From Candidatus Manganitrophus noduliformans (GTDB lineage Bacteria; Nitrospirota; Nitrospiria; SBBL01; Manganitrophaceae), in contig NZ_VTOW01000001.1 in the NCBI RefSeq assembly GCF_012184425.1, positions 868,001 through 932,000 of the forward strand: a stretch of DNA of 64,000 nt. Direction: 5' to 3'. A model generated the notes under the pieces. That model searched no databases, was not told where the DNA came from, and was given only the letters and a program-made list of their open reading frames with translations. Below, one piece after another: positions 1 through 64,000 of this stretch (position 1 is its first letter; the number at the start of each line of letters is the position of its first letter). Made by a program: the position numbers and the translations under genes.

Positions 1-1392
1 TGTCTTGCTAAGATAAGACCGAATCATTTCGGCGAACTCGTGAATGCGATTATCGGAGATTTTTTTGCTATCTCGAACGCCGGCATCAGCAAGTTTTTTC
101 TCGGTAACTGGGTCAAGAAACACACCTGCGACAACTAGTGGACCAAAGTAGTCTCCCTTGCCAGATTCATCCGTTCCTATGTAGCCGTTGTGTTCCGGGC
201 TCTTTGCCTCTACATGAACGGCACTCGATATAGATTGTTTGGTGGATGGCTTTTGGGGAAGATTCTGGTCTGTATAGCCATATTTGACGAGAATGTTATA
301 AGCATCCTTCATGCAGGACTTAATTTCACCGATCCTATTTTTTGCATCACTTAATGAGCGGACAGAGATGATGCCCTGCTCAGCAACAGGATCGGAGTGC
401 ATTTCCTTGCACCTGATGCCATCCCATATCGAAATTAGTTTCTCTATCACGTACCCGGATCGGAGTTTGTCTTTAATATATTTCTCAAATTTCCTATTCC
501 GGAGAGCATTTCCTATTTTTGATATATTCGGATCGTCTCTATATTCTTCTAGTGTAAAGAACTTTTTTTCAATCATCAGTTTAATTACAAAACCTTCAAA
601 AACTTTCGCATAGATCGCAACAAGAAAGTTGTATTCTGGAAGCGTTTTGGACTGACCCTCTAAAATCTCTGTAAGGGCATCTCCAGTAATAAACGATTGT
701 TGATCATTCTTAGAAAGGTAATGAAAGTATTCATTAGGTTTTGCTTCTGCGGCAGCGAGCGCCTTTTCGAGTACACCGCTATCTTTGATGATTTCGTTCT
801 GAACCATTTCCTGGCTGCCTTCGGGTACGTAAAGCAATGCTCGCTCTTCGGGAGAAAGCGGTTTTATCTCATCGATAATGTCAACAACTCGATCTACCAG
901 ATCAGAATAGCCGCCTTGCAGTAATAAAGTACCTGTGGAAAATTGAGTAATCGTGAGCTCATTTCCGTCAAAGAGGATTTTTACGAGATAATCCATATGG
1001 CTTTGCTTGGGATATTCCGTCAAAGTAAATTTTTCTACGTTGAGAGAATCCTTAATTGCTTGTCGTGCGTTCTTGTCCGCTACTGTAATTGATGCGTGGA
1101 TTGGAATGAGTTTCGCGCTGGGGCTCTTGGTCGATGAAAGAAGCTTCATAAGAGATGTTTTCTTATCCTCGGGCATTTTTTCAATAACGATCTTCGACGA
1201 TAGACCCCTCTTACGGTTATAGTACAACACGATTGCTATCGCTTGGTTGTCCGCTGTGCCATGAAGTTTGAGGCCTGTGCCCTGGTTCACTTCCTCTTCG
1301 CCCGTAATGACTATGCCGATTTGCTCACAAGCTGCTCTAAGTTCTGAGGGAGCTGAACTAACGGGACGAACAAACTCGATCGAAGAAGCCAT
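1..1392 (-). CDS. RnlA-like HEPN ribonuclease fused to an RNase HIII-type domain (C-terminus beyond left edge)
   Basis: Read by hand on the minus strand: ATG at 1392-1390, an AAGGAGAT ribosome site about 10 bases upstream, then 464 codons without a stop to base 1, so the C-terminus is outside the window. Residues about 100-180 look like the TBP-like fold found at the start of RNase HIII and RnlA proteins (TLLLQGGY, 155-162). Residues about 200-380 form a helical region with R327-C-K-E-M-H332, which fits the HEPN ribonuclease motif R-X4-6-H. Residues 405-418 carry the RNase HIII signature GTDESGKGDYFGP with catalytic D408 and E409, followed by DSKKIS near 441. E. coli RnlA is a HEPN mRNA-cleaving toxin active against phage T4, and host RNase HI is reported to stimulate it; here both activities would sit in one chain. 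No RnlB-like antitoxin is seen upstream; one could lie left of the window. The gene is visibly AT-richer than its neighbours, suggesting transfer. Domain assignment is fairly sure; the toxin or defence role is inferred. Confidence 0.82.
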   Translation of the reverse strand, partial: MASSIEFVRPVSSAPSELRAACEQIGIVITGEEEVNQGTGLKLHGTADNQAIAIVLYYNRKRGLSSKIVIEKMPEDKKTSLMKLLSSTKSPSAKLIPIHASITVADKNARQAIKDSLNVEKFTLTEYPKQSHMDYLVKILFDGNELTITQFSTGTLLLQGGYSDLVDRVVDIIDEIKPLSPEERALLYVPEGSQEMVQNEIIKDSGVLEKALAAAEAKPNEYFHYLSKNDQQSFITGDALTEILEGQSKTLPEYNFLVAIYAKVFEGFVIKLMIEKKFFTLEEYRDDPNISKIGNALRNRKFEKYIKDKLRSGYVIEKLISIWDGIRCKEMHSDPVAEQGIISVRSLSDAKNRIGEIKSCMKDAYNILVKYGYTDQNLPQKPSTKQSISSAVHVEAKSPEHNGYIGTDESGKGDYFGPLVVAGVFLDPVTEKKLADAGVRDSKKISDNRIHEFAEMIRSYLSKT

Positions 1393-1515
1393 TTTCTTTG
1401 TATCTCCTTAATGGGTGTCCCATTTTGTCTCTTTTTTACCTCGTACGGTTTCTACCCTCTTGGCTGATACTACTTTCAGCCTGTCTCAATCGCCGACTCA
1501 CCGTTGAATAATATC

Positions 1516-2272
1516 TCAATCAAGATGTTTGAGAACGACATAGGAAATACCGATATTACTCGCATCGGTGACCTTGAAGCGCGCCCCCTTGAATCCAAAG
1601 GTCTCTCCTTCTGAGAAGTCGTAGGTTACCTCTTGTGAATAGGCCGGCCGTGCAAAATCGTCCTTGAACTCCCGATATAGCAACTTGATAGAGTTGCCTG
1701 ATCGTCCATTGTAGATCAATTCCTTTCTGAAACTGCCTTGTTCCCATTCAACTTTGGTTGCAGTGATGTACTTGATTGAAGGATCCGGCTCTGCTACTGG
1801 CAGATCCGAGAACGGCGAGTGATAATAATACGCAGGAGGTTTATCCTGCCCCTGGACCAATATCCCGCCACGAATGATGGGTTTTTGTTTTGAGAAGAGC
1901 TCTCGAATATCTCCTGTATTTTCCAATGTAGGAGGCGTAAGTGATTGGTAGAACACGCCGGAACCATCCTCTGTGTAACCTGCTGCCACTAGTTTTCCAA
2001 CTGGAATTTTCAGCGTGCGTGGATCAAGCGGAGTCAACATCACACTGTGGATTACAGGTTCGGCCAGTTCGATTGCGGGCCGTGTATAAATATTTTCCGT
2101 AGCAATCATTGCTTCACCCACCTCAGCTGTGGCCGGGGCATTGAGTTTCGGAACCTGAACCGCCGCTGCCTTGGGCTGAAAATGGGAGAATGGAAGTGAC
2201 CTTACCTGCACAGCCTGTTTGAACAAGAGACAGAAACCCCATTAATGCGATTGCCACAATGCCTCTCGACAT
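1516..2272 (-). CDS. Putative lipoprotein of unknown function, apparently frameshifted
   Basis: Two overlapping minus-strand frames make one sensible gene. ATG at 2272-2270 follows AGGAG by 8 bases and encodes a hydrophobic leader ending LVQTGC, a plausible lipobox with the Cys at residue 21. That frame stops at 2125-2123. The adjacent frame is open from about 2226 to the TGA at 1516 and contains the rest of a roughly 230-residue protein ending YVVLKHLD. Its only available start is a TTG lying inside the signal-peptide coding region and without a ribosome site. A one-base indel somewhere between about 2125 and 2225 would join them. I do not recognise the family; the mature part is rich in beta-prone segments and polar residues. 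It could be a real pseudogene or a base-calling error. It lies upstream of the HEPN-RNase H gene on the same strand, 123 bases away, but nothing shows a functional link. Confidence 0.5.
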
Positions 2273-2411
2273 CTGCCCCACTCCTGTTTTAGCCCACATT
2301 GAATTTTAAGCAGAGAATGCCAATACCACCCAGCATCTAAATAGGCAGAAATATTTCCGCCTTTTTTTACAGACTTTTTCTGTCTATCTCCTGTACATCA
2401 TCCCAAGCAAT

Positions 2412-2438
2412 TGAAAAAATGAACCGGTCAAAGACCGG
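2412..2438 (-). terminator. Rho-independent terminator after the GNAT gene
   Basis: On the minus strand a perfect 6-bp stem (CCGGTC / GACCGG, bases 2433-2438 with 2424-2429, 3-base loop) is followed by TTCATTTTTTC. It lies about 145 bases downstream of the GNAT stop and would end the methyltransferase-GNAT transcript. The rest of the 311-base gap 2273-2583 holds only an AT-rich stretch in front of the lipoprotein gene, with a short ACAGA/TCTGT dyad near 2370-2385, and no gene that I can support. Confidence 0.6.
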
Positions 2439-2583
2439 CTCGGGGATTGACAGGAAATTTTATGTTTTGAAATATGAAACGAAACGGGTATACCACAGGA
2501 GGGACATTAAAAGCAATACCGTAGGGAGGGTTCTCCCTCGGTTCGGACCCCTCAACGAGACGGTTCGGTCATCCGAGAAAGAA

Positions 2584-2979
2584 TCACCGCCTGCGCGGAA
2601 TGCGCCAAGCGTTCTCCGCCTTCTCGAAGCCAAGATGGGGATAATAGCTCTCCGCCTCCGGGGCCGACAGAAGAAGAATCATCACCTCTTCGCCGACGAT
2701 GTCTTTGATTCGATCGACCAGCCCTTTCCCGATTCCCTGTTTTTGATAGGCGCGGTCGACGGCGAGATCGGAGAGATAACAGCAGTAGCTGAAGTCGGTG
2801 AGGGCGCGTGCAATCGCCACCAGCTTTTCACCGTCCCAGGCACAGAGGATCAGATTGGCATGATGAATCATCCGGCCGATTCGATCAAGGTCCTCCACCG
2901 GGCGGCGGATGCCGGACCGTCGGAACAGATCGGCGACCGCGGCAGGATCGATCTCCCGTTCGACTTGATATGAAATCAT
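2584..2979 (-). CDS. GNAT family N-acetyltransferase
   Basis: 131 residues, the size of a single GNAT domain, predicted to move an acetyl group from acetyl-CoA to an unidentified amine in the cytoplasm. The acetyl-CoA pyrophosphate loop is visible as Q79-K-Q-G82-I-G84 (Q-x-x-G-x-G), preceded by the beta-4 strand YLSDLAVD (68-75). The C-terminal YYPHLGFEKAE segment is the usual GNAT motif-B end (Y..LGF). The start ATG at 2979-2977 overlaps the stop of the upstream methyltransferase by four bases (ATGA), so the two are translationally coupled. The substrate cannot be told from sequence; small solitary GNATs of this kind include amino-acid and antibiotic acetyltransferases. Confidence 0.85.
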   Translation of the reverse strand: MISYQVEREIDPAAVADLFRRSGIRRPVEDLDRIGRMIHHANLILCAWDGEKLVAIARALTDFSYCCYLSDLAVDRAYQKQGIGKGLVDRIKDIVGEEVMILLLSAPEAESYYPHLGFEKAENAWRIPRRR

Positions 2980-3743
2980 ACCGGCTTTCCCTCCTTGATC
3001 GCCTTCAGACGAAGCCGCTTGTAATCGGCTTGCCAGACCCCGTTTTGGAACAGGGCGGGACGAAGGATCTCTTCAGTTTTTTGAATGACGGCGGGCCGCC
3101 GATCGGAAGGGACGTGTTGTAGAAGGTTTGTAGCAAAGGTCTCGATCCAATCGCGCAGACCGGCTTCTCCCCCTTCGAGCGGGGTGGGACGCTCGAAGAG
3201 AAAGGCTTCGTTGACCGCAAGACCGTTTCTTTCCAGCAAGGCGGCATATTCGCCGAGGCTTGGGAAGTACCAGGGGATGCTTTCCTCTTTCAGGGGAGAA
3301 CCAACCGCTTGGCAGGCCGCTTTGATCGCGCCGACGATCCGCGCGATATTCCCTTTGCCGCCGAACTCCGCCACAAAGCGCCCGCCCGGTTTCAACGCCC
3401 GATCGATGCAGGCGATCACCCGCTCCGGTTCTTTCACCCAGTGCAGCGCAGCGTTGGAGAAGACGGCGTCGAAGGGGAGGTTGAATCGGAACACTCTGGC
3501 GTCTTGGATCTCAAACCGGAGATCGGGATAATTCTTCCGCGCCTGCGCGATCATCTCCGCGGAGGCGTCGATCCCGACCCCCTCCGCTCCCAGCGCGGCG
3601 ATCCGGCCGGTGAGATGCCCCGTCCCGCAGCCGAGGTCGAGAATCCGCTCCCCCGGCTTCGGCGAGAGGAGATCGATCAGGTCGGCGGCAAGATTCCAGA
3701 CATAGGCATGCTTCTCATCGTAGCGGGAGGGGTTCCACGTCAT
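2976..3743 (-). CDS. Class I SAM-dependent methyltransferase (trans-aconitate methyltransferase-like)
   Basis: 255 residues. Motif I for S-adenosylmethionine binding is LDLGCGTG at 35-42, followed by the acidic strand-2 end GVGIDAS near 56-62, and FSNAALHWV near 95-103, which is a common signature of the Tam/UbiE-like group. Then comes the motif KPGGRFVAEFGG. Probably methylates a small molecule in the cytoplasm; the C-terminal half, including the phenylalanine- and tryptophan-bearing WYFPSLGEYAALL, matches the Tam-like layout, but trans-aconitate itself is a guess. It overlaps the GNAT gene by four bases and starts 10 bases after the NmrA-like gene ends, so all three may share a message. Confidence 0.85.
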   Translation of the reverse strand: MTWNPSRYDEKHAYVWNLAADLIDLLSPKPGERILDLGCGTGHLTGRIAALGAEGVGIDASAEMIAQARKNYPDLRFEIQDARVFRFNLPFDAVFSNAALHWVKEPERVIACIDRALKPGGRFVAEFGGKGNIARIVGAIKAACQAVGSPLKEESIPWYFPSLGEYAALLERNGLAVNEAFLFERPTPLEGGEAGLRDWIETFATNLLQHVPSDRRPAVIQKTEEILRPALFQNGVWQADYKRLRLKAIKEGKPV

Positions 3744-3753
3744 ATCAGCATGA

Positions 3754-4635
3754 TCATTGTTTGTAAACCGCCGCGAACTCCTCCGCGAAGGCTTCGAACG
3801 AGGTCGGCGTCGTGTTCTTTGCGGAGCGTTGCTCGGTCGGCTTCATGATCCCGTCGTTGAAGGCACGGTACATCTCGATATAGCCGCGCGCCACGTCGGG
3901 AGAGAGCCCCATCCCGATCATCGCCTTCTCGGCCTCCCCATACGGAAATTGGACGTAGGGGAGCGACGGCTTGCCGATCGCGCGTCCCAAGATCGCCGTC
4001 GCCTCGGTCATCGTCAACTCGCGCGGCCCCAGCAGCTCCTTCACCGATTTGCCCTTGAAGTCGAGACGGAGGAGCCGTTCGGCCGCTTCGGCGGCGATAT
4101 CTTTCGTGGCGATCATCGGGGTAGCAACGTCCCCCTTCATCGGGGTGCCGTTGATCCCCATGTTCTTGATCATCGGAATGTTCATCATCAGATTTTCCAT
4201 GAAGAAGGCGGGCCGAAGATGGAGGACATTCACCCCCTCCAGCCGGTTCAACCGCTGCTCCACGTCGTGAAGCCCCGTCACCGGCCCGACTTTTTCCGAG
4301 AGCTGCGCGCCGACGCTGCTGAGATTCACGACAAAAGGGACGCGTGCCTTCGCAATCGCCGTCGCCAGCGCCTCGCCGATGCGGTTCTGGGAGGCCCGGA
4401 CATTCGGCGCGGTCAGGGGCGTCGGGACCAGCGTATAGACCGCCTCGGCGCCGGAGAAGGCCCGGGCCATCGCCGTCTCTTCCAAAGAGCCGACGAACGG
4501 CTCGGCCCCCTTCGCCGCCAACGGCTTCAGATGCTCGGCGCTCCGCGCGACCGCCCGGACCGGTTTCCCCTCGGCCAGCAGTTTTTCGACAATCACTCTT
4601 CCGGTATGTCCGGTGGCTCCTGTGATCACGTACAT
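3754..4635 (-). CDS. NmrA/YwnB-like NAD(P)-binding reductase (atypical SDR)
   Basis: 293 residues with an N-terminal Rossmann nucleotide-binding motif TGATGHTG (5-12) starting right at the N-terminus, and R27/R31 placed to prefer NADPH. The pattern VYTLVPTP, NLSSVGAQ and HLRPAFFMEN is characteristic of the NmrA-like family of atypical short-chain dehydrogenases, which act as NAD(P)H-quinone reductases, redox sensors or small-molecule reductases. The SDR Y-x-x-x-K pair is not obvious, as usual in this family. A ribosome site GAGGAGGG precedes the ATG at 4635. It lies between the arsM and methyltransferase genes on the same strand, with gaps of 84 and 10 bases. The exact reaction is unknown. 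Confidence 0.82.
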   Translation of the reverse strand: MYVITGATGHTGRVIVEKLLAEGKPVRAVARSAEHLKPLAAKGAEPFVGSLEETAMARAFSGAEAVYTLVPTPLTAPNVRASQNRIGEALATAIAKARVPFVVNLSSVGAQLSEKVGPVTGLHDVEQRLNRLEGVNVLHLRPAFFMENLMMNIPMIKNMGINGTPMKGDVATPMIATKDIAAEAAERLLRLDFKGKSVKELLGPRELTMTEATAILGRAIGKPSLPYVQFPYGEAEKAMIGMGLSPDVARGYIEMYRAFNDGIMKPTEQRSAKNTTPTSFEAFAEEFAAVYKQ

Positions 4636-4719
4636 GGCGCCCTCCTCTCTACGGTTGACTGGATCGATGGGATTTGAGTGAGTCGATTTTAAACCGATTC
4701 ACTCCAGGGGCGCAAGACG

Positions 4720-5538
4720 TTACCCGTTCGGCTTTCGCGCCCGGACGAAGGCGCTCATGAATTTCCCCCCCGTCGCCGCGGCGATCGATTCAATCGCTTC
4801 CGGCGTGACGCACGAGTCGACCAATAGCTCCCGGGCCTCCTTCATCGTGTAGATCCGGGTCGGAACGATTTCGATCGCTTCAAATCCGACCTTTTTCAAG
4901 ATCGAACGATACCGCTCTTCTTCCAGCGCCCCCGCCACACAGCCGATCCAAAGCTCCACGTTGCGGCGGATCTCGTCGGGAACGGCCCCCCGGACGACAA
5001 TGTCCGAGACGGCGAAACGGCCGCCCGGTTTCAAGACGCGGAAGGCCTCCGCGAGGGTCTGCTCCTTGTCGGCGGAGAGATTGATGACGCAGTTGGAGAT
5101 GATGACATCGACCGACCGGTCGGGGAGGGGGATCTGTTCGATCTCCCCCTTCAAGAAGGTGACATTTTCAGCCCCCGCTTTTTTCTGATTCTCCCGCGCC
5201 AGGGCGAGCATCTCGTCGGTCATATCGAGGCCGTAGGCGTGGCCGGCCGGGCCGACCCGCCGGGCCGAGAGGAGGACGTCGATCCCGCCGCCGGAGCCCA
5301 AATCGAGGACCTTCTCGCCGGGGTGAAGCTCGGCGAGCGCCGTCGGGTTGCCGCAGCCGAGCGAGGCGAGGAGCGCTTCGGTCGGAAGTTCGGCGGTTTC
5401 CTGATCGCCGTAAAGGTTCGACGTGATCGGGTTCCACTCGGCGGTGCCGCCGCAGCAGGAGCTCTTGCCGCTTCCCGCCTGCAACGCGGCCCGGCCATAT
5501 TTTTCTTTCACGATTTTTTTGATGTCGGTGTCGGTCAT
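4720..5538 (-). CDS. arsM: Arsenite methyltransferase ArsM
   Basis: 272 residues. ArsM uses S-adenosylmethionine to methylate As(III) stepwise to methylated, partly volatile arsenicals in the cytoplasm. The SAM motif is LDLGSGGG (78-85). The arsenic-binding cysteines expected in ArsM are present: the pair C28-C29 in SSCCGG, C62 in LGCGNP, C150 in ISNCVINLS and C200 in IGCVAGAL. The 50-residue distance between the last two equals that in characterised ArsM. EAFRVLKPGGRFAVSDIV is the usual post-motif. It begins 18 bases after the arsR stop, so arsR-arsM form an operon controlled by ArsR. No arsenite pump (acr3 or arsB) or arsenate reductase is nearby. Confidence 0.93.
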   Translation of the reverse strand: MTDTDIKKIVKEKYGRAALQAGSGKSSCCGGTAEWNPITSNLYGDQETAELPTEALLASLGCGNPTALAELHPGEKVLDLGSGGGIDVLLSARRVGPAGHAYGLDMTDEMLALARENQKKAGAENVTFLKGEIEQIPLPDRSVDVIISNCVINLSADKEQTLAEAFRVLKPGGRFAVSDIVVRGAVPDEIRRNVELWIGCVAGALEEERYRSILKKVGFEAIEIVPTRIYTMKEARELLVDSCVTPEAIESIAAATGGKFMSAFVRARKPNG

Positions 5539-5556
5539 GTCGTCCTCCTTGGATTT

Positions 5557-5856
5557 TCAGCAGCAGGCGCTCAGAAGCCGGATCAGCTCCGAGACCATCT
5601 CCCGCTGGATGGAATAATAAATGAACCGTGCTTCCCGCCGGCTTTGAATGAGGCCGGCCCGGCGGAGCAGGTTCAGATGATGCGACAGGGTCGGCCCCGG
5701 CAGGTCGAGCCCTTTCTGAATCTCCCCGGCGGAGACCTCTCCGCCGGCTTGAACCAGAAAAAAGAAAAGACGAAGGCGATCGAGGTGGGCCAAGGCTTTG
5801 AGCGCTTCGACGTGGGCCTGTTCGGCTTGCAAGGAATGTTTGTTTTTTGATTTCAT
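5557..5856 (-). CDS. arsR: ArsR/SmtB-family arsenic-responsive repressor
   Basis: 99 residues from ATG at 5856. A longer reading from a TTG at 5892 is rejected because that TTG is the -35 box of the promoter. The winged helix-turn-helix covers about 20-80: helix-turn-helix PGPTLSHHLNLL (53-64) and wing RREARFIYYSI (73-83). The only cysteines are the last two residues, C98-C99, so the As(III) site would be C-terminal and not on the alpha-3 helix, as in ArsR types that bind metal near their C-terminus. It should repress its own operon with arsM until As(III) binds. Identification as ArsR is firm; metal specificity follows from the arsM partner. Confidence 0.92.
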   Translation of the reverse strand: MKSKNKHSLQAEQAHVEALKALAHLDRLRLFFFLVQAGGEVSAGEIQKGLDLPGPTLSHHLNLLRRAGLIQSRREARFIYYSIQREMVSELIRLLSACC

Positions 5857-5892
5857 ATTTCCAAATATATAGAAATAAGAAAATCTTGTCAA
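5854..5892 (-). promoter_or_regulatory. arsR-arsM promoter, sigma-70 consensus, likely leaderless transcript
   Basis: Minus strand: -35 TTGACA (5892-5887), a 17-base spacer, -10 TATATT (5869-5864). The arsR ATG at 5856-5854 lies 7 bases beyond the -10, where transcription should begin, and no Shine-Dalgarno sequence precedes it. The dyad ATTTC-N10-GAAAT over the -10 region is a plausible ArsR operator. Confidence 0.72.
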
Positions 5893-5947
5893 GCGCTTTT
5901 TTGAGCGGTTGTTTCGGGAGATCTGTCTGAAGGAAAGGGGCCGGGGG

Positions 5948-6763
5948 TCAGGAAGGGGCCGAACGGCCGATCAGCCGCTTCAGGCCGTACGTCATCGCCC
6001 GGAAGATAAATTTCCGCTTCGTCATGACCTGGAAGAGTTTTCCGGTGGCCCCTTCGTTTTCGGGGGAGACCATTTTCACCGCCAGCGCCGCCGGTACTTC
6101 GACCGGGTTGGCCAACATGTCGATGAACCAGCCGACCTTTTCCCGGTGGGGGCGCCCCTCCTCGGTGGCTTCGCCGCTCATCAGCAGATCGGTCCTCACC
6201 ATCCCGGGGGAGAAGATGTTGGCGGTGATCCCGGTTCCCTTGTATTCGCGGGCGAGAGAGCGGGTGAAGGCGACGAGCGCCGCCTTCGTCGCGCCGTAGG
6301 CGGTGACGCGCGGGGAGGGGAAATCGGCGCCGTACCCTTTCAGGTTGAAGATTTTCCCCTTTCCTTGTTTCATCATGTGGGGAATGACGGCGTGGCAGCA
6401 GTTGAAGGTGCCGACCAGGTTGACGGCGATGACGTAGGCCCATCGCTTCGGGTCGATGTCGCCGACACGGCCGAAGGTCATGCTGATTCCGGCGTTGTTG
6501 ATGAGGATGTCGATCCGGCCGAAGCGGGCGATGACCCGCTCGACCATGGCATCGACCTGGTCGAGATCCGAAACGTCGCAATGCACCGCCATCACCTCGC
6601 CGAGAGGGGCCAGATCGGTCTCCGCCTTCTTCAACTGCGCTTCATCCCGCCCGCAGATGACGACCTTGGCCCCTTCGCGGAGATAGGCCTCGGCCACGGC
6701 ATAGCCGATCCCCCGGCTTGCGCCGGTGATCAGAGCGACTTGATTTTCAAGAAGGCCGCTCAT
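5948..6763 (-). CDS. Short-chain dehydrogenase/reductase lacking the usual catalytic serine
   Basis: 271 residues. Classical SDR features are visible: cofactor loop TGASRGIG (13-20), R39 after strand 2 that favours NADPH, CDVSD (62-66), NNAG (89-92) and the active-site Y156-G-A-T-K160. The catalytic serine expected 13 residues before the tyrosine is absent: the strand reads IFNLKGYG, with K142-G143 in that place. The C-terminal segment after residue 200 extends beyond the minimal SDR and ends in a basic stretch (TKRKF, then GLKRLIGR). It may still reduce a carbonyl with help from another residue, or may have a different role. Preceded by GGAG nine bases upstream of ATG; a 71-base gap separates it from purT on the same strand. 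Confidence 0.85.
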   Translation of the reverse strand: MSGLLENQVALITGASRGIGYAVAEAYLREGAKVVICGRDEAQLKKAETDLAPLGEVMAVHCDVSDLDQVDAMVERVIARFGRIDILINNAGISMTFGRVGDIDPKRWAYVIAVNLVGTFNCCHAVIPHMMKQGKGKIFNLKGYGADFPSPRVTAYGATKAALVAFTRSLAREYKGTGITANIFSPGMVRTDLLMSGEATEEGRPHREKVGWFIDMLANPVEVPAALAVKMVSPENEGATGKLFQVMTKRKFIFRAMTYGLKRLIGRSAPS

Positions 6764-6834
6764 CGAGACTCCAGCATGAATAAGGGGCTGTCATTCCCGC
6801 GTGATCCAGGTCGATCTCAGTGAAAGGGACGTGC

Positions 6835-8010
6835 CTAACCGGTGTAATTTACTTTCACCTGCGATGCCGCTTTTACGGCGCGGTCGCGGGCTTCGAACGG
6901 CTCTTTCGCGGCGGCGAGGACCACCCCCATCCGCCGATTTTTCCGGCAGTCGGGTTTTCCGAAAAGGCGGATCTGGATCTCCGGCTCCGACAGCGCCGGG
7001 CCGATCTCGAATGTCGGAGCGATCGCCTCTTTTTCGGCCAGAATCACGGCGGAAGCGCCGGGGGTGCGGATCACGGGGGGATGGACCGGGAAGCCGAGGA
7101 TCGCCCGGACATGGAGGGCGAACTCGGAGAGATCCTGGCTGATCAGCGTGACCAATCCGGTGTCGTGGGGCCGGGGGGAGACTTCGGAAAAATAAACTTC
7201 CTCCCCCTTCACAAACAGCTCCACGCCGAAGATGCCCCGCCCGCCGAGATTCTCCGTCACCGCCGCCGCGATCTCCTTGGAGCGTTTGAGAGCGGTCTCC
7301 GACATCGGATGCGGCTGCCACGACTGGCGGTAGTCGCCGTCGATCTGGATGTGGCCGATGGGGGGACAGAAGAAGGTGCCGTTGACGGCGCGGACCGTCA
7401 GGAGGGTGATTTCATAGTCAAACGCGATGAACGATTCGAGGATGACACGGCCTCCCTTGGCCCGAGCGGCCGTCATCGCGTACTCCCATGCTTTCAGAAG
7501 ATCCGCTTCGGAGCGGACGACCGACTGCCCCTTCCCGGACGATGACATAATCGGCTTCATCACGCAGGGGTATCCGACGGCGCCGGCCGCCTCTTTCAAC
7601 TGCTCGGGCCGGTCGATGAACCGGAATTGGCTCGTCGGAAGTTTCAATTCCTCCGCCGCAAGGCGCCGGATCCCTTCCCGGTTCATCGTCAGCCGCGCGG
7701 CGCGGGCGGTCGGGATGACGGTAAAATGTTTTTCCGCCTTGACCAGATAATCGGTGGCGATCGCTTCGATCTCCGGAACGATCAGATCGGGCCGCTCCCG
7801 GTGAACCACCTGATCGACGGCGCGCGGATCGAGCATGTCGATAATATAGTGGCGATGGGCCACCTGCATGGCGGGGGCGTTCGGATAGCGGTCGACGGCG
7901 ATCACCTCGACGCCGAGCCGCTGGGCTTCGATGGCGACCTCTTTGCCCAGCTCGCCCGAGCCGAGGAGCATCAGCCGGAAGGCATTCTTCGAAAGGGGGG
8001 TGCCGAGCAT
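6835..8010 (-). CDS. purT: Formate-dependent phosphoribosylglycinamide formyltransferase (GAR transformylase 2)
   Basis: 391 residues from ATG at 8010, which follows GGAGG by five bases; the family is usually about 390 residues. The longer open frame upstream to 8157 lacks family sequence. PurT is an ATP-grasp enzyme that makes formyl-GAR from formate, ATP and GAR in purine synthesis, bypassing folate. Visible features: N-terminal [15 protein letters not shown], the aspartate-bearing [18 protein letters not shown], the ATP-grasp loop [11 protein letters not shown], and the metal-binding [12 protein letters not shown] near the C-terminal third. Its presence implies use of free formate as a one-carbon donor. 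Neighbours do not encode other purine genes. Confidence 0.95.
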
Positions 8011-8119
8011 ACGGACCTCCGGATGAAGGGAAAGGGTTTCTCGGCGAGAATAACCGTTTCGGAAAACCGGGTCAAGGGGGATTTTTCCCTTCTTCATCGG
8101 GGTTCGACGTGTTGAACCC

Positions 8120-9076
8120 CTACTTCCTTTCCGTTCGATCTCTTTCCTCTGTTTCAATCAGCGATTCCGGATAGGGTTCGAAGAAGGTCTGATCTTCGAG
8201 ATACCCGTTTCGGAATCGGACGACCCAGGCTTTGAGGATGCTCAAGGCTGCGCTCCGCGGGAGGTATCCTTTCCGGTAGCTCTCCAAGGTCCGGAGAAAA
8301 AGGGCCTTTTCCTTTTTGGAGAGATCGTCGGAAAAATAGCCGAGGGCGTGCATCAGAACGTTGATGTTGGAGGCGGATCGGGGAGGGCGGGAGAGCGCTT
8401 GCTGGAGGTGAGGCGCGTATTCGTTGAAGAGATCGGCGGCCGTCCGTCTCTCCGCATTGCCGACAATCCGTCCGAGTAGGCGCATCAGCTTCTGGTTGTA
8501 GGCCATCAGGAGGAGCTTGTGGGTGGCGTGAAAGTGGACCAGGGTGTCCAGGCGGTTTGTCTTCTTTGCTTCTCGAAAACGGGCCAAGGTGAAGAGCTTC
8601 GTCAGAAAGTGGTCCCGGATCTTGGGATGATTCAGCCGTCCCTCATCTTCGATCGCGAGACCGGGAAAACGTTCGAGGACCTCTCCCGCAAAGAACCCGG
8701 CCCCTTTGCCGGCGGGAGCCTCGGCTTCCATTTTCGGGAAGCGCTTCACATCCTTGATGCCGCAGGAAGGGGAGCGGTTCTTTAGAATGAACCCATCGAC
8801 CTCGTTCAAAGAGGTCAAAAACGAATTCGAGAAACGCCGCATCTTCTCCGAGAGAGCTTTGCCGGTGGCCGGCTGGAGGAGATGCAACTCCCCGTCCTCC
8901 GAAACGAGCCGGATCGGATCGCGGGGAACGCCCAATCCGATCTCAACCTCCGGGCAGATCGGCAAAAAGGTCACATGCGGCTCCAACCGCTTCACGAAGC
9001 GATCGGCAATCATCGCGCCGTTATATCGGCAGGGCGCAAATTCAAGACATTTGCTGAGGACGACAACCGGTTTCAT
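8120..9076 (-). CDS. DUF523 and DUF1722 domain protein (YbgA-like)
   Basis: 318 residues from ATG at 9076, preferred over an upstream reading to 9142 because family sequence begins [20 protein letters not shown]. The N-terminal DUF523 part (about 1-150) holds the conserved C10 and C16 and the SPSCG motif near 104-108, which may bind a metal or cofactor. The C-terminal DUF1722 part (about 180-305) holds the [16 protein letters not shown] and [11 protein letters not shown] segments typical of E. coli YbgA. The function of this family is not established; it often sits near photolyase genes, but no photolyase is seen here. A possible weak ribosome site AAGGGATG precedes the ATG. Confidence 0.85.
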
Positions 9077-9276
9077 GAAAAGACATCCCTTGGAAAGGAG
9101 AAGTTTTTTTCTAATGTCGCCCTTGGCGGGGAGTGTTGTCAAGGGGGCTGATTCCAGTTCGGGACGCCGCGCGGCGGGTCATGCGCCATTTTGTTGCATT
9201 CTGCGGCGGTCTGGTGTACCATCGCCCCGTTTTGACAGCTATTCGATCGGGATTCCTAATCAACAGAGGAGGATCA

Positions 9277-9660
9277 ATGAAAAGAGCGATTGGAACCGTT
9301 CTTCTGCTGCTCATGCTGGTCTCCCTTGTTCCGGGAGTAGCGGAAGCGAGACGGGAGAATGCCATGGAGGAGGTCCTCATCGACGGTTTCTACGGCGGGC
9401 TGGCGGGAGCGCTCGTGGGGGCGGCCTTTATGGCCTTCAAAGAGAATCCGGGGGATCATCTGGACGACATTGCCATCGGGGCGGGGGTCGGGGTGATCGC
9501 CGGAACGCTCTATGGCATCGGGAGGGCGGCGCGCGCCTTCGCCGAGATTGAAGACGGCAGGCTCACCGTCCAGATGCCGACCCTCCGCTTCGATCTGGAG
9601 CCGGTCGGCAACGATTTTCAACCGCGCTGGTCGGCCGATCTGATTCGCGTCGATTTCTGA
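9277..9660 (+). CDS. Small exported glycine-zipper protein of unknown function
   Basis: 127 residues from ATG at 9277, five bases after AGAGGAGG, which rules out the earlier in-frame TTG/ATG codons. A signal peptide spans about 1-24 with a cleavage site after AEA. Residues about 36-90 contain two glycine- and alanine-rich segments (GFYGGLAGALVGAAF and IAIGAGVGVIAGTLYGIG) spaced as in glycine-zipper membrane-associated proteins. The C-terminus is soluble and ends SADLIRVDF. I do not recognise a named family. It is divergent from the YbgA-like gene and convergent with the TPR gene. Confidence 0.7.
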   Translation: MKRAIGTVLLLLMLVSLVPGVAEARRENAMEEVLIDGFYGGLAGALVGAAFMAFKENPGDHLDDIAIGAGVGVIAGTLYGIGRAARAFAEIEDGRLTVQMPTLRFDLEPVGNDFQPRWSADLIRVDF

Positions 9661-9726
9661 GGGTCGTTTCCGACTTCTTGTTTCAACCCCCCGGCCAAAG
9701 GGAATCTTTCCAGCCCGGTATTATTT

Positions 9727-11388
9727 TTAATCTCCGTTTTGACGGGCGAAGTGTTTGCCGTCGCCCGGCGTCGCGACCCACTCCGCTTCCTGATGAAACC
9801 CCTTCTCTCGATAGGCCTTCGCAAAACGCTTTCGGATCTCGGCGCGGTGGCGCGCTTCTTCTTCAGGGACGATGGAGAGGGCGCGCTCGTGCCAGTGCGC
9901 CGCCGTTTGGAGGGCTTCCGCCATCTCTTTCTGCTTTCCGGAATCGCGGGCGTCGGCCGCGATGGCGATGTAGAGCATCCCCAATTCGTTGGTTCCGTTG
10001 GTGTAACGCGGATCGAGACGGACCGCCTGCTCGAACGCCACCAGCGCGGCGGAGTAGTTGTTCTGACGCTTGTAGATCTCGCCGAGGTTCGCATAGCAAA
10101 ACTTGTTATGGGGGTCGAGGGCCAACGCATGTTTGAAGAGAACTTCGGCCTCCTTGAGGTCGTTGAACTCGGTCATCGCGATATACGCCCGGTTGTTCTC
10201 GGCGGATGATTTCAAGCGGAGCTCCTCAGGAGAGTCGCCGGGAAGGGCCATGACGCGCCAATAAGCTTCAATCGCCTCGCGCGGCTTTCCAAGGAACTGA
10301 AGGGCAAAGCCGTGCGCCAGCCAGGTCTCTTCGAGGTCGGGTCCCAGTTGAACCGCCATGGCGCTCGCCTCTTCGGCCCACGCCATCCAGGGCATCTTCT
10401 CATGTCCGTAGCGGTGAACCTGCTGGCAATAGGCGCGTGAGAGAACGCCGAGGGAGAGCGCCTTGAGGGTCGCTTCACTCGCCTCGGCCGCTTTCCGCAG
10501 GTGCTCGATCGCCCGGTCATTGTCGGTCGCGGTGAACCGGTTGTAGAGCAGGGTTCCAAGATTGTAGTGGGCAAGGGCGTAACCGGGCTCAATCGTGACC
10601 GACTGCCGGTACTTGTCGATCGCCGCCTCCCGCTCGGCGGTGTTTCCGGTCCGGATATAACGGATATGGTGGGTGTACCCCTGCATGAAGGCCCGATATC
10701 CGCGCCAGGTCTTCGCTTCGCTCGACAGTCCCCAGCGGCGTTTGACGATTTCAAAGGCCATGTCGTCGACCAGCTCCAGGAGCTGATCGGGCCGCTCGAT
10801 CGACCGGACCAGGACCATCGTGGTCGGCCCGTCCCGATCGGTCGTCAGCGTGGTGGAGAGCCGGACGGTGTCGCCGACCTGATCGATCCCCCCCCGGATG
10901 GTCCGGCGCGCCAGGAGGGTTCGCGTTTTATAAGAGAGGGCAAAGAGGCTGTCCGGCGAGAAGCTGAAGGAGCCGAAGCCGATGGCGCCGATCGCCTGTC
11001 CCTCCATCGGGTCGGAGAGGATCAAGAGCTCCTGCTGGGAGTCGAGAAAGGCGTCAGGCTCGCTCCGGCCGAGATCGACCAGCATCGCCATGTTCCCCGC
11101 CTTGGCTGCCGCCTGCGCCTCCCGGACCTGCCGGCTCAGCCCCTGCCAGGCCGTTTCGATCTCGCCGAGCTGTTGGGCCAGGATCTCGTTCAGGCAAAGG
11201 CCCGCCTTGTCGGCCCCGCGAAAGGGGAGGACCAGTGTTGCCCGGCCCCAGACGGCGCGCCCGACCGACCGCAATATTACGGCGGCGAGAAGGACGACGG
11301 CCAGGAGCGCCAGGGCGGCGCCGATGACTTCCAGAAGACCGATGAGAATCCCGGCAAGGTTCCCGATCGCATCCCGTAGTCCCTGCAC
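9727..11388 (-). CDS. Membrane-anchored tetratricopeptide-repeat protein
   Basis: 553 residues. One or two hydrophobic helices lie at about 8-42 (LAGILIGLLEVIGAALALLA and following), then a region of about 180 residues without a recognised family, then TPR-like helical pairs from about 240 to 530, with recognisable 34-residue spacing in ALAHYNLGTLLYNRF, FCYANLGEIYKRQNNYSAAL and GTNELGMLYIAIA. TPR arrays bind other proteins, so this is probably an inner-membrane scaffold with the repeats facing one compartment. A soluble middle part with LVLPFRGAD at 52-60 might be a separate fold. It is convergent with the small exported gene. Function unknown. Confidence 0.75.
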   Translation of the reverse strand: MQGLRDAIGNLAGILIGLLEVIGAALALLAVVLLAAVILRSVGRAVWGRATLVLPFRGADKAGLCLNEILAQQLGEIETAWQGLSRQVREAQAAAKAGNMAMLVDLGRSEPDAFLDSQQELLILSDPMEGQAIGAIGFGSFSFSPDSLFALSYKTRTLLARRTIRGGIDQVGDTVRLSTTLTTDRDGPTTMVLVRSIERPDQLLELVDDMAFEIVKRRWGLSSEAKTWRGYRAFMQGYTHHIRYIRTGNTAEREAAIDKYRQSVTIEPGYALAHYNLGTLLYNRFTATDNDRAIEHLRKAAEASEATLKALSLGVLSRAYCQQVHRYGHEKMPWMAWAEEASAMAVQLGPDLEETWLAHGFALQFLGKPREAIEAYWRVMALPGDSPEELRLKSSAENNRAYIAMTEFNDLKEAEVLFKHALALDPHNKFCYANLGEIYKRQNNYSAALVAFEQAVRLDPRYTNGTNELGMLYIAIAADARDSGKQKEMAEALQTAAHWHERALSIVPEEEARHRAEIRKRFAKAYREKGFHQEAEWVATPGDGKHFARQNGD

Positions 11389-11506
11389 TTACTCCTCCGG
11401 TTGGGGTGTTCAGGTCGCACACAAAGTACAGTACCGGAAATATACCAGAATGAGGCCGATTGAACAAGAAAAATGGCCGCCTGAAGATTCGATTGAAGCG
11501 CCGACG

Positions 11507-12610
11507 TTAGGCGCCGGATTCCCCCCGATCCCCAAGAATATCTTCAACATAGAGCATTTGGACGAGAACCATGATCGTCGCGGTGAGCGGGGAGGCGAGC
11601 ATGATCCCCGGGATGCCGAGGAGGATGCCGAGGAGAACCTGCACCGCGATTGTCAACGCCGGCGGAAGGAGGACGACCTGCCGCTCGATCACAGGGGTGA
11701 GAAGATAGCTCTCGAACCCTTGGATAATCGAATAGAGGATCGCTACATAAAGCGTCGGCATGAGGCCTTGGCCGACGGCGATCAGAAGGGGAGGAATAAT
11801 CGAGAGGATCGGGCCGATGTAGGGAATGAAGTTCAAAATGCCGGCCAGGATGCCGAGGGCCATCGCGGGCTGAATACCGATCAACCCGAGGCCGACGGCG
11901 GTGAGGAGGCCGATGACGATCATGGCGATCACCCGCCCGATCAGCCACCACTGGAGGATGTAGCCGACCCGATTCAACACCGTCTCGGCGCGGCCGCGCT
12001 TTTCTTTGGGGACCAGGCGGATCACCCCCCGTTTATAGAGCGAAGGGTTGATCGCCATGTAGAGGCCGATGAAGAGGACGATGACAAGATTTGCGATCAT
12101 TCCGAGGGCGGTGGAGAAGAAGCCGGTCACCCGGCTGATGATTCCCCCCGGTCTGGCGAACTGTTCCGCCGCCTGCGGGGTCTGCGCCAGGATTCTGCGT
12201 CCCCACTCGTACTGCTCGAGGCGCTGTGTGAGCTGGTCAACCATCCGCGGCAAGCTTTGAATGAGTTGGTCGGCCTGTCTGGCGACTTCGGGGGCGAGGA
12301 GCCAGCCCCCCAACCCCAACATTCCGGTCAGGAGGAGGATGACGATCGCGAGCGACCAGCCCTCCGAGAGGGGGGTATGCGCTGCAAGCCGGTCGCTCAG
12401 GCTTCGGAGGAGAACGGTCAAGAGGACGCCGGCAAAGACGAGGAGGAGGACGTCGGCGGAAACCGCGACCAGCAACAGCAGAACGGCGACGGCCGCCGTG
12501 ATGCCGACGGCAATGAGTGTCTTTTTTGTGAAAGTGCCGGGGTCAAATTTCGGCGACGGAGGATTGGGCGGATATTTCTCCGCCGCTCCGACGTATCGCG
12601 CTCCTCTCAT
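11507..12610 (-). CDS. AI-2E family transporter (PerM/YdiK-type permease)
   Basis: 367 residues with a proline-rich N-terminus, then paired hydrophobic helices at about 30-85, a cytoplasmic helical section at about 105-150 and five or so membrane helices to about 350. The family signatures GILAGILNFIPYIGPILS and the C-terminal GIPGIMLASPLTATI are clear. Members export autoinducer-2 in some bacteria and act as sodium/proton antiporters or have unknown substrates in others; no lux quorum genes are nearby, so the substrate is open. ATG at 12610 lies seven bases after GAGGGACGA. It stands alone: a 118-base gap separates it from the TPR gene. Confidence 0.85.
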   Translation of the reverse strand: MRGARYVGAAEKYPPNPPSPKFDPGTFTKKTLIAVGITAAVAVLLLLVAVSADVLLLVFAGVLLTVLLRSLSDRLAAHTPLSEGWSLAIVILLLTGMLGLGGWLLAPEVARQADQLIQSLPRMVDQLTQRLEQYEWGRRILAQTPQAAEQFARPGGIISRVTGFFSTALGMIANLVIVLFIGLYMAINPSLYKRGVIRLVPKEKRGRAETVLNRVGYILQWWLIGRVIAMIVIGLLTAVGLGLIGIQPAMALGILAGILNFIPYIGPILSIIPPLLIAVGQGLMPTLYVAILYSIIQGFESYLLTPVIERQVVLLPPALTIAVQVLLGILLGIPGIMLASPLTATIMVLVQMLYVEDILGDRGESGA

Positions 12611-12729
12611 GGGCTCGTCCCTCTTTACGGTTCGGGAGCAAATGCTTCCCAGATACGACTATCATATCTGAAATAGACGGTCGGATGCGACTATCGGGAA
12701 TGAGGAGGCGCTTTTCGGGGGGAATTTAT

Positions 12730-12834
12730 CTAAAGCGCCAAAATAACGACGACGAGGATGATCATAATCGCCACCATCGCGGCGATGAAGACGCCGGGAT
12801 GAATGCCGCTCAAATCTGGCTCTTCAGGCAACAT
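12730..12834 (-). CDS. Possible 34-residue single-pass membrane peptide
   Basis: A short minus-strand frame, ATG 12834-12832 to TAG 12732-12730, in the otherwise empty 334-base gap 12611-12944. The peptide has an acidic N-terminus (MLPEEPDLSGIHPG) followed by one long hydrophobic helix from about residue 15 to the end (VFIAAMVAIMIILVVVILAL), the layout of small inner-membrane peptides. There is no clear ribosome site; CTCTC/GGG sequences upstream are weak. The codon choice and clean charge/hydrophobic split favour a real gene, but a random frame of this length is easy to get. The rest of the gap shows nothing I can support. Confidence 0.35.
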   Translation of the reverse strand: MLPEEPDLSGIHPGVFIAAMVAIMIILVVVILAL

Positions 12835-12944
12835 AGAATGATCGGGTGAGAGGGTTAATTTGATGAGCCTATTATAAAAGAAAAAAAAGGGGAGAGGCAA
12901 TCATTTTTTTCATTACGCGGCGATCTTGAACTGAGAACCGCTCC

Positions 12945-14228
12945 TTAGGTTCGTTCCAGGATGCTGACGGTGATGTAGGTGCCGGTGCCGGCGTGGCTGT
13001 GGATCAATCCGCGTTTCGGGTTTTTAATCTGAAGTTTTCCGCTTCCAAGGTGTTTTTTGATCGTCCCCTGCAACTGCCAAAAGGCAAAAACCGCCTGCAT
13101 CAGGCCGGTGGCGCCGACCGGATGGCCGCAGGCGAGCAGCCCGCCGCTCGGGTTGACCGGGATGCGTCCCTGCTTCGGAAGGTTCAGGCCGTAGTCGATT
13201 CCCGGCATGAAGGGGTTTCCCTCCTCGGCGAATCGCCCCCCTTCGCCGTATTTGCAGAGGCCGAGATCTTCGTAGGTCTGGACTTCCGAAGAGGTGTAGG
13301 CGTCGTGGAGCTCGATAAAATCGAAATCGTCGATCGGCTTTCGAACCCCCGCCATCTCATACGCCTGCTTCGCCGCCGCGCGTCCTCCCCGGAAGGAGTG
13401 GACACCGGGATATTTGAGATTCCGGTAGTCGCTCGCTTTTTCGTGCGGCAGGAGCAAGACCTTTCCGTGCGGCCGGTCGGCCATCCGCATGGCGTCGCTT
13501 CCCGAGCCGACCCCGGTGATCTTCACCGGATTCGGGGAGAGTTTGTGGGCGACCTCCTCCGAGGCGAGAACGCAGACCGCGGCGCCGTCCGACATGGTGC
13601 AGATGTCGAGCATTGTCAATGGGGTGGCGACCATCTGGGAACTCCGGACGTCGGCGACGGTCAGCTTTCCGGGACGTTGGGCGTAGGGATTGTAGAGGGC
13701 GTTGGCGTGGTTTTTAATCGAAACCAACGCCAGCTGCTCCGGGGTGGTCCCGAACTCGTGCATGTGCCGCTGAACCATCATGGCGTAGTAGCCGGTGTAG
13801 AAGCCGCCGACGGGGAAGTCGAAATTGGTGTCCGAGGCGAGCGCGATGAATTCATTTCCTTTCCAGGTGTTGACCCGCGACATCGTCTCAAAGCCGAAGG
13901 CGAGGCAGACGTTCATCCGGCCCGAGGAGACCGCCTCCCAGGCGCTCTGGAAGCAGAGGCCGCCGGTGGCCCCTCCCCCCTCGATCCGCTTCGACGGCTT
14001 GGGGCAGAGACCGAGATAGTCCTGGACCATGCTGGCGGCTTTCAATTGCCGGGTGAAGTGGTCGGAGAAATAAGATCCGACGGCGCCGTCGATCATCTCC
14101 ATTTTTAATTTCGGCAGATCATCCAGGGCGTAGTCGAACGCCTCTTTGACCATGTAGCGGAAATCTTTTTCGGGATTGGCTTTCTTGAATTTGGTGATTC
14201 CGCCGGTAATCATGTAAACGGGGCGCAT
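12945..14228 (-). CDS. Thiolase family protein (SCP-x/archaeal-type acetyl-CoA C-acyltransferase)
   Basis: 427 residues. The nucleophilic cysteine is C92 in GGATGGLCFQSAW, and the C-terminal catalytic region reads NPSGGLLACGHPVGATG, the usual thiolase NxxGG..GHPxGATG pattern. The absence of the second-cysteine CxG motif at the very C-terminus (it ends SHAGTGTYITVSIL) and the N-terminal form MITGGITKFKK place it with SCP-x-type thiolases, as used in fatty-acid, isoprenoid or sterol side-chain metabolism. Archaeal relatives work with a DUF35 zinc protein and HMG-CoA synthase; neither is adjacent here. It probably condenses or cleaves acyl-CoAs in the cytoplasm; direction and chain length cannot be told. 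Confidence 0.85.
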   Translation of the reverse strand: MRPVYMITGGITKFKKANPEKDFRYMVKEAFDYALDDLPKLKMEMIDGAVGSYFSDHFTRQLKAASMVQDYLGLCPKPSKRIEGGGATGGLCFQSAWEAVSSGRMNVCLAFGFETMSRVNTWKGNEFIALASDTNFDFPVGGFYTGYYAMMVQRHMHEFGTTPEQLALVSIKNHANALYNPYAQRPGKLTVADVRSSQMVATPLTMLDICTMSDGAAVCVLASEEVAHKLSPNPVKITGVGSGSDAMRMADRPHGKVLLLPHEKASDYRNLKYPGVHSFRGGRAAAKQAYEMAGVRKPIDDFDFIELHDAYTSSEVQTYEDLGLCKYGEGGRFAEEGNPFMPGIDYGLNLPKQGRIPVNPSGGLLACGHPVGATGLMQAVFAFWQLQGTIKKHLGSGKLQIKNPKRGLIHSHAGTGTYITVSILERT

Positions 14229-14311
14229 CGGGCGTGACCTCGCTGGTGGGTTTGGAAGGGACTGGGATTAATCGTAGCGGAGGATGGGGAAGCTGTCAAG
14301 ATTCTCCCCGT

Positions 14312-14968
14312 TCACACCTTCGTGTGTCGAATGATCTTCCCTTCCACCAGGTAGACCACCATCTCGGCGATGTTGGTGGCGTGGTCGCCGATTCGTTCGA
14401 TGTATTTGGCGATGAAGCTGACCCGGACGGCGCGGGTGATGGTCGTGGGGTCTTCGACCATGAAGGAGAGGAGCTCTCGGAAGATCTGGTGGGTCAGCTC
14501 GTCGATGAACTGATCTTCGGAGCAGACCTTCCGGGCGAGCTTGGCGTCTTTGTTGACGAAGGCGTCGAGCGCCTCCCGGACCATCTTCTGCGCCGCGTCT
14601 GCCATGCGCGGGATGTCGATGTACGGTTTGAGGAGCGGCTCCTCCGCCAGCTCGATCGACCGCTCGCAGATATCTTCGGCAAGATCGCTCATCCGTTCCA
14701 GGTCGGTTGTGATCTTCATGGCGGTGGTGATGAAGCGAAGGTCGCGGGCCGCCGGCTGGTAGAGGGCGAGCAGGCGGATACATTCTTCGTCGATCTCGAC
14801 GTCCATCGCGTTGACGAGGTGATCGTTCTGGATCGTCTGTTTGGCCAGCGGACCATCCCGTTCGACAAGGGCTTTGATGGAGGCGGCGATCTGTGTTTCT
14901 ACCAACGCTCCCATCTTCAGGATCTTTTCTTTTAACCGGGTGAGCTCTTCTTCAAAATGGCGGTGCAT
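14312..14968 (-). CDS. phoU: Phosphate-transport regulator PhoU
   Basis: 218 residues made of two repeated three-helix PhoU domains (about 10-105 and 115-210). The metal-binding type motif E-x-x-x-D appears in each half (ITTDLERMSDLAEDICER near 85-102 and FIAKYIERIGDHATNIAE near 189-206). PhoU links the Pst transporter to the PhoR kinase and shuts the Pho response when phosphate is plentiful. ATG at 14968 follows AAAGGAG by five bases. It is the last gene of the pst run, after the YkvA-like gene, with a nine-base gap. Confidence 0.95.
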   Translation of the reverse strand: MHRHFEEELTRLKEKILKMGALVETQIAASIKALVERDGPLAKQTIQNDHLVNAMDVEIDEECIRLLALYQPAARDLRFITTAMKITTDLERMSDLAEDICERSIELAEEPLLKPYIDIPRMADAAQKMVREALDAFVNKDAKLARKVCSEDQFIDELTHQIFRELLSFMVEDPTTITRAVRVSFIAKYIERIGDHATNIAEMVVYLVEGKIIRHTKV

Positions 14969-14977
14969 GGTTCTCCT

Positions 14978-15265
14978 TTAAGGGGTGACGTCAATCTCAG
15001 TGGCCTGTCTGCGATATTGATCAAAAATGTCTTTGGGGATCAACCGCATGGCCGACATCAGTAAAGAGAGGACGATGAGGAGATCATCCACCTGCCCGAT
15101 TCCCAGCAGAAAATCGGGAATGAGATCGAAGGGGAGCAAGAGGTAGCCGAGCGCCAGGGTCAGAAACAACTTGGCGCGAAGGGGGATTCGCGCGTTCTTC
15201 AGCGCGAGCCGATAAATCTTCACCGCTTGTTTTACATACCTTCCGATATGACGGAGTCTCATCAT
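14978..15265 (-). CDS. YkvA-family (DUF1232) small membrane protein
   Basis: 95 residues. The DUF1232 hallmark is seen at about 40-70: LGYLLLPFDLIPDFLLGIGQVDDLLI, with the conserved Y-x-x-x-P-x-D-x-I-P-D and D-D pair. One or two hydrophobic helices flank it, preceded by a basic N-terminus. The family is widespread and has no settled function; plant and bacterial members are membrane-associated. ATG-ATG at 15265 follows AGGAAGG. It lies inside the phosphate operon between pstB (52-base gap) and phoU (9 bases), so it should be made with them. Confidence 0.85.
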   Translation of the reverse strand: MMRLRHIGRYVKQAVKIYRLALKNARIPLRAKLFLTLALGYLLLPFDLIPDFLLGIGQVDDLLIVLSLLMSAMRLIPKDIFDQYRRQATEIDVTP

Positions 15266-15317
15266 GATACCTTCCTTTCTTTATCTTCTACTACTACTTA
15301 TAAGAGAATAGCGGACA

Positions 15318-16073
15318 TTATCCGAATCTTCCCGTGATGTAATCTTCCGTTCGGGAATCTTTCGGGTTGGTGAAAATCCGAGAGGTGGAATCGAATTCCA
15401 CCAACTCTCCGAGCAGGAAGAACCCGGTTTTATCCGAAATCCGGGCCGCCTGCTGCATGTTGTGCGTTACAATCGCAATGGTATAACTTTCTTTCAATTC
15501 CCGCAATAACTCCTCGATCCGTCCGGTGGCGATCGGATCGATGGCCGAGGTCGGCTCGTCGAGCAGGAGCACATCGGGCGCCACGGCGAGGGCCCGCGCG
15601 ATGCAGAGCCGCTGCTGCTGGCCTCCCGAGAGGGAAAGGGCCGATTGCGGGAGGCGATCTTTGACCTCTTCCCAAATCGCCGCTTTCTTCAGGCTCTCTT
15701 CCACGATTGCATCGATTTTTGTCTTGTCCTTAATCCCTTGGATCCGCAATCCGTAGGCGATATTTTCATAGATGCTCTTGGGGAAGGGGTTCGGTTTTTG
15801 AAAGACCATCCCGATCTTTCTTCGAACATCGATCACGTCCATCCCTCTGGAATAGATGTTCTTGCCCTGGTAGAGAACGGTCCCCTCCGCTCGGAATCCC
15901 GGGACCAGGTCGTTCATCCGATTCAGGCAGCGGATAAAAGTGCTCTTGCCGCAGCCGGAAGGACCGATCAGCGCCGTGACCCCTTTATAGGGGATCTCCA
16001 TGTTGACGTCCCGCAGCGCCTGTTTTTTTCCGTAAAAGACATTCAGTTTTTGAACGTGAATCGCGGCATCCAT
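15318..16073 (-). CDS. pstB: Phosphate ABC transporter ATP-binding protein
   Basis: 251 residues from ATG at 16073, six bases after AGGTGG; an overlapping longer frame to 16439 is a shadow of pstA. Walker A is GPSGCGKST near 37-45, the Q-loop lies in [11 protein letters not shown], the ABC signature is LSGGQQQR, Walker B is [13 protein letters not shown] and the switch histidine is in [19 protein letters not shown] after Walker A is specific to PstB. It powers uptake of inorganic phosphate through PstC-PstA at the inner membrane and takes part in PhoR control. Starts two bases after the pstA stop codon. Confidence 0.97.
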
Positions 16074-16075
16074 GA

Positions 16076-17017
16076 TTACCACCTGATCTGTTTTTGATAG
16101 CGGTGTCTTAAATAAACGGCAATCCCGTTCATGACAAAGGTGATGAACAACAGAACCAAAATCCCCGCCGCCGCATTGATCGAAAAGCCCCTTTGAGGGC
16201 GCGAGACCCAGTTGAAAATCTGAATCGGCAGCGCGGTGAAGGGATCGAAAAGACCCTGCGGGTTGATGAAAGGAGGCTCCGGCGAGATCGGCAGGGTCGG
16301 AACGAAGGCGACATAGGTCAACGCCCCGATTGTGATCAGCGGGGCGGTCTCCCCGATCGCCCGCGACATGGCGAGGATGGTCCCGGTGAGAATCCCCGGC
16401 ATCGCCGCCGGCAAAACCTGATGCCGGATCGTCTGCCACTTGCTCGCTCCGAGGGCGTAAGAGGCTTCTCGAATCGAGGCGGGGATCGCCCGGATCGACT
16501 CGCGGGAGGCGAGGATGACGATCGGAAGGACCAGAATCGCCAATGTCATTGCCCCCGCCAGGACGCTCCGGTCGAGATTCATCCAGCGGACAAAGAGCCC
16601 CAGCCCCAAGAGACCGTATATGATCGAAGGGACGCCGGCGAGATTCGCAATGTTGATCTCGATGAATCCGGTCAGCCAGCTCTTCCGGCTGTATTCTTCC
16701 AGGTAGGTGGCGGAGGCGACCCCGAGCGGAAAGGTGATCAGCGCCGTCAACACCATCAGCCAGGCGGTCCCGACCCAGGCGGAGAGAATGCCGGCCCGCT
16801 CCGGTTTTCGCGACGGATAGCTCGTCAGAAAATCCCAGCCGAGCCTCGGGAGGCCGTCGATCATGACGTCGATCAGCAGAACAAGGAGAACGAGCAGACC
16901 GATGGTCGTTGCAAAGAGGCCGAGGATCGAGAAGGCCCGATCGGCAAGCCGGCCTCGTTTCCGATTGCTGATTTCGATTCGTACCGCTTCGGGTCGTGCT
17001 GCTTCCGGCACACTCAT
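16076..17017 (-). CDS. pstA: Phosphate ABC transporter permease PstA
   Basis: 313 residues with six expected membrane helices: one at about 28-50, then five between about 85 and 305. The EAA-type loop that docks to PstB is seen as [21 protein letters not shown] near 193-213, and the PstA signature [11 protein letters not shown] near 227-237. A long periplasmic insert (about 245-285) is typical. ATG overlaps the pstC stop by four bases (ATGA), so the two permease subunits are coupled for equal production. Confidence 0.96.
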
Positions 17018-17871
17018 TCGTAGACTTCCCTAAACCGTTTTCGGAGCGAATAACTGATCATATTCAAGACAAAGGTCACGACAAAAAGGCTCATCCCCGC
17101 GGCGAAGATGGTCCTGTATTCGATGGTTCCGTAGGGGGTGTCTCCCAGGCTGACCTGAACGATGTAGGCGGTGACCGTTTCGATCGGAACGAAGGGGTTG
17201 AGGGTCAGCCTCGGCTGCAAGCCGGCGGCGACCGCCACGATCATCGTCTCCCCCACCGCGCGCGAAATGCCGAGGATGAACGACGCGGCGACCCCGGAGA
17301 AGGCGGCGGGAAGCACCACGCGAAGCGCGACCTGAAGCCGGGTGGAGCCGAGGGCATATCCCCCCTCCCGCAGTCCGATCGGGACCGCGTGCATCGCATC
17401 TTCGCTGAGAGAGGAGATAATCGGGATAATCATAATTCCCATGACGATTCCGGGGCTCAAGGCATTAAAGCCGGAGATCTCCGGGAAAAATTTCTGAAGC
17501 AACGGCGTGACGAAGAGGAGGGCGAAATAACCGTACACGACGGTCGGAACCGCGGCCAGGATCTCCAAGAAGGGCTTGATCGTTGTCCGGACCCGGTCGG
17601 AGGCGTACTCGCTTAAATAAATGGCGCTGATCAACCCGATCGGGAGGGAAACCGCCATCGCGATGAATGTTGTCAAGAACGTCCCTGCAAAAAGGGGAAG
17701 AATGCCGAAGTGTTTTTCGGCGAAGAGGGGGGTCCACTGCGTGTCGGTGAGGAAATCGATAATCGAAACTTCGCCGAAAAAGGAGAGGGTCTCGAAGAGG
17801 AGGACACCGATAATCCCGAGGGTGATGAAAACCGACAAGAGGGCGCTCAAGAGGAGCGCCCCTTCGATCAC
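17014..17871 (-). CDS. pstC: Phosphate ABC transporter permease PstC
   Basis: About 285 residues if GTG at 17871 is the start. Six membrane helices are visible. The EAA loop [21 protein letters not shown] and the [17 protein letters not shown] signature are those of PstC. The open frame continues upstream to just after the pstS stop (17911) without an ATG. Family members usually begin with a short basic helix before the first membrane span, and in-frame codons 17907-17872 encode [12 protein letters not shown], so initiation could be earlier at a CTG or another rare start; the precise start is unsure. The gene follows pstS closely and overlaps pstA by four bases. Confidence 0.94.
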
Positions 17872-17910
17872 ACTTTCGCCTGCTTTCTGGAGACGTCTTG
17901 CGTACAGCGG

Positions 17911-18909
17911 TTACTTCCCTTCTTTTTGTAAAAGATCTTCGATACTGACGCCGACCTGTGATTTTCCTTCAAAGACCGAACCGGTCATCCTTTTTTGGAA
18001 CCGGCCGGCGCCGAGCGCATAAGCCCGATCCGGCAGAGCGATGTACCCGACTTCTTTGGTAAGGGTGGCTCCATTCTTCATGTAGAAATCGATGAAGTTT
18101 CGCACTTCAGGCCTGTCGGCCGATTTGAGGCTGACATAGATGAAGACCGGCCGGGCGAGCGGCTGATAAGTTCCTTTGACGACGTTATCGTACTCCGGGA
18201 AAATCGGGCCCTTGCCGTTGGCGTCGTTTTCATCATCGATCGGAACCAGTTTGAGACGCTCTTTGTTTTCCTGGTAATATGCCACCCCGAAGAAACCGAG
18301 GGCATATTGATCGGAAGCGACTCCCTGAACGAGAACGTTGTCGTCTTCACTCGCTGTGAAGTCGCCCCGGCTGGCGTGCTCTTTCCCGACGATCGCTTCG
18401 GTAAAGTAGTCGTACGTTCCGGAATCGGCCCCCGCGCCGTAGAGATGGATTTCCTTGTCGGGCCAGTTCGGCCGGATCTGGTTCCACTTTTTGATTTTGC
18501 CCTGAGCGGCCGGCTCCCAGATCTTTTTTAGCTCTTTTACCGTCAGGTAATCGACCCAGTCGTTTTTTAAGTTGACGATGACGGCAATGCCGTCGTACGC
18601 CACCGGCAGCTCGATATATTGGATCTTGTTATCGACGCACATTTCCACTTCGGAGCGCTTGATGGGGCGGGAGGCGTCGGAGATGTCGGTTTCCCCGGTG
18701 CAGAATTTCTTGAAGCCGCCGCCGGTGCCTGAGATGCCGACCGTGACCCTTTCTCCCCGGTGGGCTGCCTGAAATTCCTCGGCCACCGCTTCGGTGATCG
18801 GGAAAACGGTACTGGAGCCGTCGATCTTGATAAGGGTCGATTTGGCCCAAGCCGTCTGGGCAGAAGCAATTCCGATCCCCAGAAGGCCCACGAAAATCCA
18901 TTTCTTCAT
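17911..18909 (-). CDS. pstS: Periplasmic phosphate-binding protein PstS
   Basis: 332 residues with a signal peptide (about 1-22, cut after AWA). Phosphate-contact motifs of PstS are clear: [10 protein letters not shown] near 29-38, the [12 protein letters not shown] loop near 58-69 and [10 protein letters not shown] near 75-84, and [10 protein letters not shown] near 164-173. It delivers phosphate to PstCA in the periplasm. A good ribosome site (TGAGGAG) lies about nine bases upstream of ATG. A three-repeat Pho-box-like site lies 46-72 bases upstream. The protein is of the longer PstS type found with phosphate-starvation-induced high-affinity uptake. Confidence 0.96.
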
Positions 18910-18954
18910 ATAAATTTCTCCTCACCTATTAATGAAGGAACCAAGTTTCGCCGG

Positions 18955-18981
18955 TGTTAATACAATGTTAAATTTTTGTTA
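18955..18981 (-). promoter_or_regulatory. Pho-box-like array: three TAACA repeats at 11-base spacing
   Basis: On the minus strand TAACA occurs three times with exactly 11 bases from start to start (plus-strand TGTTA at 18955, 18966 and 18977), ending 46 bases before the pstS ATG. PhoB-type regulators bind direct repeats spaced 11 bp, one helical turn. A phoB-phoR pair is present at 39.1-41.2 kb. Inferred binding site; a -10 element downstream is not clear-cut. Confidence 0.65.
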
Positions 18982-19000
18982 CAACTTCCCTCCAAGACGC

Positions 19001-19059
19001 GAGCGCCCCCTCTCATTGCTCAAACTCGACAACGGAGGGGGCGCTCTTTGTGTTTTTTT
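19001..19059 (+). terminator. Strong 12-bp hairpin between the porin and pstS genes
   Basis: A perfect 12-bp GC-rich inverted repeat (GAGCGCCCCCTC 19001-19012, complement 19035-19046, 22-base loop) followed on the plus strand by TTTGTGTTTTTTT. It has the form of an intrinsic terminator reading rightwards. The flanking genes both read leftwards, so on that strand the hairpin lies just after the porin stop but has no U-tract behind it. It may end antisense transcription, stabilise the porin message, or act as a Rho-independent stop of poor efficiency. Confidence 0.5.
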
Positions 19060-19068
19060 GGAAATTGC

Positions 19069-20274
19069 TTAGAACTTCACGACCATGTCCAAGAAAAGCC
19101 GTTTGGTATCGTCCTCTCCCGGTGGGAGGGTTTCGTCCTCCACCTCGGTCACCACGTATTTGGCTTTCAGCTGGAGTGCTTTCGTCGGGCTATAACCGAT
19201 CCAGGCGACATGTCCTCTGTGGTTTGTCCCGCCGTTGGGGCCAAAGTCCGAATCGGCGATATCGGCAACAGTGGCATCCGTTTCGGTGATCCTGTAGAAG
19301 TAAGCCACTTCCCATGTCCGAGGATTAGAGGCTTTGCCGATTTGGAGACCGGCTTGATATCCCGTATCCTGATCGGTGGTCGTATCGGCGAGGTTTTTGA
19401 TGTAATCTCCATAGAGGGCCAGGGGAAGGTCGGCCACCTTGATGCCGAACTGGGCCGTGATATTAAGAACCCGGTAGTTATTCACCAGGGCGGTCGGGGT
19501 TCCGGTGGCGACCGGGACCCGGGTGTTTCCATCTTGGACGGTCACCTGACCAAAACTCCCCTCCGTCGCATTTTTGAAATTGTAAAATGCGCCGGCCAGG
19601 GTGACCGACGTGTCCTTTCCAAGACCGATCCGGGTTCCCACCTGCTCGGCGAAGAGCCATTGGTCGTTATTGTCGGTGGAATCTTCGTCGAGGACCAACT
19701 GCCCGGCGTTGATGAAGAGAACGATCATTTCTGTGACCTTAAAGGTGACGTTCTCGGCAAATCCCTCCGGGGCCAAGTCATCGTCCCAAACCAGTTCCGT
19801 GACCCGGAAAAAGGGGTTCGGCATCTTCCCTCCGGTCAGCGCCAGCCACGAGGCTGCTTTCCATTGCAGGTATGCCTGTCGGATCCAGATCGGTTTTTGG
19901 CTGAAAAGACTATCGAAGCTCTGATTGTTCGACGTCTGGCTGCCGTCTCCGGATGCGAGCTGGATGCCGACGAGAAAATTGTCGATCTTAAGCGTACTTC
20001 CCAGCCGCAGGCGAAGTCGTTGACGATGCCGGTCGCGGTTGGGAGCTTCTCTAATGGTTGAGTCGTGCCGGAGGCGAAGATCTCCTGCAAAGGAGAATCG
20101 ATCCACCCACTTTGAAAGTTTGGTCTCCTGAACGGAGGCGGCTTCCTCTTTTGTAATCGTTCCTTTTTCAATCAAGAGTTCCTCGAGTGTTTTGGGCTCT
20201 TCCGCGAAAAGCAGGTTGTTCGATGCACTCAGAATCCCCAACGCGATGAACCCAATTACCATGAATCGTCGCAT
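19069..20274 (-). CDS. Outer-membrane beta-barrel porin (Porin_5/OprP-like)
   Basis: 401 residues from ATG at 20274, which has AAAGGAGA eight bases upstream; an in-frame extension to 20436 has no family sequence. Signal peptide about 1-24 (cut after LFA), then a short coiled segment TLEELLIEKGTITKEEAAS typical of the start of phosphate-starvation and short-chain porins. The remainder is alternating polar/hydrophobic strands with aromatic girdles, ending in the outer-membrane signature F-L-D-M-V-V-K-F with terminal phenylalanine. Its location directly upstream of pstS suggests that phosphate or another anion enters through it, but specificity is inferred. No clear 11-base Pho repeat array lies in front of it. 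Confidence 0.82.
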   Translation of the reverse strand: MRRFMVIGFIALGILSASNNLLFAEEPKTLEELLIEKGTITKEEAASVQETKLSKWVDRFSFAGDLRLRHDSTIREAPNRDRHRQRLRLRLGSTLKIDNFLVGIQLASGDGSQTSNNQSFDSLFSQKPIWIRQAYLQWKAASWLALTGGKMPNPFFRVTELVWDDDLAPEGFAENVTFKVTEMIVLFINAGQLVLDEDSTDNNDQWLFAEQVGTRIGLGKDTSVTLAGAFYNFKNATEGSFGQVTVQDGNTRVPVATGTPTALVNNYRVLNITAQFGIKVADLPLALYGDYIKNLADTTTDQDTGYQAGLQIGKASNPRTWEVAYFYRITETDATVADIADSDFGPNGGTNHRGHVAWIGYSPTKALQLKAKYVVTEVEDETLPPGEDDTKRLFLDMVVKF

Positions 20275-20400
20275 CTGTTTTTGTCTCCTTTCGCATGTTT
20301 TTTGGCCGCTGTTGATGTGGATAAATAGGAAATCCCCTGTCTGTAAAATCACGGGATCGTACGTTTTGAAAACAGTGTTACGAGATTTATTAACCTGATG

Positions 20401-20437
20401 TTGCGCCGGAATGGCCGGCGCAAATGGCCGGCGCAAG
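20401..20437. repeat. GC-rich hairpin with tandem 12-mer
   Basis: TTGCGCCGG (20401-20409) pairs perfectly with CCGGCGCAA (20415-20423) over a five-base loop, and TGGCCGGCGCAA occurs twice in tandem (20412-20423 and 20425-20436). It lies 116 bases beyond the uppP stop in the 264-base gap 20275-20538. No U-tract follows on the minus strand, so it may be a REP-type palindrome, not a terminator. The rest of the gap shows nothing definite. Confidence 0.5.
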
Positions 20438-20538
20438 AAGTGGCAGGCAGAAGATAGACATTTTGGTCGGTTTTTGCAAGATCAAAATGGTATGGAGCCT
20501 AATGAGAAGTGAACTTGTGGAAGAATGATACGAAGCCG

Positions 20539-21333
20539 CTATCCCAAAATCAGCAATAACAAAATCGCCGCCGCAATGCGATACCACCCGAAGGGGCTCA
20601 GGGTGTAGCGGGAGAGGAGCTGAATGAAGGTTTTTACGGCGAGCCAAGCGGCGATGAAGGAGACGACGAATCCCATGGCAAAAAAAGGGATATCGGCGGC
20701 CTCAAGGAAGGAGCGGCTTTTGAGAAGGTCGTAGCCGGTGGCGGCGAACATCACCGGGACGGCGGCGAGGAAGGAATATTCGGCCGCCGTTTTCCGTTCG
20801 GTCCCGATGATCATTCCCCCCAGGATCGTCGCGCCGGCGCGGGAGATGCCGGGCCAGAGGGCGAGGCATTGGAAGAGGCCGATCAGCAGGGCGTCTTTCG
20901 GCCCCAGCGAATCGAGACCGTGTTTATCCGCCTTGGGGAGGAAGCGCTCGGCGAGGAGAATGCCGATCCCGCCGATTCCCAGCCCGATCGCCACCGTCGT
21001 GGTGTTGAAGAGATGTTCTTTGATAAAACCGTGGGCGAGAAAGCCGAAGAGCAGCGCCGGAACGGTCGTCAGCCCCAGAAGGACCATCCCGTTGAATCCG
21101 GCGAAGCCGCGGGTCCGAGAGAAATCGAAGAGGTGGAAGAAGCGTTCTTTGTAGAGGACGACGACGGCGAGGATCGCGCCGAGTTGGATGAAGACTTCAA
21201 ATGTCGAGGCTTTGTCTCCCACGAAGCCGAGGAGGTGTCCGGCGATGATCAGATGACCGGTCGAAGAGACCGGTAGAAATTCGGTCACCCCCTCCACGAT
21301 GCCGAGAATGGCCGCGTTGAGCAGATCCATCAT
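20539..21333 (-). CDS. uppP: Undecaprenyl-diphosphate phosphatase (UppP/BacA)
   Basis: 264 residues, eight predicted membrane helices. The enzyme removes phosphate from undecaprenyl diphosphate at the inner membrane to recycle the lipid carrier for peptidoglycan and O-antigen. The first catalytic region reads GIVEGVTEFLPVSSTGHL (11-28) with the E-x-x-x-E pair and the second PGISRAGAT near 160-168, where the family consensus is PGxSRSxxT; the serine after R is an alanine here. Start is the first of two adjacent ATGs; either could be used. It lies near sugar-nucleotide and acyltransferase genes, in line with envelope synthesis. Confidence 0.93.
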   Translation of the reverse strand: MMDLLNAAILGIVEGVTEFLPVSSTGHLIIAGHLLGFVGDKASTFEVFIQLGAILAVVVLYKERFFHLFDFSRTRGFAGFNGMVLLGLTTVPALLFGFLAHGFIKEHLFNTTTVAIGLGIGGIGILLAERFLPKADKHGLDSLGPKDALLIGLFQCLALWPGISRAGATILGGMIIGTERKTAAEYSFLAAVPVMFAATGYDLLKSRSFLEAADIPFFAMGFVVSFIAAWLAVKTFIQLLSRYTLSPFGWYRIAAAILLLLILG

Positions 21334-21441
21334 GCCGAGAACAAAACCTCCCGGTTCGATTGTACTTGCAACCTGCCCGATTCGTCAAATGAAGATTGCA
21401 TCGGGAGGTTTGACCCAACCGGGTTTTGTCGTCCCAGGAGA

Positions 21442-22425
21442 TTACCGGCTCTGACCGACCAGCAACGATTCGTCCGTTTCCATCGACAGCAGCGGGCTGA
21501 TCTGGCCCATTTTTCGAAGGTCGCTCACCACCCGGTGGACCGATCCCCAATCGCTCCAGTAGACCCCCCGAACCGGGAGGACGGCGAGGGAGGAGGGGTC
21601 CCGGAGCGGAAACCGCTCCAGAAGGTCCTTCGAAAAATTGATGGATGGAATATTTTGATAAATCGCTTGGGCGGCTTCTACCTCTTCGGGTGTCCCGATG
21701 GCGTCTAAAAGCGTATCGAAAGAACCGAGAAGCTCGGGGGCGACCGCTCTCGCCAACGCCAAAAGCCGTTTCGTCTTGACCACCATGACCATGGTGTTCC
21801 AAAGTCCGCCCCGCCGAACCAGTTCCGATGCGGCCCGCGCCTCCGGTTTTTCGATAAAACGAATCGCCTCCAGCACTCCCGACGGGTTCAGATGGCCGAT
21901 CTCCCCTCCCGGCAAGATGTAACCATATTCGGGGTCGGGGCCGGTCGGCTGCATTCCGAGCAGGATCAGGCGAGAGGGGTCTTCCGCGACGAGACGGCAG
22001 GCCAGATCGACATGATCGATGAAGAGATTCTCCTGGCGGATAAAATGGTCCGACGGAAAGATGACGACGGTGGAATTCGGGTGGTATTTATAGATCCGCA
22101 TCAGCGGCAGGAGCACGCCGGGCCCGGTCTCTTTATTCTCAGGCTGGAGGATGACGGTGCCGCGGGGGCGGTTTTCGATCTGGCGCCAGACTTCGGCGTA
22201 CCCCAAGTGCTTCCGATCCACAATGGTAAAAAGACGGTCGGAAGGGATCAGCCGCCGGGCGCGGTCGATCGTTTGCTGCAACAGGGAGCGGCTCTCCGTA
22301 AATTGAACATACTGTTTGGGGAGGTCATCTCCCCGCCATCGGCGGATCAGCGGCTGAAGGCGTTTTCCCTCGCCGGCGGCAAGAATGATTCCGCAGAGAT
22401 CGGACGGCTGAAATCGGTCGGTCAT
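21442..22425 (-). CDS. ManC-like sugar-phosphate nucleotidyltransferase
   Basis: 327 residues. The pyrophosphorylase loop GIILAAGEGKRLQPL (12-26) is followed by DLPKQY (34-39), whose lysine contacts phosphate. Later comes IFPSDHF near 123-129 with the metal-binding aspartate, RFIEKPEA near 191-198 and GLWNTMVMV near 207-215, the last two typical of mannose-1-phosphate guanylyltransferases. It probably makes GDP-mannose or a related NDP-sugar for surface glycans. Family members usually read LAGGxGTRLWPL, so the substrate may differ. No isomerase domain is fused, as it is in longer ManC proteins. ATG follows GAGGAGAAAAG. Confidence 0.85.
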   Translation of the reverse strand: MTDRFQPSDLCGIILAAGEGKRLQPLIRRWRGDDLPKQYVQFTESRSLLQQTIDRARRLIPSDRLFTIVDRKHLGYAEVWRQIENRPRGTVILQPENKETGPGVLLPLMRIYKYHPNSTVVIFPSDHFIRQENLFIDHVDLACRLVAEDPSRLILLGMQPTGPDPEYGYILPGGEIGHLNPSGVLEAIRFIEKPEARAASELVRRGGLWNTMVMVVKTKRLLALARAVAPELLGSFDTLLDAIGTPEEVEAAQAIYQNIPSINFSKDLLERFPLRDPSSLAVLPVRGVYWSDWGSVHRVVSDLRKMGQISPLLSMETDESLLVGQSR

Positions 22426-22647
22426 GCTCTTTTCTCCTCATCGACTGTAAAGATCAACTGTTTTAGTCTACCCGATTTATTAAAACAGAACGTTGTTGCG
22501 GGGAAATAAAAGTGATGTAAAAAATCTGTTAACGAGTTTGTTCTAGGGGGATACCGCTTTCGGGTTTGAGTCGATGACCGGCGGATGGAGAGAAAGTTCT
22601 CCGGATGAGAGCCGGAACCGAGGAGGGGAAAAGGGAGGGTTTCTAAA

Positions 22648-23481
22648 CTAACGAACGCTCTGAGATTTGGGGGAGACGCCGTCTGCCGGGAGTCCCTGGA
22701 TCTCCTGCTTGATTCGGTCCATCTCTTCCCGGGAGATCCGCCGGGCCGGAACGCCTCCCCAGGTTTCTCCCTCGCCGACACGGGAGCCGGGGAGGAGAAC
22801 CGAGTGGGCCAGGATCGTCGCGCCGGCGCCGACCTGCACATCTCCCATGACCGTCGCGTTCAAGCCGATGGTCGCTTTGTTGCCGATAAAGGTAGGCGCA
22901 ATCACGAGTTTTCCCCCGCCGCCGTAGTGGGCGAAGATCCGAACGCTTCCCCCCAAAACGACGTCGTCCTCGACGGTAAGCATGCAGGGATCGGAGATAA
23001 GGTAGGTATTGATAAAGGCCCGCTCGCCGATCTTCATCCCCATCGCCCGGAGAAACCAGAGGCCGGGCGGGGTGAGGGTCACGTATTGAAGAAAGGTATA
23101 TCGGACAAGGTAGAAAAGGCCGTTGTGAAGAAACCAGGGAAGGGCCGCCAGGGTGAAGTAGGTCCCCTTGAACGGCTTGATTCGGGTCGGCAGCAACCGG
23201 TTGTAAATCGGAATCACGACCAGGAGGGTAAAGCCGGAGAGAAAGAAGGAAAACCCCAGGCCGGTGCCGAGGAGCGGCCAGCGGAGCCAACCGGGGAAGG
23301 ATGCGGACCAGGGAACCCAGTGGCTCAAAATCCAGAGGGCAGGGGCGAGCGCCAGGCCGATGGCGGTTGAGGCGATCGTGTAAAGGGTGATCAGCGCAAT
23401 GAAATAGGCCGGATATCGAAACTGACGGATGAACCGGTCAAGCCGATTGCGCGGCGGCGGATTTTTGGATTCATCAAACAT
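22648..23481 (-). CDS. Membrane-associated left-handed beta-helix acyltransferase
   Basis: 277 residues. The N-terminal half has two to three membrane helices (about 20-55, 65-90, 110-125). The C-terminal part (about 145-250) has hexapeptide-repeat coils of a left-handed beta-helix, for example IGERAFINTYLISDP, LVIAPTFIGNKATIGLNATVMGDVQVGAGATILAHS and VLLPGSRVGEGETWGGVPARRI, the last being the classic G-x-PA end of transferases such as LacA and the terminal domains of non-ribosomal peptide synthetases. It probably acetylates a sugar or lipid-linked product at the membrane. The donor and acceptor are not evident. It lies 222 bases from the nucleotidyltransferase gene on the same strand. Confidence 0.8.
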   Translation of the reverse strand: MFDESKNPPPRNRLDRFIRQFRYPAYFIALITLYTIASTAIGLALAPALWILSHWVPWSASFPGWLRWPLLGTGLGFSFFLSGFTLLVVIPIYNRLLPTRIKPFKGTYFTLAALPWFLHNGLFYLVRYTFLQYVTLTPPGLWFLRAMGMKIGERAFINTYLISDPCMLTVEDDVVLGGSVRIFAHYGGGGKLVIAPTFIGNKATIGLNATVMGDVQVGAGATILAHSVLLPGSRVGEGETWGGVPARRISREEMDRIKQEIQGLPADGVSPKSQSVR

Positions 23482-23624
23482 TCAGAAGCCTCGATCAGTG
23501 TACATGGCGATAATGATACCACGCGGGCCCTATGCGTACAATCCGATCCGGCAGGATTGAGCGTCATTTAAAAATCGAGACGGAGCGTTGCGTTGTTGCG
23601 AAAAGCCGGTCGGGATCGTCCTGT

Positions 23625-23653
23625 TTGACTTTTTGAAGCGGAGCCTGTATTTT
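23625..23653 (+). promoter_or_regulatory. Sigma-70-type promoter of the Cus-like efflux operon
   Basis: -35 TTGACT (23625-23630), a 17-base spacer and -10 TATTTT (23648-23653). Transcription would start near 23660, giving a very short leader before the ATG at 23674. No clear CueR- or CusR-type dyad was recognised in the spacer. Confidence 0.55.
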
Positions 23654-23673
23654 ACCCATACGCGGAGAGACCG

Positions 23674-24048
23674 ATGCGATTTCATCGAAAATGCAAGTGG
23701 CTCGTCTTAATCATCTTAGGCCTTTCGTTCCTCACCCTCTCACTCGCCAGCGCCTGTATGATTCCCGATTGGGCGCCGAAAGCCGACGATTGCTGCGCCA
23801 TTCCCTGCCGAAACGTCTCTTCTCCGGAGCTTGCAAAAAGCTTCTGTCATCTTTCCACGCAGCAGCGCTCCCTGCATGCCGGCCCTCAACTTCCCGCGCC
23901 GGCGGTTCTTGTGGAAGATGGGCTGGCGCTGATCGCCCAGTCGCTCAAGGCCCCTCCGCTCGTTTTTTCATCCCAATTTGACCTGGATTGTTCCTCACTA
24001 CAGCCCCAAGGGGATCTCTATATCCTCCACCGCACCCTTCTGCTTTAA
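23674..24048 (+). CDS. Small exported cysteine-rich protein heading the Cus-like operon
   Basis: 124 residues. Signal sequence about 1-27 ending SLASAC, either a signal-peptidase I site before C28 or a weak lipobox. The mature part has DDCCAIPC (38-45) and further cysteines near positions 58 and 109, spaced as if to hold a thiophilic metal. The C-terminus is moderately hydrophobic and shows no known domain. A good promoter and ATG after GGAGAGACC support expression as the first gene before the TolC-like, adaptor and pump genes. It may sense, buffer or deliver copper or silver in the periplasm; this is inferred from position only. Confidence 0.65.
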   Translation: MRFHRKCKWLVLIILGLSFLTLSLASACMIPDWAPKADDCCAIPCRNVSSPELAKSFCHLSTQQRSLHAGPQLPAPAVLVEDGLALIAQSLKAPPLVFSSQFDLDCSSLQPQGDLYILHRTLLL

Positions 24049-24161
24049 ATTTTCTCTCCAAACGTCGATTACATGCAATCGCCCGCGCTCCTGAAAACCC
24101 AATAGGGCGATTGCACATCTTATTTTGCCCATACATCCAAATATACCGAAGGGAGTTCCTT

Positions 24162-25415
24162 ATGAAACGCCTTCTCTTCGTTTTTGTTTTCATCTTTGGC
24201 GCCGTCGGAATGTCGATGGGATTCTCTGCAGCCGAAGAGAGCGCCGATGCTTTGCTCTTGGAAGAAGTTCTAAGAGAGGTCGTCGCGCAAAACCCCGAAA
24301 TCTTAGCCGCCAAAGGGCGGAGCCTTGCCGCACGGGAGCGGATTCCGCAGGCCTGGGCCCTGGATGATCCGCAATTCGGGATCACCCGATGGGAGTTCCC
24401 GGCCAACTTCAACATTCTGAAGGCGAACGAGACCTGGTATACCCTCTCCCAACAGTTCCCCTTTTTCGGGAAAAGGGGGCTACGCGGAAAGATGGCCGAT
24501 CTGGAGCGCGCCGCAGCCGATGAGGAATTTCGCGCCGTCTCTCTGAGAACCGTCCGCCTGGCCAAACAGGCCTATGATGATCTCTTCCTCGCCCGCAAGC
24601 TTTTGGAAATCCACCACGACCAGGTAGATCTGGCCCGGAAATTCTCTCAAATCGCCCAGGAGAAATTCGCGGTCGGCGAGGCTGGCCAGCAGGATCTCCT
24701 CCGCGCCCGGATGGAGCTGCTCAACCTCTCCAATGCCGTGATCACGTTGGAGCAAGAGCGGGAGAGCGCCGCTGCGCGGCTGAACATCCTCATGAATCGT
24801 CCCGTTTCCGGTTTACTCGGCGTCCCGCAGGCGCCGACCCTTCCTTCCTCGATTCCGGAGATGGAAGCGCTGCAAGGCGACGCGGAAGAAACCCGCTCTG
24901 AAAATCGAATCGGAGCGCTGGCCGTCCAGCGAGGAGAGGAGGCGATCAAGCTGGCCAAGCGGGATCGGTTCCCCGATCTGACGGCGGAGGTGGGATTTAT
25001 GGACATGCATGACCGAGAACACAATGCCTGGATGGCGACCGTCCGGATCAACATTCCGTGGGTCAACAGGAAAAAGTATGACGCCCGAATTCGCGAAAAC
25101 GAGGCGGAGCAATCCCGCGCGGAGGCGGCCTATCGGTCCGCCGTCAACGAGAGCCGCTTCAAGATCAAAGACCTTTGGACCCGATTTGAAGCATCAAAGC
25201 GCCTCGCCGATCTCTATCAAGATGGGATTCTGCCGTTGGCGGAGCAGTCATTGGAGAGTGCGCTGATCGGCTATCAGACCGGAAAAAACGATTTTTTAAC
25301 GCTCATTGATGCACAGAGGAATTTAAAAGAGGCGGAGACGACCTACTTCCGCGCTCTGGCCGATGCAGACAAGCGCTTGGCCGAACTCGAAGAGATGGTC
25401 GGAAGAGAATTTTAA
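24162..25415 (+). CDS. TolC-family outer-membrane efflux protein (CusC-like)
   Basis: 417 residues from ATG at 24162, four to six bases after AAGGGAG; the open frame upstream to 23988 is not coding. Signal peptide about 1-24. The outer-membrane efflux helical repeats are visible as long amphipathic segments (ALVRQAYDDL-type heptads around 120-200 and the second copy around 300-400), with TGKNDFLTLIDAQRNLKEAE near the end of the second repeat, as in TolC/CusC proteins. It forms the trimeric exit duct for the pump encoded downstream. It begins 113 bases after the small cysteine protein and ends 22 bases before the adaptor. Confidence 0.92.
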   Translation: MKRLLFVFVFIFGAVGMSMGFSAAEESADALLLEEVLREVVAQNPEILAAKGRSLAARERIPQAWALDDPQFGITRWEFPANFNILKANETWYTLSQQFPFFGKRGLRGKMADLERAAADEEFRAVSLRTVRLAKQAYDDLFLARKLLEIHHDQVDLARKFSQIAQEKFAVGEAGQQDLLRARMELLNLSNAVITLEQERESAAARLNILMNRPVSGLLGVPQAPTLPSSIPEMEALQGDAEETRSENRIGALAVQRGEEAIKLAKRDRFPDLTAEVGFMDMHDREHNAWMATVRINIPWVNRKKYDARIRENEAEQSRAEAAYRSAVNESRFKIKDLWTRFEASKRLADLYQDGILPLAEQSLESALIGYQTGKNDFLTLIDAQRNLKEAETTYFRALADADKRLAELEEMVGREF

Positions 25416-25437
25416 AACATAATTGAGGAGAATCGAC

Positions 25438-27051
25438 ATGAAAAATATTAAAAAAACAGGGATCGGCATCAAGGGCGTTTTCCTGATCGTCTTCATTGCG
25501 GGGATTGCGCTCCGGGCCTTACAGATCACTTACTATCAGGCGATGAGCGTCACGGAGACGGTCGAAGAAACCGCCGACATGTCCGGAATGGAAGGGATGA
25601 GAATGAGGGTGGATGAAACGGGTCAGGCGACGGCGATGCTGACATCGGAGAAAAAAGAGCGGATCGGGGTGAAAGTGGCCGAGGTTCAGGAAAAAGAGAT
25701 CGAGAAGGTGATCCGGGCCGCCGGACGGGTGGCGTATGACGAACGAAAGCTCGCCCGAATCAACTTGAGGGTCGACGGTTGGATTCAGGATCTCTTCGTC
25801 AATTTTACCGGCCAGGAAGTGAGGAAAGGAGAGCCGCTTCTGACCCTCTACTCACCCAATCTTCTCTCCACCCAGCAGGAGTACCTGCTGGCCCTGCGTG
25901 GACAGGAAAAGTTGGGGGCCAGTCCGATCGCCGAGGTGCGGGAGACCGGAAGCACGCTTCTCGCCTCGGCGCGAAGAAGACTGCTTCTCTTCGGCATTAC
26001 CGAAGAGCAGATTCAAGCGCTGGAGGAGCGGGGGAAGCCGCAGACGGCGATCACAATCACCTCCCCGATCAACGGCGTCGTCACCCGTCGAGAAGGGACC
26101 CAAGGGATGCGGATCACGCCGGAGGAGACCCTCTATGAAATCGCCGACCTCTCGACCGTCTGGGTAATCGCAGAAGTCTACGAATCGGATCTTTCGTATG
26201 TCAAAGAGGGACAGGAGGCCGCCGTCACCGTGGACGCCTATCCCGCCGAGACCTTTCACGGAAAGGTCGCCTATGTCGATCCCTTCCTCAATCCTCAGAC
26301 CCGGACCGTCCGGGTGCGGCTGGCGCTTCCCAATCCGGGTCGTCGGCTCAAACCGGAGATGTTCGCTGAGGTCGAACTGAAATCCCGCCTCGGGAGGGGA
26401 CTCCTGGTTCCGGAGTCGGCTCTCCTCGACTCGGGCCTGCGACAGATCGTCTTCATCGATCGGGGGATGCAGATGTATGTGCCGAAGGAGGTCAAGGCGC
26501 GCCGGATCGATGGGGCCTACCTCATCCAGGAGGGATTGAACCCCGGCGAGCGGATCGTCACCTCGGCCAACTTTCTGATCGACTCGGAGAGCAAGCTGAT
26601 GGCCTCGGCCAATATGATGGGGGCGCTCGGGATGGCCGGCATCAAAATGGAGCAGGCCCGGATGGGCGAGATGGAGATGAACATGGAAGGGATGGAAGGA
26701 GAAAAAGCGCCCGCAGGACCTCAGACCAGAAAGGCAGGCGGTCTCACCCTGACCTTATCGACCGAGCCCGCCTCTCCAAAGGAGGGGGAGAGCCTCCTCC
26801 GTTTGAAGATTGTCGACGCTTCGGGAAAGCCGGTGGAGAATGCGAAGGTCACCTTTGTCTACACGATGCCGATGCCGGGAATGAAGGTGGCGAGAAGGAC
26901 AGCCTCGTTTAAGGAGGGTCACTATGAATCGAAGGTCAACTTTGGGATGGCCGGGATCTGGGAGGTCACCGCGTTGATCAGCCAGCCGGGAAAACCGGAG
27001 GTTCAGGAAAAGTTCATCCTGGAGGTCGGCAGCGACATGGAAGGAATGTAA
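25438..27051 (+). CDS. RND efflux periplasmic adaptor (CusB-like) with C-terminal YtkA/FixH-like domain
   Basis: 537 residues from ATG at 25438 behind GAGGAG. An N-terminal membrane anchor (about 10-30) is followed by a methionine-rich stretch MSGMEGMRM (48-56), the metal-capturing feature of CusB. The usual HlyD-type lipoyl, hairpin and barrel parts fill about 75-390 (for example RVDGWIQDLFVNFTG, TSPINGVVTRREG, TVWVIAEVYESDL). A second Met-rich linker (MEQARMGEMEMNMEGMEG) at about 405-422 leads to a beta-sandwich of about 95 residues that resembles YtkA/FixH-like domains (VENAKVTFVYTMPMPGM). Such a C-terminal domain is not part of E. coli CusB and may bind copper. It joins the pump to the outer-membrane duct. 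Confidence 0.9.
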   Translation: MKNIKKTGIGIKGVFLIVFIAGIALRALQITYYQAMSVTETVEETADMSGMEGMRMRVDETGQATAMLTSEKKERIGVKVAEVQEKEIEKVIRAAGRVAYDERKLARINLRVDGWIQDLFVNFTGQEVRKGEPLLTLYSPNLLSTQQEYLLALRGQEKLGASPIAEVRETGSTLLASARRRLLLFGITEEQIQALEERGKPQTAITITSPINGVVTRREGTQGMRITPEETLYEIADLSTVWVIAEVYESDLSYVKEGQEAAVTVDAYPAETFHGKVAYVDPFLNPQTRTVRVRLALPNPGRRLKPEMFAEVELKSRLGRGLLVPESALLDSGLRQIVFIDRGMQMYVPKEVKARRIDGAYLIQEGLNPGERIVTSANFLIDSESKLMASANMMGALGMAGIKMEQARMGEMEMNMEGMEGEKAPAGPQTRKAGGLTLTLSTEPASPKEGESLLRLKIVDASGKPVENAKVTFVYTMPMPGMKVARRTASFKEGHYESKVNFGMAGIWEVTALISQPGKPEVQEKFILEVGSDMEGM

Positions 27052-27118
27052 ATGAATGTAATGGAGGGTAGGGGGGGGTAAACCTGCCCTATAGGCTATT
27101 CCAACCCGAGAGACAACG

Positions 27119-30100
27119 ATGCTTGCAAAAATCATCGAATACAGCGCAAAGAATAAATTCCTCGTCTTATTAATGATCTTCTTTCTCTCGGCCTGGGGGA
27201 TCTGGGCAATGCGAAAGGTTCCGCTCGATGCGATTCCCGATCTCTCCGATGTTCAGGTGATCATCTATACTGAATGGCCCGGACGAAGCCCCGATCTGGT
27301 CGAAGACCAGATCACCTATCCGGTGGTCACCTCCATGATCGCCGCCCCAAAGGTCAAAGATGTCCGGGGACAGTCGATGCTCGGTTTTTCGTTCGTCTAC
27401 GTTATTTTCGAGGACGACACCGATCTGTACTGGGCGCGAAGCCGAGTGCTGGAGTATCTGCAGGGGGTCGCCGACAAGCTCCCGGAGGGGGTCACGCCGA
27501 GGCTCGGTCCCGATGCCACCGGCGTCGGCTGGGTCTATCAATATGCCCTGATCGACGAGACCGGCCGGCACGATCTCGCCGACCTCCGATCCTTTCAGGA
27601 CTGGACCCTTCGCTATTGGCTTCAGTCGGTGCCGGGCGTGGCCGAAATCGCGTCGATCGGCGGTTTCGTGAAGCAATACCAGGTGAACATCGACCCAAAC
27701 AAGCTGTCGGCCTACAATCTCTCCCTTCGCGAGGTGACCGAAAAGATCCGGATGAGCAACGACGATGTGGGAGGACGGGTCATCGAGCAGGCGGGCCGGG
27801 AGTATATGGTCCGCGGCCGAGGATACATTCAGTCTCTGGACGACCTCCGAAGCGTTGTGTTGGGGACCAACCCGCAAGGAACCCCCATTCGTGTGTCCGA
27901 TGTGGCGCGGGTGAGCTTCGGCCCCGACATCCGCAGAGGGGTGGTCGAATTGAATGGAAAAGGAGAGGCGGTCGGCGGAATCGTCGTGATGCGCTACGGC
28001 GCCAATGCCCTGGAGGTGATCGAAGGGGTCAAGGCGAAGCTCCGCGAGATCGAACCGTCCCTGCCGGAGGGGATGAAAATTATCCCGACGTATGACCGCT
28101 CGGAGCTGATCCGTGCTTCGATCGATACATTGAAAGAGGAATTGATCAAGCTGGCCGCTGTCGTCAGCGTGGTGACGGCGGTCTTCCTGTTTCACCTTCC
28201 TAGCGCCTTTGTCGCAATCATCACCCTGCCGGTGGCGATCCTGATCTCTTTTATTTTGATGTATTACCTCGGGATCACCTCCAACATCATGTCGCTCGGA
28301 GGGATCGCCATCGCCATTGGGGCAATGGTCGACTCCTCGATCGTAATGGTCGAGAATGCCCATAAGAGGCTGGAGCGGTGGGAAGCCGAGGGAAGCGTCG
28401 GAAGCCGGAACGAGGTGATCGTCTCCGCGGCCAAAGAGGTCGGGCCGGCGCTTTTCTTCGCCCTCCTGATCATCTCCGTCGCTTTTCTTCCGATCTTTGT
28501 CCTGCAGGGGCAGGAAGGGAGGCTCTTCAGCCCGCTCGCCTATACCAAGATCTTCGCCATGCTCTTTGCCGCGTTCCTGGCGATCACCCTCACCCCGGCA
28601 TTGATGGTTCTGTTCGTTCGGGGAAAGATCCGGCCGGAGGCGCAAAATCCGATCAGCCGCTTTTTAATTGCGGTTTACGATCCGGCTCTCCGGTCGGCCC
28701 TCCGATGGCCGAAGACGATGCTGGCGCTGACGGTATTGCTTCTTCTCTCCACGATTCCGATCTTTCTAAAATTAGGGTCTGAATTTATGCCCCCTTTGAA
28801 TGAAGGATCGATTCTCTATATGCCGACGACCCTCCCCGGGATTTCGATCACCGAGGCGACGCGGATCTTGAGCCTTCAGGATCGGATGCTCAAAGAGATC
28901 CCGGAAGTGGAGCGCGTCTTCGGCAAGATCGGCCAGGCGCAGACCCCGACCGACCCCGCGCCGCTGTCGATGACGGAGACCACCGTCACCTTAAAGCCGA
29001 AAGAGCAGTGGCGGCCCGGCATGACCTGGGAGAAGCTGATTGACGAGATGGACAAAAAACTTCAGTTCCCCGGGATGCCGAACATCTGGTGGATGCCGAT
29101 CCAGACGAGGACCGAGATGTTGGCGACCGGGGTCCGGAGCAGCGTCGGCGTCAAGATCCTCGGATCCGATTTAAACGAGATCGAAGAGATCGGTCTGCAG
29201 ATCGAGGGGATCATGGGAACGGTCCCCGGAACCCGCTCCGCCTTCTTCGAACGGGTCACCGGCGGATATTACCTCGATTTTAAAATCGATCGCCGGCAGG
29301 CGGCCCGATATGGGCTGACTGTGGAAGAGATCGAAGAGGTGATCGAATCGGCCGTCGGCGGAAAAAACATCTCGCAGGTGATCGCAGGCCGCGCGCGTTA
29401 TCCGATCAATGTCCGCTATTCCAGAGAATACCGGGATGATCTGGAGAAGCTCAAGCGGGTCTTCGTCGCCGCGCCATCTGGCGCGCAGATCCCGCTGGCG
29501 CAGGTGGCCGAGATCGGGTATACGGAAGGGCCGCCGATGATCAAGAATGAAAACGGGATGCTCTCCGGCACTGTCTTTGTCGATGTGGCGGGGAGGGACC
29601 TCGGCGGTTTTGTTCAAGAGGCCAAAAAGGTCGTCTCGGAAAAGGTAAAGATGCCGCCGGGATATGCCCTGGTCTGGGCCGGACAGTACGAGTACCTGGA
29701 GCGGGCCAAGGCGCAGTTGATGTATGTCGTGCCGCTGACCCTCCTCATTGTTTTTTTGCTCCTCTATTTTCACTTCAAGTCGGTCCAAAAGAGCCTGATC
29801 ATCTTCCTGGCGATCCCCTTCTCATTGATCGGCGCCACCTGGATCGTCTATCTGCTCGGATACAACATGAGCGTCGCGGTCTGGGTCGGGATCATCGCGC
29901 TCGCGGGGGTCGATGCCGAGACCGGCGTGGTGATGGTCCTCTATCTGGATGAGGCTTTTGACCGAAGAAGAAAGGAGGGGAAGATGACAACCCTCTCGGA
30001 TCTTTATGCAGCTGTCATGGACGGGGCGGTTCAGCGGGTCCGCCCGAAGCTGATGACGATCTCCACCACGATCGCAGGTTTGGTTCCGATCCTCTGGAGC

Positions 30101-30292
30101 ACCGGCACCGGTGCCGATGTGATGAAGCGGATCGCCGCCCCGATGGTCGGGGGGATGGTCAGCGCCGCGATCCTGGAGCTTCTGGTGTTGCCGGTGATTT
30201 ATCTCCTCTGGAGAAAACCGGGGCTCGGAAGAGAGCGCAGAGAGCGACCCGAGGAGAGTTCGGTCATATTATCGGGAACCGTCAAAGAGTGA
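27119..30292 (+). CDS. Heavy-metal RND efflux pump (CusA-like)
   Basis: 1057 residues with the usual 12 membrane helices in two halves and two large periplasmic loops. The intramembrane proton-relay segment reads GAMVDSSIVMVENAHKRLE, the form seen in monovalent-metal (Cu+/Ag+) HME pumps. EMLATGVRSSVGVKILG corresponds to the CusA segment that supplies a metal-binding methionine, and the sequence around WWMPIQTRTEM matches the same region. The ATG at 27119 lacks a strong ribosome site (GAGAGAC about 8 bases upstream). It follows the adaptor by 67 bases and converges on the minus-strand membrane gene. Cu+/Ag+ export from the periplasm is the likely job; substrate is inferred from motif class. 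Confidence 0.94.
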   Translation: MLAKIIEYSAKNKFLVLLMIFFLSAWGIWAMRKVPLDAIPDLSDVQVIIYTEWPGRSPDLVEDQITYPVVTSMIAAPKVKDVRGQSMLGFSFVYVIFEDDTDLYWARSRVLEYLQGVADKLPEGVTPRLGPDATGVGWVYQYALIDETGRHDLADLRSFQDWTLRYWLQSVPGVAEIASIGGFVKQYQVNIDPNKLSAYNLSLREVTEKIRMSNDDVGGRVIEQAGREYMVRGRGYIQSLDDLRSVVLGTNPQGTPIRVSDVARVSFGPDIRRGVVELNGKGEAVGGIVVMRYGANALEVIEGVKAKLREIEPSLPEGMKIIPTYDRSELIRASIDTLKEELIKLAAVVSVVTAVFLFHLPSAFVAIITLPVAILISFILMYYLGITSNIMSLGGIAIAIGAMVDSSIVMVENAHKRLERWEAEGSVGSRNEVIVSAAKEVGPALFFALLIISVAFLPIFVLQGQEGRLFSPLAYTKIFAMLFAAFLAITLTPALMVLFVRGKIRPEAQNPISRFLIAVYDPALRSALRWPKTMLALTVLLLLSTIPIFLKLGSEFMPPLNEGSILYMPTTLPGISITEATRILSLQDRMLKEIPEVERVFGKIGQAQTPTDPAPLSMTETTVTLKPKEQWRPGMTWEKLIDEMDKKLQFPGMPNIWWMPIQTRTEMLATGVRSSVGVKILGSDLNEIEEIGLQIEGIMGTVPGTRSAFFERVTGGYYLDFKIDRRQAARYGLTVEEIEEVIESAVGGKNISQVIAGRARYPINVRYSREYRDDLEKLKRVFVAAPSGAQIPLAQVAEIGYTEGPPMIKNENGMLSGTVFVDVAGRDLGGFVQEAKKVVSEKVKMPPGYALVWAGQYEYLERAKAQLMYVVPLTLLIVFLLLYFHFKSVQKSLIIFLAIPFSLIGATWIVYLLGYNMSVAVWVGIIALAGVDAETGVVMVLYLDEAFDRRRKEGKMTTLSDLYAAVMDGAVQRVRPKLMTISTTIAGLVPILWSTGTGADVMKRIAAPMVGGMVSAAILELLVLPVIYLLWRKPGLGRERRERPEESSVILSGTVKE

Positions 30293-30336
30293 TCGGAGAT
30301 TTTACTCAAGAGCCTCCAGGATGCGCGGCCTCTATG

Positions 30337-30837
30337 CTAGGCATAGGCCTGGCGCCGCCGCGCCGCCCGCTCCTCCTCCGTCGGTTTTCCGAAGGAAAAC
30401 TTCGACAACGCCCAGAGAAAGAGGGCGAAGAGAAAGTGGGGGACGGCCGAGGCCGCGATCAACATCGGGCCGATCTTGAGGCCGAGGAACCCCCACCCGA
30501 CGAACGGGAAAAAGAAGAAGAGGACCGACGCCCAGAGAATCAACGCCACGAGCAGGGCGTTGCCGAAGGTGAGCCGATCCCGGAAGAGCGCAACATAAAC
30601 CATCGACCAGAGGGTGACCCATGCGATGTGGAAGAGAAGGCCGATCGGAAGGGGAAGCGGCCGGTTGAGGAGGGTCTCGGCGAAAGCCAGGCCGAGCGGT
30701 TCCGGCAGCGGCGAAACGCCGGCTCGAAAGAGCGGAACCATGATCGCCGATAACAGAACGGCATTGATCACGCCGATTCCGGCCCCTTTGAGCAGGTCCC
30801 ATGTCGAGACGTTGTTGATGCCCTCTCGAATAGACAT
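30337..30837 (-). CDS. Hypothetical membrane protein with four or so helices
   Basis: 166 residues, mostly hydrophobic, with likely membrane helices at about 17-38, 60-85, 92-112 and 122-145, then a charged basic tail (EEERAARRRQAYA). No family was recognised. ATG at 30837 is preceded by AAGGGGATCA. It is the last gene on the minus strand before the convergent end of the Cus-like operon, and is separated from the CDF-like gene by 163 bases, so it may or may not belong to the Czc-like transcript. Confidence 0.62.
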   Translation of the reverse strand: MSIREGINNVSTWDLLKGAGIGVINAVLLSAIMVPLFRAGVSPLPEPLGLAFAETLLNRPLPLPIGLLFHIAWVTLWSMVYVALFRDRLTFGNALLVALILWASVLFFFFPFVGWGFLGLKIGPMLIAASAVPHFLFALFLWALSKFSFGKPTEEERAARRRQAYA

Positions 30838-31000
30838 TGATCCCCTTCATAGCAAAAGTATCCGCGTCTCTTATCTCTAATCTATCGCCTGAATTCGGAC
30901 GTGTCTATTCCTCACAGGGACTAATCCGTCTGAAAGAGTTCACAGGAACCTTGAAGGCGTTTGAAATCCAGAAACGGTTTTCCTCCCATTCAGATTGGTT

Positions 31001-31609
31001 TCAACAGCATAATTTTTCTTCTCTCAAGGCCTCATAGCCCTCTCGAACCACAAAGAGGACGATCACCAAGCCGGCGATCGGATCGGCCCACCAGAGTCCA
31101 TAGAGATAGTTGAGCCCCAACCCGATCAGCAACGCGACCGATAAGAAAACGCAGGCGAGCGTCTGTTTGGAGTCGGCGACCGCGCTGCGGCTGCCGAGCG
31201 CCTTGCCGGTTTTGTACTTGAGATAAAAGAGGATCGGCATCATGACGATCGACAAGAGGGCGATGATCAGGCCTGGAAAACTCGGATCAGGCGCCTCACG
31301 GCGGACCAATTTCTCAATCGACTCATACGTCACATACGCGCCGAGGATCAGGAACGAACAGCCGACTAGCCGAACAGCCTTTGCTTCGCGCCGCTCCTGT
31401 TCTTCCGGGCTGAGCGTCTGATGGTTGCTGAACCGCCAAATCATGACCGCCCCGGACAAAGACTCTACAAAGCTGTCGAGGCCGAACCCCACCAGGGCGA
31501 CGCTTCCGGCAAGAAGCCCGGCTGCGATCGAGACGATTCCTTCGATCAGGTTATATCCCACCGTAAAATAGGACAGCCGCAACGCTCTCTGCTGAAGTGT
31601 TGAATCCAT
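31001..31609 (-). CDS. CDF-like cation transporter (cation efflux superfamily)
   Basis: 202 residues from ATG at 31609, with AGGGATGAAAG upstream; the longer frame to 31714 overlaps the ZIP gene and begins with non-family sequence. About five to six membrane helices. The cation diffusion facilitator metal site in helix 2 appears as GFGLDSFVES (41-50), with D45 and E49 where canonical CDF proteins have H/D-x-x-x-D, and ADSKQT near 146-151 for helix 5. No C-terminal cytoplasmic metal-sensing domain is present, as in the short bacterial and TMEM163-like branch. It probably moves Zn2+, Mn2+ or Fe2+ across the inner membrane; the ion is not determined. Confidence 0.82.
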   Translation of the reverse strand: MDSTLQQRALRLSYFTVGYNLIEGIVSIAAGLLAGSVALVGFGLDSFVESLSGAVMIWRFSNHQTLSPEEQERREAKAVRLVGCSFLILGAYVTYESIEKLVRREAPDPSFPGLIIALLSIVMMPILFYLKYKTGKALGSRSAVADSKQTLACVFLSVALLIGLGLNYLYGLWWADPIAGLVIVLFVVREGYEALREEKLCC

Positions 31610-31676
31610 TCTTTCATCCCTTTCTCTTTTCCTTTGTTGGTCCACTCTCCCGGCGTGGCGCTTAAACCAGGTGCCT

Positions 31677-32411
31677 TTAATCGAGATAGACGGAGAGGAA
31701 GGTAAAGAGCGCAAAACCGATGATAAAGGCGAAGGTCGCCTGCTTCGTCTCCTTTCCCTGATGCGCCTGGGGGACGATCTCCTCGACCGTCACCGTGGTC
31801 AACATCCCCGCCGTAAACGCCAGCAGCGCCAGCTTCACCACTTCCGGCCGGCCGCGCACCCCAAAGTAGCCGATCGTGGTGCCGAGGAAAATCGGCAGGG
31901 CAAAGGCGGCGGCGGCCAAAAGGCGGGTCCGCCTCGGAACGCCCCGTGCTTTGAATGCGGCGATGGTCGCGAATCCCTCGGGGATGTCGGCCGGCACCTG
32001 GCCCAGTGCCAGGAGCAGTCCCAAACCGAAGCTCAGGGTGGAGCCTGCGCCGATCATGATCCCGTCGCTGAAGAGATCGACCGAGACGCCGAAGAAGATC
32101 ATCCAGGGACCCGCTTGGCCTTTTTCACCGCCGTAGCGGCTGCCGACGACATCGAGCAGTGCATCGACGACCATGAAGAGACCTCCCCCGGCGAGAAAAG
32201 CCAGAATGATGATCCAGGGCGCCGCCGCCTTTAACGCCTGAGGCATCAGCTCCACCGCCACGACGGCGAGGACGACGCCGGCCGCCCCATGCAAGGCGAT
32301 GCTGAGCGTCCGCTGAGAGGTCCGGAAGAACTCGGCGAGCAGCCCCCCCAAGAAATTGCCGAGCGCGGGGAGGGCGGCCAAGGCGAGCGTAATCAGATAG
32401 TCATTCATCAT
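31677..32411 (-). CDS. ZIP-family metal transporter
   Basis: 244 residues with eight membrane helices. ZIP signature residues are seen in SVDLFSDGIMIGAG (helix 4, D/S-D-G in place of H-N-x-x-D) and PADIPEGFATIAAF (helix 5, P-E-G), with a third polar helix VTVEEIVPQAH. ZIP proteins usually let Zn2+, Fe2+ or Mn2+ into the cytoplasm. Here it lies 28 bases after the Czc-like pump gene and 67 bases before the CDF-like gene, so importer and exporter would be made together, possibly to tune the periplasmic-cytoplasmic balance of one metal. Confidence 0.86.
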   Translation of the reverse strand: MMNDYLITLALAALPALGNFLGGLLAEFFRTSQRTLSIALHGAAGVVLAVVAVELMPQALKAAAPWIIILAFLAGGGLFMVVDALLDVVGSRYGGEKGQAGPWMIFFGVSVDLFSDGIMIGAGSTLSFGLGLLLALGQVPADIPEGFATIAAFKARGVPRRTRLLAAAAFALPIFLGTTIGYFGVRGRPEVVKLALLAFTAGMLTTVTVEEIVPQAHQGKETKQATFAFIIGFALFTFLSVYLD

Positions 32412-32439
32412 AACATTCCTTCAGATAACTAATCGCTCT

Positions 32440-37198
<4,759 letters not shown>

Positions 37199-37202
<4 letters not shown>

Positions 37203-38581
37203 TTGAGGACTCCGTTGTTTTGACCGGTCTCTTTTTGAAGGGGGCTGTTTTCGACGCTATCCAGCGGCGCCCCGATCAACCGTTCGACTTCGGCCGCCGC
37301 CTGGTGGTAGTCGGCCAGCGCGCGCAGATGTTGCGCGCGGGCGCTGAAGAAGGTCCGCTGCGCATCGAGCACATCCAGCAGGCCGAACTTGCCGAGCCGA
37401 TATCCTTCGTTCGCCGCCTCGAAGGCGCTCTCTGCGCCGGGAAGCAGATGATCCCGAAGGGCCTGCGCCTCGCTGTGCGCACGAGAGAGGGCCCCGTAGG
37501 CTTCGCTCAATGCGGTGGCGACGCGGACTTCGGCGGCCCGGCGCTCCTGTTTCGCCCGCTGCAGTCGATGTTGCGCTTCCTGAATGGCGCCTTGATTTCG
37601 ATCGAAGATCGGCAGCGGGATCGTTACACCGACGACAAACGCGGTCTCCTCTGTTTCGTCGAATCGCCGAACGCCGCCGCTGAGGGTGATGTCCGGAAGC
37701 GTTCGGGATCTTTCCAGATCGATGACCGCCCGGCGCTGAGAAATTTCCGTCGCCCAACGGGCGAGGTCCGGATTTTGGGAGAGGCGTTGAGCCAGTTGCT
37801 CCACCGGAGGAATCGCAGGGAGAGAACCGAGGTTCCCCTCCACCTTTTCAAATTGAGGGATCGTGCTTCCCCAGGCGGCGGCCAGGCGCTTACGTGAGAG
37901 ATCCAGACTTCGTCCGGCCCGCTCCAGCTCGATTTTGGCGGAAGAAAGCCCTACGTTCGCCCGGGTCTCTTCAATCGGGGAGACCTTCCCCGCGCGCACC
38001 CTTTCCGAAACCACCCGCGCCACCTCTTCCGCAAGGCGCCCGCGCTCTTCGGCGAGGGTGATGTTTTGCTGGTCGCTCAACACTTCGATAAAGGTTTGCG
38101 ACACCCGCGTCAAAACATCGATCCGTTTGGTTTCATAATCCCACCCCGCCAGGTCGCGATTCAGGGAGGCCGCCTCGATTCTTGCAGCGCGTTTTCCACC
38201 CGTTTCAATCAGCCGGCTGAGCCGGAGGGTCGTTTCGGTTCCAACGCCGATATCTTCCATCTCGGCCCCGAGATGCGGATTGGGGAGCCGCCCCGCCTGA
38301 AGGGCGGCCGCCTCCCGCGCGCGGATCTCCGAGGAGAAGGCCGACAGCTCCGGATTTTTCATCAGGGCCAGCGCGAGGGCCTGCCGTAGGGTCAACGTAT
38401 CGGCCGGTTCCTCAATGGCCGACGGTTCCGGTCCCGTCGTCGGCTCGGCGTGGGCGCGGAATGTGGGAAGGTCGCTTCCAAGGGGACGAGGCGCCGGAAA
38501 GGTCCGATCCGGGCGGGAAGCGGCGCATCCGATCAGTCCGAACACCAGCATCCCCCAAAAGAGGGCCGTCTTTCGGTTCAT
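37199..38581 (-). CDS. TolC-family outer-membrane lipoprotein (CzcC-like)
   Basis: 460 residues from ATG at 38581, behind GGAGAAA. The signal peptide ends LIGC with the lipobox cysteine at residue 19, so it is probably anchored as a lipoprotein in the outer membrane. Two outer-membrane-efflux repeats follow (about 70-250 and 270-450), with LRQALALALMKNPELSAF and EGYRLGKFGLLDVLDAQRTFF as hallmarks. Exit duct for the Czc-like pump. The upstream gap to the small cysteine-rich gene (137 bases) contains a 30-bp palindrome, which looks like a later insertion. Confidence 0.93.
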
Positions 38582-38644
38582 AAAATTTCTCCGCAAATAT
38601 GTTTTACGGCCCGGTTGCGTCGCATTGACCACACATCGGGGCGT

Positions 38645-38674
38645 TGTAGGGGCGTATTGCAATACGCCCCTACA
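38645..38674. repeat. 30-bp perfect palindrome (REP-like)
   Basis: TGTAGGGGCGTATTG followed directly by its exact complement, between the two first genes of the Czc-like operon. Its ends and core are shared by the palindromes at 41308-41323, 62394-62421 and by the ends of the element at 63509-63586. No U-tract follows on the minus strand, so it is a repeat more than a terminator. Confidence 0.75.
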
Positions 38675-38718
38675 GGGTAAAAAAATGAAAAGAAGCGATT
38701 ATTCTATCGGATTGGATT

Positions 38719-39057
38719 CTAAAGACGGAGGATGGGCGGTCTGAGGAGACCGTCGATCGGCGGCGCTTTGGCGAATTCCTTGAACGTTGAAAGGAGGGGT
38801 TGGTTGGCGATCGATCTTTCAAAGCCGATCTCCATTGCCGGCCGGAAGGAAAAGTGACAAAGACAGTGGCAGTCGGCCGTCTCCACATCGGAGGAACGGG
38901 AGGAGTCCGCAGAACCTTCCGAGAGGGAGAAGGGGCCGGAAGGCGAGACGCTTTCCAACCGCCACTCTGCAGCGCAAGGATCGTAGACCGTCCCGATCGA
39001 GAAGATGATCAGGAGGAGGGTCGTTAAAAGAATGAGATGTTTTCCTGGGCGGCGCAT
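38719..39057 (-). CDS. Small exported protein with CxCxxCH-type cysteines heading the Czc-like operon
   Basis: 112 residues from ATG at 39057; the TTG four codons upstream is less likely. Signal peptide about 1-29 (RRPGKHLILLTTLLLIIF core) ending near CAA. The mature part contains DCHCLCHFSF at about 62-71, i.e. C-x-C-x-x... with two histidines, an obvious candidate for Zn2+, Co2+ or Cd2+ binding. No known domain. A promoter with 17-base spacing lies directly upstream, so this is the first gene of the czcC-czcB-czcA run. It parallels the cysteine-rich leader protein of the other metal operon, though the two share no evident sequence similarity. Confidence 0.68.
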   Translation of the reverse strand: MRRPGKHLILLTTLLLIIFSIGTVYDPCAAEWRLESVSPSGPFSLSEGSADSSRSSDVETADCHCLCHFSFRPAMEIGFERSIANQPLLSTFKEFAKAPPIDGLLRPPILRL

Positions 39058-39085
39058 GCTTGCTCTCAAGAAGGCTGACAGGGCT

Positions 39086-39114
39086 TATATACCACAGCCG
39101 CCCGGAAATGACAA
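39086..39114 (-). promoter_or_regulatory. Sigma-70-type promoter of the Czc-like operon
   Basis: Minus strand -35 TTGTCA (39114-39109), 17-base spacer, -10 TATATA (39091-39086). Transcription would start about 22 bases before the ATG at 39057. This supports the small cysteine-rich gene as the operon head. Confidence 0.6.
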
Positions 39115-39126
39115 TCGTCGAGGCCG

Positions 39127-40575
39127 TTAGAGACCGGCCCCGACCGCGCCGGCCGGGGTCTGGTTCGGGAGGAACAAGATGAACCGCGACCCCTTTCCGA
39201 TCTCGCTTTCGACCGTGATTTTCCCGCCGTGCGCTTCGACAATATGTTTCACGATCGAGAGCCCCAGGCCGGTCCCGCCGAGCTCCCGCGAGCGGGTCCG
39301 ATCGACCCGGTAGAAGCGCTCGAAGATCCGGCCGAGATCTTCCCGCGGGATGCCGATGCCGCTGTCCCGGATCTCAATCGCGACCCCCTCGCCGGTCCCG
39401 GAAGCGGTCACGGCGATCGTCCCCTTCTCCGGCGTATATTTGATCGCATTGTCCAACAGGTTGATGAAGACCTGGTTTAATTTTTCGGGATCGGCCGAAA
39501 GCGAGAGCCCCGGTTCGATAGAGACGGCGAGCGTCTGTCCTTTCTTCTCCGCAAGCGGCTTGAGCAACAAGAGATTTTTATCGACCGCCTCGCGAAGGTC
39601 GATCCGGGCCGGCCGGATCGGATCGAGTCCCGATTCGATCCGGGAGAGCTGGAGCAGATCGCGGACGATGTTGGCCATCCGGTCGGTATTCTTCTGAAGG
39701 ATGGCGAGAAACTCCCTCGCTTCTTCCCGATTCTCCAGTCCACCGTCGGCCAGGGTTTCCAGATAGCCTTTGATCGCCGCCAGCGGAGTGCGCAGCTCGT
39801 GCGAGACGTTGGCGACGAAATCCTTCCGCATCCGCTCCAGCCGCTTGATCTCGGTGATATCGTGAAAGACGAGAACGACTGATCGGGGGGGTTGCTCCGT
39901 CACGGAGGCTTGGACCTGGAGATGGGGCCGGTAAGCCGTTTCGAGCCGGAGCTCCTGCGAGAGGGACCGACCGGTCTGAATGACCTCCTTGATCAAAGCA
40001 TTGAGCGGATGATGGCGCAGGCGCTCGTAATGGTACCGGCCGATCCACGGCTCGCCCGCAAGACCGAACATCTTCTCGAAAGAGGTGTTGGTCAGGACGA
40101 TCTTCCCTTTGTCGTCCAGAACCAGAACCCCTTCCACCATCCCGGAAAGGATGGCGAGGGTCTTGACGCGGTCGTCGGAGAGATCTTGTATTTTCCGTTG
40201 GAGGTCCTCCGCCATCCGGTTCAGCGCCTCCGCGAGCGCTTCCATTTCATCCCCCGATCGGATCCGGACGCGATGGCGGAAGTCTCCCCGCGCGATCTTT
40301 TGGGCCGCCTCGGTCATTTGAATCAGCGGAGCAACCAGCCGTTTTGAGAGAAGATAGCTCAGGAAGATCGCTCCAAAGAACGCAATCCCGATGGCGATGA
40401 GGAGAAAATACCGCATTCGGGTCATCTGAAGGAGCAAGCCGCCGAGGAGGAGGGGGGCCAGGGTGGCGAAAAAGAGGACGGCCGCCATCCACTTCCATTG
40501 AATCGGAAGGAGGCGAGGGACCGCCCCAAATCGGGGGGCGCGGAACGTTTGTCCGGTCGGTCTGTTAGTCTTCAT
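39127..40575 (-). CDS. phoR: PhoR-like sensor histidine kinase
   Basis: 482 residues. Two membrane helices (about 28-50 and 55-77) with almost no periplasmic loop, then HAMP (about 75-130), a PAS domain (about 135-245), the dimerisation domain with phospho-acceptor H259 in FVANVSHELRTPLAAIKGY, and a CA domain with the N box (FINLLDNAIKYTP), G1 (RDSGIGIPREDL), F (RIFERFYRVD) and G2 (GGTGLGLSIVKHIVE) motifs. The small sensor loop and PAS are typical of PhoR, which takes its signal from Pst and PhoU and not from a ligand. Overlaps the regulator gene by 11 bases. Phosphate specificity is inferred from this architecture and the pst/phoU locus in the window. Confidence 0.85.
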   Translation of the reverse strand: MKTNRPTGQTFRAPRFGAVPRLLPIQWKWMAAVLFFATLAPLLLGGLLLQMTRMRYFLLIAIGIAFFGAIFLSYLLSKRLVAPLIQMTEAAQKIARGDFRHRVRIRSGDEMEALAEALNRMAEDLQRKIQDLSDDRVKTLAILSGMVEGVLVLDDKGKIVLTNTSFEKMFGLAGEPWIGRYHYERLRHHPLNALIKEVIQTGRSLSQELRLETAYRPHLQVQASVTEQPPRSVVLVFHDITEIKRLERMRKDFVANVSHELRTPLAAIKGYLETLADGGLENREEAREFLAILQKNTDRMANIVRDLLQLSRIESGLDPIRPARIDLREAVDKNLLLLKPLAEKKGQTLAVSIEPGLSLSADPEKLNQVFINLLDNAIKYTPEKGTIAVTASGTGEGVAIEIRDSGIGIPREDLGRIFERFYRVDRTRSRELGGTGLGLSIVKHIVEAHGGKITVESEIGKGSRFILFLPNQTPAGAVGAGL

Positions 40576-41248
40576 CGGTCAGCTTATAACCTAACAAGGG
40601 AACCGTCTCGATCGCCTCTTCGAGCAGCGGGATCTTTTCCCGCAACCTGCGGATGTGCACATCGACCGTCCGGGTGGTCCCGAAATAGTCATACCCCCAG
40701 ACGGTGTTGAGCAGATGATCGCGCGTGAGGACGATCCCTCTGCTCTTGAGGAGCTGCTCGAGCAGAGAGAATTCTTTCGCCGTGAGGGGAATCTTCTTCT
40801 CCGAGAGCCTCACCTCATGGCGGACGACATCCAACACCAGATCGCGATACGCGTAGCTTGAGGCGCTCTCCTTGCGCTCGGTTCTCCGGAGCAGCGCTTT
40901 CACACGCGCCATCAGCTCTTTGGGGGAGAAGGGCTTGGTGACATAATCGTCGGCTCCGAGCTCCAGCCCCACGATCTTGTCACTCTCCTCATCTTTGGCG
41001 GTGAGGAAGAGAATCGGAATCGAGGCGGTCTCCTCCTTGGCGCGAAGCTTTCTGCAGACTTGGAGCCCGTCTTCTCCCGGCATCATCACATCGAGGATCA
41101 CCAGCGCCACCGGCTGTTTGGCGATGATCTTCAGCGCCTCGGCGCCGTTCGCGACACAAAGCGGCTCGAATCCTTCTTTCTGCAGATGATGCGCCACCAG
41201 TTTGCTCAAATCGGCCTCGTCATCCACCACTAGGATTTTCTGCGGCAT
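40565..41248 (-). CDS. phoB: PhoB-like OmpR-family response regulator
   Basis: 227 residues from ATG at 41248 after CCGAGGAG. Receiver domain about 1-120 with D10-E11, phospho-acceptor D53 in LVILDVMMPGEDG, and the K of ADDYVTKPF. The C-terminal winged helix (about 130-225) ends in the recognition region TRDHLLNTVWGYDYFGTTRTVDVHIRRLREKI, the form shared by PhoB and PhoP. Such a regulator should bind the 11-base repeats in front of pstS. Another OmpR-family role cannot be excluded. Confidence 0.85.
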   Translation of the reverse strand: MPQKILVVDDEADLSKLVAHHLQKEGFEPLCVANGAEALKIIAKQPVALVILDVMMPGEDGLQVCRKLRAKEETASIPILFLTAKDEESDKIVGLELGADDYVTKPFSPKELMARVKALLRRTERKESASSYAYRDLVLDVVRHEVRLSEKKIPLTAKEFSLLEQLLKSRGIVLTRDHLLNTVWGYDYFGTTRTVDVHIRRLREKIPLLEEAIETVPLLGYKLTDED

Positions 41249-41307
41249 TTTTGCTCCTCGGAAATAAAACACGCTATTGTAACATAAGGGCATTACATGA
41301 GGGTAGG

Positions 41308-41323
41308 GCGTATTGCAATACGC
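41308..41323. repeat. Short palindrome, copy of the REP-like core
   Basis: GCGTATTGCAATACGC, a 16-bp perfect palindrome in the 230-base phoB to phosphoribosyltransferase divergent gap, flanked by TAGG and TCTC where the 38645 copy has TAGGG and CCCTA. It appears to be a decayed copy of the same element. The rest of the gap holds a small CGCGGC/GCCGCG hairpin at 41438-41452. Confidence 0.6.
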
Positions 41324-41478
41324 TCTCTGACAATTGTAATCCTTTCAGGTTACCGGTTCTACGTATTTTGTAGTATTGATCTGCTCGAAGATAAAGTCCT
41401 ATCCTGGATAGGAAAGGGGCCCTGACCGTTGCGCAGGCGCGGCTGTGCCGCGACGCCTTAGAGAAGCAAGGGTGGAGA

Positions 41479-42894
41479 ATGGTGTTCAAAGACAGAGCGG
41501 CCGCCGGCCGCCGACTGGCCGAGTCTCTTCAAGAATTCCGAAATGAAAATCCAATTGTTCTGGCGCTTCCGCGGGGAGGGGTCCCCGTCGGATACGAAGT
41601 GGCGCGCGCCCTGAATGCCCCGCTCGACGTCATGATCGCGCGCAAGCTCGGCGCGCCCGGCCAGCCGGAGCTGGGGATCGGCGCGATCGCGCCGGGCGGG
41701 GTGCGTGTTCTCAACGAAGAGGCGATCGACATGCTCGGCATTCGTGAGGCGGAGATCGAAGCGATCGCCGCCGAAGAGGAGCGGGAGTTGGCGCGCCGTC
41801 TGCGCCGCTTTCGAGGAGACCGTCCCCCTCCCGCGCTTCGGGGGCGGACCGTCATTCTGGTGGATGACGGCCTGGCGACCGGGGTGACGGCAAAGGCGGC
41901 GATCCGGGCGATCCGGAAGGAGGAGCCGCGGCGAATCATCTTTGCCGTCCCGGTCTGCGCTTCCGATACCGCCCGGTCGCTCTCGGAGGAGGTCGACGCG
42001 CTCGTCTGCCTCGAAGCCCCCCCTTCTTTCGGCGCCGTCGGCCTCTGGTACCAGAACTTCGAGCAAACTTCGGATGAAGAAGTCTTGGAATGGTTGGAGC
42101 GGGCGCGGGAGGAGACGGCGGCAGTCGAAGGAAGAGAAGCGCCGGCGACGGGATCGAATTCGCCGGCAAGAGGGCCGAATCCGCCGGCCGGGGGGCCGAA
42201 TCCGGCGGCCGGAAGGCCGAATCCGGATGACCCCCGCTCCGTGACCGTCACTGCCGGACGCATCCGGCTTCAGGGAGATCTCCGAATCCCGACGGGGGCG
42301 CGGGGGATCGTTCTCTTCGCGCACGGAAGCGGCAGCAGCCGCTTCAGCCCCCGAAACCGGTTCGTCGCCGACGTGCTCCATCGCGCGGGTCTCGCGACCT
42401 TCTTGCTCGACCTGCTCACGGCCAAGGAGGAGTCGATCGATCGGGTGACGGCGGCGCTACGATTCAACATCGGCCTCCTTGCGGAGCGGCTCGTCGAGGC
42501 GACCGATTGGGTCGCCCGACAGCCCGAGACCGGTTCGTTTCGGGTCGGCTATTTCGGCTCCAGCACCGGGGCCGCGGCGGCGTTGATCGCCGCCGCCCGG
42601 CGTCCCGACCGGGTCGGCGCGATCGTCTCCCGCGGCGGCCGTCCCGACCTCGCCGGACCGGCGCTTTCAGAGGTCCGGGCGCCGACCTTGCTGATCGTGG
42701 GGGGAGAAGATCGTCAGGTGATCGAGCTCAACAAAGGGGCGATGGCGCGGATGCGGGCCCCTGCGGAGCTGAAAATTATTCCCGGCGCGACACACCTTTT
42801 CGAAGAGCCCGGGGCGTTGGAGCAGGTGGCGCGGATGGCATCGGATTGGTTTGTTCGACATCTGGACGCCGCCGGGCAGGCCAAGGCGGCATAG
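41479..42894 (+). CDS. Phosphoribosyltransferase-alpha/beta-hydrolase fusion
   Basis: 471 residues with two enzymes. The N-terminal part (1-215) is a phosphoribosyltransferase fold with the PRPP-binding loop ILVDDGLATGVT (126-137) and LALPRGGVPVGYEVA (28-42). The C-terminal part (about 258-460) is an alpha/beta-hydrolase of the dienelactone-hydrolase group with IVLFAHGSGSS (277-287), nucleophile S362 in YFGSSTG, an aspartate in VGGEDRQVIE and histidine in GATHLFEEP. A linker of 7-residue repeats (GPNPPAG-like) joins them. Such PRTase-hydrolase fusions are known, but their reactions are not established; one idea is salvage or hydrolysis of a ribosyl-linked compound. No ribosome site stands out before ATG 41479. 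Confidence 0.85.
   Translation: MVFKDRAAAGRRLAESLQEFRNENPIVLALPRGGVPVGYEVARALNAPLDVMIARKLGAPGQPELGIGAIAPGGVRVLNEEAIDMLGIREAEIEAIAAEEERELARRLRRFRGDRPPPALRGRTVILVDDGLATGVTAKAAIRAIRKEEPRRIIFAVPVCASDTARSLSEEVDALVCLEAPPSFGAVGLWYQNFEQTSDEEVLEWLERAREETAAVEGREAPATGSNSPARGPNPPAGGPNPAAGRPNPDDPRSVTVTAGRIRLQGDLRIPTGARGIVLFAHGSGSSRFSPRNRFVADVLHRAGLATFLLDLLTAKEESIDRVTAALRFNIGLLAERLVEATDWVARQPETGSFRVGYFGSSTGAAAALIAAARRPDRVGAIVSRGGRPDLAGPALSEVRAPTLLIVGGEDRQVIELNKGAMARMRAPAELKIIPGATHLFEEPGALEQVARMASDWFVRHLDAAGQAKAA
42151..42228 (+). repeat. 21-bp tandem repeats in the linker of the fusion gene
   Basis: Three full copies and one partial copy of a 21-base unit (copies begin near 42151, 42172, 42193 and 42214) that encode SNSPAR, GPNPPAG, GPNPAAG and RPNPDD. 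The exact seven-codon spacing gives a Pro/Asn/Gly linker whose length could change by slippage without a frameshift. Confidence 0.8.
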
Positions 42895-43011
42895 AAAGTC
42901 GTACGTCATTCCGGAAAACAGCGCTAAATTCCTATTTCAAGAGAACCGACACGGTTTCTGAGTCGAAGAAGCGTTCTTTACTGAAGCGGTTGTGATTTAA
43001 GGAGGTGGAAA

Positions 43012-44154
43012 ATGAACAGAGGATTATCGATGATCGGCGGCGTCGGTCTGGGTGCCGCGTTGGCTTATTTGTATGATCCCGAGATGGGGAACCGGCGCCG
43101 CGCCATGATCCGTGATAAAGCGGTGAGAGCGTTGAACAAAACGGGAGACGCCGTTGAAGCGACGGCCCGGGATGTCCAGCACCGGCTGATCGGAACGGTT
43201 TCGGAGCTTCGGTCGCGTGTGGAGGAGGCGGGCGAGGAGGTGGGCGACGAGCTGCTCGAGGCGCGGGTCCGGGCGAAGCTCGGGATGGTCAGCTCCCATC
43301 CGGGAGCGATCGAGGTCCGGGTCAACGACGGGAAAGTGACCCTCAGCGGGCCGATCCTGGCCGAAGAGGTCGATTACGTTCTCTCCGCAGTCCCCTCCGT
43401 CCGAGGGGTCAAAGAAGTGGAGAATCAGCTGGAGGTCCACCAAACCTCCGATAATGTCCCGAGTCTGCAGGGAGGGACGCCGCGCAAGCCGCCGCAGTTC
43501 GAGTTGATGCAGGAGCATTGGTCGCCGACGGCAAGGACGCTGATGGGGATCACAGGAACCGTGCTGACCCTTTATGGTTGGAGGCGGGACGGATTCTTCA
43601 GAACGATCGTCGGCACGATCGGCTTGGGGGCCCTTGCGCGAAGCGTCACGAACATGCCGATGAAGCGGATTGTCGGCGTCGGGGCGGGACATCGCGCGGT
43701 CGATATCCAGAAAACGATCAATATCGCCGCCCCCGTCGAGAAGGTCTTCGAGTTCTGGAACAATTTTCAAAACTTTCCCAAGTTCATGTCGAATGTGCGT
43801 GAAGTTCAAACGCAGGGAGAAGACCGATCGCATTGGATCGTGTCGGGTCCGGCGGGGGTTCCGGTGGAGTGGGACGCGGAGATTACCGAACGGATTCCCA
43901 ACAAAATCATCGCTTGGAAGACCGTTCCCGGCGCGACGGTGGAGCATGCCGGGATCGTCCGGTTTGATCCAAACCCCGACGGGACCACCCGGGTCGAGAT
44001 TCGAATGTCGTATAATCCCCCGGCCGGCGCCATCGGCCATGTCGTCGCCTCGCTGTTCGGCGCCGATCCGAAGAGTGAAATGGATGCCGATCTGGCCCGA
44101 ATGAAGACCCTCATCGAAACCGGCATCCGCCCGCACGACGCGGCGGCGGCGTAG
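43012..44154 (+). CDS. BON-domain and SRPBCC-domain membrane-associated protein
   Basis: 380 residues. The N-terminus GGVGLGAALAYLYDPEMGNRRRA (9-31) is the short membrane-tether motif common in this group. A BON domain follows (about 75-145, with GKVTLSGPILAEEVDYV and the usual glycine), then a hydrophobic section with two possible helices (about 170-220), then a START-like SRPBCC ligand-binding domain (about 230-375) with IAAPVEKVFEFWNNFQNFPKFM. BON domains bind phospholipid or stress-related partners and SRPBCC folds bind hydrophobic ligands. The role is probably in envelope stress; it is not known. AAGGAGGTGGAAA precedes the ATG. Hydrophobic middle region suggests membrane anchoring. Confidence 0.85.
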   Translation: MNRGLSMIGGVGLGAALAYLYDPEMGNRRRAMIRDKAVRALNKTGDAVEATARDVQHRLIGTVSELRSRVEEAGEEVGDELLEARVRAKLGMVSSHPGAIEVRVNDGKVTLSGPILAEEVDYVLSAVPSVRGVKEVENQLEVHQTSDNVPSLQGGTPRKPPQFELMQEHWSPTARTLMGITGTVLTLYGWRRDGFFRTIVGTIGLGALARSVTNMPMKRIVGVGAGHRAVDIQKTINIAAPVEKVFEFWNNFQNFPKFMSNVREVQTQGEDRSHWIVSGPAGVPVEWDAEITERIPNKIIAWKTVPGATVEHAGIVRFDPNPDGTTRVEIRMSYNPPAGAIGHVVASLFGADPKSEMDADLARMKTLIETGIRPHDAAAA

Positions 44155-44209
44155 TCCCCTTGTCGATGGATCCGATCTGTTGCCGGGTCCGACGTTGAAG
44201 ATCCCGGAT

Positions 44210-44236
44210 GAAGCCGCCGGTTGTCCCGGCGGCTTC
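44210..44236 (+). terminator. Likely intrinsic terminator after the BON-SRPBCC gene
   Basis: An 11-bp perfect GC-rich stem (GAAGCCGCCGG 44210-44220 with CCGGCGGCTTC 44226-44236, five-base loop) 55 bases after the stop codon, in the 288-base gap to the PAS gene. The sequence after it is pyrimidine-rich (GCTTCCATTCTCC) but lacks a long U-run, so termination may be partial. Confidence 0.55.
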
Positions 44237-44442
44237 GCTTCCATTCTCCTCCGCTTTTTTCAAGAATCCCGCTGATTGGGCGGTAAAGAGACCTCCCTTC
44301 AGGGCCCCCCTTTTCGGAAAAGAGCACGGATCGATTGATTCCTTTGATTTTTGGCGGCCGTCTGCAGGATCGATCTGGTTCTTGTGCGAGCATCAAGAGG
44401 GTGATAACATGGGGTGAATCGATCAAAGAGGAGAGATTCGCG

Positions 44443-45957
44443 ATGGAAAGTAAAGAGAAGACGAGGCTCCTCACGGAGATCAAGAACCTGGAAGGCCGTC
44501 TGGAGCTGACGCTGCGGGAATCCCATCGGCTTTTCCAGTCGGCCTTTGATGCCTTGTCTGCCCATATCGCCATTCTGGATGAACAGGGGGGAATGATTGC
44601 GGTGAATGCGCCGTGGCGTCGATTCGCGGCGGCGAATTATCTGATGATGGCGGCCGAAGGGGTGGGGTGGAACTATCTCCGTCTCTGCGAGACGGCGGTC
44701 GGAGAGGGGGCGGAGGCGGCGCACGCGTTGGCCGCCGGCATCAAACAGGTGATTTCGAAAGAGCAAGACGAGTTTACCCTGGAGTATCCCTGCCACAGTC
44801 CCACCGCGCAGCGCTGGTTCATCGTCCGGGTCACCCGCTTCGAGGGGGAAGAGGAGGGCTCGGTCCGTGTTGTCGTCGCGCATGAAGATATGACCGATCA
44901 AAAGCGGGCGGAGGAGGCGCATCAGCGGCTGGCGTCGATCGTCGAGTCTTCCAACGACGCCATCATCGGAATGAACCTCGACGGCACCATCCTCACCTGG
45001 AACCCCGGCGCGGCGCAGATCTACGGCTACTCGGCCGATGAGATTCTCGGCGCCTCCGTCTCCATTCTCATCCCGCCCGATCATCCAGACCGGGTGGATG
45101 AGATCCTCGAGCGAATCCGCCATGGGGATCGGATCGATCCGTATGAAACCGTTCGAATGAGAAAGGACGGCACGCGGATCGACGTCTCGGTCACGACCTC
45201 CCCGATTCGGGACGCCGAGGGGAAAATCGTCGGCGCCTCCAGCATCACCCGCGACATCAGCCGGCGCCGGGCGGCGGAGCGGGAGCGCCGGAAGCTGTCG
45301 AGCGTCATCGAGCAGACGGATGACGTCGTCGTCATCACCGACCGGGACGGCGTGATCGAGTATGTCAACCCCGCCTTCGAGCGGAAGACCGGCTATACCC
45401 GAGAGGAAGCGGTCGGAAAAACCCCCCGGATCGTCAAATCGGGGAAACATGGGCCGGAGTTCTACAACCGGCTGTGGGAGACGATCCTTCGAGGCGAGGT
45501 CTTCCGGGGCGAGCTGGTCAACAAGAAGAAAAACGGGGCTCTCTACCACGAGGAGAAGACGATCACGCCGATTAAAAACCGAAAAGGGGAGATCATCAAT
45601 TACGTCTCGACAGGAAAAGACATGACGATGAGAAAGGAGATGGAGGCGGCGCTGGAGCAGGCCCGGGCCGCCACGATCGAAAAAGAGCGGCTGGAGTCGA
45701 TCCGGGCCCTTTCGATGACCTATGCCCACAATATCCTCAACGCCATCACCCCGATCAGAAGTTACGCGGAGCTGATGGTCAAGCGGATGGAGCTTTCCGA
45801 CCCGAAGGTGAAGTGGGCGCAAGCGATCATCGACGGAACGGGGGAGGTGGTCCGGATTATCCGAAAGCTGGAGGAGATCGACCGCTACCAAACGACCGAG
45901 CAGAGCGGGATCAAGCTCTTCGATGTCGATCCGATCAAAGAGAAACGAGAGAAATAA
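44443..45957 (+). CDS. Triple PAS sensor protein with DHp-like end and no ATPase domain
   Basis: 504 residues from ATG at 44443 after AGAGGAG. Three PAS domains are seen: about 30-165, 165-285 ([22 protein letters not shown] with PAC-like ITRDISRR) and about 290-410 ([34 protein letters not shown]). The end (about 420-490) resembles the dimerisation helices of NtrB-type kinases: [21 protein letters not shown] stands where kinases have AHELNNPLTPI, with the histidine kept but E replaced by N. The chain then stops, with no CA (ATP-binding) domain. It could be phosphorylated by another kinase, act as a scaffold or dominant partner, or be the truncated rest of a kinase. Confidence 0.82.
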
Positions 45958-45970
45958 AACGGGGATTCGA

Positions 45971-46978
45971 ATGCGGGCCGCGCTCTTCAGCACCAAACCG
46001 TACGATCAGAGCTTCTTTGAGGCGGCGAACGAAACCTGCCGACATGAGCTGGCTTTCTTCGAGCCTCATTTGGATTTGAAGACGGTCACGCTGGCGGCCG
46101 GCTTTCCGGCAATCTGTCCCTTCGTCAACGACCGGCTCGACCGGCCGGTCCTGGAGAAACTGGCTCAACATGGGACCCGTCTGGTCGCATTGCGCTCCGC
46201 CGGATTCAACCATGTCGATCTGATCGCCGCGCGGGACCTGGGGCTGACCGTCGTTCGGGTGCCGGCTTATTCTCCTTATGCGGTGGCCGAACATACGGCG
46301 GCCTTGATCCTTTCCTTGAATCGGAAGATTCACCGCGCCTACGCCCGGGTCCGGGAAGGGAATTTTGCTCTGGAGGGATTGCTCGGCTTCGACCTGAACG
46401 GCCGGACGGTGGGGATCATCGGCACCGGAAAAATCGGAACCGTGATGGCGCGGATCATGAACGGTTTCGGATGCCGCCTTCTCGCGCATGATCCTTTTCC
46501 AAATGAGGAATGCAAGGAACTGGGGGTCGAGTACACCGCGCTTTCCGATCTCTATGCGGCCTCCCGCATCATCACCCTCCACTGTCCGCTGACCCCGGCG
46601 ACCCATCATCTGATCAGCGACAAGGCGTTGATGCAGATGCAGAACGGCGTCATGCTGATCAATACGGGACGGGGGGCGCTGATCGACACGCAGGCGGTCA
46701 TCGCCGCCTTGAAGTCGGGAAAGATCGGATCCCTCGGCCTCGATGTTTACGAAGAGGAGGCCGATCTCTTCTTCGAAGATTTGTCGGGCCGCGTGATTCA
46801 AGACGATGTTTTCGCGCGGCTGCTCACCTTTCCGAATGTCTTGATCACCGGCCATCAAGGCTTCTTCACCCAAGAAGCGATGGCGCGGATCGCCGAGACG
46901 ACCCTCGGCAATCTCTCCGACTTCGAGCGGGGCCGAAAGTTAAACAATGCGGTCCGCGCCGAGCAGGTTCTTCGATAA
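45971..46978 (+). CDS. D-2-hydroxyacid dehydrogenase (D-lactate dehydrogenase-like)
   Basis: 335 residues from ATG at 45971. NAD-binding motif [15 protein letters not shown] near 149-163, conserved substrate arginine in [13 protein letters not shown] and NTGRGALID, and histidine-glutamate active site region [12 protein letters not shown] near the C-terminus. The [19 protein letters not shown] insertion near 265-285 and the overall length match fermentative D-lactate dehydrogenases (LdhA). It reduces pyruvate to D-lactate with NADH, or a related reaction, in the cytoplasm. It begins 13 bases after the PAS gene and ends 3 bases before a convergent gene, so is probably co-transcribed with the PAS gene. 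Confidence 0.88.
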
Positions 46979-46981
46979 AAA

Positions 46982-49549
46982 TCAAAGCCGCTTCTTCTGG
47001 ACCAGCAGCCGGGTCGCCTCTTCGACGGGGAGGGGGTGGCTGAAGAGATAGCCTTGCATCTGATCACAGCCGATCGAACGAAGGTAGGCAAGCTGCGCCT
47101 CGGTCTCGACCCCTTCCGCCAGCGCTTTCAAGTGAAGCGAGTGGGCCATTCCGACCACGGTCCTTGCAATCACGGCGTCGTTTGGATCGGTCGTGAGATT
47201 CCGGACAAAAATCTGATCGACCTTCAGCTTGGCGATCGGGAAGCGCCTCAGATAGGCAAGCGAAGAGTAGCCGGTGCCGAAATCGTCGATCGAAAGCTGA
47301 ATACCCATGTCGGTCAGCTTGCGAAGCATCAGAAGGATGCTCATCTCCTTCCCCATCAGGACGCTCTCGGTAATTTCCAACTCCAAATATTGCGGCGCCA
47401 GGCCGCTCTCCTGTAACGCGCGGGTGACCGTGTCGACGAGGTTTTCCCGGTGAAATTGACGGACGGAGAGGTTGACCGCGATCCGCGTCGGCGGGAAGCC
47501 GGCCCGCTGCCAGGCGACATTCTGGGCGCACGCGCTCCGCAGCACCCACTCCCCGATCGGCAGGATCAGCCCGGTCTCTTCCGCCAAGGGGATAAACTCC
47601 GCCGGAGAAATCATCCCGATCTCCGGCCGCTGCCATCGGATCAAGGCTTCGAACCCGATGATCTCCCCGCCGTTCAGGTCGACCTGAGGTTGGAAGTAGA
47701 GGAGAAACTCCTCCCGCTTCAGCGCTTCCCGGAGGCTGCTCTCCATGGAGAGGCGCTCGAACGCGCGGGAGTTCATCGCCGGCGAGAAATAGCGCAATGT
47801 GTTTCTCCCCTGCTCTTTCGCGCGATAGAGGGCGATGTCGGCATGCTGTAAAAGGGTTCGTCCGTCGACCCCGGCATGAGGATAAACGGCGGCCCCGATG
47901 CTGGCGGTGACATAAAGGTCGCGCCCCTCCAAATGAAACGGTTCTCGAAGGGAAGAGGCGATCCGATCGGCGATCTGAAGGGCGATCTCATCGCTATTTA
48001 AGTTCGGAAGAAGAACGGCGAATTCATCCCCGCCCATCCGGGCGATGGTGTCCCCCTCCCGGACCGACCGGATAAAGCGGGCCGCCGCCCCCCGCAGCAA
48101 TTCGTCTCCGGCAGGGTGCCCTAGGGTGTCGTTGATCACTTTGAAGCGGTCCAGATCGATCAGAAGGACGGCCAGAATCTCTCCTCTGCGATGGGCCTGC
48201 GCCACGGCGACCGAGAGACGATCTTCCAGCAGAAGCCGATTCGGAAGGCCGGTGAGAGCATCGTGGTAGGCCTGGTGCTCGATCCGCTCCTCCGCTTTTT
48301 TCCGGTCGATCGCCATGGCGAGGACGTTGGCGATCGATTGAAGAAAGAGCACGTCCTCATTGCTGAAGGTACGCCGCCGCCGGGTATGCACTTCCAAGAC
48401 CCCGTGCGGATGGTCCCTGCCCGGGATCAGAACGCTCATTCCGCTGACCACCCCCTGCTCCCGCAGCAGCGCCGGGGGGCTAAACCGGGTCTCTTTCTCA
48501 AAGTCTTCCACCAACACCGGTCCGTTGCAGGCGAAGGTATAGGCGGCTTGAGCGTTTTCCATGGCACCGCGCTCCGCCTCTCCGACCCACCCCTCCTCCC
48601 AGCCGACCCCTGCCGTGAGCAACCATGCACTCCCATCCGGAAGCGGCTCCAAGGCCTGGCAGTACTCCACTTCCAGTGTTTCAGAAACCGACGAGACCGC
48701 CTCATTCATCAGCGCCGGGAGCGCCGTGCCCGAGAGGGCCCGCTGCCCCAGCTCCGCAATGACCGCCTGCCGACGGGCACGCGACCGGACCGTCTCTTCC
48801 GCCTGCTTTCGCTCCGTGATGTCGCGCAGAATCGACAGGTACCGCCCCGGCACGATCCGGCTTGCGGAGAATTCCACCTCCACCTTGGCGCCGTTCTTCC
48901 GGGTCACCGTATATTCTCCCGTCATTCGACCGAGGCGCTTGAACGCGTCATATTGCTTAAGGCCGATTCCGACGCGCTCGGCGGGGGTGATATCGGCCAG
49001 CGTCATTCCGATGAGCTCGTCGCGGCGATAACCCAATAATTCCTCCGCCCGGTGGTTCGCGTCGAGATACCGGCCGTCATCATCGGCGACCAGGATGGCG
49101 TCGCTGGCGCTTTCAAAGAGCTGCCGGTACTGCTGCTCCGATACGCGCAGCGCCTCTGCCGCCCGCTTCCGCTCGATGGCATACGAGATGGCATGCGCAA
49201 GGAGGTCGCCGCTGATCCTCCCTTTGATGAGATAATCTTGCGCTCCTTTCTGGATCGCCTGCATGGCGGTCTGCTCGTCGCTCAGGCCGCTGAGGATGAC
49301 GATCGGAATGCCGGGCGCCTGCGTCTGAACGCGGGAGAGAGAGTCGAGCCCCTGAGAATCGGGGAGGGAGAGATCGAGGAGGATGACATCGATCGGCCCT
49401 TGGTGAAAACGCTTCATCCCGGTTGAAATCCGATCGCTGCAGACGAGATGGAGGGAGAGCCCTTTCACATCGGAGAGAATTTCCCGGATGAGCCGGGCGT
49501 CGGCAGGGTTGTCTTCAATCAGCAGGGTGTTGATCTGTTTCAATTCCAT
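46982..49549 (-). CDS. REC-PAS-GAF-GGDEF-EAL cyclic-di-GMP protein
   Basis: 855 residues. Receiver 1-125 with phospho-acceptor D59 (VILLDLSLPDSQGL), PAS about 135-260, GAF about 265-415, GGDEF about 425-590 with an intact RMGGDEFAVLLP active site, and EAL about 600-850 with FEALIRW, ELEITESVL, IDDFGTGYSSL and LAEGVETEAQ all kept. The synthetase site and the phosphodiesterase site both look competent; one usually dominates and phosphorylation may decide which. It lies 74 bases after the larger paralogue and on the same strand, at the end of the kinase-receiver operon. The convergent lactate dehydrogenase ends 3 bases away. Confidence 0.93.
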   Translation of the reverse strand: MELKQINTLLIEDNPADARLIREILSDVKGLSLHLVCSDRISTGMKRFHQGPIDVILLDLSLPDSQGLDSLSRVQTQAPGIPIVILSGLSDEQTAMQAIQKGAQDYLIKGRISGDLLAHAISYAIERKRAAEALRVSEQQYRQLFESASDAILVADDDGRYLDANHRAEELLGYRRDELIGMTLADITPAERVGIGLKQYDAFKRLGRMTGEYTVTRKNGAKVEVEFSASRIVPGRYLSILRDITERKQAEETVRSRARRQAVIAELGQRALSGTALPALMNEAVSSVSETLEVEYCQALEPLPDGSAWLLTAGVGWEEGWVGEAERGAMENAQAAYTFACNGPVLVEDFEKETRFSPPALLREQGVVSGMSVLIPGRDHPHGVLEVHTRRRRTFSNEDVLFLQSIANVLAMAIDRKKAEERIEHQAYHDALTGLPNRLLLEDRLSVAVAQAHRRGEILAVLLIDLDRFKVINDTLGHPAGDELLRGAAARFIRSVREGDTIARMGGDEFAVLLPNLNSDEIALQIADRIASSLREPFHLEGRDLYVTASIGAAVYPHAGVDGRTLLQHADIALYRAKEQGRNTLRYFSPAMNSRAFERLSMESSLREALKREEFLLYFQPQVDLNGGEIIGFEALIRWQRPEIGMISPAEFIPLAEETGLILPIGEWVLRSACAQNVAWQRAGFPPTRIAVNLSVRQFHRENLVDTVTRALQESGLAPQYLELEITESVLMGKEMSILLMLRKLTDMGIQLSIDDFGTGYSSLAYLRRFPIAKLKVDQIFVRNLTTDPNDAVIARTVVGMAHSLHLKALAEGVETEAQLAYLRSIGCDQMQGYLFSHPLPVEEATRLLVQKKRL

Positions 49550-49623
49550 TTTTTTCTCCGTTCCGGAAAATCCGCTGTCGTATGAGTTAGAAGCGTCGGG
49601 GAAGGCCGACTCGGTCAGGCGCT

Positions 49624-52600
49624 TCAGAGCACGGCCCCGCGGGCCAAGAGCCGTTCGGTCTCGTCGGCCGGGAGCGGCCGGCTGAAAAGGTATCCCTGCA
49701 TCTCATCGCAGTCGATCGAATGGAGGAATTCCATCTCTTCTTCCGCCTCCACCCCTTCCGCGATCCCCTTCATCTGAAGGGAGTGCGCCATTTTGACGAC
49801 CGTTTTTGCGATGGTTGCATTGTTCGAGTCGGTGGTGATGTTCCGGACGAACGATTGATCGATCTTCAATTTGCTGATCGGGAAACGCTTCAAATGGGTC
49901 AGAGAAGAGTAGCCGGTCCCGAAGTCGTCGATCGTGAGCGCGATCCCCATTGCGGCGAGTTTCCGGAGCATCGCAACGAGCGGCTCCTCCTTCCTCATTA
50001 AAATTTTTTCGGTCAATTCGAGTTCGAGATAACCGGGAGCGAGTCCGGTGTCGGCCAATACCCGGCTGATGGTGGCGGAGAGATCCTCCCGATAAAATTG
50101 TCCGGCAGAGAGATTGACCCCGACCCGGAGGGAAGGGAGGCCGGCATCTTGCCACTTTCTGTTTTGGGCGCACGCGGTGCGCAGCACCCACTCTCCGATT
50201 GGGACGATGAGGCCGGTCTTATCCGCCAGGGGGATAAAGTCCGCCGCGGAGACCAGCGTCGCATCGGGTCGGCGCCACCGGATCAATGTTTCAAGCCCGA
50301 CGATCCGCCGCGACTTCAAATCGATCTGAGGCTGATAATGAAGAAGAAACTCCTCCCGCTCCAACGCCTGCCGAAGGCTGTTTTCAATCGACCGCTCCCT
50401 GGTCATCTTCTCGTTTGGGGTCGGCGAAAAGAAGCAGAAGGTGTTTTTCCCCTGCTTTTTGGCGCGGTAGAGCGCCGTGTCGGCGTTTCTGAGGAGTGTT
50501 TCGGGATCGCGGCCCGCCTGCGGGTAGAGGGCGATCCCGATGCTCGCGCTGACCGGCAATTCCTGTCCGGCGATCCGGAACGCGGGAATGAGCGCCTCCA
50601 AGACCCGCTCGGCCACCCGGGTGACTTTCTCAATGGTGTCGATTTCCGGAAGAAGGATGGTGAACTCATCTCCTCCCATTCGGGCGAAGGTGTCCCCGTC
50701 CCGCACGCAGGCCGCCAGCCGCTCGGAGACTGCCTTCAGCAGCTGATCTCCGATCGGATGCCCCAGTGTGTCGTTCACTTCTTTAAAGCAGTCGAGGTCG
50801 AGGAACATCAGCGCGACCATGTCGTTGTGCCGGTCGGCCTGGGAGATCGCCAGTGCGAGATGGTCTTCGAGAAGGGAGCGATTCGGAAGGCCGGTCAAGG
50901 CGTCGTAGTAAGCCTGATGCTGAATCGTCTCCTCCGCCCGGCGGCGCTCGATCGCCGTGGCCAGCAAGTCGGCGACCACCTGGAGAAAGCGGACCTCGGC
51001 TTGCGTGAAGAGGCGTCTTCGGGCGGTGTGGACCGAGAGGGTGCCGAACGGCCGGCGCGTGCCGGGGATGACGACGCTGAGTCCGCTGACGACGCCATGT
51101 TCGCGGAGAAGCGCCGGCGGGGTGAACCGGTCCTCGGTCCGCAGGTCCTCGACAATCACCGGGGCGTTTGTCAGGAGGGTGTAGCCTCCTTGCGACTCCG
51201 GATTCGCCGGCAGGGTGGCGGTTCGAATCAGCCCGTCTTTCCATCCGACGCCGGCCCGTAAAAGAAGGGTTTTTCCCTCCGGAAGGAGTTCCAAAATCTT
51301 GGCGTATTCCGTTTCGAGCGCCCGGGTGACCAGCGCGGCCGCTTTATCCAAGAGCGCATAGAAATCGAGCCCGCCCAGCGCATATTGGCCCAGCTCGGCG
51401 AGGGCGGTCTGCTGCCGGACGTGGAAGCGGAGCGATTCTTCCGACTGTTTCTGTTCGGTGATCTCCCGGCTGATCCCGATCAGACCGATGATTTCATCCT
51501 GAGGATTCCGCCGGAGAATTTTCGTGGTGAGATAGGTCCGGAGGATTCCCTCGCGCTGCTCCGTCTCCTCAAAGGTTTGGATCTCGCCGGCGGGGGTCAT
51601 TTGCGGATTCGTTAATGAGGTGGTTGTATGAGAAACAAAAAGGTGCTCGTCCGTTTTCCCGATGATCTCCTCAATTTGTTTTCCGATGCGGCGGGCCCCG
51701 GCCGAATTGATCAGAATATATCGGCCCTGAAGATCTTTGACATAAACCGTGTCGGGAATTCCTTCGATGACCGCTTGGAAAAGCTGGTGGCTCTCCTTGA
51801 GGGCCTCTTCATCCCGTTTCCGCTCGGTGATATCTTGAGCTGTTCCCACCATATGGATCGCGCGGCCCTGCGCGTCGGTAACGACCGCGCCGGTCAGGTG
51901 GAGGAGCCGGGAGCTCCCGTCCGGCAGTACGATCCTGTGATAACAACTAAAGGACCCCCTATTTTCAAGAGATTGCTCGATCGTCCGTTTGACCTGCTCC
52001 CGGTCTTCGGGATGGATGTAGCTGAGATAGGTTTCAAAGGTGATCTCCTTCGATTGCGGCTTGAGGGAGAAGATTCGGTAGAGCTCGTCCGACCAGGTCA
52101 CCTGATTGGAGGGGATATCCCACCGCCAGCTCCCGAGCCGGGTCAGTCGCTCGGTTTCCGCAAGCTGCTGCTCGCTTCGCTTGAGGGTCTCTTCGACCCG
52201 CTTTCGATCGGAGATGTCGTGAGCCGAGATAAGCCAAGAGGTCTTTCCGTGAAAGGTCATCTGGCTCCAGGTGATCTCCGCGGTGATCAAGACGCCGCTT
52301 TTTGTCCGAAGGGTCCACTCGCCCGATCGACTGAAGCCCGCTTCGAAGTTCTGATGGGAGATCTGAGAGCCGTATTTGAGGAGGCTTGCAAGCTCCTCCG
52401 GGGCCGAAGGGCTGCGGGGGGTCATCGAGAGGATTTCATCACGGGAGTAGCCATAATGGTGAATCGCCGCCTCGTTCACCGAAACAAAGGAAGCCTTGAT
52501 CGGGTCGAACACCCACATCGGAATGGGATTGCTCTCGAAGAGGGCGCGGTACTGCTCGTTGCTCTCGCGCAGCCGCTCTTCGGCCTGTTTCCGCTCGATG

Positions 52601-52968
52601 GCATACCGGATCGAGCGGTCGAGATAGCGGCTTTCCTCATGTCCTTTGGTCAGAAAGTCCTGCGCCCCCCTCTGTACCGTTTGCAGCGCGAGGGCCTCAT
52701 CTTGATGATAGGTCAGGACGAGGATCGGAAGTGCGGGCATGGCCGCCCGGACCTGTCTGAACGTTTCGAGGCCCTGAGAGTCAGGGAGGGAGAGATCGAG
52801 CAGGATGACATCGAATGATTCCTCCCGGAGCGACGCCAGCGCTTTGTCGAGCCGGTCGGCGTGGGTGATCCTGAATCGGGCGGACGACTCCACCAAGACT
52901 TCTTGAACAAGCCGAACATCCGCGGGATTGTCTTCTACCAGGAGAACTCGGATGGAGTCTCCGTTCAT
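49624..52968 (-). CDS. REC-PAS-PAS-PAS-GAF-GGDEF-EAL cyclic-di-GMP protein
   Basis: 1114 residues, the longer paralogue of the neighbour. Receiver 1-120 with D58 (VILLDLSLPDSQGL), three PAS/PAC units (about 135-260, 265-390, 395-515), GAF about 515-665, GGDEF about 680-845 (RMGGDEFTILLP intact), EAL about 855-1105. The EAL triplet itself reads ETL (LETLIRW) and AEGVEA replaces AEGVET, while ELELTEKIL and IDDFGTGYSSL are kept, so phosphodiesterase activity may be weak. It starts 9 bases after the single-domain receiver, with AAGGAGCG five bases before ATG, so kinase, receiver and both cyclic-di-GMP proteins seem to form one operon. Confidence 0.93.
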   Translation of the reverse strand: MNGDSIRVLLVEDNPADVRLVQEVLVESSARFRITHADRLDKALASLREESFDVILLDLSLPDSQGLETFRQVRAAMPALPILVLTYHQDEALALQTVQRGAQDFLTKGHEESRYLDRSIRYAIERKQAEERLRESNEQYRALFESNPIPMWVFDPIKASFVSVNEAAIHHYGYSRDEILSMTPRSPSAPEELASLLKYGSQISHQNFEAGFSRSGEWTLRTKSGVLITAEITWSQMTFHGKTSWLISAHDISDRKRVEETLKRSEQQLAETERLTRLGSWRWDIPSNQVTWSDELYRIFSLKPQSKEITFETYLSYIHPEDREQVKRTIEQSLENRGSFSCYHRIVLPDGSSRLLHLTGAVVTDAQGRAIHMVGTAQDITERKRDEEALKESHQLFQAVIEGIPDTVYVKDLQGRYILINSAGARRIGKQIEEIIGKTDEHLFVSHTTTSLTNPQMTPAGEIQTFEETEQREGILRTYLTTKILRRNPQDEIIGLIGISREITEQKQSEESLRFHVRQQTALAELGQYALGGLDFYALLDKAAALVTRALETEYAKILELLPEGKTLLLRAGVGWKDGLIRTATLPANPESQGGYTLLTNAPVIVEDLRTEDRFTPPALLREHGVVSGLSVVIPGTRRPFGTLSVHTARRRLFTQAEVRFLQVVADLLATAIERRRAEETIQHQAYYDALTGLPNRSLLEDHLALAISQADRHNDMVALMFLDLDCFKEVNDTLGHPIGDQLLKAVSERLAACVRDGDTFARMGGDEFTILLPEIDTIEKVTRVAERVLEALIPAFRIAGQELPVSASIGIALYPQAGRDPETLLRNADTALYRAKKQGKNTFCFFSPTPNEKMTRERSIENSLRQALEREEFLLHYQPQIDLKSRRIVGLETLIRWRRPDATLVSAADFIPLADKTGLIVPIGEWVLRTACAQNRKWQDAGLPSLRVGVNLSAGQFYREDLSATISRVLADTGLAPGYLELELTEKILMRKEEPLVAMLRKLAAMGIALTIDDFGTGYSSLTHLKRFPISKLKIDQSFVRNITTDSNNATIAKTVVKMAHSLQMKGIAEGVEAEEEMEFLHSIDCDEMQGYLFSRPLPADETERLLARGAVL

Positions 52969-52977
52969 CGACGCTCC

Positions 52978-53427
52978 TTATGTTTTTGGAAGCTTTACCA
53001 CCGTCAACCAGAAATCTTCAACCGATTTGACCACCGTGATGAATTGCTCGAAATCGACCGGCTTCGTCACATAACAGTTGGCGTGAAGGTCGTAACTTTT
53101 CAGAACATCCTTCTCGGCGCTCGAGGTGGTTAAGATGACCACCGGAATCCGCTTGAGATCGGGATCGTTTTTAATCGCTTCCAGCACCTCCCGGCCGTCT
53201 TTTTTCGGGAGGTTCAGGTCGAGCAAGATGAGATCGGGGCGGGTCATGTTTGTATAGGGTCCCTCCTTTCGGAGGAAGGCGAGCGCTTCCACGCCGTCCC
53301 CCACGACGTTCAAATTGTTCAGGACCTTTCCCTCTTTAAGGGCCTCCTTTGTCAGACGCACATCGCCGGGAGAGTCCTCAACGAGCAGGATCTCAATCGG
53401 CCCTCCGATGGTCTTCCCATTCATCAT
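52978..53427 (-). CDS. Single-domain response regulator (Rcp1/CheY-like)
   Basis: 149 residues, one receiver domain and a short C-terminal extension. Acidic pocket E18-D19, phospho-acceptor D70 in [13 protein letters not shown], switch residue T in [10 protein letters not shown] and K in [12 protein letters not shown]. The insert after the acidic pocket and the [20 protein letters not shown] segment are those of Rcp1-like regulators that pair with phytochrome-type kinases. It overlaps the kinase gene by four bases, so it is the likely direct phospho-partner, passing or draining phosphate to or from the two downstream receivers. Confidence 0.93.
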
Positions 53428-54557
53428 TTCTCTCCCGATTTTCCGACGGTGAAATAAAAAGTGGATCCTTTTCCGAGCGCCGACTCCACCCAGATGGTCC
53501 CGCCGTGGCGTTCGACGATTTTACGGCAGACCGCAAGGCCGATCCCCGTCCCCGGGTATTCGTTCTTCCCGTGAAGTCGCTGAAAAATAATAAAGATGCG
53601 GTCTTTATATTCCGGCTCGATGCCGATCCCGTTATCCTGGACGGAAAAAAGCCACTCGTTCTGTTTTTCTTTTGCGGAGAGGTGAATCCGGGGGGGGTGA
53701 TCGCCGCGGAACTTGATGGCGTTGCCGATCAAATTCTGGAAGAGCTGACCCAGCTGGGAGGCGTCGCCCGGGATCGTCGGCAACGGATCGCGCGTCACGA
53801 CGGCCCCCGATTCTTCGACCGACATGCCGAGGTTGATCAGGGTCTGACGGAAGATCTCTTCGCAATCGACCGGCGCAAACGCTTTCCCCTGCGTGCTGAC
53901 TCTGGAATAAGCAAGCAGGTCGTTGATCAACTGCTTCATCCGGACCGCGCCGTCGACGATGTAGGCGATAAACTCATCCGCGTCGGTGTCGAGCCGGCCT
54001 TGATACCGCCGCGATAGAAGTTGCGTGTAGCTGGCGACGATCCGAAGCGGCTCCTGCAGATCGTGCGAGGCGACATAGGCGAATTGCTCCAATTCGGCGT
54101 TGGAGCGGGCCAGCTCCGCGGCGCGGCGCGCCAGCTCTTTCTCCACCCGCTTCCGCTCGGTGGCATCCTCGATGGCAAGGAGGATCGTGCCGGTTTCGAC
54201 GGTGTTGTCCCCCGTACGGACCTGCCGGGCATTCAGCAGCATGGTCCGCCGTCCGATCGTCGGAAAGTCGTGTTCGACCTCGAAATTCTCGAACTGGCGG
54301 CTCCTCGGGAGAACCTCCTCCATTTGGGTGCGCAATGCCGGAATGTCCCACTGGCCGTTTCCGAGATCATACAAAGAGTGATGTTCGGTCTCGTCCGGAG
54401 AGACCCGGAAGGTTTCGTAGAAAGAGCGGTTCGCCCGCTTGATCCGCATCTTCGCATCGAGGATCAGGAGCGGCTCGCGAATGGTGTCGATGATCCCGTC
54501 GGCATAGGTCAGCGCCGCTTGCAGCGCTCGCTCGACACGTTCCCGTTCCGGAGGCAT
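53424..54557 (-). CDS. Soluble PAS sensor histidine kinase
   Basis: 377 residues without membrane helices. PAS about 15-135 ([24 protein letters not shown]), a short coiled coil, the DHp domain with phospho-acceptor H165 in [17 protein letters not shown] (the phytochrome-associated H-D-L-Q-E form), and a full CA domain with [32 protein letters not shown] and [14 protein letters not shown]. It should sense a cytoplasmic signal and phosphorylate the overlapping receiver. ATG at 54557 is preceded by a purine-poor region (CAGGAGCGCCGG), with a possible ribosome site AGGAG. Confidence 0.92.
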
Positions 54558-54679
54558 CCGGCGCTCCTGGGGATAAGAAAGGTGAATCTTAAGCGGAAGA
54601 TCGGATCCCGCGATCCCATCATCCCGGTCAATGCCGTTTGGAGGAGAGATTCTTCTTGAACGCGTACGCGCGTCGCATT

Positions 54680-54699
54680 CCTCGCAGCTTGCTGCGGGG
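54680..54699. repeat. REP-like hairpin of the CCTCGCAGC type
   Basis: CCTCGCAGC-TT-GCTGCGGGG, a nine-position stem with one G.T-type mismatch. Palindromes of this kind occur between genes in many bacterial genomes. Only one copy was noticed in this window. Confidence 0.5.
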
Positions 54700-55018
54700 A
54701 GCTTCCATCTAATTTGGATCTACATGTTCTTCAACGAGAGGAGATGAATATCCCTTGGCGGTGAATCATCGGCATTCTTCCAATAGGGCCTTCGGACGCC
54801 CGCATTATTTGAAACAAAGACGAGAACCAGGCAGTAAAGGTAGGTCCGGCGTGTGCAGAACTACGGTATCATTTTTAATGACCCTGTCAAGGTAAAGATC
54901 AATTAGTGATTCTTTGGTCCGGTAATTTTAGGATGGGATGAAAGGGAGAATTGATACGGAGATACCGAAGATGGTTTTTAAACGGCGTGAAGCGGTCCGC
55001 CGCGACGGCGGGAACCCC

Positions 55019-55049
55019 TGTAAAGACGTCCCGCCGGAACGTCTTTACA
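55019..55049. repeat. 11-bp perfect inverted repeat
   Basis: TGTAAAGACGT (55019-55029) and ACGTCTTTACA (55039-55049) around CCCGCCGGA, extended outside by CCC/GGG. It begins with TGTA and ends with TACA like the other palindromes in the right half, but the core differs. Confidence 0.6.
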
Positions 55050-55198
55050 AGGGACCGGTTTCGCCGAGGCGAGGGCCGCCGTCGATCGAGACACCCCGCC
55101 CCATTTTCCCCATCGACATAGAAAGATCCCTCCACGCTTCGGGCGAACCGCTACCCGGATTTGTTTCCAAAAAGGTGAATGGGTTCCGGATGAGGGAA

Positions 55199-55480
55199 TT
55201 ACGAAGCCTTTTGCTCGCCGCTTCGCTTCCGGGTCGATTTCGCGCGCGAGGCCGGCTTGGCCGCGGGCGCGGGGGAAACCGCATTTGAGCCGTGTTCGGA
55301 GAGAACGCTCTGTTCGGCTTCCAGCCAATCGGCCAGGTCGTTTCCGTGATATTGTCCTCTCCTCTGATAAAGCGCGTAGGCCCGTTCGGCAATCCGCTCT
55401 TGCAGCAGCCGATCGTCCGGCCTTCCGTTGACCTCTTCCTGGGGGAAGTTCTCATTTTTTTTGGGGGTTGTTTTTTTCAT
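55199..55480 (-). CDS. DUF2934 domain protein
   Basis: 93 residues. The DUF2934 motif is clear at about 28-56: ERIAERAYALYQRRG, then H-G-N-D-LADWLEAEQ. It is flanked by a lysine-rich N-terminus and an alanine-proline-lysine-rich C-terminus (PAPAAKPASRAKSTRKRSG), giving a strongly basic protein that may bind nucleic acid. The family is small, common in soil and aquatic bacteria and has no assigned function. AAGGAGGAGCCC precedes the ATG. Confidence 0.85.
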   Translation of the reverse strand: MKKTTPKKNENFPQEEVNGRPDDRLLQERIAERAYALYQRRGQYHGNDLADWLEAEQSVLSEHGSNAVSPAPAAKPASRAKSTRKRSGEQKAS

Positions 55481-55646
55481 GGGCTCCTCCTTTCCTTATT
55501 GATGAAGTTATTCTGCCTGAGTGCGGAACGTAACGCAACCCCGCAAACGGCGTGTTCAAGGTCTCGTTCACCTGGTTTTTTCCGATGGTTAATTATCGAC
55601 AAGAATATAACAAAAACGGCCTCAGGGTAAAGAGGGATTCGTGGTA

Positions 55647-55670
55647 AGGGGGAGGCCCCCTCTTTTTTTT
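55647..55670 (+). terminator. Orphan intrinsic terminator
   Basis: AGGGGG-AGG-CCCCCT stem (55647-55661, three-base loop) followed by C and eight T on the plus strand. The only gene to its left reads the other way, so this could end an unannotated small transcript from the 404-base gap 55481-55884, or block read-through into the response-regulator gene. No coding frame in the gap is supported apart from the promoter listed next. Confidence 0.6.
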
Positions 55671-55813
55671 CGTTAAAAATCATCTGAGACGATTCCCGTT
55701 TTAGGGAAGGGGATTAGATTTTCTTTAAAACAGCGGACGACGTATTGAATTGAACGGCATTCGGAGGAGATGTTTCCGGGAGATCCGGGCTTCTTCTGTC
55801 GTTCGGTTGTCGT

Positions 55814-55842
55814 TTGACAGTCGGATAGAGGGGTACTATACT
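55814..55842 (+). promoter_or_regulatory. Sigma-70 promoter of the LuxR-type response regulator
   Basis: -35 TTGACA (55814-55819), 17-base spacer, -10 TATACT (55837-55842), one base from consensus. Transcription would start near 55849, which places the earlier in-frame TTG at 55750 outside the message and supports ATG 55885. Confidence 0.72.
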
Positions 55843-55884
55843 CCCTTTCATCGTCACCCTGAGCGGCTGGATGGTATATCCCGG

Positions 55885-56595
55885 ATGAGTACACTCGACA
55901 AGGAATCGGTCTTCATTCTGCTGGTGGAGGACAATCCGTTGGACGTCGACCTGATCCGGCACTCCCTTGAAAAGGGGGGCATCTCGAATCTCCTCCACAT
56001 CGCGCGAGACGGCCGGGAGGCGATCGATTTCCTCCATCAACGGTTTTCTCTGCCGGGTGTGTTGATTCTGGACATCAATCTCCCAACGCTCAGCGGCATC
56101 GACGTGTTGCGCGAGGCCAAAAAAATCGATTCCGAAATCGTCGCGATCATGCTGACCGGCCAGGCCTCTTTGGATACGGCGGTCCAGTCGCTCCGGAGAG
56201 AGGGGGCGTTCGATTATCTTGAGAAATCGAAGGACGATTTGCCGCAGCTGGTCGAGGCGGTTCGACTCGCCATCGAAAAACGAGCCCTCCAGCTTCAAAA
56301 CCGGTGGATCGTCCAGACGGAAGGCCGGATGGAGATTGTCGAAATGAGAAAGGTGCAGGAAACGTTTCATCTCTCGGAACGGGAGATCGACGTCGTCAAG
56401 TGCCTCTGCCGGGGAGACGCCAACAAGGAGATCGCCGATCAGCTCTTCATCAGCGCGTTTACCGTGAAAGATCATCTCAAGAAGATCTACCAAAAGATGG
56501 GTGTGCACAACCGGGCCGCCCTCGTCTCCAAAATCTTATCCAACGCGATGCTCGACGCATCGCCCCCTGCCGGAAGAATTGAAGAAATGGAATGA
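55885..56595 (+). CDS. NarL/FixJ-type response regulator (REC-LuxR)
   Basis: 236 residues from ATG at 55885, chosen because of the promoter at 55814-55842. Receiver about 8-130 with E15-D16 and phospho-acceptor D63 (LILDINLPTLSG). After a linker, the LuxR helix-turn-helix (about 165-225) reads LSEREIDVVKCLCRGDANKEIADQLFISAFTVKDHLKKIYQKMGVHNRAALVSK in which ANKEIA and TVKDHLKKI mark the scaffold and recognition helices. It should control genes when phosphorylated by a kinase not adjacent to it; the kinase at 53.4-54.6 kb is the nearest candidate. Confidence 0.92.
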   Translation: MSTLDKESVFILLVEDNPLDVDLIRHSLEKGGISNLLHIARDGREAIDFLHQRFSLPGVLILDINLPTLSGIDVLREAKKIDSEIVAIMLTGQASLDTAVQSLRREGAFDYLEKSKDDLPQLVEAVRLAIEKRALQLQNRWIVQTEGRMEIVEMRKVQETFHLSEREIDVVKCLCRGDANKEIADQLFISAFTVKDHLKKIYQKMGVHNRAALVSKILSNAMLDASPPAGRIEEME

Positions 56596-56620
56596 ATGAA
56601 GGCCGCGCCGCGAACGGGCG

Positions 56621-57514
56621 TCACGGTGCAAAAAGGGCCGACACCCCCTCCGCAAGAAGGTCCCCCACGTCGATCCGGTTCGATTCATGAGGAATGGTGT
56701 TGCAAGTCATCACTTGAGCGGCGCCCGACGCGAGGAGATCGGCATAGGCCCGGTCGGCGAAAACGGCGTGGACGCCGATGCAGACCGGCGGGGCGAGGCC
56801 GGCGCGCCGCACCTGGCCGACCGCTTCGATCATTGTGCCGGCGGAGGAGATGATGTCATCGACCAAAACCGGCGTCCGGTCGCGCCATTGATCGGCCATC
56901 GGAAGGGAAATTTCCACCTCCCGATCGCCGTGGCGAATTTTTTCCAGAATCAAATGGGGGGCGCTGGCCTCTGCCGCCACGGCGGCGACCCACTGCTCGC
57001 TCTCGCGGTCGGGACCGATCAGGAGCGGATGGGGGAGATGGGTACGAACCCAATGGGCGATCGCGGGGGCGGCGCGCACCACGCGGCTGGGGATGGAGTA
57101 GACCTCTTCCAGCGACGGGTGGCGGTGGAGGTGCGGATCGACCGTCACCAACCCATCCAAGACATCGGAAAGAAGTTGACCGAAATAGACCGAAGAGAGT
57201 CCCTCTCCCGGGTGGAACCGATGATCCTGCCGCATGTAAGCGAGATAGGGGGAGATCAATCCGACTTTTTCGGCGCCGAGATCTCTCGCCGTTTTCGCCA
57301 GAAAAAGGAGCGGCATAATTTTGTCGTCGGGCCTGTCGAGGGTGCAGCAAAGAAGAACGGTGCGCCCTTCCACCGGGCTTTCGATCCGGACATACGACTC
57401 GCAATCGGGAAACCGGCGGACGATCAGCTTGCCGATCTCCGCATCGATTCGGCCGGAGAGCGCATCGGCCAGCCCGGCATTGCCTGGAAAGGGTAAGAGA
57501 AGGGGTCTTTTCAT
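56621..57514 (-). CDS. Ribose-phosphate pyrophosphokinase-like enzyme (PRPP synthetase)
   Basis: 297 residues. Two phosphoribosyltransferase-type halves. The catalytic flexible loop region is YLAYMRQDHRFHPGEGLSS (where PRPP synthetases read YARQDRRFKPGE), followed by VTVDPHLHR and the PRPP-binding VLVDDIISSAGTM near 216-228, the form seen in archaeal and class III enzymes. It makes PRPP from ribose 5-phosphate and ATP for nucleotide and cofactor synthesis, but its divergence from housekeeping Prs suggests a special copy. It lies near TreT and the ACD-GNAT gene, not with purine genes. Confidence 0.82.
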   Translation of the reverse strand: MKRPLLLPFPGNAGLADALSGRIDAEIGKLIVRRFPDCESYVRIESPVEGRTVLLCCTLDRPDDKIMPLLFLAKTARDLGAEKVGLISPYLAYMRQDHRFHPGEGLSSVYFGQLLSDVLDGLVTVDPHLHRHPSLEEVYSIPSRVVRAAPAIAHWVRTHLPHPLLIGPDRESEQWVAAVAAEASAPHLILEKIRHGDREVEISLPMADQWRDRTPVLVDDIISSAGTMIEAVGQVRRAGLAPPVCIGVHAVFADRAYADLLASGAAQVMTCNTIPHESNRIDVGDLLAEGVSALFAP

Positions 57515-57599
57515 GATGACTCCTGGAAGGGGGTGATCACGACCTGACTATTAGCATAGCCCAAAGTATACCGAACCTCTTCGTGTTCGACGATGATCT

Positions 57600-58880
57600 T
57601 CATCCGGGGTGGAGAAGGTCTTTAATCAGCCGCAGCTCGTTCCGCAAGAGCCGCGGGAAGAGAAAATGTTTCCGGACATGCTCCCGGCCGGCCCGTCCGA
57701 AATCGCCCCGATCGCCGGGCCGCTTCAAGAGATGGAGGACGCGGTCGGCGCACTCCTCGACGGTGTCGACCAGATAGCGGTGATACCCTTCCGGAAACTG
57801 CATCGGAATGCCGCCGGCGCGCCCGGCGATCACCGGCTTCTCCTTCCAGAGCGCCTCGGAGACGACCAAGCCGAATCCCTCCCGGATCGACTTTTGAATG
57901 ATCAGATCGCAGCCGCGCTGGAAGACGTTTACCTCCATGCTCCCGACCCCCGCGAGATTGGTGAAGACATAGAGATCCCGATCGTTCGCCGCTTCCTCCT
58001 CGATCTGCTCCAAAATATGCCACCCCTCCGGATCATCCCCCGCCATCCCCCCGATCAGCGCGAGCTGCACCCCCGGAACGGCTTCCTTCACCAAACGGTA
58101 CGCCCGGATCACGCCGAGCGGGTCTTTCCACGGATCGAACCGGGAGACCTGGACCAACAACGGCCGGGTCAGATCGACCCCGGAGTCGGCGATCGCCCGC
58201 TTGCAGAGCTCGATCGGGATCTCCATGTTTTTGGTGGCGAGCGGATCGATGGCGGGGGGGATAAAAGCGACCCGCTTGATCTGAAGGCCGGGGAGGAGAA
58301 ATTCGGGCATCGTGAAGACCAAGGCATCGTACGCCTCGATAAACGGCTTGAAGAATTGGCTGACATTCGGATCGGGGGATGAGCTGTCGATGTGGCAGCG
58401 CCAGATCCATTTGGCCCGGTTTTCCCCGATGAAGTGTCGGATCGCCGCCGACTGAGGATCATGGACGATGTAGACGTCGTACTCCCGGCCGATGAGCTTG
58501 GCGCTCTCCTCGTTCGCCTGAAGATAGATCCTTCGGTCCGCTTCCGTCAGATCGTACTGCGCCCCTTGCAGGGCGTTATGAAAGGCCTTGGTCACCACGA
58601 AGAATTCCCGCGTTCCGTGTATGATCCGCCAATCGGCCGAAAGGCCGAAGGTCTGCAGAAGGGGGAGATAGCGCGAGAGGAGCTCCGCCACCCCGCCCCC
58701 CAGGGCGGTGGAGTTGAGGTGGCAGATCCGAACCCCGCTTAACTCCCGCGCCAGCATTATCAACTCATCGATCAATTCATCCCCGACGAGCGGACGGTAG
58801 CTGTCGACATTAATCGAGACGGCGCCGGCGTGGCGTCCGACGGAAATTTTGGGCCGGATCGATCTTCTTTTTTCCAACAT
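57600..58880 (-). CDS. TreT-like trehalose synthase (glycosyltransferase family 4)
   Basis: 426 residues, two Rossmann domains of a GT-B enzyme. The N-terminal HLNSTALGGGVAELLSRYLPL (54-74) and VFTMPEFLLPGL, AFIPPAIDPLATKN and the C-terminal SIREGFGLVVSEALWKEKPVIAGRAGGIPMQ, with the E-x7-E of family 4, fit TreT of archaea and bacteria, which makes trehalose from a nucleotide-glucose (ADP-glucose or UDP-glucose) and glucose. Trehalose protects against salt, cold and drying. ATG follows GGAGATCTAGGCC and lies three bases after the stop of the preceding gene. Confidence 0.85.
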   Translation of the reverse strand: MLEKRRSIRPKISVGRHAGAVSINVDSYRPLVGDELIDELIMLARELSGVRICHLNSTALGGGVAELLSRYLPLLQTFGLSADWRIIHGTREFFVVTKAFHNALQGAQYDLTEADRRIYLQANEESAKLIGREYDVYIVHDPQSAAIRHFIGENRAKWIWRCHIDSSSPDPNVSQFFKPFIEAYDALVFTMPEFLLPGLQIKRVAFIPPAIDPLATKNMEIPIELCKRAIADSGVDLTRPLLVQVSRFDPWKDPLGVIRAYRLVKEAVPGVQLALIGGMAGDDPEGWHILEQIEEEAANDRDLYVFTNLAGVGSMEVNVFQRGCDLIIQKSIREGFGLVVSEALWKEKPVIAGRAGGIPMQFPEGYHRYLVDTVEECADRVLHLLKRPGDRGDFGRAGREHVRKHFLFPRLLRNELRLIKDLLHPG

Positions 58881-58883
58881 GGC

Positions 58884-61610
58884 CTAGATCTCCAGCTCGG
58901 CCGAGACCAACGGATCGCCCACTTCCCGCCGGATCTTGAAGCCGAGCTTCTTGCAGACCCGCTGCATGGCGGTGTTGTCGGGAAGGATGTCGGCGCGGAT
59001 TTTTTTGAGGTGCTCGTCGCGGCCGATCCGAATGAGGCGGCGGAGAAGCTCGGTCCCCAGCCCCTGCCGCTGATAAGGATCGGCGATCAAGATGGAAAAT
59101 TCGGCCTCCTCGGTTCCTTCGATCTTGGTCAGCCGGGCGGCGCCGAGCAGGTCCCGGGTTTCCGTGTCGGGATCTTTCCGCTCCACGACCAGCGCCATCT
59201 CGCGATCATAATCGATAAAGCAGATCCGGGTCAGCCGCTCGTGGGCGACCCGCTGGCTGAGCTTCAACGGTTGAAAGAAACGGAGATAGACGCTCTGGTC
59301 CGAGAGGGCTTGGTGGAAGCGGACCATCAGCGGCTCGTCTTCCGGCCGGATCGGACGGATCGTCACCGGGGTGCCGTCTTTCAAGGCCGATCGGCTGACG
59401 TACTGGGCCGGGTAGGGGCGGATGGCCAGCTTCGGGAGATCTTCTTCGCGAACTTCTTTCCCATGAACGACGACGCGGGCATCGAGCGCGATCTGCCGAT
59501 CCTCCGAGACGAGAAGGGGATTGATGTCGATCTCCTTGATCCATCGCTGCTCGACGACCAGCCGGCTGAACCGGACGAGGAGCTGCTCCAGCGCGGCAAG
59601 ATCGATCGGCCCCTTCCCCCGCACCCCCTTCAGCGCGGTAAATATTTTCGTCTGCTCCATCATCCGGCGGGCCAGCGTGGTGGTCAGCGGCGGAAGGCCC
59701 AAGGCCCGATCTTGGAAAACTTCGACCAGTGTTCCCCCTGTTCCGAAGAGGAGAACCGGGCCGAACTCCGGATCGGGACTGCTCCCCAAAATCAATTCAT
59801 AGCCGTCGCGGGCGATCATCGGCTGGACGGTGACCCCGAGAAAATCGCCTCCCTTTACCTTCTTCTCGATCGCCCGATAGGCGCGCCGGACGGCGGCGGC
59901 GTTGGCCAGGTTCAACTGAACGCCGCCGACGTCGCTTTTGTGGGTGATCGTCTCGGAGTGAAGCTTGAGGACCGCCGGGTATCCGATCTCGGCGGCGATC
60001 TCGACCGCCTCCGCCTCGTTTTTTGCAATCCGCGTTTCGACGGTCGGAAGGGCATAGGCGGCGAGGAGCTGTTTCGATTCCACCTCGGTCAGAAGGGTCC
60101 GCCCCGACTTGCGGGCCTTTTGAATCAACCGCTCGGCCGCGGCGCGATCGATCCCCTCCTCGGCGGCCAGCACCGGGGTTTCGTAGAGGCTGCGGAGATT
60201 ATAGCTGTAGCGCCACATGTAGTTAAAGGCCCGGACGGCGGTGTCGGGGTAGGAGAAGGTCGGGACGCCGGCGCGGTTTAAGATCGTCACCCCGGCGGCG
60301 ACGTCGGCCCCCCCCATCCAGCTTGCCAGCAGCGGTTTTCCGTCGAGCCGGGCGAGCCCCTTGAGCCGCTCGGCCGTCTGTGTCGGGTCGGTCATCGCCT
60401 GGGGCGCCAGGACGGCGAGCAGGCCGTCGCTGTTCGGATCTTTCGCGGCGATCTCGACCGCCTGCGCGTAGCGCTCGGCGCTGGCGTCGCCCAAGATGTC
60501 GATCGGATTGCCGTGGCTCCAGTGGGGGGGGAGAATTTGATTGAGCGCCTGAATCGTCTCCGGCGCCAGTTCGGCCAGCGCTCCCCCGGTGAGAATCAAC
60601 GCATCGGTGGCGAGCACCGCCGGGCCGCCGGCGTTCGTCACGATCGTCAGCCGCGGTCCTTTGGGACGGGGCTGTTTGGCGAGGACCTCCGCCATGTAAA
60701 AAAGGTCGGCGATGCTGTTCACCCGCAGAACGCCGGAGCGGCGGAAGGCGGCGTGGAGCACTTCATCGCTTCCGGTGAGGGCGCCGGTGTGGGAGGCGGC
60801 CGCCTTGGCCGCCGCCTTCGTCCGCCCCGCCTTGATCACGATGATCGGTTTGGTCAGCGCGACTTCGCGGGCCGCCGAAATAAAAGAGCGGGCGTCTCCG
60901 ATCGACTCCATGTAGAGGACGATGCTCTGCGTCCGGGGATCTTCGCCGAGATAGCCGATCAGATCGCCCCAGTTCACATCGAGCATCGATCCGATCGAGA
61001 CGAAGGCGGAGAAGCCGACCATTTCCTGAAGGCTCCAGTCGAGGATCGCCGTGCAGAGGGCCCCGCTCTGGCTGATGAAGCCGACATTTCCCGGCCGGGC
61101 CATGGTCCCCGCGAACGTCGCGTTCAATCCGGTCAGGGGGCTCATCACCCCGAGGCAGTTCGGGCCGATGATCCGCATCTTTCCGCGGCGCGCCTCGGCG
61201 AGGATCTGCCGCTCCAATTCGACCCCGGCGGCGCCGGCCTCTTTGAAGCCGGCCGAGATGATGATCGCCCCCCGCGCGCCGGCCTGGACGCATTCGCGGA
61301 TGATCCCCGGCACCGTCTGCGCCGGGGTGGCGATCACGGCGAGATCGATCCTTTCCGGGACCTGGGCGATGCTCGGATAGGCCTTGATCCCCAAGACGCT
61401 CGAACGTTTCGGATTGATCGGAAAGACGACCCCGCCGAACGGGTTGCCGATGAGATTTCGAAGGATCGTCCTCCCGACGCTCCCTTCGCTTTCGGTCGCG
61501 CCGATGAGCGCGACCGTCCGCGGCGAAAAGAAAACGTCGAGGGGATGATGGCGCCGCCGAAAAATGTCGTGGGCCGGTTCCCGCTCCGGGATCGGTTTGA
61601 TCTTGGACAT
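58884..61610 (-). CDS. ADP-forming acyl-CoA synthetase-GNAT acetyltransferase fusion (Pat/PatZ-like)
   Basis: 908 residues. CoA-binding Rossmann domain about 25-155 ([18 protein letters not shown]), succinyl-CoA-ligase-like domain about 165-310 with the histidine H274 in AASHTGAL, a spacer, an ATP-grasp domain about 495-715 and a GNAT domain about 735-900 ([18 protein letters not shown], the R/Q-x-x-G-x-G motif). This layout matches PatZ/Pka-type protein lysine acetyltransferases that control acetyl-CoA synthetase. In those the active-site histidine is often lost; here the S-H-T-G motif is kept, so acetyl-CoA synthesis (acetate + CoA + ATP) may still take place. No acs gene is adjacent. Confidence 0.9.
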
Positions 61611-61648
61611 TGATTTTCGCCTTTGTGTCGTTTCGCTCTTATATCATA

Positions 61649-62392
61649 TTACTTGATCCAAAAGCTTGCAAGCCGCCCGATCCCGTATCCTGCCGCGGCT
61701 GCAAGACCCGCGATGCCGACCATCTCAAGCGCGCTGCGCCATCCCCTTTGGCCGACGAGGCGTCCCTTCAACCCGCCGAAGAGAAAAAGGGCGATAAGCG
61801 TGCCGGAAACGGAGAGCGGCATCGCCGCGTCGATCGAGAGGATCAGATAGGGGAGGACCGGAACGAGGCCGCCGAAGACGTAGGCGATCCCCATCACGAG
61901 CGCATTGCCGGCCGGCCCCTCCAGGCTCGCCGGAGAGATGCCGAGCTCCTTGTGCGCCATGTCTTCCAGGAGAAGAGCTTTATCGCTCAGCAGCCGATTC
62001 GCAATGATCGCGATCTCCTCGTCGGGATAACCCCGCTCCCGGTACATCGCCCAGATCTCCCGCCGCTCTCCTTCCGGGTCTCTTGCAATCTGCTCCTCCT
62101 CTTCCCGGAGAAGGCGCTGAAGGTATTGCTTGTGCGATTTTGAAGAGAGATAGGAGCCGGCGGCCATCGACAGCGATTCGACGACGATGATCACCACTCC
62201 GGAAATGACAACCGCCGCCCGGCTCTCCGTCCCTTCCGCGATTCCGGTGAGGGCGCCGAGGGTCGAGATAAGACCGTCCTGGACCCCGAAAACCGCCTCC
62301 CGCAACCGCCTCCGGATCAGCCCGGAAATCCGCCGGGGTTCTTTTTCAGCCGGCCGTTTCTTCTTGTTTCGGTCCTTCGTCATCTGCGTCAC
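61649..62392 (-). CDS. VIT1/CCC1-family metal transporter
   Basis: 247 residues. A basic N-terminus is followed by FGVQDGLISTLGALTGIAEGT (35-55), the typical first helix of vacuolar-iron-transporter-like proteins, then helices around 58-85 (SGVVIIVVESLSMAAGSYLSSKS). A charged cytoplasmic section (about 85-150, with EEEEQIARDPEGE and AHKEL) corresponds to the metal-binding domain of VIT1, and three further helices fill about 165-245. It probably takes Fe2+ or Mn2+ out of the cytoplasm by proton exchange. Together with the metal-efflux genes it fits a metal-loaded habitat. Confidence 0.87.
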   Translation of the reverse strand: MTQMTKDRNKKKRPAEKEPRRISGLIRRRLREAVFGVQDGLISTLGALTGIAEGTESRAAVVISGVVIIVVESLSMAAGSYLSSKSHKQYLQRLLREEEEQIARDPEGERREIWAMYRERGYPDEEIAIIANRLLSDKALLLEDMAHKELGISPASLEGPAGNALVMGIAYVFGGLVPVLPYLILSIDAAMPLSVSGTLIALFLFGGLKGRLVGQRGWRSALEMVGIAGLAAAAGYGIGRLASFWIK

Positions 62393-62393
62393 C

Positions 62394-62421
62394 GCAGGGG
62401 CGCCGCATGCGGCGCCCCTGC
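62394..62421. repeat. 28-bp perfect palindrome between the VIT and alcohol-dehydrogenase genes
   Basis: GCAGGGGCGCCGCA followed directly by its complement. Same layout (GCAGGGGCG...CGCCCCTGC) as the 38645 palindrome with a different core. It begins two bases upstream of the VIT ATG and ends 17 bases downstream of the alcohol-dehydrogenase stop codon; both genes are on the minus strand, so it may help end the alcohol-dehydrogenase transcript. Confidence 0.7.
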
Positions 62422-62438
62422 ACGACGGGTAGGTTTCA

Positions 62439-63479
62439 TCACGCCGCCAACACGACCTTCAACGTTTTCTCCTTGGCGGCGTTCATGAAGGTATCGTACG
62501 CCTTCATCACATCATTCAACGCGAAGCGGTGGGTAATGAACTGCTTCGGCTGCAGTTTTCCTGATTTCACCATCTTGAGGAGCATCGGCGTCGTCTCGGT
62601 ATCGACCAGCCGCGTCGTCAGCGTGATGTTGTGGGACCAGAGGGTTTCCAGATGGAGGAGGGCCGGCTTTCCATGAACGCCGATGTTGGCGATGTGGCCG
62701 CCGGCGGCGACGATCTTCTGGCAGAGCTCGAAGGTCGCCGGGATGCCGACCGCTTCAACCGCGACATCAACCCCCTTTCCGTTCGTCAACCCCATCACAT
62801 TCTCAACCGCCCGGCCGTCGCTGCTGTTGATCGTCTTCGTGGCGCCGAATTTTTTGGAGACGTCGAGGCGGTTGTCGTCGAGGTCGATCATGATGATCTC
62901 GGCGGGGGAGTAGAGCTGGGCGGTTGCCAGCACGGCGAGGCCGATCGGTCCCGCCCCGACGATGGCGACGATGTCTCCCGGTTTGACCTTGCCGTTCCGC
63001 ACCCCGCACTCGAAGCCGGTCGGGAGGATGTCGCTCAGCATCGTCAACGCTTCTTCATCGACCCCTTCCGGGATCTTGTAAAGGCTGGTGTCGGCGAAGG
63101 GGATCCGGACATACTCCGCCTGGGTGCCGTCGATCGTGTTCCCCAAAATCCAGCCGCCGCCGTTTTCACAGTGCGAATACATCCCCTTTTTACAATTGGC
63201 GCAGCGGCCGCAGGAGGTGATGCAGGAGATCAGAACCCGGTCGCCGGGCCGGAAGCTCCCGACGGCGTCGCCGGCCTGGTCGATCACGCCGACCCCCTCG
63301 TGTCCGAGGGTCCGACCGTCGGTGACGGTCGGGACGTCCCCCTTGAGAATGTGCAGATCGGTCCCGCAGATCGTTGTCTTGGTGATTTTCACGATCGCAT
63401 CGGTCGGCGCCTGGATCGCGGGCTTCGGTTTTTCTTCCAAGGCCCGTTTGCCGGGGCCGTGATACACAAGTGCTTTCAT
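62439..63479 (-). CDS. Zinc-dependent alcohol dehydrogenase (medium-chain)
   Basis: 346 residues from ATG at 63479, with GAGGAGG nine bases upstream. Catalytic zinc ligands: C38 in TICGTDLH and H59-E60 in TLGHEG. Structural zinc cysteines in SCGRCANCKKGMYSHC (about 89-104). NAD(P)-binding loop VGAGPIGLAVLATA with D near IIMIDLDDNRL, which favours NAD. The closest named groups are alcohol and formaldehyde/threonine dehydrogenases; the sequence with EYVRIPFADTSLYKIPEG is common in zinc alcohol dehydrogenases of unknown substrate. The gene stands alone between two palindromic elements. Confidence 0.92.
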   Translation of the reverse strand: MKALVYHGPGKRALEEKPKPAIQAPTDAIVKITKTTICGTDLHILKGDVPTVTDGRTLGHEGVGVIDQAGDAVGSFRPGDRVLISCITSCGRCANCKKGMYSHCENGGGWILGNTIDGTQAEYVRIPFADTSLYKIPEGVDEEALTMLSDILPTGFECGVRNGKVKPGDIVAIVGAGPIGLAVLATAQLYSPAEIIMIDLDDNRLDVSKKFGATKTINSSDGRAVENVMGLTNGKGVDVAVEAVGIPATFELCQKIVAAGGHIANIGVHGKPALLHLETLWSHNITLTTRLVDTETTPMLLKMVKSGKLQPKQFITHRFALNDVMKAYDTFMNAAKEKTLKVVLAA

Positions 63480-63508
63480 GATAGACCTCCTCATCAAGAA
63501 ATCGATTT

Positions 63509-63586
63509 TGTAGGGGCGCACCGATGTGTGCGCCTGGTTTTATATTTGCCGTAACGGAGGGCGGACACGCAGGTCCGCCCCCTACA
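63509..63586. repeat. 78-bp MITE-like element with two internal hairpins
   Basis: Begins TGTAGGGGCG and ends with its near complement CGCCCCCTACA. Inside are two hairpins: GGCGCAC/GTGCGCC (63515-63534) and GGGCGGAC/GTCCGCCC (63559-63580). It has no open frame and looks like a non-autonomous palindromic repeat, related at its ends to the 38645 and 62394 palindromes. Confidence 0.7.
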
Positions 63587-63601
63587 GGGTTTTCGTTTAT
63601 T

Positions 63602-63782
63602 TCACGCCGCCTCCGCCCGCTCGGCCTCCGGGATCATGACGGTGGTTTTCATCACCGCGTCGGGATTCAGCGAGATGCTGTCGATCCCCTCTTCCACCAG
63701 GAAGCGGGCGAACTCCGGATTCCTCGCGAAGAAAATAGCGGTAGGCCTCGGAGGTGACGGCGAAACCGTTTTCCTTCTCCAT
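63602..63782 (-). pseudogene. ppsA: Remnant of phosphoenolpyruvate synthase (ppsA) with internal deletion
   Basis: The minus-strand frame from 63782 reads MEKENGFAVTSEAYRYFLREE, which matches the N-terminal region of PEP synthase (the VPNGFAVTxEAYRYFL segment). The next frame, from 63721 to TGA at 63602, reads NPEFARFLVEEGIDSISLNPDAV and the end of the enzyme, the highly conserved ppsA C-terminus. The two meet at about base 63720 out of frame, so roughly 700 residues of the middle are missing. This is a deletion scar of a once complete gene. It lies beside the 78-bp palindromic element, which may have taken part in the rearrangement. Confidence 0.72.
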
Positions 63783-63799
63783 CCTCCGCTCCTTTTCAC

Positions 63800-64000
63800 T
63801 CAACGCATTCCCCTCCGGTCACAATGCCGACCGCGGTGCTCGCCGGGAGCGCACCGGCCCCGAAGGAATCCCTCCTCGCTTGTCTGGAGCGCCCCCTTCA
63901 TGTAACCGACCAGCGCCTCGGCCTGTTTCTCCGTGACCAGACCTCCCGGCATTTCAATCGGAATGTCGGGGTATTTTTTCTCGGCCCCTTGCCGCCCTTT
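63800..64000 (-). CDS. C-terminal part of an unidentified gene running off the right edge
   Basis: A minus-strand frame open from base 64000 to TGA at 63802-63800 (66 codons). The first 40 residues, with PIEMPGGLVTEKQAEALVGYM, have normal protein composition and resemble the last helix of class I c-type cytochromes, where a methionine precedes P-x-G and a helix closes the domain; this is only a likeness. The last 22 or so residues are arginine-rich and look like out-of-frame sequence, suggesting a frameshift or a broken end. The ppsA remnant begins directly after. N-terminus and function are outside the window. Confidence 0.4.
   Translation of the reverse strand, partial: KGRQGAEKKYPDIPIEMPGGLVTEKQAEALVGYMKGALQTSEEGFLRGRCAPGEHRGRHCDRRGMR

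Follow-up and report, generated by a model that had tools for sequence, protein, structure and literature searches.

We propose that a gene at the left edge of the window (the whole 64,000-nucleotide stretch of DNA that was analysed) encodes a one-chain defence protein, in which an RnlA-like module is joined to an RNase HIII that would sense RNA–DNA hybrids and gate a HEPN RNase. We give this reading a probability of roughly 0.6. Together with the TPR/cold-shock gene that follows it, the fusion is best read as a two-gene, TOTE-like defence module with a swappable effector. Counted in favour of this explanation are the domain and PDB matches, the controls on the RnlA match, the operon-like neighbour, the genomic island, a nearby PD-Lambda-1 homologue, parallel fusions in other genomes and RNase H–RnlA neighbours elsewhere.

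A single chain joins TBP-like lobes, a helical region and RNase HIII

The original prediction described a minus-strand protein of at least 464 residues, taken from an open reading frame at window positions 1-1392 which the left edge of the window cuts off. In the whole genome the frame runs past this edge to 612 residues. Including the sequence left of base 1, it is a single unbroken frame with the same ATG (G000:C1:867557-869392). The domain order is TBP-like lobes (1-185), helical region, RNase HIII (399-610). The features of the gene are as follows.

1..1392, minus strand: in-window part of the fusion gene, residues 1-464; a further 447 bp lie beyond the left edge
L002:9554-11392 with the stop codon, G000:C1:867557-869392 without it: whole fusion gene
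1108..1392, minus strand: TBP-like lobe 1, residues about 1-95, equivalent to RnlA NTD (H-E-E-E-E-H in the model; RnlA alignment)
838..1107, minus strand: TBP-like lobe 2, residues about 96-185, equivalent to RnlA NRD (PF15935 at E 0.03; RnlA profile; 32% with the Lon-type fusion)
238..837, minus strand: putative RnlA-type HEPN (Dmd-binding) domain, residues about 186-385 (RnlA profile and shuffles; all-helical in the models)
595..597, minus strand: E266, on the invariant Glu of the RnlA family (profile and MAFFT alignment)
397..414, minus strand: R327-x4-H332, predicted HEPN catalytic motif (RnlA alignments; motif count)
1..198, minus strand: start of the RNase HIII domain, residues 399-464; the whole domain is 399-610, the rest lying left of the window (Pfam, NCBIfam, PDB)
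166..171, minus strand: D408-E409, first two metal-binding residues of RNase HIII (RNase HIII comparison)
L002:9854-9856, outside the window: D513 of RNase HIII

The N-terminal part resembles RnlA

What links the first part of the chain to RnlA? PF15935 (RnlA_toxin) aligns with residues 126-175 at E 0.03 and 14.9 bits, below its cut-off of 27. The RnlA DBD, N and HEPN_RnaseLS Pfam models have no match in the fusion, no Pfam HEPN model fires, and BLAST of the fusion against E. coli RnlA gives no significant match. Against a profile built from eight RnlAs (E. coli, Paracoccus, Carnobacterium, plasmid LsoA types, viral contigs and one Nitrospirota genome), residues 142-371 of the fusion align at E 1.4e-4; the identity between fusion and RnlA is about 16-21%. 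This alignment places R327 and H332 on the R-x4-H of RnlA, E266-G267 on the invariant EG and LPEY on LPxY. The residues aligned with R327, H332 and E266 are invariant in seven RnlAs, and the same residues come together when three viral-contig RnlAs are aligned with the fusion by MAFFT.

None of the 107 real proteins and 150 shuffles tried equalled the score against the RnlA profile (39.0); one control reached 35.0 through a match to the first TBP lobe of RnlA. When the lobes were kept intact and residues 186-398 alone were shuffled, none of 300 sequences reached the observed score (maximum 35.4). Scored by itself against RnlA, the HEPN region gave 21.7 and its best shuffle 21.4, a marginal outcome that counts against our explanation. 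R327-x4-H332 is the sole Rx4H motif in the 612 residues, and 9% of shuffles of that region have one. Because no control or shuffle matches the RnlA profile as well, and because shuffling the helical part abolishes the match, the sequence supports reading the N-terminal ~385 residues as a distant RnlA. Homology of the helical part to the RnlA HEPN domain, with toxicity and RNA cleavage as its predicted activities, is likewise supported, not proven.

AlphaFold returned a pLDDT of 38 without an alignment and of 44 with three RnlA rows, and we rejected these models as arbiters of the fold, since they are too weak. Both have mixed strands and helices to about residue 176, followed by an all-helical region; in the second, the strand-helix part is laid out as two TBP-type lobes. 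When the alignment-free model was compared with the PDB, RnlA crystal structures made up the top eight matches (E 3.6e-5 to 1.3e-3; the next at 8.7e-3), with TM-scores of about 0.2 and 206-223 aligned columns that may be mostly TBP lobes, so that these matches would favour the lobes more than the HEPN domain. The RnlA-aided model matches RnlA at E 6e-8, a value that depends on the RnlA rows in its input. Lobe 1 is placed by the strand/helix order of the low-confidence model and by PDB matches, lobe 2 by weak but positive matches to the RnlA profile and PF15935. The TBP-like N-terminal region and the helical HEPN domain of the original prediction thus reappear as two lobes and a candidate HEPN domain; no other fold was assigned to the middle region (residues 200-380), and R327 and H332, whose loss across homologues would have spoken against it, are both invariant in RnlA, the family to which the comparison extends.

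The RNase HIII domain is complete and additional

At the C-terminal end, residues 405-607 match Pfam RNase_HII at E 2e-32, residues 399-606 score 194.4 bits against the NCBIfam rnhC equivalog (cut-off 161.2) and PDB RNase HIII structures match residues 404-609 (2d0a at E 2e-27). D408 and E409, which had been singled out as marks of an RNase HIII-type domain, are kept together with D513 in every comparable RNase HIII row, and D517 in most. Cleavage of RNA in RNA–DNA hybrids by this domain is predicted. Since the same genome also encodes an ordinary RNase HII and RNase HI, the domain is an extra rather than the genome's sole RNase H. Ordinary RNase HIII likewise carries a TBP-like N-terminal domain, and an identity of the fusion as such a protein is ruled out by the ~200 residues with RnlA features that separate lobes and catalytic domain. 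A short solo RNase HIII, 55-63% identical, occurs in conserved surroundings in many genomes of the class; none was found among five congeners. At 19 loci, between housekeeping-type genes, the 1.5 kb flanks of the solo gene held no RnlA-like neighbour.

The fusion lies in an acquired island

GC content is 42-47% in the fusion stretch vs about 52-64% in the flanks. Since the flanks are syntenic in three congeners that lack the stretch itself, the stretch is an island acquired at a variable site, in line with the recent transfer that the AT-rich composition had suggested. Synteny with the congeners picks up again at window position 2334. Between the same flanks lie ~2.8 kb in G003 (L093), ~4.8 kb in G005 (L094) and ~0.4 kb in G004 (L095), with other cargo at the site in G003 and G005. 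Insertion at a tRNA gene was considered and rejected, as ARAGORN finds no tRNA gene. Besides the fusion, the island is described by the following features.

L002 about 4350-12334, right part at window 1..2334: acquired island (GC and synteny)
1516..2226, minus strand: 236-aa gene upstream of the fusion, in the same low-GC island, without Pfam match
L002:5907-7301, left of the window, same island: PD-Lambda-1 homologue (DUF4041 + T5orf172; E 2.7e-158)

Only 28 bp downstream of the fusion, in the same direction, lies a 434-aa TPR/cold-shock gene, whose product matches PADLOC PDLC01170 (TPR fused to a cold shock-like domain) at E 2e-24 over 6-432 of 434 residues. A small gene without family match and then the PD-Lambda-1 homologue follow further downstream. 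The 236-aa upstream gene may or may not be part of the fusion's system. RnlB, which the original prediction had proposed to look for beside homologues, is absent here: even at E up to 1 the RnlB_antitoxin model matches nothing in the whole genome, and the TPR/cold-shock gene adjoins instead. Elsewhere in the window (4720-5892, minus strand), a methyltransferase beside an ArsR-like regulator resembles, by eye, an arsenite methyltransferase operon.

Relatives and parallel fusions

Whole-protein relatives were found neither in genome contigs nor in viral contigs, and a second HEPN-type fusion in none of the sets searched, which counts against our explanation. The N-terminal part has no relative among plasmids or phages. 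A profile of the TBP lobes met nothing in viral contigs and, in genome contigs, only the already known Lon-type fusion described below. For the TPR/cold-shock protein, neither plasmids nor the 146 further genomes of the class that were searched yielded a relative. Single RnlA queries of the viral contigs yielded three close E. coli-type RnlAs, other RnlA queries nothing. RNase HIII matches were met on plasmids, in phage records and on one viral contig; the three inspected (Methanomethylovorans, a Microcystis phage record and the viral contig) are ordinary TBP–RNase HIII, and most of the other plasmid and phage matches (Listeria, Staphylococcus and similar records) were taken for host genes. 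In the stretch inspected (L029), the record of Microcystis phage MaAM05 (MW495066.1) contains rnhC, gatA, coaE and a sensory kinase, and looks more like bacterial DNA than phage.

In two other Nitrospirota genomes TBP–RNase HIII is fused to a Lon/BrxL-like domain, without HEPN. The 779-aa protein on PEUB01000009 (G268) consists of a Lon/BrxL-like domain (Lon_C at E 3e-10, BrxL at E 1.7e-11), an RnlA-like TBP lobe (PF15935 at E 1e-4) and RNase HIII, and a TPR/cold-shock gene lies 2 bp downstream of its gene. The second, in G433, is 86% identical and has the same MqsA-like gene upstream. Downstream of it a 69-codon frame matches the start of the same TPR gene and then meets a stop, with ~100 bp of the contig left, so that G268 alone demonstrates an intact TPR/cold-shock partner. 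The TPR/cold-shock proteins beside the window fusion and beside the G268 fusion share no BLAST-detectable similarity, a further point against our explanation. The Lon-type fusions keep the Lon Ser region (GDS for GPS), and their protease activity is uncertain because the first Lys of the GLKEK motif is replaced by Arg. A small gene and the MqsA-like HTH gene stand directly upstream of both (L025:253-1397, L074:2670-3814) and are possibly a regulator or toxin–antitoxin pair of the Lon-type module.

Do the HEPN- and Lon-type fusions form one family? We set this idea aside as unsupported: the RNase HIII tree leaves the position of the window fusion's domain open and does not join it with the RNase HIII of the Lon-type fusions. 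Because of this the two types may be independent of each other. Independent origin would make the recurrence more telling, yet argue against one family.

RNase H also adjoins RnlA-related genes. In G424 a short RnlA DBD-like remnant (E 0.03), an RnlB (E 3e-7, which passes its cut-off) and a TBP–RNase HIII of 314 aa follow one another in this order, with 11 bp between RnlB and the last, which the TBP-TOTE Pfam model reaches at E 0.03. RnlA and RnlB of a Carnobacterium plasmid are directly preceded by an RNase H of the viroplasmin type. RNase H is tied to RnlA as a separate protein, as a neighbour and, here, in one chain. The survey of homologues that had been suggested thus gave no second HEPN-type fusion but did bring up the Lon-type fusions and the RnlB/RNase HIII neighbours of G424. 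A complete RnlA–RnlB pair is present in another Nitrospirota genome (G266, L032:904-1998 and 497-907; RnlA DBD at E 2e-14, RnlB at E 6e-10).

A proposed model for hybrid-licensed RNA cleavage

How might such a protein work? In E. coli, RnlA is bound at its NRD by RNase HI, without which RnlA cannot be activated and RnlB cannot inhibit it (PMC5308261); this is a published precedent for a coupling that the fusion would make permanent. In a 2013 survey, Aravind and colleagues connected the TBP-like domains found in RNase LS and in RNase HIII and suggested that these proteins act on RNA–DNA duplexes (PMC3710099), and the TBP lobe of RNase HIII touches the minor groove of the hybrid (PMC7221094). 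From these sources we infer hybrid sensing and gating of the HEPN domain. The lobes and the RNase HIII would engage RNA–DNA hybrids such as an invader's replication primers, R-loops or reverse-transcription products. This engagement, or the loss of a restraint exerted by the TPR/cold-shock protein, would free the HEPN dimer to cut RNA, and the cutting would block phage growth or arrest the cell. An antiphage function would follow from these steps.

With their exchanged effectors, the fusions resemble a defence design of the plug-in kind. The swap points to the TBP–RNase H part that they have in common as the sensor, which would make RNA–DNA hybrids an infection signal. We advance only tentatively, at somewhat less than even odds, the broader proposal that TBP lobes plus RNase HIII are a stand-alone hybrid sensor, repeatedly coupled to a TPR/cold-shock regulator and to interchangeable effectors, an RnlA-type RNase in one case and a Lon/BrxL-like protease in the other. 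We know of no explanation for why E. coli RnlA needs RNase HI in both activation and inhibition. If the broader proposal is true, RnlA, a toxin–antitoxin protein with this puzzling need, and TOTE would come under one principle, hybrid-licensed immunity. Moreover, a natural fusion sets the stoichiometry and geometry of the RnlA/RNase H pair, so that the RNase H need of RnlA becomes directly testable.

Might the two catalytic domains act side by side, without any sensing? HEPN would then cut single-stranded RNA and RNase HIII the RNA of hybrids, with transcripts and primers destroyed. The catalytic residues are kept in both domains, and RNase LS proteins and other fusions are proposed as two-headed RNases in Anantharaman 2013 (PMC3710099). 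Regulation of RnlA by E. coli RNase HI (PMC5308261) speaks for a different relation between the domains, and the Lon-type fusions, which keep TBP–RNase HIII and swap the effector, are better fitted by a shared sensing or guiding part; we regard independent action as rather unlikely. A role in maintaining the island instead of defending against phage, with an RNase H-bearing toxin and the TPR/cold-shock protein as its antitoxin, is less probable again. RnlA is a toxin–antitoxin toxin, the TPR/cold-shock gene is co-directional and 28 bp away, and in a genome without RnlB another gene must restrain the fusion if it is toxic; however, TPR/cold-shock proteins belong to the TOTE and TALON defence systems (PMC12458937), PD-Lambda-1 lies nearby, and a restriction-modification-like gene is among the neighbours of the G268 fusion. 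That the protein is a genome-maintenance RNase HIII variant which merely removes RNA–DNA hybrids, its middle region serving as a linker or for binding and its R-x4-H being accidental, is very improbable: the TBP-like N-terminal domain of ordinary RNase HIII and the lack of a Pfam match in the middle region would suit it, whereas the RnlA match over 142-371 is lost on shuffling that region alone (0/300), RNase HII and HI are already in the genome, and the gene sits in a variable island missing from congeners.

Comparison with known systems

A gated one-chain defence protein, the reading that we prefer, amalgamates features of several described systems. Links between RNase H and RnlA (PMC3710099 and PMC5308261) and TOTE systems are known; a C-terminal RNase HIII joined to HEPN was not found described in the literature covered, which is partial and in which a full-text search met only PMC3710099. 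The possible novelty raised in the original prediction thus stands, within that coverage, for the exact fusion and not for the RNase H–RnlA link itself.

Like RnlA/LsoA (RNase LS), the fusion has two TBP-like lobes followed by a putative HEPN domain, the aligned Glu, R-x4-H and LPxY, and a tie to RNase H. RnlA/LsoA toxins work with a separate RNase HI in E. coli, have the RNase H in an adjacent gene in Carnobacterium, or carry it as an N-terminal RNase HI/viroplasmin domain (PMC3710099), whereas the fusion has a C-terminal RNase HIII. In the passages covered of the 2013 survey, RNase H and TBP-like domains stand at the N-terminus of RNase LS proteins, and no C-terminal RNase HIII is among them (PMC3710099). 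RnlA–RnlB systems include RnlB; the fusion's genome does not. With RNase HIII (RnhC) the fusion shares a full catalytic domain above the equivalog cut-off, the DED residues and N-terminal TBP-like lobes, two where RnhC has one, and it has in addition the RnlA-type HEPN region between lobes and catalytic domain.

TOTE stands for TPR, OB, TBP and Effector, and RNase H domains are often included, according to PMC12458937. The two genes described here supply all of these parts: a protein with TPR and OB/cold-shock domains, TBP-like lobes, an RNase H domain and an effector; unlike in TOTE, TBP, effector and RNase HIII share one chain. The effector role would be filled by an RnlA-type HEPN nuclease. 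Among the TOTE-named Pfam models, S1CSD-TOTE-2 reaches E 0.056, below its cut-off, and TBP-TOTE has no match to the fusion. Because these models miss their cut-offs though all four components are present, we call the pair of genes TOTE-like and not a TOTE member. The Lon/BrxL–TBP–RNase HIII proteins of G268 and G433 also unite TBP-like lobes with an RNase HIII, itself 53% identical, in a single chain, and a TPR/cold-shock gene stands next to theirs (complete in G268 only). They differ in carrying an N-terminal Lon/BrxL-like domain in place of HEPN, in an RNase HIII that falls in another part of the tree and in having an MqsA-like gene upstream.
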